This document shows positions 1 through 64,000 of a stretch of DNA of 64,000 bases, one piece after another. The stretch spans positions 806,001-870,000 of the forward strand of contig JAWZSP010000003.1 in assembly GCA_034401135.1 (NCBI GenBank), written 5' to 3'. Both the position numbers and the translations under genes were made by a program. The notes under the pieces are model-generated. The model did no database searches, was not told where the DNA came from, and worked only from the letters and a program-made list of their open reading frames with translations. Each line of letters begins with the position of its first letter. The first letter of the stretch is position 1. Origin of the DNA: Volutella citrinella. Its lineage: Eukaryota > Ascomycota > Sordariomycetes > Hypocreales > Nectriaceae.

Positions 1-557
1 ATCGATCAGCTGCGACGAAGCCATCGCGAGCCAATGCCGCCAGCACGTTGCGCGCCGCGCTGGATGTTCGGAACCAACGAGGGGCCCTCGGTCAGCGAAA
101 CGAGCCAGGAGGCACGCGGGCAAGTTCCCAATTTCCTCGATGGAGTCGGCCGACGGCACTACCACGTGCTGCGATCTTGGCTTGCTTGGCCCGGTGCAAC
201 ATCGCTATTGCCGGCTTGCCGTCTTGTGAGTGGGGCAGGTTGGGACCCCATTCCGAAGAACCTTGGAGGTGGGTATCGTCGGCGGATCTGGCTACGACGC
301 ATTCGGCCGGCACCCCAGTGTGTTATTTCTCGGACCCGTGAGCAACACCTGCAGTCTACGGCCAGAGCGAAACGTGGTTGCCTGTTACGGTGTGCCGCTG
401 TGGCACCTTGTAGCATGGCACTTTTGCCCGCCGATGAGCCGCCGCCAGCGCTGATCATCGCCGTGTATATTAGGTCGACGGCCCGGGATGCTCACCATCC
501 TTTCAGACGAGCAACGAGCACACTCGCCAGCTGTTCATCGCCCGTGCCGTCCCCAAG
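1..557. other. Gene-free 5' stretch
   Basis: Overlapping open frames here are short and none shows a recognisable domain, signal peptide or coherent splice pattern. The last few hundred bases must contain the promoter and 5' leader of the permease gene that starts at 558. I see no clear TATA box and no repeat. Confidence 0.5.
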
Positions 558-2258
558 ATGGAGAACCAAGCCCCCCAAAAGACCTTCTGGCAGGCGGCTC
601 TGCCCATTTTCGCATGTGGTGCCGGTCTGTTTTCTGACGGTTACATCAACAACGTTAGTGCTGCATCCTCCCCCGGCCCGCCCAATGCATTGACCCTCCC
701 CAGGTTATCGGCTCCGTGAACACGGTCCTCGGCCTCCAGTACGGAAAGATCTACAAGGGCTCCAACTATGCTGCCAACGTCTCGTCCATTGCATTTGCTG
801 GTATTGTCGTCGGCCAGCTGGCCTTTGGCTACCTCTCCGACAACTGGTCGCGAAACAACGCCCTGATCCTGTCGACGGCCATTCTGCTCGTCTTCACTGC
901 CCTTGCCACCGGCTCCTACTACAAGGGCACCGCCGAGGGTCTGTTTGCTATCCTGACTGCATGGCGATTCTTCGTTGGTATCGGTATTGGAGGTTTGTGC
1001 CATGAGGCTCTGAAGTTGTGAGACCGCCCCGTCTAACGTGAAGCAGGAGAGTATCCCGCCGGCAGTGTCGGCGCTGCCGAGTCCTCTGGTGACATGAAGC
1101 ACGGTTCGCGTAACCGTTGGTTCATCTTCTTCACCAACACCATGATCGATTTCGGTTTCGTCATTGGTGCCTTTATCCCTTGTTCGTGATCCACGCCCTC
1201 ACAGCACCAACCTGATTCGACGATTACTGACATGAAGGCACAGACGTCATCGCCGCTGGCGTTCACAACAACCCCGACAAGTATGAGGTCATCTGGCGAA
1301 CCAGCCTGGGCATTGGCCTGGTCTTCCCCTTCATCCTGTTCGTCCTCCGTCTGAGGCTAAAGGAGCCAGAGGAGTTCCGCAAGGAGTCTATGAAGAAGGG
1401 AACACCTTATCTTCTTGTTTTGCGGTTCTACGGTTTCCGTCTTCTCTGCGTCTCCCTCATCTGGTTCATCTACAACGTGAGTCTAACCCTCAAACATGTC
1501 TCAGCCTGCATAAGACGTGGTGCCCCTGTGGGACAACCAACACTATGGCAAACAAATCTAATTGGTAGCAGTTCTCCTCCTACGCTTTCGGTATTTACTC
1601 TTCCTCCATTGTCAGCGGACTTTACGGAGATGAGGCGCCCTTGACTACCGTTTTCGGCTGGAACACTGTTCTCAACCTCTTCTACATCCCCGGCACCATT
1701 CTTGGCGCTTTCTTCAGCGACTGGATCGGCCCCAAGTACACTCTGATTCTCGGACTCAGCGTGCAGTCCATCATCGGCTACGGAATGGCTGGTGGCTATG
1801 CTACCATCTCCAAGAACATTGCTGGGTTCACCGTCATGTACGGCATCTTCCAGGCTCTTGGCGAATTCGGCCCTGGCAACAACATCGGCCTGCTTTCGGC
1901 CAAGACCTGCGCCACTGGAGTCCGTGGACGCTACTACGGCATTGCTGCTGCTATCGGAAAGATTGGAGCCTTTGTCGGCACCTGGGTGTTCCCCTACATC
2001 CAGAAGGCCGGTGGCGGTGACGATCTCAAGTCCGCCCAGTACCCCTTCTGGGTTGCTTCCAGTCTCTGCCTCGTCTCGTGCGCCATTTGCTTCTTCTTCA
2101 TCCCTCATGTTGGTCAGGATACCATCCAGGAGGAGAACGTCCGCTTCCGTGCCTTCCTTGCCGAGAACGGCTACGACCTTTCTAAGTTGGGCAACGAGTC
2201 TGACTCCGAGTCTGGAGTCGTGCAGGAGGAGACTAAGGAGACTACTGAGAAGATCTAG
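558..2258 (+). CDS. Git1-like glycerophosphodiester/phosphate MFS permease
   Basis: Five exons fit one continuous frame: 558-653, 704-992, 1047-1181, 1244-1476 and 1572-2258, giving 479 aa. All four introns have GT/AG ends and the codon phases close exactly. The protein is a major facilitator with about 12 hydrophobic segments. The N-terminus runs into an FSDGY motif in the first membrane segment. The loop after segment 2 reads GYLSDNWSRN, and GIGIGGEYPAG spans an exon junction, as in the phosphate:H+ symporter branch. A second copy of the loop signature, FFSDWIGPKY, marks the C-terminal half. This branch includes yeast and Candida Git1, which import glycerophosphoinositol or glycerophosphocholine at the plasma membrane. 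The hydrophilic tail is acidic and Ser/Glu rich. An inorganic phosphate or carboxylate substrate cannot be excluded. Start chosen as the first ATG in frame with the conserved N-terminus. Confidence 0.88.
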
Positions 2259-2784
2259 GAATGTAGCTGCAGAGAAGCCGGCGACCCTCTGTGTACGATT
2301 AAAGTGCTAGTCGGCAGGAAAGTTGACCAGATACAGACCAGGAGTCAGTAGAGATAATGTTAATGACAGACCCAGGCTAGCTTTGAATGATTGAATTGAC
2401 TACAATCATACAACTATATTATGCTCTAATAATTACTATAACACGGCACGAACCTATGTGCCGTGATCGCGCCACTCAATGTGCGAATGCTGATACTTGG
2501 TACCAAAGACTTTCAGGGATCAGGCAGCACCTGATACCAACCTGTAGGATCTCGTCAACATCGTGCCGTGACTGAGTCAGACATGGCCATTTATGGGATT
2601 ACGCTGCAGTGCTGCCACACTCTCCGATCCGTAGACCAATCTACACGTAGTCGACGCGTCAATGAGAAGCAGTTTCAACGTTTGATTCATTGACCAATTC
2701 ATCCCCCAAACGATTTAGTCCTACTTGAGTTGCGTCTCGAGTATTAATTACTTATTTTTCCAAGTCCCAGTCATTTATCTAAGA
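2259..2784. other. Intergenic, AT-richer, no gene seen
   Basis: Contains the 3' untranslated end of the permease gene and the leader of the small acidic gene at 2785. A lower-GC patch lies around 2390-2450. No RNA gene or repeat was recognised. Confidence 0.55.
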
Positions 2785-3486
2785 ATGGCTGGTCAGCAGT
2801 CAACTGGATCCGTTGGGTTCAGCTCCAAGAGCCAGAGAAGAGCGCGGAAGGACATTGTTCTTTCTAGTGATGACGATGAGCCAATGCCGTCGGACAAACC
2901 AATCACTGGGTCAGCTTGGTCAAGCTCAGAGGGGACGAAAAGACCGCGGAAAGACATTGTGCTTTCCAGCGACGACGACAGTGAATCACTGCCGTCAGCT
3001 TCTAAAGCTCTACAAAGAGCGAGCCTTGGAGTTCAGGCGTCAGGCCAGAGTTCGAGTAAGTGAAATGATTTCAGCCTTTGAAACACAGCACGAATGCCAA
3101 TTTCTTCACGATCAACCACTCTTGTCCTTTCAACACCCAAGCGATGAAGGTTTGTTTCGTGAGCTAACCAACACCAGATCGGTCACCGAGCACGCGTGTG
3201 AACCTTGGATTTGGAACTGACATGACACCTGGCGTTAGTACTCTGACAACGGATCAATGATGGAATATGCTGACTTTTAAAAGAAGTTGAAGGATCCGAC
3301 CGCGATCCAATCGAAGAGGGCTTCAAAATGGAGCCTGAAGACACGGGGAATTCCGCGGGCTTGTTCGAAGCTCTTATGACGAGATCTACGAGATCGGCGA
3401 GATCATTGATCTCGAAGAGTTCATCCCATTTTGAGCAAGAACCTGGTCTGGCAGGGTTCAAGCATTGCAACGAGGATCCTTGCTGA
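2785..3486 (+). CDS. Small acidic protein with two SUMO-interaction-like motifs
   Basis: Tentative three-exon model: 2785-3055, 3178-3237 and 3284-3486, 177 aa. The first intron has a canonical GTAAGT donor at 3056; the second uses a weak GTACTC donor. Phases close and the frame ends at TGA 3484-3486. I do not recognise the family. Exon 1 carries the same block twice, 34 residues apart: R-K-D-I-V-L-S-S-D-D-D at residues 21-31 and 55-65. A hydrophobic I-V-L core followed by serines and acidic residues is the classic layout of a phospho-regulated SUMO-interaction motif. The rest is Ser-rich and charged with no predicted fold, membrane segment or signal peptide. It could be a complete small nuclear protein or the surviving 5' part of a larger SUMO-linked gene. 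The existence of a gene is fairly likely; exons 2 and 3 are uncertain. Confidence 0.4.
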
Positions 3487-4039
3487 GAATATATGGTATT
3501 TATATCACACAGGAAACCAGGTTTCTGACACCCACTAATCTGTTGGCTCACCCAAGCAGTTTCTTCTATCTGGTTTCGCAGCTCCATCCCCGGCCAAGGT
3601 CGTTTCGACCAATGGTCAGTATCTAGGAGTTAGGGCACAGCGATTATTTAGTACTATTACAGATGGGAGCCGTGGGAATCAGAACAGTGTCAGGGATTCG
3701 AATAAGTTAAGGGTCAGAGCGGTATCAGGCAACAGTGGTTAGGATCAGCCATGGGATAAGTTCCAGGATTATTCACTTGTACTTGACATATTGATAGGCA
3801 ATGCCACAATGGCATATATTCAAAACTTGCCGCATATGGGTTCGTGTCGTGGCGTAGTAATTAGTAGAGCAGAATATGGGAATAATTATGTTTATGGCAT
3901 GTGTTGTCTCGTGTCTCGTTCTCTATCCTTGTAGCATGGGCAGCGCAACTCGTGGCTGGGCTTTGAAACGCCAGCCCCTCGTAGAGTCCTACTCCTTGGT
4001 GAACGAGAATTGAACGAGCCAGCACGACGCTCATGATCA
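3487..4039. other. Intergenic, no gene seen
   Basis: AT-richer stretch between the small acidic gene and the convergent sugar transporter. It presumably holds both 3' ends. No coding potential or repeat was recognised. Confidence 0.55.
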
Positions 4040-5951
4040 TTAGACCTTTGCCGTCTGCTCTTCCCCAGCCTTCTCAGTATCAGATGTCTCAGCTCCCAGA
4101 TTACGCAGGCGACCCTCCTTCATCTCCTTGGTCATTCGCTTAGCGACCTTGACGGGGTTCTCGTCTTCTATGAAGAATTGATCAACCTGCTCAAGCGTGA
4201 AGTTGCTGGTTTCGGGAATCCAGAAGTAGATGATGGGCACGAAGACGTAGTTGAGAATCATGAAGATAAGATAAGACTTCCAGTTGATTCGGTTGATCCT
4301 GGAATAACGTTAGCCCCACCTCTGACCCACATGCAGCGCCACGCCATAACGCCACAACGCCACAACACCACAGAAACTCACAGGACCGGAGTGATCATGA
4401 CAACCACGAAGTTCCACATCCAGTTCGAACTGATTCCGATTGCGGTACCGCGAGCTCTTGCTCTGAGGGGAAGCACTTCAGGCACCAGCGCCCAAGGAAC
4501 TGAATTCATGCTGAGTCCGAAAACGAGCTGGTAAATGAAGAAGAAGGCCACGGCAGCATTGGCAAAGGCCTTGCCCTTCTCCACCTGAGAGAGCATGGCA
4601 GCGATCATCATCATACAGAAACCGAGTCCAAACGATCCCCACATCATGGTTCGTCGTCGGCCCATGCGGTCAAGCGCCAGGGCGGGGAGGATAGCGCCAA
4701 CCATGAACATGATCTGAATGCAGCCGCCAAGAATCTGGGCCATTTTCGGGGTCTGGCCAGCGTTCTGAACCAGGACGCTACGGAAAAGTTAGTAAAATGC
4801 GGAAAACGAGTATTTAGATGTTAAGAGAGTGGTATCAAATCATGACATCGTCCACCATCACACCCCGCTACCATGACGACGCCGAAGCAGGCGAGGAAGG
4901 TAACTTACGAGGGAACATAGTACACAACAAGGTTGATACCACCAAGTTGGTTCATAAACTGGCCAAACCACGCCATGAGAACTCGGTTGCCGGTCTGGAC
5001 ACGGTCGTTCTTGAAGCAGTCAGTCAGAGAAAGCTGAGACTCAGACTCCAGTTCAATGGCAGCCTCAATAGCGCGGACTTCCTGGACAATGAAGGGGTCG
5101 GTCTCAGCCTTGTCGTACACCTCGCACATGATATTGATGGCTTCTTCGCGGTGCCCATTCTGGAATAGCCATCTAGGGGAGTCGGGGAGCGCGAAGACAA
5201 GGACAACGACAATAAGGGCAAAGACGATTTGGAAGGCGAGGGGAAGCCGCCAAGCCATCGCGCCTCCGGCGTAGGACAGGCCGAAGTCAAACCAGTAGGC
5301 AAATACAATGCCTACACCAACGAAGAGAGACTCGGAGGCGATGAGACGACCACGGTACTTGGCCTCACAGAGTTCGGCCTGGTACATGGGGACGGTGGAC
5401 GTCTTCATGCCAGTACCGAAGCCGGTGATGACACGGCCAATGACGAGATGGGGAACGTGGTAGGCACTGGCCTGGAGCACAGCACCGATGATAACCAGAG
5501 CCATGGCAATCCAAATGGTCTTTCGGCGACCCAGGATGTCGGCGGTAAAGAAGTTGACTGGTTGTTGTTAGTCGGTTGTCATCGTGGGCCAATGAGCGTG
5601 GCGGCAAGATTGCCGTTTTAGGCAATTGCATGCGGAGGCGGCGTGGCCATCGACAGCCACCACATTGGATGGGGGACTACTCACTAATACATCCAGTCAG
5701 ACATCCCAGGTTGTAGCAGGAAACAATGATACCGGTCTTGGAGTCAGACGGGTGGTTGAACTGGTTGAGCCAGTCCTCATTCTGGAGAATACCACCAAAC
5801 ACACCCTGTGCTGTTGTCAGTCGAGTCCTCCCCAAGTGGACGAGAGACGACATACCTGATCGTAACCGAAGAGTACGAATGCAATCAGGCAGGTCACGGT
5901 GATACCCATGCGGAGGCTTTTGCCCCGTCCGAGGAAGTTGACCCTCATCAT
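4040..5951 (-). CDS. MFS sugar transporter
   Basis: Five exons on the minus strand: 5951-5856, 5805-5685, 5557-4909, 4777-4382 and 4298-4040, 506 aa, all phases closing. The sugar-porter signatures are present in order: FGYDQGVFGG in segment 1, the D-I-L-G-R-R-K loop after segment 2, R-V-I-T-G-F-G-T-G in segment 4, PDSPRW before the central loop, MNQLGGINLVVYYVPS in segment 7, DRMGRRR between segments 8 and 9, and PETSNFTLEQVDQFF at the cytoplasmic end. These are hallmarks of the fungal hexose/disaccharide transporter family at the plasma membrane. The exact sugar cannot be read from sequence. The first ATG is immediately followed by a second ATG; I used the outer one. Introns interrupt the first half most heavily, which is usual for the family. 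Confidence 0.9.
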
Positions 5952-7895
5952 GGTGACGATCTGGAACAATGAGAATAATCTGAGAATGAATACGACGAAA
6001 GATGACTGTCTACGAGGGCATCACCATCATCGACAGAGGGGCCCATTGGTATTTAAACTTGCCGACCAAAGGTTGACCTCGCGGTGGCCCGATGACAGGG
6101 CCCCACCGACGCTCAGAGTGCTACATTACCATCACTATTTACTAGTTCGAGTCTTGGCCGGTCCCCTGTGGCTACCGACTTACCGTCCCCTCTATTCCCG
6201 CAGTGACAGGCGCCTGACTCGAAAACGAGGAAGCCCTCCCAACCACAGCCCGCATCGCGGACCCGGGCGCTCGTGGAGTTAGGTTAGGACGGGATGGGGC
6301 CACCGCTCGTAAGGTCTAATCCGGGGGTCGGATGGGGAAGCGAGAGGATTAGGGTGGGACGCTGGCTGCGAAGATTGGGGGATGCCAGCTGACTCCAGCG
6401 GGGTTTGTCCCACAGTTTGCGGGAGCCAAAGACAATTCTTACGACACAAATTCGCGGTCGAGAGCGGAGCCGATGCTCGACCGCCCGGGGTGGGGGAAGC
6501 CGTCAATCCTCAATGGTGTGGTACTGTGGTTTTCCGAGGCCGTAGTTGGCAAGATGGAGCAGGGATCGGGAGAATTTAACCCACACACCCTGGGCATCGC
6601 TCTGGATCGGCGAGGGTAGCAGTGGGCTAGGTAACCGTTTACCGTTTCATGGCCAAGCACGGCTAAACGTGGTGGCCGAGCAGGGGGTGTTTCCCGTGGC
6701 CGCACTTGTCTGATCATGACTGCCGGTCAGCCATACCATACTGGGTAATTCGTAAGTGATATTTTACTTCTTTTTTATTTTGCGGTTGTCATATCTTTCC
6801 AGAGCACACTAAAATAAACCGGTCTACAGCCACAAACGGTTCATGCTGTCTGCTGTCCCTTTGGCATGCAAGCAACCCGGCTGCCAAGAGACTACTACCA
6901 TCCAATGACCCAACTCTGAATCCTTCTGCCGGGACCCCCAACGTCAGAGTTTTTCACACCGTAGAGTGTATACAAGTCTCACAGGGTCACGAGGTTTCAA
7001 AATTACTGCTAGCACCTACCCCAGTCGCCCTTCCCTTTCCCCAGGGTTGCGTCAAGCCCTGATCCCCGGCCGTGCATCACCGCGGCCGAATAATATTCGC
7101 ATCCGCACCGCAAAACGTCCCACCTTTGCAACGCTTCTTTCTCATGCGAACATGACCATGGTTTGGCAACCCAGAGAAATGGTTGATTGAGTGGGTAGTG
7201 ACATGCGCACCAATCACCGACATCCCAAAACGCCTTGCCCATGAGCTAGATCAGTCTTGGAGTCACCCATGCCGTTGCAAGCGTTGCAACCCTCCGTCGA
7301 AACGGCGCCATGTTCGATAGCCTCGCCCTTCTTCCGAGAAGCTCAAACGCGACCGCCGGCAAAGCCTGCGTATTACCGAGCACGCGGCACCGCATCCCTG
7401 GTTGCCTCAACTTGTAGTCTAGTTCGTGGTTCGCTTCGATGCATCGCTCGCATTGCATGAGGCGTCAGCCGTCACATGGCCGCTCTAGCCCCGTCTTGGA
7501 TTTCGTCTTACACTGTCGTTGACTCCTTCCATCCGGTAGCACCCCCAGACCCCGGTCTATCTCGATCTCCAAGTCTTGTGCCAAGGTATCCCACCTCCCA
7601 TGCGCCGGCTGCCTGCGCTTAGCTCGCCTCTCGCCCCAGTCCTCCCCATATTGCCCTTTGGTCACCAGGCGAGCTGTCATGCGCGCCAATCAGGCTGCAA
7701 AGCTTCTTCAGGCGTCCCATGTCTGTGTGTTGATGCCGTTTTCTAGTCATCGTGACATCACGTAATGGCGTCGCGGTGTGGCCTGTGTTTGATACAGGTA
7801 ACAGGCCGCATCCAGACCATTGACAGAACCACATATTCCAGCCCTCTAGACTCCTAGTCTCTCCGTATCCAAGCTTCAAGATTCTACTCAACTTC
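5952..7895. other. 1.9-kb gene-free stretch
   Basis: Holds the upstream region of the sugar transporter, including a TTTAAATA-like box read on the minus strand at 6050-6057 about 100 nt before its start. Open frames are short, overlap on both strands and have no domain. No tRNA, repeat or transposon signature was seen. Confidence 0.5.
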
Positions 7896-8777
7896 TCAAG
7901 CGGCCTCCCAGTCCATGGGTTCTACCATCCACTCCCACTCGTCGTCATCCGCACCAACCCCGGCTCGTCCGCTTGCTCCCACTCCCGCGCTGCCACCGTT
8001 AGCCCCGTCGCTAGCCCCGTGGCGATCCCCGGCCCCGGCCAGCTCTAATTCCACCTCTTGCTGGATGTGGTCCGCGGCGATGTGGTACGCAGCCTCCAGC
8101 CCGGTGAGGACCTGTGTCACGATCCACGTGAGGTTATAGAGTCGGAGCGACGGCGTCTCCTTGCCTTCAGCGGCGTCCTTCCAACGGTTGCGAAGCTCCT
8201 TGGCCTTCCAGAGGGCCTGGTTGACCTCGCCGGTGCCAAGAGCTGCGTGAACCGGGCACGTCTCGTCCTCTAGTGCGAGGATCACGTTGTGATGGTACGC
8301 ATGGCCCCAGTTAGAGGCTCGAGCAGAGCCCCAGTTGGAGCTGGAGAATCCGCCCTGCTGGCGCTGCTCGCGCGAGATGGAGATGCCAAAGATGAGGAGC
8401 AGCAGCACAATTGCCTGCTCAATCCAGACGTAGAACTCGTGAAAGTCGACCTTGAAGTTACGCTCCGCGTCGGCCTGGGTGAATCCAAACTCTTCTGGGT
8501 TGACGGCGCGGAGGTACGAGCTCTGGAGGTCGAGGAACTTCCACCGCAGGCGGTGACAGGCCTGCTCGAAGCGATGGAACGCCTGGGATGGCGTGAGACG
8601 GTTGCCCGTGGATGAGACACCCGGCGCGAAGGCGGTTGCGGAGGCGACAGCAGTAGGCCGGCTATCCTGCGAGGCTGAGCGCGGAGTCGAGGGCAGCGAG
8701 GGCGGCAGCGACCTGACAAAGTGAGGCTTCCGATCCGCCCACATGGAGGCTCGCAGGCCACTCGGAGGGTTTGACAT
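7896..8777 (-). CDS. Conserved fungal protein of unknown function
   Basis: Single uninterrupted frame of 293 aa starting at the ATG on 8777-8775. I do not recognise the family. Residues 1-60 are Ser/Pro rich and look disordered. Residues about 64-130 form an amphipathic helical region with many aromatic and charged residues (H-R-F-E-Q-A-C-H-R-L-R-W-K-F). It includes a short very hydrophobic run, AIVLLLLIFGI, flanked by W-I-E-Q and S-I-S-R, that could be a buried helix or a single membrane segment. Residues about 180-250 are again helical. The C-terminus is a Gly/Ala-rich linker ending in a D-D-D-E-W-E-W acidic-aromatic tail. There is no signal peptide. The balanced composition, long frame and absence of a competing antisense domain make this a real gene. 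Confidence 0.75.
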   Translation of the reverse strand: MSNPPSGLRASMWADRKPHFVRSLPPSLPSTPRSASQDSRPTAVASATAFAPGVSSTGNRLTPSQAFHRFEQACHRLRWKFLDLQSSYLRAVNPEEFGFTQADAERNFKVDFHEFYVWIEQAIVLLLLIFGISISREQRQQGGFSSSNWGSARASNWGHAYHHNVILALEDETCPVHAALGTGEVNQALWKAKELRNRWKDAAEGKETPSLRLYNLTWIVTQVLTGLEAAYHIAADHIQQEVELELAGAGDRHGASDGANGGSAGVGASGRAGVGADDDEWEWMVEPMDWEAA

Positions 8778-9981
8778 TGTGGAGAAGCCGGGTCAATCGT
8801 CTGCCAGATAGTGCCGGTACTGATATGAAAGCAAAACGCTCAAAGGGGCAACCAGACCGGAGCGGCGGCGAACCCGGCGATTCGGCACCCGGGCCAGCTG
8901 TCGCGTGTCGGGTCGGCGAGCCACGGGGTGCAAATCAGCGAAACCAAGCCCGTGGCGCTGGGCTATCGTCGTTGGGGTGCGTTGCAGTAGTCAATCGCCC
9001 CTCGCCGGACCCCGGGGGAGCAAGACGAGGACAGGAGGACGACGTATGCCCAGGGCCCGAAGAGATTTTGCCGTCCACTGGGGACGCTGCACCAAGGTCA
9101 AGGTCGAGGTCGAGCTAAAGGGGGTTCAATCTGCTCGGTCGGCGTCCGAGATGATGTGGAATGAGGAGCAATCCAGGTGCTCCGCCGCTCGTCCTGATGG
9201 AGCAGAAGCTGAAGCCAAGGACGGAGCCAACACAAGCGCTGGTCCAGCAAACGCCGCACGCACAGGGCAGACACCAGAGCCTGGCTGGGCTGTCGCAGAA
9301 GATCCCTGTGGGCGCCAGACTTGGCGCCCTGATTGGCCCGCGTAACGGTGTTGCCAGCCTCAGCGTGGGGCGGCGCTACCGACGTCTCATCAGCCTGGCC
9401 GTTGGATCTATCAGGAAGCAGGACTGAGTTCATCCGTGAAGTGAATAAGAGCACAATGATAAGCAACAGCACCAGGGGTGGGCTGACTGGCTCCCTGGCT
9501 CTTCAAAATAAAATAAAAATAAAAAATCTCCACCTTGTAATACGGTTTAGCAGCGACTGATTGCAACTAAGGCCTAGGACGTTCATTTGGTTCGGTTCAG
9601 GCCCTATTTTAACTGACGCCGATGGCATTCTAACATTAGGTTCTGTTTAGGTATTTCAACGTCTCTGTCTTGTCTCCTCTCCTCCTGGATGCTGAGACAG
9701 CCTATTCTACGTAACTGGCCACGCACATCTCTGGACCGAGAGTACTTTTCAAATAGCCATCGTCAGTCACTACACTCCTCACTCCCCAGCCAGTGCCGTG
9801 ATCAAACATACTTGCTTTTCTATTCCTAACCCTGTCTACAATCGCCTGAAATCGAGCTAGACTACCAAACCACTGATGCCACATCGAAATGGGTATTTGT
9901 CCTGAGACGCCATATCAAATCCCCTCTGATCAAACGCCTGAAATTGATCCGCATCCGCCCTCAAGCCAAGACTTTGCTCAT
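8778..9981. other. Intergenic, no gene seen
   Basis: Between the unknown protein (start 8777) and the 3' end of the helicase gene. GC-rich in 8780-9470, then AT-richer with an A-rich patch at about 9505-9530. The frames seen lack ATG starts or domain content. Confidence 0.5.
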
Positions 9982-11804
9982 CTAACCACGCCCGCCGCGT
10001 CCGCCACGTCCACCACGCCCTCCCTGGCCGCCCTGACCGCCTCGGCCATTTCTAGGAACCTTGGGCGGGTCGGGCACAACGACGAGTCCCTTGGTTCCGC
10101 GCAAGCCCATCTTACCCACCGTGGAACGAGCGAGAGCGGGCGTCTCTGGCGTTCCCAGAGCATTGCGTGCATAGTTGTTGGCCTCTGCCACCAGGTCCTC
10201 GTTGCTCCATCGGAACGACTTGACGTGGGACTTGTAGAAGCCGAGCCATGCCTGGTAAATCTTGCCCTTGTCGTTCTCATCAATGTTCATCACAACCGAC
10301 TCCACCTCGGCAGCGACAGAGAGATCGCTTGCGTGTGGGACAAAGGTAATTTCCTTCAATGTCCACTTGGGGAAGAATGTCTCCGGCTCGCAAATGATAA
10401 AGATGCCGCGTCCCTCGGCGCCAGCTCGGGCGGTACGTCCAAGACGGTGAATGTAGCTCTCCTTGTCGGAAGGAATGCCAACCTAGCAGCATGATTAGTC
10501 CACTTATCCGCTTGCGTAATCGTAAAAGTACTAACCTGGAACACGGTAGTAACACCCGGGAAATCCATCCCACGTGCAATGACATCAGTCGCGACGAGGA
10601 TGCCTGTGCTGGCGTTGCGATAGTCGTTTGTTATCTTGGTGCGCTTGTTCTGCGAGGCGCGGCTGTGTAGAACGCTAACGGGAAGGGGTGCCATCATCTT
10701 GGAAAGAATCTCTCCGTAAAAGTCGGCAAGGTGAGCCGTCTGGGCGAAAACGATGGCTTTGAAATCCGGTTGGCGCTGGGCCTCCTGGCGGACGCATCCC
10801 GCCATGGCCGGCACGACGTTGCTGAACGTGTCCACCGTGACCAGCAGCTGAGGAACTCGCTCGTGTGTGTTGACCTCTCCCGCAGGGACCGTGGTGATGA
10901 ACTTGTAGCCCGGCAGGAGGACGAGCTTGGCAGCCTTTTCGACGTGGGTGCCGATGGTGGCAGAGAACAGCAATCCCTGGCGAGGTACCTCCTTCCTGTC
11001 GGGAAGTCTGCTCACAATCTCCTTCAGGTCCCTTGCGAATCCCATGTCGAGGAGACGATCTGCTTCATCCAGCACCAGTGTCTGGAGATTGCGGAACGTG
11101 TAAAGAATATCCTCGTTGGCCATGTGGTCGAGCAGGCGACCTGGGGTGGCGACAAGAATCTGGCAGCCAGAGAGGATACGTCGCTCTTCTTGGTCCTTGT
11201 TGGTGCCGCCAATGGCGAGCCGAGTGTGGAATCCCGGAAAGTGCTGGAGCAGGTTTTGGCTCTCCTTGACGATTTGCATGGCCAGCTCTCTCGTCGGGCT
11301 GATGACCAGGATAGACACGGCAGAGCCATCCGTAGGCCTTGAGCCTGAGAGCATGTGCTGAATCGCCGGAAGCAAGAAAGCCAGAGTCTTGCCAGTTCCA
11401 GTCTTGGCTTGGACGAGACAGTCGCTGCGCTTGGGCGGGAGCAGCTCCTCAATGGTGGCGGCCTGAACAGGCGTCATGTGCTCAAAACCCAGGTCGTTGG
11501 TAATGGTCTTGAGCAGCGTGGGGTTGACCAGGTTCGATGAAGCAAGGTCGGCGAAACGAGCAGCGTCTAGTGGCACCGCATCAGGGGCCGGTACGTCGAG
11601 CATCTCCTGGTCCTGCTGCTGGGCTTCTGGCTGGGGCTGCTGGGCAGGGCGAGGCTGGCGAGGCTGTCGAGCAGCGGGCTCAACGTCCCAGCTGTCTTCA
11701 GGCTTCTCATTTCGACGGTCCCGCGGGTGGCCGCCCTTGTTAGGTCCATGGTCCTGGGGGCGACGTCGGCGGTTGGGGCGGCGGCGGCCTCTGGGCTGAT
11801 CCAT
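9982..11804 (-). CDS. DEAD-box ATP-dependent RNA helicase (Mss116-like)
   Basis: Two exons, 11804-10536 and 10482-9982, encode 589 aa. All DEAD-box motifs are visible in order: Q motif region FEHMTPVQ, motif I AKTGTGKT, Ia PTRELAMQ, TPGR, motif II DEAD, motif III SAT, motif V ARGMDFPGV at the exon 1 end, and motif VI HRLGRTARAG in exon 2. The N-terminus is Arg-rich and then Gln/Pro rich. The C-terminus ends in a run of G-G-R-G-G repeats, an RNA-binding RGG tail. The closest named group is the Mss116 branch, which acts on mitochondrial group I/II introns and RNA in yeast. The basic N-terminus could be a targeting or an RNA-binding segment, so location is open. The frame continues upstream of 11804 without an ATG, which decides the start. 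Confidence 0.9.
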
Positions 11805-12209
11805 CTTAGCAGTTGCGAGTTTATCGACGTTGATGAAAGATAGTGGCGATTCAATCTCAGCGATAAATTTGCTTCCGCGATTTCGTGTTGGAGCTGGCTG
11901 ACACGAAGTCACGTGGGGAAGACTAGTGTCTGGGATCCCGTTAGTCAGCGGGATCGCAACAGAAGCCTCAGGTTGAAGCGTTTGCAGGAATCGAAGGGCG
12001 GCTGGTGATGCAAAAATATGATGGTTGGCAAGGATAAATTACCTTTTTCACCATGTGGCTTGTTTTTGCCCTTTTTCCTCCTTCTTCCAGCCTCGTTTCG
12101 TGGCTTCGCTCGATTTCGTATGTTCTTTCGTTTTTGTAGGTTGGAAGATACCTAGGATCTGTCAGTCAAATCTAGAGAGTCAAGAATGCAGTGATCTAAC
12201 ATCATCTGA
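11805..12209. other. Helicase upstream region
   Basis: Contains the promoter and leader of the minus-strand helicase gene and the region in front of the orphan coding fragment at 12210. Several T-rich and CT-rich stretches occur at 12040-12130, as in fungal promoters. No gene is supported. Confidence 0.45.
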
Positions 12210-12423
12210 TTCAGCGAGGAGGCCGGCTCCTTTCTGGAGAAACTTTCCGATCTCATTGCGACGCACGAGGCCGTCACCCAGACCTATGTCGACGGCATCC
12301 ATCTTCTGAAGTTCTCAAAACACAAGATTGCCATCAATTCGAGACGAGCTCTCATGTCAGGTGTTTTTGAGGAGATTGAGGAAGAAGCGATGGTTAGAGA
12401 GTGGCCAAGGCAGTTTTACTGAC
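12210..12423 (+). pseudogene. Orphan exon-like coding fragment
   Basis: About 68 codons stay open in one frame, starting after a possible TTCAG splice acceptor and ending at a stop near 12420. The translation has natural protein composition with an alternating helical pattern (F-L-E-K-L-S-D-L-I-A-T-H-E-A-V, later F-E-E-I-E-E-E-A-M) and codon usage like that of the neighbouring genes. There is no ATG at the beginning, and I cannot build upstream exons with sensible splice sites. It may be the last exon of a small gene or the remnant of a decayed one. I do not recognise a family. Confidence 0.25.
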
Positions 12424-13089
12424 TAATCAAAAGGCCCATGTCCCTATCGAGTGGGCTCAAAGCGGTGGTAACAATAAACTGAGGCCGTGGTGAGGAAAGA
12501 AGAAAACAAAAACTTGAACCAATCAATAAATGGGAGAGAAATTGTGTAGCAGCCGGGGTATAGAGCTCGATTTCTAATACAATAGCAAGAAAATGGACAC
12601 GTTACCTAGACCAGTGCACTTGTCACAGTGATGCGACTGGAGGCAATCCGGGGCATCAATATGATTCTATGATTCCATTGATCCTGTAGTTGTTCAAGCC
12701 GAACCGTTTGATGAGGCACTAGCGCCCTTTGATCCGATATGTTCCACTGCACTACGATGGAGGCCATGGGTTCAGTACATGTCGCTGATGAATTGCAGGT
12801 AGCCAAACTTCGAAATCGGACATTCGTCGGGAATTGCATTGTCTTCACGCCCTACCAATTCTAGGGGGCTGGAAACAGGCATTGTCGCCCACCTGGTGGC
12901 AAGACATGATGGCGAGACCAAGTGAATTCGTCAATCATCTTGTACACATGGGCACTGCGCATCCCAATCCACCATCGGTTGGAGCGAGGAACAGATGATG
13001 CCCCACCATGACCCTCTCTTCAATCCTTCGATCCCTCCGTGCCCCGCGAATAAGTCTGAACAAGCGTAGCTCAGACATCAACAACCACT
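12424..13089. other. Intergenic, no gene seen
   Basis: Low coding potential between the orphan fragment and the tRNA gene. Nothing recognised. Confidence 0.5.
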
Positions 13090-13160
13090 GGTCGCGTGGC
13101 CCAATGGCAAGGCGTCTGACTACGAATCAGGAGATTGTGGGTTCGACCCCCACCGTGACC
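13090..13160 (+). tRNA. tRNA-Arg (anticodon ACG)
   Basis: A 71-nt intronless cloverleaf can be drawn. The acceptor stem GGTCGCG pairs with CGTGACC with one G-U pair. The D arm carries the A-box-like TGGCCCAATGGCAAGG. The anticodon stem is TCTGA/TCAGG with loop CTACGAA, giving anticodon ACG. The T arm is GTGGG-TTCGACC-CCCAC, which also supplies the B box. A T-rich run ending in TTTT follows within 10 nt and would terminate RNA polymerase III. ACG is the expected anticodon for CGN arginine codons in fungi, read as inosine at the wobble position. CCA is not encoded, as expected. Confidence 0.93.
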
Positions 13161-13820
13161 TTTAAGTTTTGCCTCCATCCACTGATGGCACTCTCTTTCC
13201 CACCCTCAGTCTCTTTTTTTTGCCTCCACCCTCTCTGACTCCTCCGCTCGAAATGGGTCGAGTTCAAAAGACTCTGTCTGTAATTAGATTGTGTGAGTCC
13301 GCATCTAGTCTAGCTGCTGGCTTAGTAGACAGATGGAAAGGAGCTTAAGAGCGTTGAAATCCGAATTCACTGTCAGAGCGTTGCTCGCATTCAAGCTTTC
13401 CAACTGTCGCCACGAGCCCGTTTCCGGTCAAACTAAACAGCAACAGTCATGCATTCCTTGTGGTTGAGCACATCCTTGGCGTCGGCGCATGGGCAGGCGC
13501 TTGCCGCGCTTTACTCAGGCCTCCGGCTTCCATTGTTCAGCCATTCAAATAGCAGAACAGTAAATGGCAAACTTGAGCTGAGGGTTTGTTTGCCACTCGC
13601 TTGTGCGAATGTCGGTATTTTCAATACTAGTGCAAGCTTCTAGCCTCCAAGGCAGAATACGGAAGTTTGTCTGGACGCATCTGTCCTAGTGCAACTTGCA
13701 AGGCCAAGTTTAAGAATAAACTGAAGAATGATGGGCATTCCAATGGACATTTTGCTTTCAGGGGGGAAGAAATTTCCGATGTGCAAGGTTCGACACCAAG
13801 AAATGAAAATATTTACTTGC
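13161..13820. other. Intergenic, no gene seen
   Basis: Between the tRNA gene and the WSC gene. The first 80 nt are pyrimidine-rich. No frame has domain or splice support. Confidence 0.5.
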
Positions 13821-13826
13821 TATAAA
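13821..13826 (+). promoter_or_regulatory. TATA-like box of the WSC-domain gene
   Basis: TATAAA lies 117 nt upstream of the ATG at 13943, a plausible distance for a fungal TATA-dependent promoter. No other evidence supports it. Confidence 0.35.
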
Positions 13827-13942
13827 GTCACGACTCCCTCGAGGGGCCCCATGTAACACATGCCTTACCCTCATTCCCGGTATCGTTGTTAGACGTTTGT
13901 TCAAACTCGGATCGATTCCTTTCAATCATCTAGTCTGACAAC

Positions 13943-14656
13943 ATGGTGGCCAAATCATTCCTGCTCAGCGCCCTGGAGATGCTCTCCCCCCGCGCCAACG
14001 GCGTTCCACGCCCACCGCCGCCCACTGGCTGGGAGCGGGTTGGCTGCGCCCAGTTCGACCGCACGCTCTACAAACCCTTCAGCTCGCCACAGGTTGAATT
14101 CAACGGCTGCATCGAAAACTGCGGGCGCTACAGCAACTTCACGGCAATTGGCGACAAGTGCTACTGCCTCGGCACCAACGGTGGCGGCGCTGACGTTACG
14201 TCCGTCTCGGTCACGCTCGTCAATGACGACAACTGCTCCAACTTCTGCTTCTCCGACATGCCGGACACTGGAATGTGCGGCGATGGAAAGATGTACTATG
14301 ACTTGTATCAGAAGACTGGTCCCGGGATCACTGTCGACAAGATCGTGGCCACGGGGACCATGCCGGTTCCCGGTGGCATCACCCCTACACCTGAACCCGG
14401 TCCCGTCTGCGGGTTCAACTGCTCAGTCCCTATCGCCACACCAACTGTCCCAGGTGGTGGAGGCGGCGGAGGTGGTGGAAGTGGTGGAGGTGGTGGAGGG
14501 ACAGGCCAGCCCACTGGAGGAAACCCGAGCGCTCCCAGCGGAACGGGGGGTTCGGGATCAGGCGGCACCGGTACTTCGGGAGCGGTTTCAGCTTTTGGTG
14601 GTGCTGGTATTGCCGTGTCTTTCGCAGCCCTTGTAGTAACTCTATGCCTGGTGTGA
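13943..14656 (+). CDS. WSC-domain cell-surface protein
   Basis: Single exon, 237 aa. Residues about 28-125 form a WSC-type cysteine domain. It opens with G-W-E-R-V-G-C and continues with spaced cysteines in C-I-E-N-C, K-C-Y-C-L-G, D-N-C-S-N-F-C and a final C before the tyrosine-rich Y-Y-D-L-Y end. WSC domains are carbohydrate-binding modules in yeast wall-stress sensors and in secreted fungal wall proteins. A Pro-rich linker is followed by a long glycine tract (about residues 171-187) and a Gly/Ser/Thr-rich stretch. The C-terminus is a hydrophobic segment with almost no hydrophilic tail, which fits a GPI-anchor signal better than a membrane-spanning sensor. The N-terminus is only weakly hydrophobic, so the start or secretion signal is uncertain. 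Likely wall-anchored rather than signalling. Confidence 0.78.
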   Translation: MVAKSFLLSALEMLSPRANGVPRPPPPTGWERVGCAQFDRTLYKPFSSPQVEFNGCIENCGRYSNFTAIGDKCYCLGTNGGGADVTSVSVTLVNDDNCSNFCFSDMPDTGMCGDGKMYYDLYQKTGPGITVDKIVATGTMPVPGGITPTPEPGPVCGFNCSVPIATPTVPGGGGGGGGGSGGGGGGTGQPTGGNPSAPSGTGGSGSGGTGTSGAVSAFGGAGIAVSFAALVVTLCLV

Positions 14657-16301
14657 GGGCAAGGGAGGGGACAGTGTTCGGACAAATATCTTTGGTCGAT
14701 ATGATTCACGAAGAGTGGTAATTGGGGGGAAAATATAGGTTGAGTTCTATTACATGATCTAATAATGCAAAATATCCTGTATCTTTACCTACACGGCTGA
14801 CTCATTTACTTCTTACATGTGGGGGACACGACGACGACGACGACTGCGACGACAAATACTACTGGAACCCCTACAAGAACGAACAGAGCTTTATAAGCCG
14901 CGAGGTTGCAGCCATCGTCCCGAATCACCCCTCTATCTAACCAAGTATAGAATTCTTCGAGGCACATCCAGTCAATCTCACATTACAGCCGACAGCGGTG
15001 TTCTTCGTCTTACAACTTCGGCCCCTTCATCCATCTACCATTAATGTAAACCAACAAAAGCAGCTTCCTCTCTCACATCGAATGTGGAAACAGAGGAAAC
15101 TTCAACATCAATACGGGAGTGCATCACTATGTGAAAGCCTTTGTAAACGGTCAGAATGCTCTTCGGGCAGTCCAAGGCACAAGACCCTTGTGTCAACTAA
15201 TATGTTTCGGACAGGATAAAGCCGAACCGGTCTCTATCTCCTAAGAAAGGAGAATGGACAATGACAGAAAGCCTATAACTATTTGACTTAGCAGCTGGGT
15301 ACAGCGCCGCCACGAACGACCGAGCGTCCCCACACTTCTCTCGCCGGCTGAGTCACAGGCACTGCCACCCTCGACCCAACGCCTTATGAGCACAACTAAT
15401 AGCACCGTCTTTCAGCGAAGTAGCAGTCGAATAACTCAATCTGACCTGAAAACCCTTCCTTCGGGAAGCTTCGCTTTTTAGCAGATCGGGAAGGTCAATG
15501 GTTCGAGTTGGAGTTGGCAGCACGGGACACATCGGGACCGTGATATATTGTTTCCCGCTGCCCTTGCCTGTAACGGCAAGATCAAATTATTTTTAAGAAT
15601 AACATGACCTCTTCTATCTAGGGAAATGAGCAAACAGTACCTCCGCGTTTACTGAATCTTCCCCTTGTTTTGAGCACTTGTCTTATACATCCCTACCCTA
15701 CAGCGCCACTATTGATACAGAAGTCGGGGACTAGCCTCACAGGACAAGACCGCGTTACTTTCTGATGTCGAAAGAAGTGAGTGAAACAGTCAATTGCACT
15801 GTGGTAAAGCGGTTGAAGCGCGTGGGCAGTCTCTGAGGCCATGCTTGGCCTCCCAGCTACGCACAGTGCGAGTATAGTCACTGGGGCTACTACCACTGTG
15901 CCGCCCGCGACAGCCTCACACCCATCCTCAATCACCAAGACCGCGGAATAGCGGATAGTCGCGAGGGGCAACCGAAAATGAGCGTTTCATAAGTGGTAAA
16001 GTTGGTCATGGTCATTATCAATATACAAAACTCCAGAGAGTACTCACGCCGCCGGCCGGCCATCGGCGCAACTTGGCATGGCATGTCCCGCCGCAGATCA
16101 AGAGCACACACAAACAAGCACATACACCGACTCCCGCAACCCAAAGCCAATGTTTACATACATCAAACGCTCCCGCTCTTCAAGCCACAAAATTGGAGCC
16201 TTTCAAGCCCTTGGAGCTGGGTATCCTTCGGACGCAGGCCGCATCCTTCGCATTCTTGCCATTGCTTTTGGTGAGGGTGTCCCAGAAAGCCTGTGACCCT
16301 C
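14657..16301. other. 1.6-kb gene-free stretch with a short GAC repeat
   Basis: No gene is supported. A short trinucleotide repeat (CGA/ACG type) occurs at about 14829-14850. The rest shows no long frame, tRNA or transposon feature. Confidence 0.5.
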
Positions 16302-19300
16302 CTACGGCTCGCCCTTGATCTTCTTCGTCGCCTTGGCGGTTCCGATGTGCGTGTTGTGAACCTGCATCCTATTAGTTGCTGATATGGTGGCAGAGCGGAG
16401 AGGGAACTTACCTTGTGAGCGAATCGTAGACTCGTCAGAGTCTCTTTCAGATGCGTCTCCAGCGGTGACACCATTACAAACATGAGCGTCTTGCTGTTTC
16501 CTCCCAGCGAGTACTGTAGGAGGTGCGTGAGCTTGGAGTTGCGGTATGGAATGTGGCCGGAGCCACGGCCGAGAGCCTCAATCACGTCGCCCAAGCAGCT
16601 CAGGCTCTTGTTGATATTTTGCGTCTCCTTCATCCGGTCGCCCTCGGCCTGCGAGTGCTTCAGGCGCTCAGAGCCTGCCAGATCCACCAGGTTGAGCGTG
16701 CCCTCGCATCGCTCCCCAGTCGCCGAGTTTTCTCCTACAAGCTTGAGGATGAAGATGCTGTGCGATCGGGACGAGCGCTCGTTGGCCTTGGTCGCTGCAA
16801 CGGAGCGGTTGTTTTGCGCCTCCTCCAGCATCATCTCCACAGTGGATGGGCTGTTGAGGTGCACCGTCCTGCAGTTGAGAATGGCAGTCTGCTTGCGGGC
16901 CTCGTCGTGTCGAATCTCGAGCTTCTTGGCCCTGCCATCTGCACGGTCGTTGGGCGTCAGGAGATCATTGAGCTCCTCGTTGTACACCTCCACGAACGAG
17001 CCCTCCATTGAGTACTCCCATGACTTCTCCTTGAGCTTGGTGACGGTATCGTAAATCATGTGTGTCGCCCGAGGAATCATGCCGTCCGCAGACGACATGG
17101 TGTATGTCTTTCCGGAACCGGTCTGGCCGTAACAGAAGATGCAGACGTTGAAGCCATCCAGCGCACTCTGCACGAGCTGCGAAATCTCGCCAAAGATCTC
17201 TTCGTTCTGAGTGCCAGGGACGAAAACACGGTCAAACTCAAAGGGATAATTCTTCCGCGTCACATTGCCGAGACTGCTGCGCTCCTCAGGACCAGCGAGG
17301 ACAATCTCCGTCGACGTCTTGTCATCAGGGAATGACATGCCGGCCTCCTCGCCCTCGCTAGGACCCATCGGAGGACGCACACGACACATGACACGGATGT
17401 TGCCCTTGAGTTCTTGGTACTTATTAAACAGCACGCGTCGCTCTGTTTCTTCTTTGATGAGCTTCTCCTGTGCAATCTCGGCGACTCGGAGAGCGTCCTG
17501 GAGGCGGGATTCCATGCTGGCGAAGGAATCGGACTGGGCCTTGCTGTCAGACTCCAGGAACTCGACGTGGGACTTGAGGGAGTTGATCTTGGCTTCTAGA
17601 GTTGTGTTGGCTGCCGACAGTTCGGCAATATTGGTCTGGAGGCTGTTCTTGAGTGACCGTTCTCGTTGGAGATCTTCCCGGAGGCCCTCCATTTGTGACT
17701 TGTGTTCTTGGAGGTCCCGTTCCTTCCGCTGAAGGGACATGTCCATGTCTTGGTGCTCGTTGCCCATCCGAGTGCGCAGCTCCTGGATCTCGCGATCCTT
17801 CTTCTGTCGCTCATCTTCCATCTCTTGTTGATAGTGTCGAGTCAGACCCTCGATGCGTTGCTCATGCTCCTTGGCTTCATGATCTTTCATGTAGTCGATC
17901 TCTCGGCTGAGTTGGTCGACGGCCTCTCGATGTTGGCGTGACATGTCGTCGGTGGTCTCTTTGTGCCTCCGCTCAACCTCTTCCAGCCCGCGGTTGTACT
18001 CCCAGCTTTGTTTTTCCATCTCGTGCCGGATATGGCGGGCTTCCTCTCGCGCAGTATCAAGTTCCGTGTTCAAGGATTCGTTCCTTCGTTCGAGTCGCCC
18101 TCTATCGTCCTCAAGTTCCCGCACTACTGCTGTCAATAATAGCCAGTGAGAGACGCCGAGCAAGCTTACCTCGTGTCTTAATTAGCTCGAGAGCATCGTC
18201 TTGGCCTTTCCGTTCGCTCAGAGTAGTGTTGACCATCTCCTTAAACTCCTTAAACTGCGACTCCATATCGACGACTCGGCTGTCCACGTCCCAGGCTACA
18301 TATGAAGTAAGGTTAGAATCTTTGCTCAAATACGTTTTATGATAGGGAGACTTGATGGGCGATCGAGATCCTTTGGTTGGGGATAAAGAGTGCAGGGAGT
18401 CTTCCAACTGGCTGAGCTTCCGCTGAAACTGCTGATCCGTAGGTGTCTTGGGAGGGACTTCCTATATCCCCTCAGACTCCACGGCAAAAACACTTGCATC
18501 TGCCTTGTTGTTTGTCCTTTCCTTGGATGGGCGTTTGGTTGTGACGTGACGTAGGTGGGAGCTATTCTGCGGTGGTGGTGAGGGCGCCGAGGGAGCTAGG
18601 GAACAAGAGATCGCTTGATCTCCGTCAGGCAGGGTTGACTTGCCATCGTCGAGACTCATCTTGTTGAATTTGGTAGTCAGAGAGTCATCTCGCTGGGTCG
18701 TCCATGTTGGCGCATTATCCGCTGCTCTGACCTTGTTGTAGTGGAGAGGAGCAAAAGGCTGAGATTCAAAAGAATTATTCGTACCATTGTTTCCGGGTCT
18801 GGTGGTGTCGGTTCGGTCGTCGTCGCGGGGCCCGTGGGCCGTTCTTGGGCGTGGCGCTTGGCTCTTCGACCTGGCGTGTCCAGGTTTTGCGTGGGTTCGT
18901 GAGCGATCGGTCGTGGGTTGTCTGCCGGGTCCCATGCTTTTGGCGAAGCTGCTTGAAGATGATGTCGACGCGCTCGGCATGTGGCGCGTAGTCTGGTAAG
19001 CTGTGGGCTGCTTGAGCTGGATAGAGGGTCAGCGCCGATGCAAATATCAAGTCGAATCTTGGAGCTTCCGACTAGGACAGTCGATTATTCTTACCCCAGA
19101 CACGCTGGCCAGACTCTGGCCCTTCACCGTTGGCCGAGCGGCAGTGGGTGCAATGGACGGCTTAGCTGGGTACTCGAGAGCTCGATCGGACAGTGGTTTG
19201 CGCTTGGCGTCTGACTGCGAGGCTACTGTGGGTTAGCATTACCGACCCTCTTTCATGTTCCAGCGACCCATACCAGGCTGGGGGATCTCGCGCTTGAGCG

Positions 19301-19424
19301 TCTTGAAGCTCGACAGCGGCACTCCCATGGCCGTCTGCGGCCTGACATTGTGCTGTGAGTCGCTCCATTCCGAGAGGCCAGCGCCTCCTCCCATCATCGA
19401 CGATGGAGCCGGTAGCCGACTCAT
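16302..19424 (-). CDS. klpA: Kinesin-14 C-terminal motor (KlpA/Kar3 type) with an in-frame TAG
   Basis: Five exons: 19424-19274, 19225-19095, 19010-18170, 18126-16412 and 16361-16302; 965 codons if the internal TAG is read through. Residues 1-375 are a Ser/Pro/Arg-rich tail with K-R-K-P-L and S-K-S-Q-A-P-R-P microtubule-binding-like patches. About 376-612 is a long coiled coil. From about 613 the motor domain begins with N-I-R-V-M-C-R-V-R-P. It carries the P-loop GQTGSGKT (708-715), switch I NERSSRSH and switch II LVDLAGSE. A motor at the C-terminus identifies minus-end-directed kinesin-14, which works on the spindle and cytoplasmic microtubules. The frame is open across exon 3 except for TAG at 18464-18462 (codon 277). 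No frame shift or good intron removes it. Either the stop is real, is edited in RNA, or is a sequence error. The first in-frame ATG is at 19424. Confidence 0.85.
18462..18464 (-). other. In-frame TAG inside the kinesin-14 frame
   Basis: The minus-strand codons run G-I-stop-E-V-P-P-K-T-P with the same frame on both sides. The flanks look like normal coding sequence: the upstream exon part extends unbroken from 19010 and the downstream part runs unbroken to the donor at 18169. Removing the TAG by splicing would need a donor such as GTCACA about 84 nt upstream, which is a poor site, and no branch-point motif lies at a usable distance. Confidence 0.8.
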
Positions 19425-20343
19425 CTTGGAACTTCGAAATGGCTGCAGGAAAGCTCGGGTCAGTCCCAAAACACAAACTATCGAGAGTGGAACTCTTCTG
19501 TTTATACCTGGTTCTCAGACGGGGCGGCTTCCATGGTTTGCGAGGAACGATTGCGCGAGTGCAGCAAAAACACTGCTGCAGCGAGGACGGGAATCAACAA
19601 GAGCAGCGCGCCGCCTCGTGCTGCGGGTTCGGGATGCGTGGTGAAAGGGGGGAAGTGTGTATGGAGGGGAGAGAGAGGCGCTCTTGGTCTCTCCCAGGTG
19701 TCACCGTTGGCTAGTTTGGCCTTGTATTCTGTTTGGCGCGGGCCGGCGTTGTCTGGCTTGGGCGGAGCCACAGTCTTTTGCGCGTGGGCGTCGGCGTGCG
19801 TTGATGAGATTGGCCTAGTCCCGAGACAGCCCACCCAAGTCGTGGGCGAGATTGGCGATGCCACAGCGTTTGTTTATCACGGCTTGGCTGGTGTCATGGT
19901 TGCCCGGGGAACGGGGGCGCATTTTTGGATTCCCCAACTCCACATGTGGCTGGTGTCCTTCCCCATCCCTCCACTGTGGCGCGTGCTTCGTCGGCTGAGT
20001 AAGCTATCAATCGCGGTGGGCCGCTGGTGCCCAGCGTGGGGGACAGCTTACAACACAGGTAGCGGCCAAAAGTTGCGACTCCATGGCTTCTTTCACATGT
20101 CATCCAACACCATGACGCCGCCGCGTCGTGTCCTTTGATTTGAGACGCCCACCCGCAACCAAGATACCGCTTTATCTTCTCTCGCGGTCTTTTCACGACC
20201 TCAGCTGCCGCTCCACTGCCGGCGGCTCCGCAACCCCTCCAAACTTCGCCGACTGCTGGCCTCCCATGTCTCGACAGATCGCCATAGCTTCATTTTCTCC
20301 CATCTAGACTCCCCTCGTCCCCGATAAGCCCCGATAAGCCACC
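19425..20343. other. Divergent promoter region of kinesin-14 and the acyltransferase gene
   Basis: About 0.9 kb between two divergently transcribed genes. No independent gene is supported. Pyrimidine-rich stretches just upstream of 20344 are typical of a fungal 5' leader. Confidence 0.5.
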
Positions 20344-21377
20344 ATGGAGAAATTCAGCCAGTTCCGCGATAGAGGTTAGTTCAAAGAAAACAGAAAGCCA
20401 ATAGCCCATCATGCGCTGACAGAACTCCAGCGACTGGCATTGCGCCTTTCCTCCCCGTCACCACGCCGCTCACCGCTGTCTCGACACTCACTCACAGCCT
20501 CATATTCATCTGCCGCCTGCCCTTCTTCCTCTTCTATGCCATCGGCTACTTTCTGTTCTTCCACTACCTGCCGCTCCCGGTCGTCTTCCGCAAAGTTGCC
20601 CTCTGGGGCCTGATTTCGATACCAGGCATCTGGTGGGTTGACCTCCAGCTCGATGGTGTCAAGCGCGGTACCCTCGCCGACCAACCCCGCGAACGCGTGC
20701 CGCATCCGGGCTCAGTCATCGCCGCGAACTTCACGAGTCCCATCGATGCCATCTACCTCGCCGCCATCTTCGACCCCATCTTCACCATCTCGTACCCCGA
20801 CACTCGCAAGGTTCAAAGAATCGGCCTGTTGGGCGCCGTCATGCAGGCACTCGCACCTGTCCGCACCCATGCTCCATCCAATGCGAAGCTTATCGACCTT
20901 AAGGATCTGCTCGCGCAGTACCCAGACCGAGTCATCGCGATATTCCCCGAGTGTGGAACTACAAACGGAAAAGCTATCCTCCCATTCAGCCACAGCATCC
21001 TCGACACGCCTCCCAATGTCCACATCTTCCCGGTTAGCATCCGATACACCCCATCCGACGTCACTACTCCTGTTCCTGGCAGGGGTTTGAGCTTCCTATG
21101 GAACCTGCTGTCCCGCCCGACCACTTGCATCCGTGTGCGCATTGCTGAGGGGCAGATGAATACGTCTGCTGCTCAAACCAATGGTGCCTCATCATCCAAG
21201 CCGGCACCTGAATTGAGACACCGAGGCGAAGCTGGAGCGGGCGCTTCCAGTGATGAGCAGCGTGTGCTCGACCGCATAGGCGAGGCTCTGGCTCGCCTCA
21301 GCCGTGTCAAGCGTGTGGGCCTGACGATGAAGGACAAGGCATCCTTCATCAGCGCTCTCCGTGGAAAGAAGGCATAA
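20344..21377 (+). CDS. Lysophosphatidic acid acyltransferase-like protein (Loa1/Vps66 type)
   Basis: Two exons, 20344-20374 and 20431-21377, 325 aa. Residues about 20-80 hold two hydrophobic segments (T-H-S-L-I-F-I-C-R-L and F-F-L-F-Y-A-I-G-Y-F) that would anchor it in the ER or lipid-droplet membrane. The PlsC-type acyltransferase fold follows. The motif I position reads NFTSPID at 110-116, where most family members have N-H-x4-D, so the catalytic histidine is replaced by phenylalanine. The substrate-binding motif III is FPECGTTNG at 182-190, intact apart from the usual Cys variant of the yeast Loa1/Vps66 branch. Family members transfer acyl chains to lysophosphatidic acid for triacylglycerol and membrane lipid synthesis. 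The C-terminal 90 residues are a polar, Ser/Ala-rich then basic tail. Assignment to the fold is firm; activity is uncertain because of the missing His. Confidence 0.8.
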
Positions 21378-21818
21378 AATGCATAATACCCATGCAAAAG
21401 CCGTTGGAGATTGTCAAAATTATTTATGTCCTGGCAAGGACCATGATTACGGCCTTTCGATACAAGTGCCCTGAATAGGTGTATGTTGGGCGGCTGTATG
21501 TTTCTCAGGAGGGTTGCATGTTCGGGATGAATTTGTACCAATTGCATGTTTGTGATTGTTTTACGCCGCGGCACATTGTACTGGTGGTTGTTCTGCGTCT
21601 CAGCAACAAATAGTAATCCGTCTGGTCTGCTTGAAAATAGTCTTTAGATTTCAGAAGCCCATAGCAAACTGCCCTCACTTTGAACTCGAATAATCAATGC
21701 GTCTGCAAACGTTGGAATCGAGTAGCATGTGGTACATGAACAAAAAATGGTATTCAATTCGCCTTTTCCGATCCCACATAGAACACTAAGAAATCTACAA
21801 TTGTCGAGGCTGCCCTCG
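21378..21818. other. 3' regions of two convergent genes
   Basis: AT-richer spacer between the acyltransferase and dihydroxy-acid dehydratase stop codons. Nothing else was recognised. Confidence 0.6.
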
Positions 21819-23718
21819 TCATAGTCCGCCGTCTGTCACGCAGCCCTTGCTAGCGTCCGTCACGAGTTTGGCGTACTTGGCCAAGGTACCACGGTGGTAG
21901 CGCGGCTCGGGAGCCTTCCAGGCCTTGCGGCGGCGCTCAAGTTCCTCCTCGGAGACCTTGAGGTCAATGGCGCGCGACTCGGCATCAATGATGATGGTGT
22001 CGCCATCCTCAACAAGGGCAATGGGACCACCCTCCATGGCCTCGGGAACAACGTGGCCGATAATGAAGCCGTGAGAACCGCCAGAGAATCGTCCATCGGT
22101 AAGCAGAGCGACATCCTTGCCAAGACCAGCTCCCATGATGGCAGAAGAAGGCTTCAGCATTTCAGGCATACCGGGACCACCCTTGGGACCGTCATATCGA
22201 ATAATGACGACAGTCTTCTCGCCCTTCTTGATTTCGCCGGCCTCGAGGCTGGCGATGAACTCGGGCTCGGAGTTGTAGGCACGGGCCTTACCCTCGAAGC
22301 GGAGACCCTCCTTTCCGGTGATCTTGCCAACACAACCACCAGGGGCCAGGTTACCACGGAGAATCTGGATGTGGCCAGTGGGCTTGATAGGGTTGCTGAA
22401 AGGTCGGATGATAGTCTGGTCCTCGGGGAAGCCCTTGACGTTCTCGACGTTCTCCTTCATGGTCTTTCCAGTGACGGTGATACCGGAGCCGTCAATCAGA
22501 CCCTCCTTGAGGAGGAACTTGAGCAGAGCAGGAGTGCCACCAATATTGTGCAAATCGGCCATGACCCACTTTCCGGAAGGCTTCAGGTCAGCAAGGAAGG
22601 GGGTGCGATCGGAGACCTTCTGGAAGTCCTCAATGTCGAGCTCGATGCCAACGGAGTGGGCGATGGCGATGAGATGCAGGACAGCGTTGGTGCTGCCACC
22701 AAGGATGGTGGTAACAATCATGGCGTTCTCGAAGGCCTGTCGGGTCATGATGTCTCGGGGTCGGATATCCTCCTTCAGAATGTTACGGATGGCGGGGCCG
22801 ACGGCCTGGCACTCGGCAAGCTTGGCGGGGTCCTCAGCAGGGCTGCTGCTGCTTCCAGGGAGCGTGAGACCAAGAGTCTCGATAGCAGTGGCCATGGTGT
22901 TGGCTGTGTACATGCCACCGCAAGCGCCGCTTCCAGGGCAGGCGTGGCGGATGATGTCGAAACGCTGCTCCTCGGTGATCTCGCCAGTGATGTACTGACC
23001 GTAGGCCTGGAAAGCGGAGACAATGTCGAGAGACTCGCCGGCCTTGGAGCATCCAGGCTTGATAGTGCCGCCGTAGACCATGATACTGGGACGGTTCACT
23101 CGGCCCATGGCAATGGCCACACCGGGCATGTTCTTGTCGCATCCGGGCAAGCTAATGTTACCGTCGTACCATTGGCCGTTCATGACGGTCTCGATACTGT
23201 CGGCAATGATCTCTCGGCTCTGAAGAGAATATCGCATACCAGTGGTACCCATGGAAATACCGTCGCTGACACCAATCGTGTTGAATCGGTAGGGAATGAG
23301 ACCAGCCTTGGCAACGGACTCCTTGACAACCTTGGACAGGTCCATCAAGTGCATGTTGCAAGGGTTGCCCTCGTACCAGACAGACGAGATACCGACCTGA
23401 GCCTTGTTCATGTCGTCCTCGGAAAGACCGGTGGCGTACAGCATAGCCTGGGAGGCACCCTGGGACTTGGGCTGGGTGATGGCCGACGAGATCTTGTTGA
23501 GCTTGTCATCGGCAGCTCGGAGGGCGGTGGTGGACAGGAGGCGGCTGTCGGTGAACGTTAGCTCTGAAGCAATTGGCTCTCGAAGCATCCGTGTGTAGAA
23601 TCTCGAAGCTATGAGGATCATCGTGGTTGATGGATGCTTACCTGGTGCCCTTGGAGAGGCGGGCGGTGCCCAGAGCTCCCAGAGCTCGGGACCGCATGTG
23701 CATTGAGCGGGACAACAT
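21819..23718 (-). CDS. ILV3: Dihydroxy-acid dehydratase, mitochondrial (branched-chain amino acid synthesis)
   Basis: Model of two exons, 23718-23642 and 23601-21819, 619 aa. The enzyme dehydrates 2,3-dihydroxy-isovalerate and -methylvalerate to the keto acids preceding valine, leucine and isoleucine, in the mitochondrial matrix, with an Fe-S cluster. The cluster cysteines are in [15 protein letters not shown] and [14 protein letters not shown]. The family stretches [15 protein letters not shown] and [17 protein letters not shown] are also intact. The N-terminus, [12 protein letters not shown], is rich in Arg and Ser without acids, a good mitochondrial presequence. The predicted intron is only 40 nt, unusually short, but it links the ATG-bearing presequence exon to the main frame in phase. 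The uninterrupted main frame runs upstream without an ATG giving a presequence. Product certain; first exon likely. Confidence 0.95.
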
Positions 23719-24524
23719 GGTGGCGGGACAAGACGACGGGAGCCCGTGTCAGAACAATGCTGATGCAATTGGAGCTGAAACGGGTGCGGTGATTGCACGC
23801 GGATATGGCGACTCGGACGGTGCAATGACTTCCTCGTCAATGGCAGTGTGGGTTAGCCGGAGGAGAAGGGTGACTGAGTCGACGGGGACTGGGAATTTCT
23901 AACCAGAAGCGATGTCGGCTGGCGCTTGCCAAAATTTCCCACTTTCCCTGTGATCTTCCCTGTGACCTAGGCCACAAACTCCCCGCTGGAGCTCCCCGCA
24001 TGACAATTCGACCTCGCTGATTGGCTCCCACAGCTCGCCTCACCTGCAGCAGCCACTGAACCACAGCGGGCGGGAAGGCGGTCTTGGTGCCCGCGGAAAC
24101 GCAGCTTGGCTAGCACAAGGCTTCGCAACCCTCCTTTATCAAGCTCTTAGTGGCGCGCACACTTTCATTTGCACTCTTGCTACAGTAACTCACTAGCCTG
24201 TGTCCGGCGGATGAAGCTTCAATGGAGATCCATGAACACAAATCTCCAAAGGTTGCCGCATTCCCGTCGATTTTGCGTTTTGCCCCATCATCCACTTGCT
24301 CAACTTTGGAGACACCGCCCGATGCCGGCATGGGTCTATCGATGGAGAAGCTGACCGCAATTCCGTGCATGCCGCAAGAACTAAGCAGGGTGGTCTATTA
24401 TGCCCATTGTATTCTGGCTCGGTATCGTCTATCTTCGTAACATGCGATGGCGAAAGTCTATACTGTCTAAACAAAGAAACGGCCGTTCCGGTTGACCTCC
24501 CTTCCATCAGTTGCCCCCGCTCCT
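23719..24524. other. ILV3 upstream region, no other gene
   Basis: Contains the promoter of the minus-strand ILV3 gene. A TGACTGAGTCG block at about 23872-23882 resembles, but does not match, the TGASTCA general amino-acid-control element. Short frames at 24110-24520 have no domain. Confidence 0.45.
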
Positions 24525-25337
24525 TCAATTGCGCAACTTGGAAGCCGCTTCGAGTCGTATTAGACCCTTGCGAATCGCTGCTGTAATCATCTCAATGTTT
24601 TCCAAGCCAAACAGGTTGAAATGATGACCCTCCACATCCACGACATCCATGAATAATTGCTCATCATATTTATCCCAGCCCAGAGTCCGCTCCTCTCGGT
24701 GGAGATCGACTCTGCTGACACCGTCCTTCTCCGGCACTGATTGCGTCGCACGTAGAAGCAGCACCCTTGGCCTTTGGCCGTTCAGTTCGTCCGCCCATAC
24801 CGGTAAGTCCCAGGATTTGATCATGACCACCGCCTCAGCCATGCACCTTGCCGCCAGGATCTCGTTCTTCCGTTTGTTCGTTTCCGATGTGTCCACTTTC
24901 GCCACGTTGGTTGCCGTGGAGAGTGTAATGGGGCAGACGGAGTCGACCATAAGTATACCAATGATCCTGATACTGCTGTCGCCAGCGAGTTGTCGGGCGA
25001 CTTCTAAGCTGAGCAGTCCGCCCAGGCTCCAGCCTCCAAGCAGGATATCGAGACCTCCTTGAGCGTTGCGCCTCCTCGGGAAGTCGCTCTCGGCGATGGT
25101 CTTTTTGATGAAGCTCACATATAGACGACCCATCTCAGGAATGCCGCCCTCGAACTTGTCACCAGTCTTGAAGTGTGGGTTGTGAATCCCATACACAGGG
25201 CGAGAAAGAGTGTCCAGGCAATGGTAGGCGAAAGTTGTACCACCGCCATCATGGATGAGGAAGACAGGCACCGCGCGTCCGATCTCCCCGGGACGGAGCC
25301 ACTGTTCCGACTGGATGACTTCGGGGTTGTCCTCCAT
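24525..25337 (-). CDS. Stand-alone thioesterase (PKS/NRPS TE-like alpha/beta hydrolase)
   Basis: Single exon, 270 aa. The fold is the alpha/beta hydrolase of thioesterase domains found at the end of polyketide and peptide synthetases. The N-terminal part has P-V-F-L-I-H-D-G-G-G, an oxyanion-hole-type strand-loop. The nucleophile elbow is GWSLGG with Ser104, on a helix reading L-L-S-L-E-V-A-R-Q-L. The likely acid is Asp132 in I-L-M-V-D-S. The likely base lies in V-E-G-H-H-F-N-L-F (His238 or His239), the usual G-x-H-F-x-L/M end of these enzymes. There is no signal peptide or membrane segment, so it should be cytosolic. No synthase gene lies within this window, so it may act in trans on a distant cluster or as a proofreading hydrolase. 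The closest neighbours are primary-metabolism genes. Confidence 0.82.
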   Translation of the reverse strand: MEDNPEVIQSEQWLRPGEIGRAVPVFLIHDGGGTTFAYHCLDTLSRPVYGIHNPHFKTGDKFEGGIPEMGRLYVSFIKKTIAESDFPRRRNAQGGLDILLGGWSLGGLLSLEVARQLAGDSSIRIIGILMVDSVCPITLSTATNVAKVDTSETNKRKNEILAARCMAEAVVMIKSWDLPVWADELNGQRPRVLLLRATQSVPEKDGVSRVDLHREERTLGWDKYDEQLFMDVVDVEGHHFNLFGLENIEMITAAIRKGLIRLEAASKLRN

Positions 25338-25721
25338 GGTTTGTTGCCCGTTGCTTGGAACGAAGTGTGAGATGCTGGCCGATTGCGCTCTGTGGATTTT
25401 CTGAGCCTCGGCGGGGGTGGGGTAAGCGGAATAAGGCAGATCACTGACGGCTCAGCTCGCTTCCGTATCGAAGCGCAATCTCCAACCACAAGAGCAAAGC
25501 AGGACGAACGAGGTGATAACAGCGGCTCGAGCGAACTTGCGACCCCAAATTCCCGGTTGCGCTCAATTCACGACTAGCGACGTTGGCGCTGCTGACCCAC
25601 GCGCCACGCCGAGCCAATCCCTGCGACCAGCTAGTATCATCAGAAGCGGCCGGCTTGGGAAGTTGAGTATCAAATGATTGTGGGTTGTCTCAAACAAATA
25701 CTGGATTCTCGGGTATCATCT
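25338..25721. other. Thioesterase upstream region
   Basis: Short spacer holding the promoter of the thioesterase gene and the 3' end of the next minus-strand gene. Nothing else seen. Confidence 0.5.
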
Positions 25722-26971
25722 TTAATTTGGTACAGGGTCTGCTAAAAACCCGTGCAGGCGCCATAGTAGCAAATGCAGGTTTTCCATGTGGGGGCTCTTC
25801 CACTGCTTCAGCACCAGAACGTCATTGTTGCGGAACATTTTCGCCGAGGCTCTGAGTCTCTCCAGCTCCTCTTCTCCCAGGAGCCACTTGACATCGTACA
25901 CCATGATCTTCTTCTCGTACTTGGCGCCCTCAACATCCAACGTGGCGTACTGGCCAATCTCCTTGTCCGGGTTCTGGGGCATCCACAAGACGCAGCCTCG
26001 GCTTGCCACGTTCATGGCCGTATCCAAGCTCTCAGTTGGCTCCAAAAATTTGAACTTGGGCTTTTTGCTGTTCTGAGCTCTGTATATGAGGGCATCCGTA
26101 GCCAGGCTGCGTAGTCTCCTCAATACAATGTCACCCAGGTCCTGCCGCCACACAGTTTCGTTGCGCCTGATGGTCGTTGCCGTCCCGGTACGGTGAGCGA
26201 TGACCGCTGCGGTCAATTTGCCAGTGGCCTTTGCCCCGGGCGCACCCGAAATCTTGTCAAAGACACCTTTCCGCCCTGAAACGTAAGCCGTGAGGGGCGC
26301 TCGTCTCGGCCTTGCTGCAGGGACCTGAGTCTTGGTATGGGTCGTGTCTGCTTCAGTCGTTGCTTCTCTGCCAGCTATGGCGGCATCTGCCGTGGATATG
26401 TCTGGATTTTCCGTTTCGGATATCTTGGATTTGAAATCGGGAATGACATCTGCAAATGCAAGAGGGCCCGGAGCGAACCAGCCACGCTGATCCTCGCCGT
26501 TGGGATGTTGTAGTAGCTCGAGGTCTTGGAGAAAGAATCGCGGCAAACTGGCATTGGTGGTGGCGCACTGTCGCATAGGTGATATTAATGCGATAGCTGG
26601 GGGTATTAGTTTTGGCATTGACAAAACTCGAGTGCGTTCTTACCGTAGGGGTTGTTCGATAGCTTCTTTCGAAAACGACCATGGATTCTGGAGGGCTCGC
26701 TCTTCTTCGCCCGACGTCTCGCCTTAATCCACGAAGGATCCATTATCGGTGAGATTGGAAGGTTTCCTGCAGGGGTAGAGACGGTCTTCGTAGCAGGATC
26801 GATCCGGAGAGGCGTCCCATCGTCATCGCAGTGCAGTGCCTCTTCGGCCTCCCGTAGCAAGAACTCGGGCGTGAGCTTGGATTTATCGTAGGTGATACAT
26901 CGTCGAGGTTGGAATGGAAGGCAGATGAGCCGCGGGCTGCTGCCTGAGTGGATTAACGCTCGTCGTTTCAT
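25722..26971 (-). CDS. Predicted mitochondrial protein of unknown function
   Basis: Two exons, 26971-26644 and 26596-25722, 400 aa; the junction codon reads through S-N-N-P-Y-A-I-A-L. I do not recognise the family. The N-terminus from Met at 26971 (M-K-R-R-A-L-I-H-S-G-S-S-P-R-L) is a textbook mitochondrial presequence: basic, hydroxylated, no acids. A second ATG lies further upstream at 27121 in the same frame, but it gives an acidic N-terminus, so I preferred 26971. A strongly basic block, K-A-R-R-R-A-K-K-S-E-P-S-R, precedes the S-N-N-P-Y-A-x-A-L-x-S-P-x-R-x-C core, suggesting RNA or ribosome contact. The C-terminal 130 residues are a helical domain rich in Trp and Leu (W-L-L-G-E-E-E-L-E-R-L). 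It is divergently arranged with mitochondrial ClpP, 189 nt apart, so it may be co-expressed with it. Confidence 0.75.
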
Positions 26972-27160
26972 CGCCAATTGACGGAGGGCGGTCGCTTCAT
27001 AGTCTTGCAGTTCGTGGTGTTCAGGCGTTGGCCCAGCATGGGCCGGAATTTCTGGAACCACATGAGCCGCTTGAGCTCCGACCAAGCTAGGGACCCCACA
27101 CGTGCCGCCTGTTGGTTGCATCACCCAGCTTCTTCCCTCTGCAACACCACACTCTCCGTC
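26972..27160. promoter_or_regulatory. Shared divergent promoter region of the mitochondrial protein and ClpP
   Basis: Only 189 nt separate the two predicted start codons. The interval must contain both core promoters unless the minus-strand gene uses the upstream ATG at 27121, which would shrink it to about 40 nt. No TATA box was recognised. Confidence 0.5.
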
Positions 27161-28134
27161 ATGATTCTACGGCCAGGATCGCTGCGCGCACTGCGCGGCG
27201 TCGCGCGACAACAGTTCAGGGCATTCAGCATTGCTGGCTCATCTGCGCCCTCCCCGACGCCCCCGCGTGCAAACCTCCCTATGCCCTACATTGAGGAGTC
27301 GTCGGTGAGCTCGCCACTGCCCTGGAGTCACTGAATTCAGCTAACAATGGCAGGCTGCCGGCAGAAAAACTTGTGAGAAGCTTCTAGCTTGATTCCAGTT
27401 CATCAATGCTGACTCGTAGTAGGGGACATCTTCTCCAAGTTGCTGCAGGTAAGCTGTCATGCTCCCTCAAGTTGCCATTGTCATGACATGCCTAACAACA
27501 GTAGGAACGCATCATCTGCCTCAACGGCGAAATCGACGACTACATGTCTGCTTCCATTGTCGCCCAACTCCTCTGGCTCGAGTCCGATACTCCCGAAAAG
27601 CCCATTACGATGTACATAAACTCCCCGGGTGGTTCAGTCACGTCGGGTAGGTCAAATGCCGGGATGAGGACGCGCTTCTGTGACTAACATAACCCAGGAA
27701 TGGCGATTTATGATACCATGTCCTATATCAAGTCTCCCGTGTCGACAATTTGCATCGGTGGCGCCGCGTCGATGGCTGCCATTCTCCTCGCCGGAGGAGA
27801 AGCTGGCAAACGATTCTCACTTCCACACAGCTCAATCATGATCCACCAGCCCCTCGGTGGGACCCGGGGTCAAGCCTCAGATATCTTGATCTATGCGAAC
27901 CAGATCCAGCGAATCCGCGAACAGTCGAACAACATCATGCGATACCACCTGAACAAGGCCAAGGGCCATGACCGATACACCCTCGAGGAGATCAATGACA
28001 TGATGGAGCGAGACAAATACTTGAGCCCAGACGAGGCTTTGGAGATTGGAGTCATTGACGAAATTCTCACCAAACGCAGCGACCCTGAAGGCGAAAAGAA
28101 GGAGGGTGAATCCGCAACAGCAAAGTCAACATGA
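27161..28134 (+). CDS. Mitochondrial ClpP-type serine protease subunit
   Basis: Five exons, two of them tiny: 27161-27304, 27354-27372 (19 nt), 27423-27448 (26 nt), 27505-27646 and 27698-28134; 255 aa with all phases closing. The N-terminus ([20 protein letters not shown]) is an Arg-rich mitochondrial presequence. The mature part starts near P-Y-I-E-E-S-S and contains the ClpP core: [20 protein letters not shown], catalytic Ser135 in G-G-A-A-S-M-A-A, catalytic His160 in I-M-I-H-Q-P-L-G-G, and the acid Asp216 in E-R-D-K-Y-L-S. The Ser-His spacing of 25 equals that of bacterial ClpP. The His-Asp spacing is seven residues longer because of an insertion around A-K-G-H-D-R-Y. It would assemble as a barrel in the matrix with ClpX. 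Many fungi, including baker's yeast, lack ClpP. Confidence 0.93.
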
Positions 28135-29392
28135 AAGTAAGAGGTTGCCCTTGACTGCGGACTGGCATGATGGTCTAGCCACTGGACGGAGACATGTACC
28201 AAACCATCATGAATGCAGTAGTTCCGAGAGTGGGAAACGTTACTGCGCTTGTACAATTAGTCGCACCGGGGAGTTGGCCGGAACGCTAGGAGAGCCTGCT
28301 CTGTGCCGGCCAGATCAATGCCCGAATCCACAAGCGTTCATACGACTCATCTTCTGTCACCGTTGCCTCTCCCAACAATTGCCTGTTTAAGCTGCGCATC
28401 TAGTCAACTATGCATTGTTGGGGCTGCAGCTTTCCGTTTTCCGAGCTCGGGAAACGGGGCAACCTGTGTGTAACGTTCGCATACACCGGTAACTAACAGG
28501 ACTTCCGATTCCATGTATGGCCTAACCACATTACCACTTTCGCGGCAAGGGAGAAGGAGGGCGGAAAAGCCTTGGCTTACGACGAGTCATGATCAGCAAC
28601 AGCAAATGCCCAGTTGCAGCCGAGCCATCCCGACAACCTGCTCGCAACTCGAGACAACCAGCAGATGGCTCCGCTCTGTGCATGCTGAGCGATATACTCA
28701 AGTCTGACGGCGTCAAGGATTGTGTGACCATGATTGCTCGAATAAACCCCTCGTTAATGGAGCGTATGCTCTAATACGGCAGTGAGATTGGATAAAGAAC
28801 GGTCAGTGGTTGATCACATCAGTTTCGAGGAAACGGAGTGGAACCGTTTTCAGCGTATCGCGTTTTGCGCGGCTAGTGGAGCACAACGCATTACGCCGCT
28901 AACATCTGCAGACTGCAGGTGGCTCCGTTCCATGGCGTCTGGCCTGGCAGGGTTTCGCTGCATTGGCCCTGCCAGGGGATTGAATAGGCACAGAGTGAGT
29001 GCTGTAGCTAAATCGAGGTTGTCTCGGTGTATTTTTATTTTCTTTTTCAGTGTAATTCTTAGCCTTCCGGCTGAAGTGTTGGTCTTGGTAATGGGTCGAA
29101 GCATGGTCCCAATCCCATCCGTATCACACTGTCCAACGTGCCACCAATGCCCCGACATGCCCCTATCCAATCTCACCAGGCTAACGAGGCTTGACGTCAG
29201 GCCTATATCCACCAACCCCACCGTTGAGCCCCGCGATGCCCCTCCCATCGGCGCGACGAGTAAGGTGCGACTTTATTCGGACCCTTCTTTAACTGATCGA
29301 CTGTCCCGCGCCCGAATCCACCTGTAGGGAAACGGCCAAACTGTTCTCTTCCTCTTCTCCCTTTTCCCTTGAAGAACTCGCACTCAGCCAAG
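28135..29392. other. 1.3-kb intergenic stretch, no gene seen
   Basis: Lies between ClpP and the DUF89 gene. Apart from the inverted repeat at 28943-28976 no structure stands out. CT-rich sequence at 29338-29370 is likely the leader of the gene at 29393. Confidence 0.5.
28943..28976. repeat. 10-bp perfect inverted repeat (hairpin)
   Basis: CCTGGCAGGG and CCCTGCCAGG flank a 14-nt loop. The stem is GC-rich and perfect. It is not followed by a T-run and is not near a gene end, so a terminator role is unlikely. Confidence 0.6.
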
Positions 29393-31081
29393 ATGGAGTA
29401 CGATACCAAGACCCGTAGGTGCCTCTCAGGACAGACAGTTTCGGAAGAACAACAGCAATTGACCAACTCTACCTGCAGCCCAGTCCGTCACCAGCGACCC
29501 GAAATCCTTCGCTAGCGACTCGGTTCGCAAGAGGTGGCCCGTCATTCTGGTAGGCAATTGGGACATTATGTGCGCTACACATACTAACGGCTTGTAGACC
29601 GGCTGCATCAACGACGTCTACCGCGCCGTCAGCGAGGCCACCGACCCCGAGGCCCAGGCTGAGGGCAAGAAGATTATTGAGCAGCTGTCGGCTCTCAAGT
29701 ACGAGGTCGAGCACGACCGCAAGCTGACGTATGACTGCCGCGACCCGCTCCAGGACAATCGCAGGGCTAACAGCTAGCAGCCCTATCCCCGATGATGGCT
29801 TCTCGGACGAGATCAAGGCCTACAACAAGGAGATTGAGGACCGTGGCAACCCCAGTTGGTTCAACATCACTTGGCTCTTCTCCGAGTGCTACATGTATCG
29901 GTAAGTGTCTTCAACACGACTACTCGCTCAACGTGCTGACAGCTCCCAGACGCATGAGCACCTTCTTCAGCCTCTCCAAGCACTGGAAGAACTACGACAT
30001 GTTCGCCCGCCAGAAGATGGACACCTTCCGATCCTCGCGACCGGCCGTCCTTGAGCTCGCCAGCAAGTACAAGGAGTTTGTTGAGCAGCTGCGCGCCGAC
30101 AAGGCCGCCACCCACGACGCCGAGGCCGAACGCCTACTCTTCACCGAGATGTTTGAGATCTGCCTGTGGGGCAATGCCACTGACCTGTCTCTCCTAACCA
30201 ACCTCAGCTACGACGACATTCAGAAGCTCCAGGGCGCCAACGCCCGCAAGGCCGCCGAGAAGAACATTCTCGTAAACGACCTGCCCAAGGCGTACGAAAT
30301 CCTCAAGAAGGCCCAGGCCGAGGGCAAGAAGGAGCGCGTCGTCGACTTTGTTCTCGACAATGCCGGCTTCGAGCTCTTCGTCGACCTCATCCTCGCCGGA
30401 TACCTCCTCACCTCCGGGCTGGCCACCCAGGTCATCCTGCGACCCAAGTCCATCCCCTGGTTCGTCTCTGACGTGCTACCCACCGACTTCAGCGGCCTGC
30501 TCAGCGCCATTGCGAACCCGCGCCCTCTGTACGAGACTGCTTCGGATGCTGAGAAGCTCCAGAACCAGACCCCTGAGCCTCTGTCGGACGTTGCCGAGCA
30601 GGACCTCAAGTTCCTCTTCCAGGAGTGGGCCCAGTTCCACGCCGAGGGCCAAATGATCCTCCGCCCCAACCGATACTGGACTGCCGGTGGCAGCTTCTGG
30701 CGCCTGCCCAGCGAGAACCCCGAGCTCCTCAAGGAGCTCCAGCCTGCTGAGCTTGTCATCTTCAAGGGCGACTTGAACTACCGCAAGCTCACCGGTGATG
30801 TAAGTCCTTCGAGATGAGCCTCATAGGTATCATGCTGACTCTGGTTACAGGCCTGGTGGGACCCTACCACTCCCTTCTCCGAGGCCCTAGGACCGATGGG
30901 CCCCTCTTCTGGCGTCAACGTCTTATCCCTGCGAACTTGCAAGGCTGACGTTGTGGTTGGTCTCCCTGCTGGCAAGGACGAGGAGCTCCGGGCGCTCGAG
31001 AACGGCGGCGGTGACAGCGGCGCCCGCAAGTGGGCGTGGCACGGCAAGTGGGCCGTCGTGTGCCTGTCGCAAGCTCACTAA
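29393..31081 (+). CDS. DUF89/ARMT1-family damage-control phosphatase
   Basis: Six exons: 29393-29414, 29479-29549, 29598-29728, 29781-29900, 29950-30799 and 30851-31081; 474 aa, phases exact. The family is metal-dependent (Co, Ni, Mn) and hydrolyses misplaced phosphoryl groups such as sugar phosphates; the human ARMT1 and the yeast YMR027W protein belong here. Visible signatures: K-R-W-P-V-I-L-T near residue 25, a helical N-terminal region with W-L-F-S-E-C-Y-M-Y-R-R, and the metal site motif L-D-N-A-G-F-E-L-F-V-D starting at Asp251. These are followed by I-P-W-F-V-S-D-V, W-R-L-P near 390 and the L-N-Y-R-K-L-T-G-D block at the exon 5 end. The last exon gives A-W-W-D and the L-R-T-C-K-A-D C-terminal core. 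Cytosolic by default. Length fits the family. Confidence 0.9.
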
Positions 31082-31673
31082 AAGGCGAAATGCTCGACGG
31101 ATATTGGCGAAACAAAATCGTTGGATAGACTTGTAGACTCTGATAGACTCTTAGATTGGGCACGTCGCGGATGACGCCCACGGGATGGGCTAGGAATGAC
31201 AGCACGACGGATTCATGGTCTGGACCCTGCCGAATAAATAAATTTGATCACAAATGGCCTGAACAATTTGATGGAACAGAGGCGGATTTCCGGGATTGAC
31301 GATTGGCCTGATCCTTTACAGCTAAATCCTGATCCTGACGAATTGAATCCTAACCCACCTGAGTGAACCAGCTGCACCGCATGCCAGAATTCGATGGCAC
31401 ACTTAGCTAGGGAAAATACCTAGGACCGAAATAATCCTCCCAAAATGATATAAAAGCCTGGCTCATTTCCATTTAGCCTTCTGGTGTAGGTGCCACGAGA
31501 ATTTAAATCCCTTGGTGCACCTTGTTGGCCAAACCAAGAAGATGTTTAAATGGCGGACTTCACTCACTCCAAGGCATCTTTCAGCTGATCTCCCACTCTG
31601 ACCAGCCATGAATACGCTTCTACGGCCATCCCGTATTCTTTCTTCCGTTTATTCTAGCTTGGCTTAGACAATA
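31082..31673. other. Intergenic, TATA-like element only
   Basis: No gene is supported. A TATAAAAG box at 31449-31456 lies about 220 nt before the truncated Fic-like copy and may be the copied promoter. The stretch is AT-rich with several CCTAA/TTAGG-like words. Confidence 0.45.
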
Positions 31674-31931
31674 GTGGTGTTATCTGCGATGCTTGTTGAT
31701 GCATCTGACGGACTGGACATGTCCTCCCTACACGCATCTGGCAGCGTGCCTCCCATTAATATCGTCAGCTCTATTCGACAGACAATGAAGTCCGCCGCCA
31801 GCCTCAATAGATCTGCAAGTTTCGCAATCACCATGGAAGAGTCACCACATGATTACAATAGTGTTGGGGATGACTCGACCCTGATAGCCTTCATTGGGAG
31901 CTGAAGCCTCACTCAGATGAGATTGTTTATG
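31674..31931 (+). pseudogene. Truncated tandem copy of the Fic gene 5' end
   Basis: This segment aligns with the first 100 codons of the Fic gene at 32078. Shared blocks are D-G-L-D-M-S-S (D-I-S-S in the intact copy), P-P-I-N-I-V-x-S-I-R-x-T-M-K, A-S-F-x-I-T-M-x-E-S and D-Y-N. The reading frame survives to a stop at 31902-31904. DNA similarity continues past it to about 31931, ending at GATGAGATT, with a shift of frame. The rest of the Fic gene, including the catalytic motif, is absent. The copy lacks a 45-nt stretch present in the intact gene around its Arg-rich segment. It looks like a partial tandem duplication that has decayed. Confidence 0.72.
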
Positions 31932-32077
31932 GACTCTATTTAAGCTTTTGCTTCCTATTGTGCCATCAAGGTCTGGCAGATTCGTACAGCTGTATTAAAA
32001 AGTCTGGCAGCTGTTCTTCTACTCAAAACCGGCCAAGACCTTTTACAAACACCTGAAAAAAACATCATCCAGGCAAC

Positions 32078-33283
32078 ATGGCACCTCAAAAGCAGAAACG
32101 ACCCAGCCTGGCGGATGCATTTGAGGGATTGGACATCTCTTCTTCGTCTCACAGCCAGCCCCAGCCATACAATATGCCCCCCATAAACATCGTTCGCTCT
32201 ATTCGCCATACCATGAAGGCTGCCTTCCGCCGCAGTGGAACCATCAGCGCTCGATCTTTGCGCAAGATAGATGCAAGCTTCACAATAACCATGGACGAGT
32301 CATACGATTACAATATTCTTGGGGATGGTGTCGACCCTGACGACCTCCATCGAGAGCTGAAGAGCTACGTTGATGAGATTGCAGGCGCTCTGAGCCGCCC
32401 ATCGACTGCAACTGAAGATGTGGTTCTTGAGGAGTACCTGAGCAAGACCCTTGCCCACATGGTGTTTGGCTCCAACATGATCGAGTCCGCTGGGGCAGGC
32501 TTGGACATCACCCTCAAGATCTGCCAGGGTATTTTCAAGGGAGAACGCATCCCAGAGATTGGCGAGCGCGATGCAGAGTATGAGGCGCTGAAATTAGAAT
32601 TTCGACGAAACAATCCTTCTCATGGAGATGACATGGCCATGGCTGCGGTGCTTCGAAGTCGTCGTGAGATCGTCCAGCACGCCCAGGCTGCAACATACAT
32701 ACTCGACAAGGTCTACGTGAAGGGTGAGGACCTCTCGGAACAAATCATGCTCGACACCCATCGCATCTTGACCGACGGAATCGACACCGAGCAAGGCATT
32801 TCTTCGACAGAGTACAGTGGAGTCTATCGCGACTGCGAGGTGTCCGCTGGCCTGACTCAGTTTACCCACCCCCGTCTGGTGCAGTCAGAGATGCGCGCCA
32901 TGATCCGTTCTCTGAATGCAGACCTTGAGTGTGCCATTAAGACACAGGAGATCGACCCTGTTGCTTTGGCAGCAAAGTATTGCCACATCTTTGTCAACAT
33001 CCACCCTTTCGTGGACGGAAACGGACGCACCTGTCGACTTATTCTCAACGCCATCTTGCTCAAGTACAGCGGCGCTCTAGTCTGCTTTGGAGAACAGGGT
33101 GATGACCGAGACGAGTACCTTGGGATCGCTGCTTCCGGTTCCATGGCCGAAGCATCAGCGCGTGAGGAGATGGAGGACTTGGACGAGTTGAAGCCCAAGA
33201 ACTACAAGGCTCTTGCATCTTTCACCCTTCGCCATGCCAGGGATAGCATGCACAAGCTTGCGATGCTCGTTAAGCGTCCTTAA
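32078..33283 (+). CDS. Fic (Fido) domain protein
   Basis: Single exon, 401 aa. Fic enzymes transfer AMP or another nucleotide/phosphate group to hydroxyls of target proteins. The catalytic loop H-P-F-V-D-G-N-G-R sits at 309-317 inside I-F-V-N-I-H-P-F-V-D-G-N-G-R-T, a perfect match to HPFx(D/E)GNGR, so the protein should be active. Upstream at 132-137 the motif reads S-N-M-I-E-S. This is the position of the auto-inhibitory (S/T)xxxE(G/N) helix, with the regulatory Glu present and the last residue changed to Ser. The N-terminal 95 residues are polar and unrelated to known domains. There is no signal peptide or membrane segment, so it is probably cytoplasmic. Absence of introns and a damaged partial copy just upstream make a transferred or recently mobile origin possible but unproven. 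Confidence 0.88.
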   Translation: MAPQKQKRPSLADAFEGLDISSSSHSQPQPYNMPPINIVRSIRHTMKAAFRRSGTISARSLRKIDASFTITMDESYDYNILGDGVDPDDLHRELKSYVDEIAGALSRPSTATEDVVLEEYLSKTLAHMVFGSNMIESAGAGLDITLKICQGIFKGERIPEIGERDAEYEALKLEFRRNNPSHGDDMAMAAVLRSRREIVQHAQAATYILDKVYVKGEDLSEQIMLDTHRILTDGIDTEQGISSTEYSGVYRDCEVSAGLTQFTHPRLVQSEMRAMIRSLNADLECAIKTQEIDPVALAAKYCHIFVNIHPFVDGNGRTCRLILNAILLKYSGALVCFGEQGDDRDEYLGIAASGSMAEASAREEMEDLDELKPKNYKALASFTLRHARDSMHKLAMLVKRP

Positions 33284-34156
33284 GGGTTAGGCAAAGAGGG
33301 TTATGCTATGACTGGTCGGATCAGGTATTCTGTTTATGCGTGCTCTTTTCTATTAGGGCTCGGCTAGGTTAGGATTATATTATGTCAAGGCTCTGGGACA
33401 TTAGGACTCTGTTCGATTAGGACTTTATTTGGTAGACACATGGTACCAAGTCCAAAGATGCACCCATATCCATCAACGATGTCTGCACAGTGTGGATCGT
33501 CGATGTTCTCTCCCAGGTGTCTCATCATTGGTCATGGCCTGAAGACGGGACTGTCGGAGACTGTTAGAGACAGGGCAGCCTTAGCACCGATTAATTGCAA
33601 CATATTCCCGTCTCTACCCCATATTATGCTTACCTATAATTTCTTCGTCAACCATGGAATTATAAATTAGGACAGTGCTCTGCACTGCACTGCCCTATAT
33701 GAACACGAGCGACATGGCCCGAATTTTGGCGACTCGGCCAATCAGCTTCATGGGCACCCTTGCCTGGTCATGAATCTGGGAATCACCGACTCCATCACAG
33801 GAACGCTGATCCCTGTCAGCCGCCCTCGCTTAGCCCACTGGTGCCACCCAAGCATGGTGCTATCCTGCGTCGGAGGGGCGCGAGTTTGACACTTGACATG
33901 CAATGCTACGGCCGTTACGTCCGTACTGTGTAAGCAGACTCGCGGACATTGGACATCTCGGACGCCGACTGCAGTCATCTCTACCTAGAAACCCCCCCAT
34001 TCAATCATGGCCCAACAGCGGACTTGTCTGCGGCCGACTCTGTAGACGCCGTATTTCCCTCGCTTTCTTTTCCCCTCCCCTTTCGCAGCCCACTTCGTCT
34101 TGCCTTTCTACTTCCAGGTTCAATTTCTAGTTCCAGGCAAGCCAGGCGACGTCGCC
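33284..34156. other. Intergenic with a cluster of TTAGG words
   Basis: Five TTAGG words occur at 33287-33291, 33353-33357, 33369-33373, 33401-33405 and 33417-33421. They are not tandem. The region is otherwise AT-rich with no gene. The final 100 nt are the pyrimidine-rich leader of the membrane protein gene. Confidence 0.5.
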
Positions 34157-35382
34157 ATGGGCATCTTTTTTTCGCGCCCCGGCCATGCCAACAACTCGGT
34201 GCCGCCAACGGCCTACGCGGCCGGCAACCTCTCGTCGGCGGCCGAGATCAACATCGGGCCGTATCTCGGCTACAACACCGGGAGCTACAGCGGCATCGCC
34301 AGCGACAAGCTGCCACCCGTCCCGTTCGAGTGGATGATCTCGCCATCCCGTGTCGACAGCAACACGACCTGCCCCAGCGGCACCCAGATGCTGCTCCTGT
34401 TCGGCATTACGGAGGCCGTCATCGTCGCCCTCTCGGCGGCCCTCGCCTACCGCCCGCTCGTGCATCGCCTCTCGCGCGGCTACCTGGGCCGCCGCAAAAA
34501 GCACGGCGTGCTCTACAACTGGGTCGTCGTCTTCATGAGCCAGCTGCTGTCCAACGCCATCGTCGCCGGCATGATCGGGAACACGCCGGGCTACGGGAAC
34601 CTCAACATGCTGCACATCTTCACCGTCTACATGACGCGCCCGCGCGCCCACGTCGTCGTGCTGGCCGTGCTACGCAGCGTCGTCGGCGTCCAGCGCGGCC
34701 GCGACACGGACAAGACGGGCATCACCAGGCACCGCGTCGACGACCGCATCGAGTTCCCCTACACGGACGCCTACCTCAGCGTCGCCATTGCAGAGCTCCC
34801 GCTGCTGCTCATCTCGGCCCTGTTCACGGGTGTCACCTGGGACCGCTTCCCAAAGTCCAACTACCGCGAGTATATGAACGACGCCAAGCAGTTCATCGAG
34901 AGCACCCCCGGCATCATGCTGCTGTGCATGCTGGCCTTTGTCCCCGTGTACAGGCGCTACGGCGATGCGTTCCCCGTCGAGGGCCGGAGGTACGAGACGG
35001 GACGGCAGTGGAGGGTTACCGTGTCCAGCGACGGGCAGGCCACGCTGGGCATCAAGGACAAGGAGCGCACCAGGGTGGCCCTCAAGAGGTTTGCCAGTGC
35101 CATGGGCGCCATCGTCTTCATGGGGTTTGTGTGCCTGGTCCACTTTACCTACTGGACTCGCTTCCTGGAGATGCCGGGTGCATTGTGAGTTGATCTCCAT
35201 GCCACGAATCAAGGTTGTTCCGCTGTTTGCTGACTTGACTCACCAGGTTCTGTCCTCCAAAGCTAATCGAGACTGGTGTCGTATGGGCCATCTTTTCTGC
35301 ATTTGGTGAGTTACGACGCTGCTTGCTGAAATTTGCCACTTCTAACCAGAATCTAGGAATCTTTGTTGGGGCTTCCGCGTGA
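34157..35382 (+). CDS. Multi-pass membrane protein of unknown function
   Basis: Three exons, 34157-35184, 35247-35305 and 35357-35382, 370 aa; the short last exons finish the final membrane helix and a tiny tail (G-I-F-V-G-A-S-A). I do not recognise the family. Residues 1-75 are polar with N-glycosylation-like N-N-S and N-T-T. Hydrophobic helices follow at about 77-95 (M-L-L-L-F-G-I-T-E-A-V-I-V-A-L-S-A-A-L), 120-142, 150-175, 212-230, 258-272, 315-332 and in the spliced C-terminus. Between helices lie basic loops such as G-R-R-K-K. The ATG at 34157 has a good context (GCCATGG); an in-frame ATG at 34100 exists but would add a short sequence without support. The exceptional G+C of the exon matches nearby genes, and the frame closes cleanly after splicing. 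Confidence 0.72.
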
Positions 35383-35595
35383 TCCGTCAATCTCATTTTT
35401 ATACCCATACCCGACTCTAGAAGTAGTCACGACAATCACATAAGCGTTCCGCAAGTCATGTAAAGTACGTAGTTCTATTCATTTATTCTCGGTAATGGAG
35501 TGTCTCCTAGCCGATCAAAAGTAGAAGCAAAAGGGCGATAGAGAATGGAAGCTAGTTGACCCATGCATGCCTGACATCAATATGCTGTGCACCGT

Positions 35596-36978
35596 TTACC
35601 AGCGCCACCAGGCGCGCTTGGCCTTGTATGAAGGCGGCTCGCCATAAGAAGGAGGGTCATAGGACGGCGGCTGGTAGGAAGGCGGCCCGTACGAGGGAGG
35701 CAAATACCCGGTGGCGGAAGTAGAGCTCGTGGAGGTGTCCCGCGATCGGCTTGTCGTAACCAGCGTCGTAGGGGTTGTGGCGGCAGCCGTGGAAGACATG
35801 GTGCTGCCACCTGCCAGAGCGCTAGACTCTCCATAGCCGCGAGAGGTTTCTGTGGTCGAGGCATCTCCCTCTGATTGGTTTGGAGGCGTGAAGCTTGGGA
35901 TTGGGTAGGGGATAACGGGAGAGGTGGAGGAGGTTCCCGCATCCTGCGAGCTTGTGATGAACGATGGGGATGTGGTGGTCGTGCTCGAGTTGGCGTATGT
36001 GCGCGATGAAGATGACTGCAGCGGGGTGTTGGATGAGCCCGTCTCCGACGACGTTGTCTCGCTGTTTGTAAACCAAGTTGAGCCGCTGGCAAGCTGCGAC
36101 GATTCAGCCCCGCCAGTTGTGGACGAGCCAACAACGGTCTCAGAGTAGGTCGAGCTCGTCTCCTCAGTCGTCGCAGGCTCAGTGGGCAGCGAGATTATGC
36201 CCGTCTCCGAACTGCCAGTCTGCGCACTGGCAGAACCAGAGGTCGAGGACCCGGCCCAGCTGGTTCTGTTGTAGATCCCAGTCGAGACTGTCTCTGTCAA
36301 GGCGATCCAAGTGATGCGACTGGTCGGGGTCATGGTGACAGTCGGAACAGTATAGTTTCTCTGGCTCGTCGCGGTGACGGTCGAAGTCGCATTTGTATAG
36401 ATGGTCCTGGTTGTGATGCCGCCCGTCGAGACAGTGCTACCACCCTGTGAGACTGAGCCAGTGGGTGTCTCGGTTCCTGGGGTCGTGGAAGATGCCCCTG
36501 GCAGCTGACCTGAGTCAGTGGTGCCCCGGCTTCTGGTGTAAGGGCAGCCGTATGGTGGGATGCAGCTGGAGTTGGAGCCAGGAGCAGCGGAGGTGTTGGG
36601 CAGAGCGCTGGATTCGAAGGACGGGAGAGGCGAGGTGATTACAATGGTCGAGATTATGGTGCTAGGTTCAACAGTTGAGCTGTTTCCGTAAGGCACGGTG
36701 GTCGAAAAGGTCTCAACAGGCTGCGTGGTGATGCTTCCAGTGATATCTTCCGAGGTCGAGGTTCCCTGGGCCGTCTCGGAAGAGGAATACCAGGTTCCAG
36801 AGGTTGCATAGCAGGAAGCCGCACACGCCGTAACCGTGACAGTCACGGTTGCAGTGTGGTTGCCGGCCAGAGCCAGGGTTGCCCTATTGTCTCTGTGTCA
36901 GCCAAGCCTCAATGACCATTGTTGTTCGTCGACTTACAAAGCCCCAACCAGGGTCAAGCGAGAGGCCAGAAACAACAT
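35596..36978 (-). CDS. Secreted Ser/Thr-rich mucin-like protein with five C-terminal PPSY motifs
   Basis: Two exons, 36978-36938 and 36883-35596, 442 aa. The spliced N-terminus M-L-F-L-A-S-R-L-T-L-V-G-A-L-A-T-L-A-L-A-G is a clean signal peptide. A Thr/Val-rich block with several cysteines (C-A-A-S-C) follows. Then comes about 300 residues dominated by Ser and Thr with N-x-S/T sites and a C-x5-C pair, expected to be heavily O-mannosylated. The last 36 residues change abruptly to repeated P-P-S-Y motifs (five copies) followed by the basic, aromatic tail K-A-K-R-A-W-W-R-W. No GPI signal or membrane helix is visible. PPxY is the ligand of WW domains in the cytoplasm, yet this protein appears secreted, so the repeats more likely serve wall cross-linking or adhesion. 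Family not recognised. Confidence 0.75.
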
Positions 36979-38942
36979 GATTCAAACTCTTGCGGTGGTT
37001 CGAGTCGAGAGATAGAGGTTCAGAGTAGATGGTGCAGAAACGAGTTGAAGAAACAACAAGGACAGGTCCAAAGGGGGAGGAGAAACGAGCGACCAATGTT
37101 GCCAGACCTTCTTGGATGTTTGACGTCTCACTCACTTGGTGCGTTCTGCTCTCTCACCTTCTCCTCACCCTCGATTCTCGTTCTGCCTCTTTATACCTCT
37201 CGTCCTCCGGGTCCGGCAGGGTCTCAATTTTCGCTGCCCGGGACTCCGACTCGCAAACCAGGCTCGCACAACCTTATCACGCCTTGACGGCTGGCGACGG
37301 CCGTGCGCACGCCCGTCTCACACATCTGCGCGCTGCAGCCTGCAGGCCACGACAGCACGGCACAGGTCAGAGCAGTGCATCGTGAAGGAAAACGGATTCC
37401 CGCCGGGCGGGTCCGCGGGAGCGGCGCGAGCGGAACGACAGCTCGTAAAGCCAGCTCGGACTAGACGGATCGCCGCAGAATTGGCTGAGTGGCTGCGTTG
37501 CCGGTTTCCCCGTACCGGGTCGAGCGGGTTGGCCCCGCGAAGCTAGGAGGTGGAGATCCTATCAAATCGCTTGATATGGTGGTTTACTGCGTTTCCGACG
37601 GAATTCGTATAAGCAAGCCCGAGTGTTGGTCTCCGGAGCAAACGACGGCTCACGGCCTGCAGTTGAAACTCGTATATTCAGCTAGCCAGGAACAGCCGGG
37701 CGGCCCGGTTTGCCCGTGATCGATAGCCTGTAGAGATTGAGAGATCGTCAATTGACTGAGTCTAGAATACTAATCGCCTGAAACAAATATTGCTGACCGC
37801 ACTTTGCGGTGAACAAACCTGCTCCCGCTTGCTCTCGTTCGTTTGCAGAACACCGTTGCAAGCCACAGTCCAAACACCGGAACATATCCACAATTGGGTT
37901 CAGAGGCTGGGCCCCATATTCCTGGATATTGGGCCGTCATTCGACTCAGCTTCAACCCCCTAGCCTCGAAGGTGGCGGCCAGGCATGGGACTTACACCAC
38001 ATGCAGCCTTTGGGGAACACCCACCAGCCCAAACATCTAGCAGTACATGGAATTATTAGTCGACGCATTGCCACGGATGCACCGCATACTCCCAACTGCC
38101 ATAGCAGAAGCCCAGCAGCCCTGTTATTACGGGAGGCTGCCTCACCGCGTGGGAAACACGAGAGATTGCATCCGTGCTTCCTGCGTCCGCGCCACGGTGA
38201 AACTTGCTCCCCTCAGCTGGCAGCCTTGCACAACATTATTTCCGCGTTGTGGATGTGCTCTACCACCCCAAACACGGACCTGCGTGTGACGTTGCGCAGG
38301 GCCATCCGGCCGATATGAAGGGCCCAGGCAGACAGACCCAGCTCAGGCACGTCGAGAGATCGACCACAGCTTGGCGGGCCTGCTGTCCGAGGATCCCGCC
38401 CAGGGATCTTGGGTAGTACCGAGATTGCGTGTCTGCTTCGGGGCCGCATTGCATCAAGAGCCGGGAGAGCGTTTCGCATAAAACAAGGTGCAAAACAGCC
38501 GCTCCTCCTTTCCCGACGCAGCTTGCCTTGAACTAAACTCAACTTGTCTGCTCGCAGCTTGCGTCACCGCTGCAGACTGAGGAAATATTGGGAAAAGAAA
38601 CCGGAGGCGGTGTGCGATGGTAGTTGAAGGTAACACAATGGACACGCTGATCGCCGTTTCCTGGGCCTGGTGTCTGAGGCCTGGCGTCTTGTTGGGCAGC
38701 CGAGAAATGAAACCAGGTGCTGGCAAGCACGGCGTTGGGCATCAAGAGCACAAGGTCTCAACCGGCCCTGGTGAGCTAGTTTGACTCTACTATGTAGGTT
38801 CTGGAGGCTCCATTTGGCGATTGAGTTGACACATATAGGTGGCGATGTCTACGGCTATATCCTTCATCCAGACGATGGTGGTGGCAATAGTAGCTCTTGG
38901 GCGTCACAAGCCTCTATTCAGTTATATCTCCTATTTCTATTC
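36979..38942. other. 2-kb gene-free stretch
   Basis: Upstream of the mucin-like gene and downstream of the superoxide dismutase gene. Frames here overlap on both strands without domains or splice logic. A GC-rich patch at 37390-37560 has no tRNA fold. Confidence 0.5.
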
Positions 38943-39738
38943 TTAGATGGAAGCCCGGAGAACCTTGAAGGCATCCTCCCGTGTGCCGGTGAAGCGCGCC
39001 TCGCTCGTCTTCCAGTTGATGACCTTCCAGATGTTCTCAATGTAGGCGGCCTTGCCGTTGAGGTACTGTCGCACGGTCAATCATCGCAAGCCAACTAAGG
39101 ATCATTGCGGGAGGGACTCCGGCCACATACCTGTAGGTAGTATGCGTGCTCCCACATGTCGATGCCAAATATGGGTACCTCGCCGCCCACCACAGGGTCC
39201 TGGTCCTTAGTGGTGACGATGCGCAGGCCATGGCTGTCCTTGACGAGCCAGCCCCAGCCACTGCCCTGAAGTCCCAGAAGGGTCTTGGTCATGGCAGTCT
39301 GGAAGCCCTCGAGGCTGCCCCAGGTCTGCGAAATGGCGGCAATGAGAGTGGGAGCGCTCTCGGGCTTGGCCTCGGGGGAGCTGGCGGGGGTGAGGTTCTC
39401 CCAGAACAGGGAGTGGTTGATGTGTCCGCCTCCGTTGAACTTGATGGCACCCTGCAGAGCGATTTGGCCGGCAATGTCGCTGGAGCTTGTGGCGGTGGCA
39501 TATGAGTTAAGGGCGTTGTTGAGGTTGGTCACGTAGGCCTGGTGGTGCTTGCTATGGTGAAGCTCCATGATCTGGGCCGAGATGCTGGGCTCCAGAGCCT
39601 GGGGAAACACAACGTTAGAGAAAGCTTCTTCGAGAGCGAAATACCCCGCAGATAGCTCAGAAAGAGTAGTCTCAATAGAAAAAAACTCACATTGTAGGCG
39701 TAAGGAAGAGCCGGGAGGGTATAAGCTTGCACGGCCAT
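38943..39738 (-). CDS. Manganese superoxide dismutase, presequence-less form
   Basis: Three exons, 39738-39691, 39598-39131 and 39065-38943, 212 aa. It converts superoxide to hydrogen peroxide. Family signatures: Y-T-L-P-A-L-P-Y-A-Y-N at the N-terminus, M-E-L-H-H-S-K-H-H-Q-A-Y-V with the first metal ligand, G-G-G-H-I-N-H-S-L-F-W with the second, and the Mn/Fe SOD signature D-M-W-E-H-A-Y-Y carrying the Asp and His ligands. The Gly-Gly-rich G-G-G-H-I-N-H is typical of Mn enzymes. Unlike mitochondrial Sod2 it begins directly at the mature fold with M-A-V-Q-A-Y, so it should be the cytosolic MnSOD known from several fungi. An unseen upstream presequence exon cannot be excluded, but none is evident in the preceding 200 nt. 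Confidence 0.93.
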
Positions 39739-40431
39739 TATTGGTGATAGTCGTTCTGGTGTCGAGAGACGTTGACGAAGAGACGATTGCAAAGCAGAAC
39801 TCAGCAAAGGAGGGGAAGATGAGGGGTAGATCTTCCCGAGGAGAAGACAAAGGAACTACCACGGCATCTCATGCGATTGCGTCAGAGCCATCGCCGGGGG
39901 GTCCACGAAAACCCCGGAGAACCCTGAGGGCCGGGGGCCGGCGACGTTGGCATTATTCAGCGCAAGATGCATCAGGACACTTGGCACCGGAACGGAGACC
40001 CCCAGATTCCATTTTCCATGAGAGGGCGTTTCATCATGCTCAGTTATCTCAGGGCGCCTGTGTAGGTTTCGACGGCGCATGTTTCGTCGCCATGATGAGC
40101 AAGTTCTCAAACTTGCTCATGGCGAAGCCTCTCCCGATCTGGCGCCGCTAGCGTCCGTGATTGGCTGTGAGCAAGTTTGCGCCCGGCGGCGACAGCCGAG
40201 CGTCTAAACCATGAGACCGGTCGAGATGGAGCCGCGTGATGCAGTGTAGCGCAATCCAATAGATCCGTCTAGGCCTGTGCCTGAGCGTGTGGCTTTCGCT
40301 TCAGAGTATATCTATCCAGCAAGGTGCCCGTCAGTCCAACTTCTCTTGTCAGCCTCTCAACCGTCATTCTCCTTCATTACACTTACCAAACCACGGGATC
40401 TTGCACATAAAAACGTCACATATTCATCACA
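39739..40431. other. Divergent spacer with an inverted repeat
   Basis: Contains promoters of the SOD gene and of the hypothetical gene at 40432, plus the hairpin at 40090-40122. A CCAAT box (ATTGG) is present at about 40160. No gene. Confidence 0.5.
40090..40122. repeat. Imperfect inverted repeat
   Basis: ATGAGCAAGTT (40095-40105) and AACTTGCTCAT (40110-40120) pair perfectly over 11 bp with a 4-nt loop. The stem extends by three more pairs if a 3-nt ATG bulge on the left arm is allowed. A third partial copy, GAGCAAGTTT, follows at about 40168. Confidence 0.65.
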
Positions 40432-40956
40432 ATGTGCGGCCCTGATACATCTGGTCGCCCTCGTGGAGGCGCGCTGGTCGCCCTCAACCCGCCCATCGAC
40501 AGCATCAGGATGCCCAGCCCCGTCCGCGGTGACTTGGCCTTTCACACGCCAGGCAGCCCAGGAAGCAGCAGCGCGACCCATGCGCGACTGACGCCCAGCG
40601 ATTCCTTTAATATCAACGACCTCTCCGATCTCCGGGTCGTCATTCAGTGAGTCAATTCACGGTCTGTCGTCATTAAAAGCTGCTAATGAGCCGGGGGCTA
40701 CAGTTCGAGTGGTGATTTGACGAGACAGCCGTGCGACTGTGGCCTCTTTCGCCAGTTTTCTCTCTCCTCATGCGGTTCGCCAAGCAACGAGTTTGTAGAG
40801 CTGCCGCTAGACAAGCCGCTGTCGTTAGAAGTCGGAAACGATGGCATCATCGGAAGGCGAGTTTCGCTCTATTCGCGACCCGCGGGGGGGCGGGACGTCG
40901 TCATTGCGGAAGGCATCGTTGGCTTCAACTTTTTGAACCCCGAGCCAACGGCATGA
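40432..40956 (+). CDS. Small hypothetical protein
   Basis: Two exons, 40432-40646 and 40704-40956, 155 aa; the intron has a GTGAGT donor and CAG acceptor and the phase closes. Family not recognised. The N-terminal half is Pro/Ser/Gly rich (P-R-G-G-A-L-V-A-L-N-P-P, T-P-G-S-P-G-S-S-S). It then has an acidic amphipathic stretch, N-I-N-D-L-S-D-L-R-V-V-I. The second exon has three cysteines (P-C-D-C, S-S-C) and a beta-rich end (R-R-V-S-L-Y-S-R-P, D-V-V-I-A-E-G-I-V-G-F). There is no signal peptide or membrane segment. The splice signals and frame closure support a gene, but its small size and lack of family recognition limit confidence. Confidence 0.5.
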
Positions 40957-42971
40957 ATGAAGATTCGAAGCAACAAGGAGGTAACACTCGAGCAGTGCGG
41001 CCATCAAGGTCCGCCTTTAGCTGCCGTAGGTGTCGGCCTAGTAGAATGTTGGTGGTGCCGGCTACGGGCCGCATAGGCATGGTGCGACAACGGATGTAGA
41101 CCCGTGTTCAATCATAACAACATGTTTATTTAGATACCCATACAAGCCGCAGGTTAGACGGCTACAATAACAATATATTCACGACCCATTCAAAGCCCTG
41201 GACTTTCTACACGCACCTGCAAGGCAGCCAAATTGGACACGGGAGGGTCTGGCCCCCTCTCCGGCATGGAACAGTAGCTTTACCCACTGTATTTTTCGCC
41301 TGGACTCCCTGGAGATGGTGAGGCATACGTTGGCAATGCACACACTCTTGAAACCGCCTGAAAACCACTGTGCAATAAAATCGTTGTTATTGGGATCGTA
41401 CGTCGCTACTGAACTGGATTGACCTGCAGCTATGCTGGAGCCGTAGATGGGCGTAAATCGACTCAATGATGGCTATACTTGCTAGAGACTGTCACCGAAA
41501 TGTGGGGATTTCGCCTCGTTGAACAAATTAATCCAATCGATAGAGATATATTGGCCCTTGAAACTCTGCAGCCCTGATGAACACTTCCGCAGCTATCGTG
41601 TGCCAGAGACTCATTGATTTTTTGGAGATACATTCAGTATTCTTGGAAACCAAACTCAATATGCTCTGATTCCTGTCAAGTATGTCGTTCGTGGTCTTAT
41701 TGGCATTTTCGACAAACTCCTGAAGACGTCGTCCACGTAGAACACCAGTCCTACGGTCCAGACCAACGGTTCTCTTTTCACAAGGTGAGTAAGGTAATCC
41801 AGCGCCCAGAATCACGAATGTCATACTCCCATCATGTTTCTGCACGGGCACTCAAGGGCGTATTCTAGCTCTCCACGTCCAACCCTAGAAGAGTCTTGAC
41901 TGCGCGTACGCCTTTCCAATCTGCTTCGGAAGATGACGCATTAACATTGCATACAGTGACAGATAAGCTGGGCCCAGGGATGGTTGCTAGGCTGCTGGCG
42001 TTCACGGCAGGCGGCTAAACTGGCCAGGACGGTGTGTTGATGGAACATGTAAGTGGAGAGATTGATAGCAGGCAAGTAGAAACACACCGCAGATGTTATC
42101 ACCCCTATAGAAATTAATTCCCATGTAAACTGATAGAGAAGAGTAGGGGACCTCTTACCAGTATTGCTTTCTGGCGATGTTTAGCGGACATAGGCGCTGT
42201 GTTTCGATGTATTCAGTACACCACGACTCTGCTAGGACGTAGTGGTGCTGGCAGCTCAGCTCCTTCTATGGCTGATGCATCAACATTGCTACGAGCTCAA
42301 TGAATAATAGAGTACCTGAGTTTCGTGAGACCTACATAGATGTGATTGCACATAACTGTCGGTAGTAGCTCGAGAGAGTAGCGCTGATGTTCATGGAAGT
42401 GAGGGAAGAAACATGGCCTTATAACACCGTTCAGCGCTGAGAAAGAAGACCATCCAAGACACAGGGGCGGCAACACTGTTTCATCTGGTGACATGTCCCC
42501 TCTGGGGCGAGATACTCGACTGTGCCAGGGGTCAGTCTATCGGCAAAGCTTCTCCAAAACCATTATGGGCTAAGAATCTATTTCATCTCTTCTAGTGCGG
42601 AGTATGTGTTGCCATGGGGACGAATAGCGGAGACAAGACTTTTGTCTTGAGAGAAACGAGCTACGGATGGGGGTGTACGACCCAACTACTGCAGCAGATT
42701 TACGTAGGCTAGAATTATAGAGGCTCTGTGGAGCACCAGCTGTGGTTTTCAGTTGCAAGTTACATAAAAAGAGTTGGTCAGTCTATTCTAAATAAATGTC
42801 GGTTTCAAGTGAAATCAACAGCCAAAGTACATGTAAGGAAATTGGATGTCGAGAAAGAAGGAAAAAATGCGGCTGAAACCCCTTTTCAGCAAACACTCTA
42901 GTCACACCGGAAGTTGGCTCCGAGGAGCCCTCAACCAGTCAATGGTCGTAAGCACGGGATCAGTGGCTACA
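40957..42971. other. 2-kb AT-richer stretch within the repeat-bounded segment
   Basis: Starts just before repeat copy A. It is AT-richer than the flanks. A 107-codon minus-strand frame at 41528-41851 begins at an ATG but has no recognised domain, and I do not call it. No transposase, reverse transcriptase or terminal repeats were found. Confidence 0.5.
41099..41184 (+). repeat. Direct repeat copy A (86 nt)
   Basis: Aligns without gaps to 43905-43990 with 8 differences, six of them transitions. Similarity extends weakly about 35 nt further 5'. Confidence 0.85.
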
Positions 42972-43572
42972 CTATCCTCGCTTTCTCAGTCGAGCCATCT
43001 CAGCACGCCCTTCTGCATCAAGATGCTTACCACCAACACCACCAAGCGATCGACGTGCCATTTTAACGGCAACATCATTGTCATTGGGGAACTTGGGCTT
43101 AATATCCCGAGCAAAAGATTTGTGCGCGGCATCCTCAACGTAGACAACTTCTCCGCCTAGCATCGTCAGCAGGACGTGGTTCCGGCCTAATTCTGCTTCA
43201 GGCACTTTGAAGAAGTTCTTCTCAAGCACGATGATATCTGCAATCTTGCCCTTCTCTAGGGTTCCGATCTCTTTCTCAGCCCGTAAAAACTTCGCTGCGT
43301 TGATGGTCATGGCTCGGAGAGCTGACTTGCGCGAGAGGCCTGAACCAGGGAAGACACCTCTGTATTGCTCGCCAATATGTGCGGCTGAGCGGGGATTCTC
43401 GGGATCGCCGCTGCGGGTCACTCCCACCTTCAGGGCTAGAAATACATCAAGGGGATCGATCTAAGCGTGAAGTGTTAGCTCATGGTGGACGGAATCTAGC
43501 GATGACGAGTGGAGGAATCCATATACCGACTGGCCAGTCACTGCCGTACACTGGCGGCCTTCCAGCTGAGTC
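42972..43572 (-). pseudogene. Remnant of an amidohydrolase-3 (YtcJ-like) gene, C-terminal part only
   Basis: The 3' exon (43460-42972) encodes a typical amidohydrolase C-terminus: I-D-P-L-D-V-F-L-A-L-K-V-G-V-T-R, A-L-R-A-M-T-I-N-A-A-K-F-L, E-K-E-I-G-T-L-E-K-G-K-I-A-D-I-I-V-L and L-T-M-L-G-G-E-V-V-Y-V-E-D, then a polar tail to a stop. Just upstream, 43572-43527 encodes S-A-G-R-P-P-V-Y-G-S-D-W-P-V, the metal-binding Asp strand of the same family. The obvious GTATAT donor between them leaves the wrong phase, and further upstream all frames are closed. The remaining three quarters of the enzyme, including the metal-binding histidines, is missing and repeat copy B lies about 330 nt upstream. I conclude a 5'-truncated, decayed gene. 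A short expressed fragment cannot be excluded. Confidence 0.7.
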
Positions 43573-44057
43573 CTACCGATCTACCGCCTTCAAGCGTATG
43601 TTAAAACAACTACCCAAGTACATAATTTCTCTCTAAGCTCCCTGCCTGACCAATTATCGTAGCTCATAATAAGTGGCATTCGGCCCCCATTTGGGCACAA
43701 TTGCCCAAATCGAAGTTTAGATTGAGTCTATACGAAGTCGGACTGTAAGAGGCGCTGTAGAGGCCGCGCAAGTCGTAGAGCGATTCCTGGAATGGATGAG
43801 TCCCCCGCTTTCTCAATCGCCGAAACCTTACTAAGCGGAACTTGAATAAAGCGTGTAACAGAAGGCCACTGGCAGGCCGTAGGGATGGTAAGACAGCGGC
43901 TAAAGACCCGTGTTCAATCACAACAACACGTTTATTTAGTTACCTATACAAGCCGCAGGTCATACGGCTATAATAACAGTATATTCACGATGATTCGAGA
44001 TGTTGCTGATGAAAGCCGGAGATAGTAGCGAACTAACCCCGCCATCTTTCGTTGTAT
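43573..44057. other. Spacer containing repeat copy B
   Basis: No gene. AT-rich, with the direct repeat at 43905-43990 and the promoter of the Zn2Cys6 gene at its end. Confidence 0.5.
43905..43990 (+). repeat. Direct repeat copy B (86 nt)
   Basis: Partner of 41099-41184, same orientation and length. Together they bracket a 2.8-kb AT-richer segment that contains the amidohydrolase remnant. Confidence 0.85.
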
Positions 44058-44063
44058 CACGTG
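44058..44063. promoter_or_regulatory. CACGTG E-box upstream of the Zn2Cys6 gene
   Basis: A palindromic CACGTG in the context ATCACGTGATT, 101 nt before the ATG. It is the binding word of bHLH regulators. Function here is only inferred from position. Confidence 0.3.
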
Positions 44064-44163
44064 ATTGGGTCCCGAGCTGCTACCTGCCGTCCTTGCAAAT
44101 AAGCAAGTTGCCGGAACATTCGCACCCGCTGTAAACCATGCCGATGTTGTAACAACAACCATC

Positions 44164-46048
44164 ATGGCGGCTTTGGCAAGGTCTCAGAACGTTTGCACCA
44201 GCTGTCGGTCCAGAAAGAAGAAATGCGATGTAGGTAGCACACTGAGACCTAATTCCGGGTCAGGCCATTAGTCGCTAACATTATTTCTAGGGTGAGCGGC
44301 CGACCTGCGCATCATGCCTCAAGCGAGGCGAGATCTGTCTGTACGCAGGCGCTCCATCCCAAGGTTTTGCCAGCCAGCTATTCCCAGACTGGAATGCCAT
44401 CTCCGATCCAGGTAATGCCGCGGCTCCCGTAGCTTGGGCACCGAATGCTTCACCAACAAACCAATGGATGGGTACCCTAGACCAGCCGCCATATGGGCCG
44501 GGGGCTGCCTCGTCGCCAGAGTCAAATAACGCACAGCCCGGACCATTTACAACGCCCCCGACAGAAGGGACTGGCGGAACGACCCCTCAAACCAGCGATG
44601 ACATCTCTTCCGTTGCCCAGTTGCCTCCGCTAGAAACACTGACGGAGCTGGTGGACATCTACTTTGACAAATACTACCAGTTTCTGCCCATGCTCCACAA
44701 GAAAACGACTCTGGCGAAGCTGCAGGCCCAAGACTTGAAGGAACACGAGTTGCTCTTCTTTTCAATCATATGTGTCACGGCGGGACACCACCCCAACAAG
44801 GAGGTTCAGCAATCTCAGGAGCTGTGGTATGCCGCGGCGAAGGACCTGTTCTTCGCAGCCGTCCGGGACCCCACCCACCCCCCTGACGTCGTCGTTGCCG
44901 CCGCCTTCATCTCCTTCCAGTGCATGTTGGTACTGGACTTTCAGGCTCTGTGGCTGGTACTCTCCGATGGTTGGCGCAGGGCCGTCTCTCTGGGCTACAG
45001 CATCCTGGACGTCGGCAGGGGTCAGGTGTCTGCAATCAAGATGGGCATGCGGCCTCTGCACTTCTGGCTGAAGCGGGAGGAAGCCCGGAGGGCCATCTGG
45101 GCCCTCTTCATTATCGACAGAACCCTATGCTTCCCGCTCGGGCTGACGCATGCAATCGATGATCGCCAGCTCAAGATTCACCTTCCCATGGACGACGAGC
45201 ACTACCAGAACTCGACGGAGCCACCTGCCGACATGTCCATCTTGTGCACAACAAACCTAGATCGCTTCGTGACCCAGCTACAGGATAAGACGCGCAAGGA
45301 TGCATCCAACGTTATGCAGTTTATCGTGTTTGTTTACACCTTTCTCGGTCGCGTCTCCGAAACGATGCATGACTTGGATGCCGATTATGAAGAACAAAAG
45401 GCCCAGATCGAGTCACTGACTGCTGTCCTTCTGCGAATCCGTCTCATCCTGCCTCGGTTTGCGGCCGAACTCTGTGCTGCGTCCTACCAAGACCACTCTC
45501 GAGTCGTCTGGCTCAATACTGTCCTGTCCACTGTCTCTATCCTCCTCCATCACAAACCGCTTGGGGACGGTGAATCGCTTGATGGCCTGAACGACTTGAC
45601 TACCAACTGGCCGCACTGTATAGGGAACTCTCGCAGCGTTGTTTCCCTTATACGTGACGCTGCACGTATTAGAACTGATCTTGTGATCAATCCTTTTCTC
45701 ATTTCCAGCATCCTGATTTGTGGTCGCATACTCATTATTGAGTATATGGTGCCTTCACGGAGTAGTCGCACATCCCCTCCCGAGGATGACCACTGCATGG
45801 CTGCCAAACGCGATCCAGACCTGCGGAATGACCTCGAAGTTTTATTGACGACATTTGATCGACTGCGGGAAGCGTATCCGGGACTTGGTACCAAGTTTCG
45901 CATTGGCATCATGTTCTATCTGTTACAAGACAGGCAGACACTCATACGCTCCAAGTCAGCGGGTGTCAAGGATTTCATCACAACGTGCGACAGATGGCCT
46001 TACCATGACTATGAGAACAGCCAGCTTTCAGAGCTTTTGCCTTCCTGA
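44164..46048 (+). CDS. Zn2Cys6 transcription factor with fungal-specific TF domain
   Basis: Two exons, 44164-44229 and 44291-46048, 607 aa. The binuclear zinc cluster is split by the intron: C11-x2-C14-x6-C21-x6-C28-x2-C31-x6-C38, with the basic R-S-R-K-K-K between cysteines 2 and 3. This matches the Gal4-type spacing exactly. A Pro/Ser/Gly-rich linker (about residues 55-145) leads into the fungal-specific transcription factor domain (Fungal_trans). Its signatures are Y-F-D-K-Y-Y-Q-F-L-P-M-L-H, L-L-F-F-S-I-I-C-V-T-A, and R-R-A-V-S-L-G-Y-S followed by E-E-A-R-R-A-I-W-A-L-F-I-I-D-R. It is nuclear and binds CGG-type triplets. The target is unknown. The gene ends 220 nt before the stop of a convergent SDR gene, a common arrangement for a local regulator, but that link is inference. 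Confidence 0.92.
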
Positions 46049-46268
46049 ACGGCGGTTGGTGGATCAATCCACGGGTCCGACGGCGGTCACAAAGTCGGCG
46101 ACACTATCACAACTCAGTGAATTCACATGATTGAAGGGAAAATGCAGCGAATGGAAATGACTGTTGCATTCAGTATGGAAGAACCCTAATCGCCAGCACC
46201 TATCCCGAAGGTGGCCTTTGATCCACCCTCCTCCCCGCCTCGATGATGTACAAGCAATCCGGGCACGT

Positions 46269-47093
46269 CTAATGAGCGAGCGGTCCGCCCTTTGTTCCTA
46301 CCATCATTCCACCATCGGCCACAACCGAAGTGCCGTTGGTAAATGTGTTCCTCATGAAATGAAGATAGGACTCGGCCAACTCCTCCGGCCCCGAGATTCT
46401 GCCTGAGATGTTTATATTCTCATACTTCTCCAGCATGAACTTCCTGTACTCCTCAGGGACACTGGCAAAGAGCTCAGTGTAGACCGCACCGGGGACGACG
46501 CAGTTGACTCGAATCGGGGCAAGGTCGACAGCAAGTCCCCGTGCTAGACCCTCGATAGCGGCGCCGGCTGCGGCGACGATGGACCAACCGGGGGAGGGGC
46601 GCCAGGTGTTGACTCCGCCCGTCACGGTGAACGAACTCTTGTAAGAGTCGTTCATGTATGCGGGCAGGTACTTTGCGATGATGATGGGGGCGTAGAAGCG
46701 CACCATGCTGGCGGAGATGACGTTGTCGACGGTGATGTCCTTGACGCCGGCAGCTTGGATGCCATCTCCGGCCGTGAATGCAATATGGTCGAGCTTGCCA
46801 TCCTTGGTGGCGGACTCTAGGATAGCCTTGACGTTGTCCTCGAGCGTTTCACGGTCTGCCAGGTTGGCAGTCTTGCCGCTGAGATTGGGTGCAGGAAGGC
46901 CGGCGGCGGCGATGGCGGTCTGGAGACGCTCAATGGCCCTGTCCAACTTCTCCTGGTTCGAGCTGCTGATGATGACAGTGGCGCCCTGCTCGAGCGCGGC
47001 GTTGGCGACGGCAAAGCCGATGCCCGATGTGCCTCCAAAGACCAGGACGCGCTGGTCCTTGAGCTTATTGTTGTAGTTGGGTCCGGAAGACAT
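46269..47093 (-). CDS. Atypical short-chain dehydrogenase/reductase lacking Tyr-x3-Lys
   Basis: Single exon, 274 aa. The Rossmann start V-L-V-F-G-G-T-S-G-I-G (glycine motif at 20-26) and the downstream N-L-A-D and T-A-G-D-G segments place it in the SDR superfamily. The C-terminal half keeps family features: R-G-L-A-V-D-L-A-P-I-R-V-N-C-V-V-P-G-A-V, and a G-T-S-V-V-A-D-G-G end. At the active-site helix the sequence is P-G-W-S-I-V-A-A-A-G-A-A; aligned on the following E-G-L-A-R-G-L, the catalytic Tyr position is Val173 and the Lys position is Gly177. Such forms are recurrent among fungal SDR-like proteins. It may use another residue, bind NAD(P) without catalysis, or act on an unusual substrate. 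Cytosolic. Convergent with the Zn2Cys6 gene. Confidence 0.88.
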   Translation of the reverse strand: MSSGPNYNNKLKDQRVLVFGGTSGIGFAVANAALEQGATVIISSSNQEKLDRAIERLQTAIAAAGLPAPNLSGKTANLADRETLEDNVKAILESATKDGKLDHIAFTAGDGIQAAGVKDITVDNVISASMVRFYAPIIIAKYLPAYMNDSYKSSFTVTGGVNTWRPSPGWSIVAAAGAAIEGLARGLAVDLAPIRVNCVVPGAVYTELFASVPEEYRKFMLEKYENINISGRISGPEELAESYLHFMRNTFTNGTSVVADGGMMVGTKGGPLAH

Positions 47094-48273
47094 GGTTAGA
47101 GTGAGGTATAATGGTAGAATCGAGAGAGGATTATTCTGTATTAGACTTGTGATTGTGAGCTGTCGTTGTTTTTCTATCCATCGCCATGAGAGCCGGACTC
47201 TGGCCGACTTATATCTCTACTTGCGCCGGGTCGCCGCTCCTGGTGGGCCTTCATCGGCGCCGGGCCCCACATATTGTTAGCGTCGGCGACGGGCCGCTAG
47301 CGTCGCCGCCTCCATCGCCGCCTCCATCACCGCCCGCGATCGAACGGCGCCGAATCGCGAGAACACGCAACCAGCGGCTGCAACAGCGCGGCACGGTGGG
47401 ATCCTGACAAATGTCAAAGACGGCGCGATTCTAAATCCGAGTTTTACTGGATATTTCGAGTCTAGGGTATCATCCGGGGATATAAACACGCCCGATGCTG
47501 ACGACCTCTAGTCACACATATCTCGGTGCCTATGCGACGATGGATCGGCCCTCGGAGTCTCTCTTGGGTATCACAACTCGACTATCAGCAGTAAAGCTGC
47601 AGTGCCTGACTGGTAGCTTCAGATGAGGGACCGTACGACGATCTGTTCAATGCCATGTCGCATTGTCAATCCAGGGCATCACACAGTAACGGGGCATTGT
47701 CAATTCACAGCAACCATGTGACGATCGCAGCAATTCTCTGCCCTATGGGACCGGCTCTGGGCGGAGATGACCACAGACGAAACACGATCAAACTGAAATT
47801 CTTCTCCAGCTCCTAATTTCCCCAAAACACTCGATCTGAGGGCGTCCTTGACGCATCTGTTGTGCTACTCGATCAGCAGATGACCCCCCATAGCCACAGG
47901 TCTCAGCCACACGATCCTCCTGCCTGCCTTGGCCACCCCGCATCACAGACATGCCCAGCCTCGCCCATTCACGCTCCGCCTTGGCCAGACGCAGGCCAAC
48001 CAAGGCGCAGAAGCGCTTCATCAGGATTCCCAGAAACGCCCCCCCACTGCCCTGTTTCTGGCCTCGCTTCCCCGATTCCCTGAATCAAGGCCGAGCACCG
48101 GGTCCCTCTGGAGGGGGGGGCTTTCTTTACTTGTTTCTCGTTCTCCGGGTTGAACCACCGAGCAATGCTGCACCAATAGTCACGACTCACGACTCACGAC
48201 CCGCCCCTCCGACTCCCTGCTCTAGGCACCAACGACTCTCGCCTTGCCGTAGACGCGCCTCGCGCTCACGGAC
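47094..48273. other. 1.2-kb gene-free stretch
   Basis: Between the divergent SDR and T5orf172 genes. Contains both promoters. A short run of GCCGCCTCCATC-type repeats lies at about 47300-47340. No gene or RNA recognised. Confidence 0.5.
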
Positions 48274-49557
48274 ATGCCTTTCGTGGCCAACACGCCCGAG
48301 TCGTTTCTCGCGCGCTCCGACTCCAAGAACGCGGGCTCGACATGCCGCGGAATCACAGCAAACGGCCGCCCTTGCCGCCGCCCGGTGGCCTCGCGGCAGC
48401 CGCTGTCCGATGCCCGACGACGCCCGCAGACGCCCGACCCTCGCGACGAGGGCCTGTACTGCTGGCAGCACAAGGACCAGGCGAGCAAGTCGGCCCATTC
48501 GAGTCCCGGGCCTCGGGGCACAGCGACGCCAATCCTCGAGGGGCGGTCTAGCCTCGACACGCTGGCGGACCGGCTTGGGCTGGTGGACATCCATGAGAAA
48601 CCCGCCAAGAGGAGGAATGGCGGCGGCAAGTCAGACAGCGGCGGCGGCGGGCGCAGGCCGACCAAGTCTTCAAGGCCCAGGCCCTCGCGGAAACTCGAGT
48701 TTTGCTTCTGCTTCTCGGTGCCGATCGAGGAGTCGAGCCCCCCGCCAGCTCGACCACAGCCCCGGCCCGTGCAGAAGACGTCGGCGTCGATGCCCTCGCC
48801 CCGACGCGACCCTAAGCCGCAGCAGCAAAAGCAGAACCTCAGCCCGGGATCGTCCCACCAGCGGTTGACCTCGCCGTCGGCCGCCTCCCCGGGGAAGAGC
48901 TCTTACCGGTCGCGCAAGTCCACGGGCTCCCAGACGGCGCAGATGAAGGATCTCATCCCGGACTCCCTCGATGCTGCCACCGCTTCAGCGCTCATGGCGG
49001 AGCTCTCGCGGCCGTTCGTGGAATCGGAGGAGCCTGGCTTCATCTACATGTTCTGGCTCACGCCCCTGGCCGCCAAAGCGCCGCCCGTCGACGCCGCGCG
49101 GTCCCTGCTGGCGCCGCCGCCCAGCACCGGGACAGCTCGCTCCCGGCGGGCCAGCGACGTCGTGTCCCGCTTCGCCAACGCCAACACGTCCGCGAGCTCC
49201 GAGCCCGCCATGATGCTCAAGATCGGCCGTGCAGCCAACGTCCAGCGGCGCATGAACCAGTGGCAGCGCCAGTGCGGCTACGACGTCGAGATGCTGCGCT
49301 ACTACCCCTACCTGCCCGGCGCGAGTGAGTCGTCTGGCGTGGCGCCGCACATGACGCCGCACTGCCACCGCGTCGAGCGTCTGGTCCACATTGAGCTGGC
49401 GGGCATGGGGCTGCGGGCAGCGATGGACAAGTGCGGAGCCTGTGGGCGAGACCACAGGGAGTGGTTCGAGGTCGAGGCAACCCGCGAGGGCATCAGGCGG
49501 GTGGACGAGGTGGTGCGGCGATGGGTTGAGTGGGATGAGAGGAACGGCGGCTCATGA
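48274..49557 (+). CDS. T5orf172 (DUF1766) GIY-YIG-like nuclease-domain protein
   Basis: Single exon, 427 aa. The N-terminal 70 residues contain a C-R-G-I-T-A-N-G-R-P-C-R-R-P and a Y-C-W-Q-H-K block, a Cys/His pattern that resembles a small zinc-binding unit seen at the start of this family. Residues about 100-245 are a Ser/Pro/Arg/Gln-rich disordered linker. The C-terminal domain (about 258-425) is the T5orf172 fold. It starts with G-F-I-Y-M-F-W-L-T, continues with M-L-K-I-G-R-A-A-N-V-Q-R-R-M-N-Q-W-Q-R-Q-C-G-Y, then H-R-V-E-R-L-V-H-I-E-L and C-G-A-C-G-R-D-H-R-E-W-F-E-V. The strand-plus-K-I-G-R arrangement relates to GIY-YIG endonucleases. Relatives in ascomycetes are annotated as meiotically up-regulated proteins of unknown role. 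Nuclear or cytosolic; no targeting signal. Product family confident, function unknown. Confidence 0.87.
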   Translation: MPFVANTPESFLARSDSKNAGSTCRGITANGRPCRRPVASRQPLSDARRRPQTPDPRDEGLYCWQHKDQASKSAHSSPGPRGTATPILEGRSSLDTLADRLGLVDIHEKPAKRRNGGGKSDSGGGGRRPTKSSRPRPSRKLEFCFCFSVPIEESSPPPARPQPRPVQKTSASMPSPRRDPKPQQQKQNLSPGSSHQRLTSPSAASPGKSSYRSRKSTGSQTAQMKDLIPDSLDAATASALMAELSRPFVESEEPGFIYMFWLTPLAAKAPPVDAARSLLAPPPSTGTARSRRASDVVSRFANANTSASSEPAMMLKIGRAANVQRRMNQWQRQCGYDVEMLRYYPYLPGASESSGVAPHMTPHCHRVERLVHIELAGMGLRAAMDKCGACGRDHREWFEVEATREGIRRVDEVVRRWVEWDERNGGS

Positions 49558-50082
49558 AGATACGACGAAGCATAAGTTTGTGTTGCCGCAGTGGTGACAC
49601 CCCCCTCGAAGCGAGCATAACCAAGCGCAAGTACGGATACGTACTGCTATGATAACGATTAAATGAGCTACTCAAATACAGTTCCATTATGTTTCTCATG
49701 ACCGCAGCTTCTCTTTCGCTGCCCCTCCTTTCTTCTCTTTTTTTTACTATTTTTCTTTTTTTTTCCTGAGCCTAGCCTTCAGCTCGGCTTCTTGGACAGG
49801 ACATCGCGGACCTCGAATCGATCGTCTTTTAAGACAAGCGTCCCACCACGCCCCTCTGGCGTCCCGCGTCAGTGCGTCCAAGGTGGTGAGACAGGGCACA
49901 TATTTGCAATTATTCGACAGCTGAAATCTGTCGCCATACAGGATGGGATTCTTGATATCGACAAAAATAAAAAGCATACGCCAGGGGGTTTCAGCTGGAA
50001 TGCAAGCCAGCCCTGCGTACAGCCTGTCAAGTTACAGGATTGCAGCAATAAGGAGTCCACTCCGTACGTCAAAAGGAATATT
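49558..50082. other. 3' regions of convergent genes
   Basis: Contains a pyrimidine/T-rich run at about 49725-49770. No gene or RNA recognised. Confidence 0.55.
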
Positions 50083-51888
50083 TTAGGCGCTGTTGGTGCG
50101 GTGGGTGATGTTGGTGTGGCCCTCGGATGGGCGAGGCGATTTCTCGTCGTGGGCTTGGACCAGCTTCGCCTCGAGATCGCCAGCCTCGACCCTCCGCGTC
50201 GTCTTGGTCGACTTGCGAGTCTTCCAGGCAGGCGTGCCAATATACCGGATGCCGTCGGGGTCCTCGAACATGGCCTCGGTCTCCTCGAGCGTCTTGCCGG
50301 CCGTCTCGGGGAACATGATGAGGACGTGGATGAAGGCGGCAATGTTGAAGACGCCGAAGACGATGTACGTCTGCCACCGGATGTTCTTGAACGCCTCGGG
50401 GGTGAAGAAGCCCAGGGCGGTGTTGAAAGCCCAGTTCCCAGAGGTTGCCAGCGCGACGCCCTTGCCACGGAGACGTAGAGGGAACAGCTCCGGGGGGTAG
50501 ATCCAGGACACGGGGCCCCAGGTCGGGGCGAAGGAGGCGACGAAGAGGTAGGTGCAGGCGATGAGGCCCGTGGCAGCGGAGCCGCGAACGCGCATTGGAA
50601 CGGCCTCGACGTTATCAACGCCGCCTGGGACAACCTCACCACCGGACAGGATGCCAGCGTTGGCAAACATCCAAGTTGCCATGAGGAGAGACCCGACGAG
50701 CATTGTAGGACGGCGGCCCCATTGGTCAACCCACAGGAGGGCGGGAATGGTCATGACGACGTTGATGATGTACTGGATGGACGACGACAGGAGGTTCTGG
50801 TTGCCCGTGTAGCCGGCCATGGAGAAGACGTACGAGATGTAGTACACTAGGAATGGTTAGCCAAGTGAACACAGTTCTGGCTGCAGACGGCTCCAGGCGC
50901 GGACTTACTCATGACGTTCATGCCGGTGAGCTGGGACCAGATCTGGGTGAAGAGCCCGATGAGCGTGCGGTTGATCATCCGAGGCTTAAAGAGGTCCAAG
51001 TAGGTGACATTGGCGTGCTGGCGCTCAAACTCACACATGTCCCTAATCTCCTGCAGCTCCGCAGAGACGAAGGGGTGATTGGCATCGCCCTTGCCATGGA
51101 CGAGAGTCAAGACGGCGTGGCAATCTTCCCAGCGGTCGTTGCGAGCCAGCCAGCGCGGCGACTCGGGCAACACCATCATGCCGAGGAACAGGATGACGCC
51201 GGGGATGGCCTGCAGGCCCCAGGGCACGCGGAAAGAGGCCGTCTTGTAGCCGCTGGAGTTTTGCTCGCCGATGAAGGAGCAGCCGTACGAGATGTAGTAC
51301 ATGATGAGGATGCCCCAGGTGATGGCCCACTGCTGGAAGCCGATGAAGCGGCCGCGCTTGGACGGCGGGGAGATTTCGGCGATGTAGACGGGCACCTGGG
51401 CGGACTCGATGCCGACGGCGAAGCCGTTGATGACGCGGCCGGCGCAGAGCATACCGATGTTCTGTGAGGCGGCTGTGATGACGGAGCCAATGATCCTGCG
51501 GGGCTACGGTGTAAGTGAGGGCATCACGACAGCAGACTCATCTCCCCCTCCACCCCTCCGTCTGCCCCTCCGCGTCTGAGACGTACCAGATGACACAGCC
51601 CAGCATGATGGACCACTTGCGGCCGAGGCGGTCGGACACGGGCCCCGAGACGAGGGCGCCCAGCCACGAGCCGGCCGACATGGACGCCGTGATGCCGCCC
51701 TGGACGAGGGACTTGGGGCCGCTGCACTTTTCGCTGTCGTTGAACGGCGGGCCCTCGTCGCCCTGGTTGAAGTAGCACTTGTACGACTGCATGCCCAGCT
51801 GGGCCGACATGGACGAGATGTCGAAGCCGAACAGGGCGCCGCCAATGACGGCGACGCCCGCGATAACGTAGATGTTGCCCACGACCAT
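50083..51888 (-). CDS. MFS hexose transporter (high-affinity glucose transporter type)
   Basis: Three exons, 51888-51587, 51495-50909 and 50846-50083, 550 aa, phases exact. Sugar-porter motifs in order: G-A-L-F-G-F-D-I-S-S-M-S-A in segment 1, D-R-L-G-R-K after segment 2, G-R-V-I-N-G-F-A-V-G-I-E-S-A-Q-V-P-V-Y-I-A-E in segments 4-5, R-G-R-F-I-G-F-Q-Q-W, L-P-E-S-P-R-W before the long loop, Q-L-T-G-M-N-V-M-M-Y-Y in segment 7, D-Q-W-G-R-R, and F-P-E-T-A-G-K-T-L-E-E at the end. F-D-I-S-S-M is typical of fungal high-affinity glucose and xylose carriers such as the MstA/HGT-1 group. The C-terminal tail is basic and charged. The open frame continues upstream without an ATG, so 51888 is the start. Located at the plasma membrane. 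Confidence 0.92.
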
Positions 51889-52078
51889 GGCGGGGGTGAG
51901 GGGAGGGGAGGAGGGGGAGAGAGGCTTTGTGACGATGAGGGGACCTCCTGGGTCTGTATTCAATGAGAGTGGTGGCGTAGATTAGATCTTCTCAACCTCT
52001 CTGGCTGGCCTTGTCTCCTACACACTGGTATTTTCGGCTGGGAGAGGGCGCCAGGCAGCTCTTATACTTGGGATGCAA

Positions 52079-52110
52079 TGGATGGATGGACGGATGGATG
52101 GACGGATGGG
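52079..52110 (+). repeat. Tetranucleotide microsatellite (GGAT/GGAC)
   Basis: About eight units of GGAT with two GGAC variants, in the upstream region of the hexose transporter gene. Confidence 0.85.
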
Positions 52111-55100
52111 CTGTATCAATCACGCCGGGCCTCATCTCTCAACATGCCTGATGCCTGCTCCCTCGGTTCAACTCTGCCCAGCCGCGTGGTGTCCCTGTCA
52201 TACCGTCGCCTCCTCGCCATGCCATGTTTGACCGCAACAAAGTATGTGTGTAACAGCAGGGTAATTAATTTACTAGGTTGGCCTGCCGGACGAGTCTGGG
52301 CTGGGGGCGCTCTTTTGCTTCCGCTCGCGCATCCCCCCAACATGCCTCATCCCGACCTCTTTTGCTTTGGCCTGGGCCGGGGCCTTTGCTTCGGTCTTGC
52401 GCATGCTGCAGGCCATTTCCCCGTCCGTTTCCACCTGTCCAGTTGGCTGCGCGAAGCCCACACACCACTCACGCCTTTTTGATGTTGCATGCGAGGCGTC
52501 TGGCCGTTGATCTACGCCGCCACCCCATGGGAGTTGGACTTCTGGGATTTTTTGGGTTGCATTGAAGCCCACCCGTCCAGGCCGTCCCCTGTCAAAGTCA
52601 ACCCGCCAAAAACCTGGAGACGGGCAGCGATCCGAGCCGCGAGAACAGTCCTCCCCAAGAAACATCGTGAACATGGATCTCAACCAGAGCGCCCGGACCC
52701 TCATCCAAGCCATCAGGACTCGCTCACCGCACCCCCACGACTAATCAAAAAATCGAGAAAAGAAAATATTGCAAAAGAAGTGTCCCCAGATCCAATGATC
52801 GTCAAAGCGCCCTCCCAGTCTGGAAGGCCAAGGGCTGGCAAACCGGCCGAGTATTAGGCCGCGAGAGCCGTCCGGGGCGGACGCCACCATCGGCCCCTAA
52901 TAACCAGCGGTGCCAGTGGAGCGCTCAGGTGCCGAACTTGCTTGTAGGACGGGACGTACAGCAGCCGCGGGTTGGCTGGCCAGAGTTTCTTCTTCCATGG
53001 ATGGCTGCCGGTGTGCTGCAATGATCGGACGTCTAATAAGCCGGCGGGGAGCCGGAGAGTTTTACAACGCAACCACACCGGATGTCCTGTAAATTACCAG
53101 AAGCCTCCAATCCGTTGACAGCAGCAGGCCGGGGGGGTCGTCCTGGCGGATGCAATGTCAGCCCCAAACCGGTAGATGGGCGTGTCCGATGACGCACCTG
53201 CAGCTGGGTGGTGCGCATCGGCCGGGGGAAATGACAGGTGCCCGGGCGTCTTGAATCTCTCGATCGTGTCCAAGCGAACGGGTGTGGCTGCGGCTGGGGC
53301 TCTTGGCAGGGCAGCCCCGGCAAGGGGGGGCGTGCTCACCTGGTTTGGGGTCATCTGGCGCGTGAGGGGGATCGTCGGTCATGTCCATGTCATGATGCTT
53401 TGACGATGCACCGGATTTGCTCGCGATTGATGGCATGACCAGCCAAGTAAGGCCTCGCACAGCTCTACCACACTGCAACTAGAGAGAAGGTCCGATATGA
53501 CAGGCGAGGGCCCGGTGATGCCAAGATGAATGGATGAATAGGTAGCTGGGGGGACGGATTGTCAGTTCATGACATACGTCATTCAGCATCGAAGCAACTC
53601 TTGGCTGATGGCATGACATGAATTTGCAGACACATGATGCCACAGATTCCTAGCCCATCGATAGTTTATTGCCAAGATGCTTGCGCTTATTCGTTGCAAG
53701 GCAGACTTGATTCTGCTTCGGTTTCGGGAGCCATCTGAGACTCCACGTCGCACCTCTGATCTGCCTCCTGGTCGTGCCTCTTGGAAACCGGCACTCGATT
53801 TTTCGGGTTGCCCTTCCTCTCCATCGGTTCATGCGGGAGCTCCAGCTGCCTGGCTCCCAGCCTTGGCCCCCCGACCCGGTCGACGTGGGTGCCCTGCTTC
53901 ATGCCGTAGATGTTACGCGAATGGTCGCCCAACGCACATGACACACAATGACACACTGTCTGGCCGTTACTCGGACACAAACAAGTGCAACGCCCACGAC
54001 CAGCCTCCCGTTTGCCTTGTGCATTCCGGCGACAAAACCAAAAAAACAGGCGGTGGGCCTGCTTGGGGGTCCGCGGATCGAGATTCGAGAGAACCCTCAG
54101 CACCGCGAATCACCCGTTTTACATCAAAAGTCTCACCGAATCGGCGAATACCGCAGAGCATTCCCGCGCGATCAGGTCTCGGATTCTCCCTATGAAACTA
54201 GTCTCTCCAAGTCTCTGCGGGTGGTTTCTATTTCAAGTTGCTGAACCAGGTGGCGTATCCCATGATATCCATCGACTTGGAAGCTGCAAGTGCCAAGTAC
54301 TCGGTCTGTGGGGGAACTATTAATGGCCCAAGACTCCCTCGGTTCCATTGACAGTGGACTTCCTGATCTGCGATTGAAGCCCTCACCGTATCTTAGGTCC
54401 AGCGCTGTCACCAGTGCCCAGAGCTTGCCAGGGAGCATGCTCACCCTCGCTTCGCTGCCATTCGGCCCGGGGTCCACACATAACGATCCCACTACCGATG
54501 TAAACTATTCTGCCTGCAGTTACTCCGTGAGCGGCCCGAGAATAGTACCATTAATTCTCCGGCTGCCGCAAGCCTGGAGCGCGACTGGAGCGCATAGCGA
54601 GCCTCGACCCTGGCCGCCGGCATCAAGTGATCCACGAGATGCTGGGACACACCACCGCTATCGAACGATGAATGATATCATCAGGTGTAGATGTGAGGTC
54701 TCCGCGGTATATTCTTAATTTGATGGCAGCACGGGTCAAAGCCGCCAGCAGCCGGCTGACTGGTTGCAGAGTGTGATTCAGACGCATGCTTGAACGGTTG
54801 AACCCCCACACATGAGACCCAAACATGCGAGCCTTTAGTGGCTCACATATATGAGGCGGTAAAATAAGTACACCTTGCATCCTGTCACTTACCGACACCG
54901 ACAAATCTCAAGAGTTGAGACAGGGGGTGAGAGCATGATCTTCATCGTCCCCCCCCAGGTGGCTGATGGATCAAAGACAGGTCCAGATTCTGTCTTGAGA
55001 CCGCTATCGAATTTTCCAAAATAAAACATTGCCATTAATTAGGTGATTCTGGAACTTTCCGGTGCTATCAGTCTAGTGTGGAGGTTCTGTGGGCGTCGGG

Positions 55101-55129
55101 ATACTTGGTATCGGTGAGTGATCCATGTA

Positions 55130-55165
55130 TCCTGCACCCCCTGCACCCCTTTGCACCCCGTTGCG
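55130..55165 (+). repeat. C-rich short tandem repeat
   Basis: Degenerate copies of TGCACCCC (variants CTGCACCCC, TTGCACCCC, TTGCGCCC) follow one another four times. Confidence 0.6.
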
Positions 55166-55486
55166 CCCGTCACTGGACCTCTGGCAATCCAAATTCCATC
55201 GGATTTCAAGGATGTTTATCCTTAACTTTAATCTAGTGCCCTTATTCAATTCCTACTGCAGAACCATCCACTCGATTGTAGAGCTCATCGCACTCTTGCT
55301 TGACCGCCCCTGACCTCCGACAGATGACACCTCTCAGCTGCCATGTGTAAGTAAGGACCACGACGCTCCGTTTTGAGTTCATGTATTTATATGCATGTGA
55401 AATTTATTAATTAGAAGATTATCAAGCTTGATTGACCCTCGGTCCCGAAGCTTTTCGCCTTGATGGGCCATTCAGGTTGATCCCCC

Positions 55487-57919
55487 TTACTCTAAGACAG
55501 CACTCTGCAACAGCGCCGCCGGCTTCAAGTTGTTCCCCATGCCAATGCCAATCTTTCTGCTTCCCGTCTGCGTGAGCGCAACCACCAGGCATCCCGACCC
55601 AGGCTGCTGCAGGTACGACCTCGGCATCAGCAGGGCCACCTTTCCGGCCACCGGCTCCGACACGACAGCCAGCTGCACGCCGCCCGTCTGGTCCCAGAGC
55701 ATGACGAGTGCGTAGTCGGGCGTCTTCTGCGCCAGGTACGTCGCCTTGAGCCACTTGGGCCACGACCCGGGCACCTTGCTCGCAATCAGGTTCCTCGTGC
55801 CGTCGGCGAACCGGCTGAGCGGGCTGTTCTCGCTGAGCGTGTGCATCGTGAGCATGGCGGCGTATGCGCCGGGGCACACCTCCGGGTCGTTGGGATCCAT
55901 TGATCGGTCTAGCTCAAAGGCTCGGGCGACCTCTCGCAGCGTCTCGGGCGGCATCTGGGCCAGGTTGGGGAAGGCTGCTCCCCACTGCTTGAGGGCACCC
56001 CAGCCCATGAGGCAATGCACCTGCGTCACGTTACAGAATCCGACTTCGCCCAGGGTGACGGCAGTGTCAGTGATGGACATGGGAGCAGTCTCCTCTCTGT
56101 ATGACCACATATTCTTGACGAGGGGCATACTGGTCGCAAAGTCGGGCCTGGTCCTACCTCCGCCAAAGTAGAAGACGGCGTCAACGTCGCCGCCCATGAC
56201 GCAGTTTCGGTACAGTTCCTGGTAGAGACTGTCTAGCAGTCGGTCGTAGGTGATGGCCGGCTTCTGGTACTTGATCAGCCCGTAGAGTCCAAACAGCTTG
56301 TCCTGCTCCAGGGTGCTCTGCCGGCCACGAGCGGCCTGGACGATGTGCCAGAACGAGACGAGGTTCCGCGAGAACAGGCCCCTCAGCTGCAGCATCTGGT
56401 AGATCTGTGTCGTTTGTATCTCCATGATGATGGCGGTTCCCAGCAAATCGCCTTCCTTTATTAACACCGCGGCGAGTTTCTCCAGCAACACGGCGAGTGT
56501 CCAGATGTTAGCGCCGCCGATTTGGTACCTCTCAGGGGTGCAGAAGTAGACGTTGCTGGGGATGACTCCTTCCTGCAGAGTCCAGACGCGCTTAAACCAG
56601 GGGGCCTTTTGCAGGTCCAGCAGTCGGCGCACCCAGAACATGCATTCACTGCTCTTCATGGTCAGGTCAAAGAGTGTCTTTTGCTGTTTCAGCCGCTCCA
56701 GCGATCCCGGGAGAGGACTTCCGTAGATGTCAAGGTTGAAGAAGCTATTGACCTCCTGGATGCCCTTCAACACATCGAACCATTCCGGGCCGTTGTAGGC
56801 GTTGTCGAGCCAGACGAAGCATCCAACAGCCTTGCTCAAATACGACGCCATGTTCAGCATCTCGTCAGTTTGCTTGGTCCGCTGGTCCATGCAGAGCACG
56901 TCCAGCCAGACATAGCGCTCTCCGACGACAATCCTAGCAGCCTCGAGCATCTTGAACAGCTTGGCCTCGTTCTTGATCGGGATGGGCCATTCCACGCCGT
57001 ACTTGGCGCCCTCGACATGTATCGTGTGGCCCCAGACGTGGGAGATGAAGACATAGGACGGCGACCCGAGCTCACTCGTCGGCACGATGCGGTTCTTGGC
57101 CAGGTCGAACAGAAGTGGGGGGTACGGACCTTGGACACTATTGGCGTTGTTGCTGCCGGCTTCGAAGATGCGGTTGCCAAAGTTGCCGCCCGCTGGCTCG
57201 CCGCGCGCCCACCTCGTGCTCAATTTGTCGGTGATGTCGATGAGGAGCTTGCCAGCCGAGCTGATGGAGTTGGCAGCCTCGGGGGCCGGCTCGAAAGCTG
57301 GCCACAGACCCTGTTCGACTCTGACTCTGAAGGCAAACTCTTCATGTCTCGCAGGGGCGACTTGAGATACCGGGGTCGGTGATGGCGAGACCGGGGACGG
57401 GGCTGAAGGTGTGTCTGGCGTGGGGATTTGGGAATAGTCTTTTTGAGCGGGTGCTTGCTGCTGGGGCTGTTGGTAGTGTTGCTGCGGTTGTTGCTGAGCT
57501 GGGTATTGCTGCTGAGGCGAGTACTGGTGCTGGGGTGAGTACTGGTGCTGAGGTGATGGTTGTTGCAGTTGCTGAGGTTGCTGCTGAGGCTGGAATTGCT
57601 GTTGAGGCGGTTGTTGCTGCTGAGGTGAGGGTTGTTGTAGTTGCTGAGGTTGCTGCTGGGGCTGCTGGGGCGAGTACTGTTGCTGAGGCGAGTACTGCTG
57701 CTGAGGGGAGGGTTGCTGCAGTTGCCGAGGTTGCTGCTGTGGTTGTTGGTACTGCTGCTGTGGTTGGTACTGCTGCTGAGGCTGATACTGCTGCTGGGGC
57801 GAGTGTTGCTGGGGCGAGTACTGCTGATGAGGTGAGGGTCGTTGCAGTTGCTCAGGTGAGTAGTACTGTTGCTGCTGTTGCGGTGTATATTGCTGCCCGG
57901 GCGGTTGCGGCTGTGGTTG

Positions 57920-57952
<33 letters not shown>

Positions 57953-58039
57953 AGGCACCAGCACAGGCTCCGCGACAGGCACACCGACAATGCTCTTCCG
58001 CGCCGACCGCGACTTGATCGCCTCCTTCAGCTTCTTCAT
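55487..58039 (-). CDS. HET-domain protein with a Q/P/S/Y-rich prion-like N-terminus
   Basis: Single exon, 850 aa. Residues 1-28 are basic (K-K-L-K-E-A-I-K-S-R-S-A-R-K). Residues about 30-200 are almost only Q, P, S and Y, starting with a Q10 run and continuing as degenerate blocks of about 27 residues built on Q-L-Q-Q-P-S-P-Q-Q-Q-Y-S-P. A Pro/Ser linker follows. The HET domain (about 326-480) has the signatures Y-V-F-I-S-H-V-W-G and Y-V-W-L-D-V-L-C-M-D-Q. It is followed by W-F-D-V-L-K-G and F-K-R-V-W-T-L-Q-E-G-V, which are the usual heterokaryon-incompatibility blocks. The remaining 370 residues are a C-terminal region of unknown type with F-G-L-Y-G-L-I. HET domains trigger cell death when two incompatible hyphae fuse or when an NLR partner signals. 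No such partner gene lies in this window. Confidence 0.88.
57431..57955 (-). repeat. Coding minisatellite for the Q-rich domain
   Basis: Degenerate in-frame repeats rich in CAG/CAA codons, with a pure CAG run near 57920-57950 and units of roughly 80 nt further down. The length is likely variable between strains. Confidence 0.8.
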
Positions 58040-59117
58040 GGCGGCGACAGCTCCTCAAGGCTTGATGATGCACAGTCGACGACTAGATCAGACAAATGGC
58101 GCCCTCATGAGCTGGCACCATGACCGCATTTAACGCCATGCATCCGAGCCCCAAGCTTACTCTTTGTGTGCGCTTGGCCCGACTGCTTAATTGGCGGCAG
58201 CCCGCACAATCGCATGAGGCCGGCCGTGCCGCTCGCCAAGCCACCCGCGCCGCTAGAGCCTAGGGGACCAAGGGGGCTCGGGGGTGCGTGCCGGGATCCT
58301 TATAGGGCACGCCGCTAGGTTTAGGCTTATTATTTGCCGGGTGCGTGGCGCTTGCGGGGGTAAGGCGCGCTGGGGGCCAAATACGATAGGGCTGCGATGT
58401 GATCTGATGCTGGATGCGATTGTGTGTGTCGACGTAGGGGTCCAGTTCATTTTGGTCCATCTCCTACTGCCTCGGTTGGAGTATCAGAGCCGCATTATGG
58501 CAGAAGAGTGACCATCACATCAGCCTCGTCGCAAGAGTCTGTTGACAACGCAATCCGTTACGCATGCACGAAACCCACCGAGGCCAGCAATCATGAAGGA
58601 CAGGGGATTTCCCTGCTTGGTGATCCTTGCGTCGTAGCTTAATGTGTCGAGATTATATTATTCTGCGCAGCAATCCGTATCGCCTTCACATCACGGCTGT
58701 CAGAGCCATCCATCATGACATCCATCATGGGACAGAGGCTTACCAATCCATCTAACCCTCAAATTCACCTCCCTACGAACTTTAACTCCCACTCCAAGTC
58801 ACCCCGCCGCCAGGAGCGCCTACACCTGTCTTGTGCACCAAAAAGGACATTCAAGCCGACCGCCTGTGGTTGGCCCGGCTCCGAAAACCCGGCGCTATCG
58901 CATCTCCACCGGCGCGCCGACTTCACATGACTGCCTTGCCTATCCGTTATTGGGCACTCCCCGGAACTCCATCGCATCGAAAACGGAGACTTGAGCGCCG
59001 GCCCGGCGGCAGCAGCTTCATCGCTGTGTGGGATTGGGACACGAGAGGGAGGAAGAGGCGATGCGGGGTTCTTGTGCGTGGCGCTCGCGGGGCTTTCGAC
59101 CGAACCCGAGACTTGAC
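58040..59117. other. Divergent promoter region, no gene seen
   Basis: About 1.1 kb between the HET gene and the SDR gene. No coding or RNA feature recognised. Confidence 0.5.
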
Positions 59118-59125
59118 TATATAAG
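59118..59125 (+). promoter_or_regulatory. TATA box of the SDR gene
   Basis: TATATAAG lies 103 nt upstream of the ATG at 59228, at a good distance for a fungal promoter and in an otherwise GC-rich context. Confidence 0.5.
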
Positions 59126-59227
59126 TTGGGCATGTGCGACGTCGGGTCATCAGGCACTCCATAGGCAATCCGTCGGAGCTGGCATTGTATATCCCATAGA
59201 GCTGCTTCACATCAGATAGCAGACAAA

Positions 59228-60251
59228 ATGGCCGCATCACGAGCCGCCAAGTCCTTCCTGGTCAAGGGCAAGACCGCCATCATCACCGGCGCCGGCTCCG
59301 GTAAGCTCAACCCACGCACCGCGCGCCCACACTCAGACTGAGACGAGACCCCCCGTAGGCATCAACCTCTCCTTCGCCGAGCTCCTCCTCTCCCGGGGCT
59401 GCAACGTCGCCCTCGCCGACCTCTCCCTCCGCCCCGAGGCCCAGCGCCTCGTCGCCAAGCACCAGGCCGGCAGCTCCTCCGCCGCCCGCGCCGTCTTCGT
59501 CAAGACCGACGTCACGTCCTGGCCGGCCCTCGACCGCATGTTCGACACCGCCACCTCCGAATTTGGTGGCTTCGATATTGTTTGCCCTGGCGCTGGCGTC
59601 TACGAGCCGCATTGGTCCAGCTTCTGGCACCCGCCGGGCGCCCCCGAGAGCCGCGACGCGCGAGACGCCGGCCGGTTCGCCCTGCTCGACATCAACTTGA
59701 CGCACCCCATCCGCACGACGCAGCTGGCCCTCGAGCGCTGGCTGCACCCGACCAAGGCGGCCGACAGGGCGTCGCCGCAGAACCCCAAGCGCGTGGTCCA
59801 CATCGGCTCCGTGGCCGGCTACATGCCCGTCTTCCGTGCGCCCATGTACGGCGCATCCAAGTTCGCCATCACCGGCTTCGTGCGCTGCCTCGCGCCCCTC
59901 GAGGCCGCCGGAATCCGAGTCACCGCTGTGGCCCCGGGTGTCGTCAAGACACCCCTGTGGCTCGACCACCCGGAGAAGCTCGTCAACGTTGATGAGTCAA
60001 AGGACGGCTGGGTGACGCCCGACGAGGTGGCCGAGGCCATGCTGGCCTGTGTCGAGAGCGACGAGCACGTCGGCGGCACCATCCTCGAGGTCGGCAAGGA
60101 CAATTCCCGCCATGTGACGGCCACAAACGACCCGGGCCCGGACATGGACCCGGCCAAGGGCTTTATCACGAGCCACGCCGCCGAGGGCGACAGGATGGTG
60201 TGGGACTGGGTGGCTGACGAGGCAGTCTGGGGCCCTAAATCAAAGCTATGA
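59228..60251 (+). CDS. Classical NAD(P)-dependent short-chain dehydrogenase (15-hydroxyprostaglandin dehydrogenase-like)
   Basis: Two exons, 59228-59300 and 59359-60251, 321 aa. The intron splits the cofactor motif T-G-A-G-S-G-I (20-26), which reads cleanly after splicing. Next come D-L-S at the end of strand 2 and C-P-G-A-G at the strand 4 position (the N-A-G variant). The catalytic set is Ser175 in H-I-G-S-V-A-G-Y and Tyr188/Lys192 in P-M-Y-G-A-S-K. Then follow R-V-T-A-V-A-P-G-V-V-K-T-P-L-W and a G-G-T-I-L-E-V-G end. Acidic A-D-L at the strand 2 end suggests NAD preference, as in the 15-PGDH-like group found in many fungi. The last 40 residues (D-P-G-P-D-M-D-P, then a W-rich end) are a fungal extension. 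Substrate unknown. No obvious cluster partners. Confidence 0.9.
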
Positions 60252-60535
60252 AGAAAGACAGTAATATGGGATGCTCCTCACGAGGTAGTGGCATGGCATC
60301 CAGTGTAGAACAGAGCAGAAGGGCGCCTTTATGAGTATACATGGATCAGGACCATGGTCAAACAGAATTCAGGAGCAGCTCCGCCCACGCCGCCCATCTA
60401 GGAGAATTAAAAATACCTCTACTACAAGATGTATGCTCGTTCAATCGTTAAAGAATGCTTCTTCAATCCGGATCCATGCAAGCCCAACGCCCAGCTAGAA
60501 TGCTACTGACTGTGCCGCTCTCCCAACCCCCCGTC

Positions 60536-63500
60536 TCATACGTATCGAATCTCGTCAAATAGCCCAGCCCGGACCTGGATCAGGCTGGCCAGCTCGAAGA
60601 GGAATGACTGCAGGATAATTACGTTGGTGACGACGTGTGAAACCGAAACCGTGGCAGTATCTTCCGCTTTGGACGGTGTGCCTGCAGATGGGCTCGTCAT
60701 CGTTGGGCTTGTCACCGTCGGGCTCGCCACAGTTGGGCTCTTGACCTCCGACTCAACGACGTCGTTTACCTTCGCACCCTCATCGACCTCAGCTTCAACA
60801 GCCAGTGCTGGTGTTGGTGCCAGTGGCGGCTCTTCGCCCTTGCCCTCCTCAGTAGTCGCATTGCCGTTAGCTGCCCTGTCCTCCCCTTCAGCTGCCCCAC
60901 CCTCCTCAGCAGCTGCCTCTTCCTCCTCAGCAGCTCCCTTGCCCTCCCCAGGAGTAGCAGTCTCCACCGGCTCGGCCATAGGCTTCTTATCAAACTTCAG
61001 CGGAATCGGTTCAACCTGCTTTTCCGGCAACCCAACCCTCTTGGCAAGGATAGTCTGGTCCATGGCCGCAAATGCCGCCTGCTGGCGAGCAGCAGCGTCA
61101 TCCAAGACCTTCGGGCCCTCTCCCTCATCTCGAACACGACTTGACGACTTGCTTCGTCGTGGCGTGCTTCTTCCCCGCTCGTGACGGGCACCCGAGTCGC
61201 TACCTGGGGGAGCCAACCCCCCCTTAGTCGGGGTTGCACTTCCACTGCCAGAGCTTCGAGCCTGCTCTTTGCGTCCTCGAGGCGTGTTGGATCGGGAGGG
61301 CGTCCCCAGTTCAGAGAGAAGTCGTTGCGCGAGCCCTTCAAGTGCAGAGGGCCGCGATGGCGAAGCATTTCTGGATGCCTCATCCGTACTCCTTCGGTTG
61401 GGTGTATCTTGTGCTCCTGTTGTCTTTTGAGGGGCCGGTGTATGCAGCATTGCATCAGCAGCCTTGAAGGCGTCTCGGCGTTGCTGCACCAGCTCATCAA
61501 AACGGGGAATCGTCCTCCTGTAAGACGAAACCTGGCCCTCGAGTTGCTTGAGGACGTTGAGCACACGAGGGACGTCAGTCTGTGACCAGTGTGGCCGGCG
61601 GCGGCACTTCTTCATTGCCTTGATCTGTTCAAGCTCTTTGGCACGGGACGAATTCGCTTCGTCCGTTTCCGTAGGCGTCACGGGAGCCTTGTCGTCCTCG
61701 TCTTCCTCTCCCTGGTTCTCTTCCTCGGTCTCGTCAAAGGTGTATGTGTTAGGATTGCGTGCCAGCCACCCTTCGATTCTCATATAGCCGCAGATAGCCA
61801 GGTCTACCAACGACTCCGTGACAGAAAGATTCGTCTCTACCTGGTTGATGAAAAAGGTCTCCAACAGGTCCAACAAGGCATTCAGGAGAGGGTCCTCTGG
61901 TCGAAGTGTGTGATCCGTCACTTCCTTTGGGGCACCGGGTAAGAAGTCTTCCATGCCAGGAAGCCTCGAGTTACTCGTAGAGACTCTGGGCGCAACCAGC
62001 TTGATAGAGCATGGGTGGTTTTCCAGGCGCGACATCGTATCCTGAAGGACACTGTCGTAGAGTTCGTTGAAGCTGTCATTGCCGCCAATAGTGCTAGCCA
62101 ATGACATGATGTACTCGACTTCTTGCTCGTGTGCGCCGACAGTGCGGTGAGTATTGGCGATCGGCAACACATCCGTCTTGAGGAGGGTAATGACAGCGTA
62201 TCGGTGGTGACGTTTCAGAATAGCAGATACTAGTTGCAGCGTCACGTAAATGGTTTGCTGGTTCCTGGACTTCAGACAAGCCAGCACGAGATCGACTAGG
62301 TTGAACAGCAATGGAGTAACTGAAGTGTCTGTTTTTTCTGCCATCATTGTGGCAAGGTCCATCGATTTGCGCTTCCGTGCAACGCTCACGGATGTTTGCT
62401 CTTCTGACGACGGCAAAGTGTCCGGTAGGGCCAAAAGGTAGTGGAGGATTAGGTTGATCATATCGGGGTGGTCAAGGGATTCCAGAATACGCCGGAGATA
62501 GGTCAACACGGCCACAGATGATCCTCCGTCGATATCGGAAGACTCAAGAAGCGAAGGGTATCTTCTGAGAGTTAGCATTTGATCATCAACAATAATGGAA
62601 AACATACAGTAGTTGCTGCAGGAAAATAACTTGAAAATGCTCAAGCAGGGTAGATTTGACCTCGACAGATCGGCAGTGGTTTAGAACATCCTGCCAAAAC
62701 ACGAGGTGGGAGAGAAATGTCTCTAGGTGGGACTGAAACTCGGGTGAGCATGAGCTAACGACTTCATAAGTGGTTGTCGGATGCTGGTAGTCGGACAGTG
62801 CCAGAATAGGGGGTAGGTTGTGGGACAGGTGGTCGATAACCAGCTTGCGGCTAAGCTGGCTGTACAAGGCACCGAGTCCAGTCGCCATGAGCGTCGACAG
62901 GTCGCTCTCGACGATCCACTGCTCCAGCGGCGCAGAGTTGGATGCCGCCTCGATGATGTACAGCAGGCCCGTCCTAGCAAAGTCCCCAACCTTGCCCTCG
63001 TGCTGGATGTAGTCCATCAAGATGTAGAAGAGGGGGAAGTCGGCTTTTTGTGTGCGGCCGACAAACGTCTCGAGGCTATCGCGTCCTTTGTCGCCCTGCT
63101 TCTGTCCACCACGCTGCGTCTTAAACCACGCCGGTAGGATTTCAGGCTCGAGGCGGATCTTGGTCGTGATGTTGAAGGCGAGCTCCACCACCCGAGATTC
63201 GGTGTCCAGACCGAGACGCACGCTATTGACGCCAGTGATTCGCACAAGCAGGTTGGTGAGGCTGGCTGAAAAGGTCGGGTTCTCGACAAAGGCCTCCTCC
63301 TCGCTCTCGATGAGGGTCGCGAAAAAGAGGACGGCCTCCTTGATGATCCACTCATTGTACGACGTCGTAGCGATCTTGCCGATGGGCACGTAGATCTGCT
63401 TGATGGAGGCATATTGAATGCACGGGTGCGGGAGTGGGCGGCGGCTCTCGTCGCTGAGGATGTTGGTAAGCTCCTGGAGGCGGATCTCGAGCATCTCGGC

Positions 63501-63830
63501 GGCTTCGCTGTCGCGGGAGAGGTTGGACGAGGTTCGCCATGTCGACTGGTGCGTCACACGTCAGTAAGTCTCGGTAGCACGGCAGCGGTCAACGAGTCTG
63601 TCGACGGGAGCTCGCCATACCAGGAGATGGCCGTATTCCTTCTCGAATCGATGCAGCCGCTTCGCAGGATCCTTGGCCTGATCCTTGCGGGAGCTCCCGG
63701 AGGAGAGTGGGCTTAACAGGCGCGACCACTAGGCAGAGGATGGTGGTTAGCATGAGGGACAAGACCAAAGACAGCTCCAGCAACGTCGCTCAGGGCTGCT
63801 GGATGATGGCGGGCGGCTCACAAAGTCCAT
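60536..63830 (-). CDS. FHIP/RAI16-like dynein-adaptor subunit
   Basis: Four exons, 63830-63822 (9 nt, M-D-F), 63728-63621, 63545-62608 and 62564-60536; 1027 aa with all phases closing. The N-terminus M-D-F-W-S-R-L-L-S-P, assembled over the first intron, is characteristic of the family. The RAI16-like domain covers about residues 80-390. It is helical, with blocks such as I-K-Q-I-Y-V-P-I-G-K-I-A, E-W-I-I-K-E-A-V-L-F-F-A-T-L-I-E-S-E-E-E-A-F and F-P-L-F-Y-I-L-M-D-Y-I-Q-H-E-G-K-V-G-D-F-A-R-T-G-L-L. Exon 4 continues with more helices to about residue 690. A long low-complexity tail rich in acidic, Ser, Pro and Ala residues follows, with a final hydrophobic helix. In animals and Aspergillus, FHIP joins FTS and Hook to link early endosomes to dynein. 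Cytoplasmic. Product confident; the micro-exon is supported by perfect splice sites and phase. Confidence 0.9.
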
Positions 63831-64000
63831 GGCTTGACTGACGGCATCTCCAGGACTCAGAGAAGCGTAAAGGGTGTCGCGTTTGCTTCCATCAGGGCCC
63901 CGCGGGGATTCGTCGTGGCACGGGGCTGTATGAAGTGCTGGCGTCGCAAGTTGTCTGTCTCCTGGAGCACGAGCCGGAGGCATCTTCCCTGTCTGCATGA

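What the first reader, a model, noticed from the sequence alone, without database searches (positions are those of the whole stretch)
18462..18464. In-frame TAG in an otherwise intact kinesin-14: possible stop-correcting A-to-I RNA editing
Seen: exon 3 of the kinesin-14 gene is coding on both sides of one TAG (codon 277), in the same frame and without any indel. The motor, coiled coil and all splice phases downstream are intact, so the gene has not decayed. No good intron removes the stop. Known: Sordariomycetes (Fusarium, Neurospora) perform A-to-I mRNA editing during sexual development, preferring an adenosine with U before and G after. This includes UAG to UGG changes that restore otherwise interrupted proteins. 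Inference: this TAG is in exactly that context, so the full 965-aa kinesin may be made only in fruiting bodies, with a 276-aa tail fragment made otherwise.
Basis: partly seen in the sequence, partly recalled or inferred. Interest (0 to 1): 0.78.

Follow-up and report, generated by a model that had tools for sequence, protein, structure and literature searches.

The report
Kinesin stop codon inside optional intron
The odd stop codon in this fungal kinesin gene sits inside a long stretch that cells can probably splice out, so the normal motor protein needs no rescue; but the stretch also encodes a conserved protein segment, and the stop sits in an RNA hairpin of the type that fungal RNA editing prefers.

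Summary
The TAG is real: minus strand 18464-18462, the one stop in an otherwise open frame of a kinesin-14 (KlpA/Kar3 type). The claim that no good intron removes it is wrong. One donor/acceptor pair (GTACGA at 18784, TATGTAG ending at 18296, CTAAC branch point; 489 nt = 163 codons) removes it and gives an 818-aa protein, 79-81% identical to seven Fusarium, Ilyonectria and Dactylonectria models. Of 135 listed orthologue models, 99 lack the segment, 26 keep part or all, 10 are uninformative. So the ordinary kinesin probably needs no editing. The intron is unusual: retained, it adds a segment conserved as protein in five Hypocreales families, like a plant exitron, with SPxK (CDK-like) sites. In this genome retention meets TAG at codon 294. 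That A is third in a predicted 7-nt hairpin loop, the tRNA A34 geometry (6 of 1028 TAGs in the window match), and the same genome carries an in-frame TAG in a Cbk1-like kinase where edited PUK1 has its stop. A retention-plus-editing isoform, as in FgBUD14, is possible but unproven: no RNA or relatives' DNA was available. Residues opposite the TAG in the four best-aligned relatives are P, K, T, S, never W.

The parts
18462..18464 (-). in-frame TAG, codon 294 of the intron-retained frame
18296..18784 (-). optional 489-nt intron (163 codons, 3n) containing the TAG; donor GTACGA at 18784, acceptor TATGTAG ending at 18296
   Evidence: the one in-frame stop-removing pair in the scan; same junction in most orthologue models; single copy in the genome
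18312..18316 (-). CTAAC branch-point motif, inside TTCTAACCTTACTTCATATGTAG
   Evidence: sequence; 55 of 3623 YAG sites in the window have CTAAC within 27 nt upstream
18453..18471 (-). predicted RNA hairpin: 6-bp stem, 7-nt loop AUAGGAA (18465-18459); the TAG's A (18463) is loop base 3
18645..18692 (-). conserved peptide block RDDSLTTKFNKMSLDD in the intron frame (R-D/E-S-S-L in relatives)
18345..18383 (-). SPTKGSRSPIKSP cluster in the intron frame (CDK-like sites; CDK consensus is recalled)
19508..19534 (-). kinesin exon 1 with ATG
   Evidence: start and junction match orthologues
19274..19442 (-). kinesin exon 2
19095..19225 (-). kinesin exon 3
18785..19016 (-). kinesin exon 4 (upstream of the optional intron)
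18170..18295 (-). kinesin exon 5 (downstream of the optional intron)
16412..18123 (-). kinesin exon 6: coiled coil and most of the motor
16302..16361 (-). kinesin exon 7 with normal stop

Best explanation
The TAG lies in an optional, frame-preserving 489-nt intron of a KlpA-type kinesin-14. Splicing removes intron and stop together and makes the ordinary 818-aa motor, with no editing needed (sequence signals and orthologue models shown; splicing in this species inferred). Transcripts that keep the intron read on in frame into a conserved 163-residue tail segment (conservation shown). In this genome they stop at codon 294 and would give a 293-residue tail fragment, unless the UAG is edited or read through (inferred).
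For: The one in-frame donor/acceptor pair in the scan that removes the TAG and leaves no stop is 18784/18296. CTAAC branch point upstream of the acceptor; 55 of 3623 YAG sites in the window have one. The spliced product is 818 aa, 79-81% identical to five Fusarium, one Ilyonectria and one Dactylonectria model, and kinesin-14 by Pfam and PDB match to Kar3. Of 135 listed orthologue models 99 lack the segment: 88 by script (recounted), 11 more by eye. Records of F. fujikuroi include spliced models and one with the whole segment open (P0053, P0077; P0005), so the intron is not only a device to dodge a stop, though the frame in the spliced strains was not seen. GC3 of the segment is 0.52, against 0.71 in the motor exon and 0.66 in exon 4. 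One copy in the genome.
Against: Gene models are predictions; PMC4817773 reports 69 further genes like PUK1 in F. graminearum where a predicted intron only dodged an edited UAG. The intron is long compared with the other five of this gene (46-78 nt). Its frame is conserved as protein, which a mere intron would not need. Codon usage does not separate it from constitutive exon 4 (scores 0.050 and 0.076). No RNA was available.
Confidence: 0.85

Rival explanations
1. Double gate (an extension of the best explanation, not its opposite): in sexual tissue the intron is partly retained and the UAG is edited to UGG by the Tad2-Tad3 machinery, giving a 981-aa kinesin with a CDK-site-rich tail; FgBUD14 is the model.
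For: U at -1, G at +1, A at +3, as preferred in F. graminearum (PMC11156358, parts 1 and 2 read). The A is base 3 of a 7-nt loop at five window sizes; 6 of 1028 TAGs in the window do this, 138 of 1028 lie in some hairpin loop at all five. A PUK1-like in-frame TAG exists in this genome. Peptide after the TAG is no less conserved than before it in 5 of 5 comparisons. PMC11156358 states that FgBUD14 has both editing and alternative splicing of the intron holding its site.
Against: The hairpin is not clearly more stable than shuffles (z +0.5, -1.2, -1.7, +0.35). Opposite residues are not W in any relative that covers the place. F. fujikuroi and the other whole-segment models have no stop there, so this is no order-wide editing site. 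PMC4817773 puts only 0.9% of editing sites in introns. No RNA.
Confidence: 0.3
2. Neutral nonsense change (the other reading of the best explanation): the TAG merely truncates a minor retained isoform in this lineage, with no editing; splicing hides it from selection.
For: Splicing removes it; codon bias of the segment is weak; the segment is less conserved than the constitutive tail in each of six relatives compared, and the aligned position is variable.
Against: The frame is otherwise open and the peptide after the stop shows no extra decay, though a young change would look the same.
Confidence: 0.5
3. One reading: no intron here; the whole kinesin depends on editing.
For: PUK1-type annotation artefacts are documented (PMC4817773, PMC11169179, passages); the segment is conserved as protein.
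Against: Consensus splice signals with a single in-frame solution; a species with an open frame also has spliced models; low GC3.
Confidence: 0.06
4. Sequencing or assembly error at the codon.
For: Only one assembly; reads not available.
Against: Single-copy locus in a 26-contig assembly, frame intact on both sides.
Confidence: 0.04

Closest known systems
FgBUD14 of Fusarium graminearum (premature-stop-correction site in alternatively spliced intron 2)
   Same: UAG with U at -1 inside an alternatively spliced intron of a coding gene
   Different: Editing and splicing were observed there (as told in one passage of PMC11156358; original paper not seen); here neither is observed
PUK1 / stk-21 class of premature-stop-correction genes
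   Same: single in-frame UAG, predicted hairpin loop, frame intact on both sides
   Different: a good intron shared with orthologue models removes this stop; opposite residues are not W
Exitrons (term recalled, from plant and human work)
   Same: intron inside coding sequence, length 3n, retained frame coding and conserved
   Different: retention not shown by RNA; this copy carries a stop
KlpA/Kar3 kinesin-14
   Same: C-terminal motor, coiled coil, 818-aa spliced form
   Different: optional 163-residue tail segment

Membership tests
Kinesin-14 (KlpA/Kar3) | C-terminal kinesin motor closest to Kar3/Ncd | tested here: met
   Pfam PF00225 at 503-802 of 818; best PDB match Kar3 neck and motor, E=3.5e-107
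PUK1-like PSC-edited gene | in-frame UAG that no genuine intron removes | tested here: not met
   intron 18784..18296 removes it, by sequence and orthologue models, not RNA
PUK1-like PSC-edited gene | U at -1 and A in a hairpin loop | tested here: met
   predicted folds
PUK1-like PSC-edited gene | A-to-G in sexual-stage RNA | not testable with these tools
   no RNA reads held
FgBUD14-like (PSC site in an alternatively spliced intron) | UAG inside an optional intron | tested here: met
   by sequence and orthologue models only
FgBUD14-like (PSC site in an alternatively spliced intron) | both editing and retention observed | not testable with these tools
   no RNA
Exitron | intron within coding sequence, length multiple of 3, frame conserved as protein | tested here: met
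   489 nt; local alignment of the segment beat all 300 shuffles for 17 of 18 partners, 13 of the 18 being Fusarium (count checked)
Exitron | no stop in the retained frame | tested here: not met
   one TAG in this genome; none in the 7 whole-segment models of relatives, which as protein models cannot show one
Exitron | both isoforms present in RNA | not testable with these tools
   no RNA

The most novel reading that the evidence does not exclude
An order-wide optional coding intron in kinesin-14 adds a CDK-site-rich tail. In this lineage it has come under a second lock, a UAG placed in a tRNA-anticodon-like hairpin, so that the long kinesin needs intron retention plus A-to-I editing and appears only during sexual development (karyogamy or meiosis).
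Probability: 0.25. Interest if true: 0.65.

Novelty: new member of a known kind. Interest (0 to 1): 0.42.

Why it matters
It shows how a stop codon that looks like an editing site can sit harmlessly in an optional intron, and it points to a conserved protein segment hidden in a kinesin-14 intron across Hypocreales. I found no printed account of it in the listings of searches (0, 16, 1 and 15 of 61 papers listed; none of these was read for it). If the double gate were real, splicing and editing would together switch a spindle/karyogamy motor between vegetative and sexual life, which one RNA-seq set could test.

Tried and rejected
The intron-5 acceptor was moved from 18130 to 18124 because orthologues read TRVKELE. 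A region-only protein search with the intron peptide found nothing at E<=10 (422 candidates): by sequence search alone the segment is weakly conserved; full-length and profile searches found the retained models. Codon usage did not prove coding: the frame scored 0.050, another sense frame 0.061, exon 4 itself 0.076, and 4 of 1000 base shuffles reached 0.050.

PUK1 hunt: three DNA patterns gave 30, 0 and 1 places (for the first, the reversed control pattern gave 42, so no excess). Eleven of these 31 places were read and none was a kinase. Of 136 kinase matches I read those in 6 loci and in 12 fetched regions, mostly ones listed with a TAG. Four of the 6 loci (L016, L033, L037, L038) were first read on the wrong strand; one search read them again on the right one. 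Only L064 had a TAG inside an invariant motif; one search also scanned all 67 loci then held, both strands, for that motif. The matched stretches of the DNA methylases and SPO22 had no stop. Motor hits L001, L006 and L008, listed with a stop, were read: one stop of L006 is at an ordinary intron acceptor; none showed in the printed frames of L001 and L008.

The scans of viral, prokaryote and metagenome contigs were not used. No structure prediction was run.

Full report
The observation. Minus strand 18464-18462 reads TAG, in frame with open sequence on both sides. With the start codon that orthologues share (19534), it is codon 294. The frame of the surrounding 489 nt has this one stop; the other two sense frames have 5 and 9. 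A Markov null expects 5.7 stops and gives P(<=1)=0.02, so the frame is kept open beyond chance, though not overwhelmingly.

The gene. The spliced product is a kinesin-14: Pfam Kinesin at 503-802 of 818 and a best PDB match to Kar3 neck plus motor. It is 79-81% identical to seven models from Fusarium, Ilyonectria and Dactylonectria, 73% to one from Metarhizium and 71% to one from Trichoderma (nine compared). The assembly has 45.1 Mb in 26 contigs, and the 489-nt segment occurs once.

The stop is in an intron. In most orthologue models the protein passes from ...EEDRYEAPTNN directly to AWDVDGRVVDMESQF. In the window the same junction is AAT G|GTACGA...TTCTAACCTTACTTCATATGTAG|CC TGG, 18784 to 18296. 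In a scan of 19016-18170 with GTRNGN/GTRAG donors and YAG acceptors (40-700 nt, multiple of 3), this is the only pair that removes the stop and leaves none, and it has a branch-point motif; 55 of 3623 YAG sites in the window have CTAAC within 27 nt upstream. Weaker GT donors and GC donors were not scanned. I classified 135 orthologue models, the best 120 of each of two searches that had 250 and 177 hits. A script found 88 without the segment (19-32 residues between the RPRTAH-like motif and DVD), 19 keeping part or all, and left 28 (recounted). Reading those 28 by eye gave 11 without it, 7 keeping part or all (P0103, P0111, P0113, P0121, P0122, P0123, P0130) and 10 that start downstream. Totals: 99 without, 26 with part or all, 10 uninformative. 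Many are strains of one species, so they are not independent.

A caution. Liu et al. 2016 (PMC4817773, passages read) found 69 more F. graminearum genes in which automated annotation invented an intron to avoid an edited UAG, and the CHE1 paper (PMC11169179, passages read) reports such introns in F. poae and F. fujikuroi for its gene. Annotation alone is therefore weak evidence. What argues for a real intron is that F. fujikuroi records include both spliced models (P0053, P0077) and one with the segment fully open (P0005), though the frame in the spliced strains was not seen; the consensus signals at exactly that place; and the low GC3 of the segment: 0.52, against 0.71 in the motor exon and 0.66 in exon 4.

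The intron also codes. Seven models keep the whole segment: Fusarium fujikuroi, Cladobotryum, Trichoderma harzianum and T. aggressivum, Paramyrothecium (flagged LOW QUALITY by its source), Conoideocrella and Ophiocordyceps. Families by taxonomy: Nectriaceae, Hypocreaceae, Stachybotryaceae, Clavicipitaceae, Ophiocordycipitaceae (Trichoderma placed from memory). Local alignment of the window's segment, without the splice-signal end, beat all 300 shuffles for 17 of 18 partners; for P0080, which has only the last part, 17 of 300 shuffles did as well (partner count checked). The block RDDSLTTKFNKMSLDD has R(D/E)SSL opposite in 11 of 11 relatives that cover it, with a looser L-x-L-x-D after it. All 13 rows that reach the end, the window's included, have at least one [ST]PxK or [ST]PxR; P0015, whose model drops that piece, was not in that set. 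The last residues (DSNLTSYV) overlap the branch point and acceptor, so their conservation may reflect splicing. Against strong constraint: only species with an open frame would be modelled as retained; the segment is less conserved than the constitutive tail (identity 0.29-0.55 against 0.48-0.66 over six relatives); a search with the segment alone found nothing; codon usage gives little support, though exon 4 scores hardly better (0.050 and 0.076). A Pfam scan of the pre-TAG piece found nothing.

Editing context. The review PMC11156358 (parts 1 and 2 of 3 read) gives the preferences: U at -1, A or G at +1 and +3, hairpin loops, as for tRNA A34 edited by Tad2-Tad3. This site has U, G and A at those places. 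The predicted hairpin places the A third in a 7-nt loop, AUAGGAA, at five window sizes; 6 of 1028 TAGs in the window, this one included, do so, and 138 of 1028 lie in some hairpin loop at all five. The stem pairs have probability 0.65-0.76, the outermost 0.44-0.45. The fold is not unusually stable (z +0.5, -1.2, -1.7, +0.35). The 7-nt, position-3 criterion was chosen after seeing the fold; its match to A34 geometry is from memory.

Does this species edit? L064 is a kinase best matching Cbk1 that reads MAPEVVTNQKYDGRCDW-TAG-SIGIILYECLYG; its A is predicted in a 6-nt hairpin loop. PUK1 has tandem UAGs in kinase subdomain IX, F. verticillioides only the second (PMC4817773, passages), and the Neurospora orthologue stk-21 is an AGC/NDR kinase with Cbk1 as best hit (PMC3591445, passages). 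L064 fits the second-stop form; that it is PUK1 is inferred, since no PUK1 sequence was compared. It suggests that the lineage uses premature-stop correction.

For and against editing of the kinesin site. Post-TAG/pre-TAG identities to five relatives are 0.41/0.38, 0.55/0.29, 0.42/0.38, 0.42/0.41 and 0.40/0.34 (partners split by hand; the 0.29 rests on 21 positions). So no decay after the stop, as expected for a young stop or a corrected one. Against: residues opposite the TAG are P (F. piperis), K (Paramyrothecium), T (Conoideocrella) and S (Ophiocordyceps); in the other rows that cover the place the alignment is loose and shows other residues, none of them W. FgBUD14 shows that an editing site inside an alternatively spliced intron exists (PMC11156358 passage; original not seen), but only 0.9% of F. 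graminearum editing sites were intronic (PMC4817773 passage).

Verdict. The main kinesin very probably does not depend on editing. The TAG affects only an intron-retained isoform that looks functional in relatives. Whether that isoform is rescued by editing here is open; I put it at about 0.3. I found no printed account of this intron in the listings, but the library lacks most subscription journals and those papers were not read for it.

Noticed in passing
L064 (G000:C1:3688700-3689900), TAG at about genome position 3689503: NDR/Cbk1-like kinase with in-frame TAG inside the invariant DWWSxG motif (DW-TAG-SIG), the place of the edited stop in PUK1/stk-21; likely a conserved premature-stop-correction site in this species.
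   Followed up: partly
window 18169-18124: Intron 5 of the kinesin ends in a CAGCAGTAG run of three possible acceptors (tandem acceptor); orthologues favour the last.
   Followed up: partly
window 18486-18525 (approximate): About a dozen residues just before the TAG (around KERTNNKADASVF) have no counterpart in the 8 relatives that cover the spot: a lineage-specific insertion next to the stop.
   Followed up: no
P0111, P0113 (orthologue models): Two models start at a Met inside the second half of the optional segment, an annotation pattern that the CHE1 paper links to upstream premature stops.
   Followed up: no
window 20345-21377 (+) and 21822-23852 (-): Neighbouring genes: an acyltransferase-like ORF and a dihydroxy-acid-dehydratase-like ORF (names from reading the translations, recalled).
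   Followed up: no
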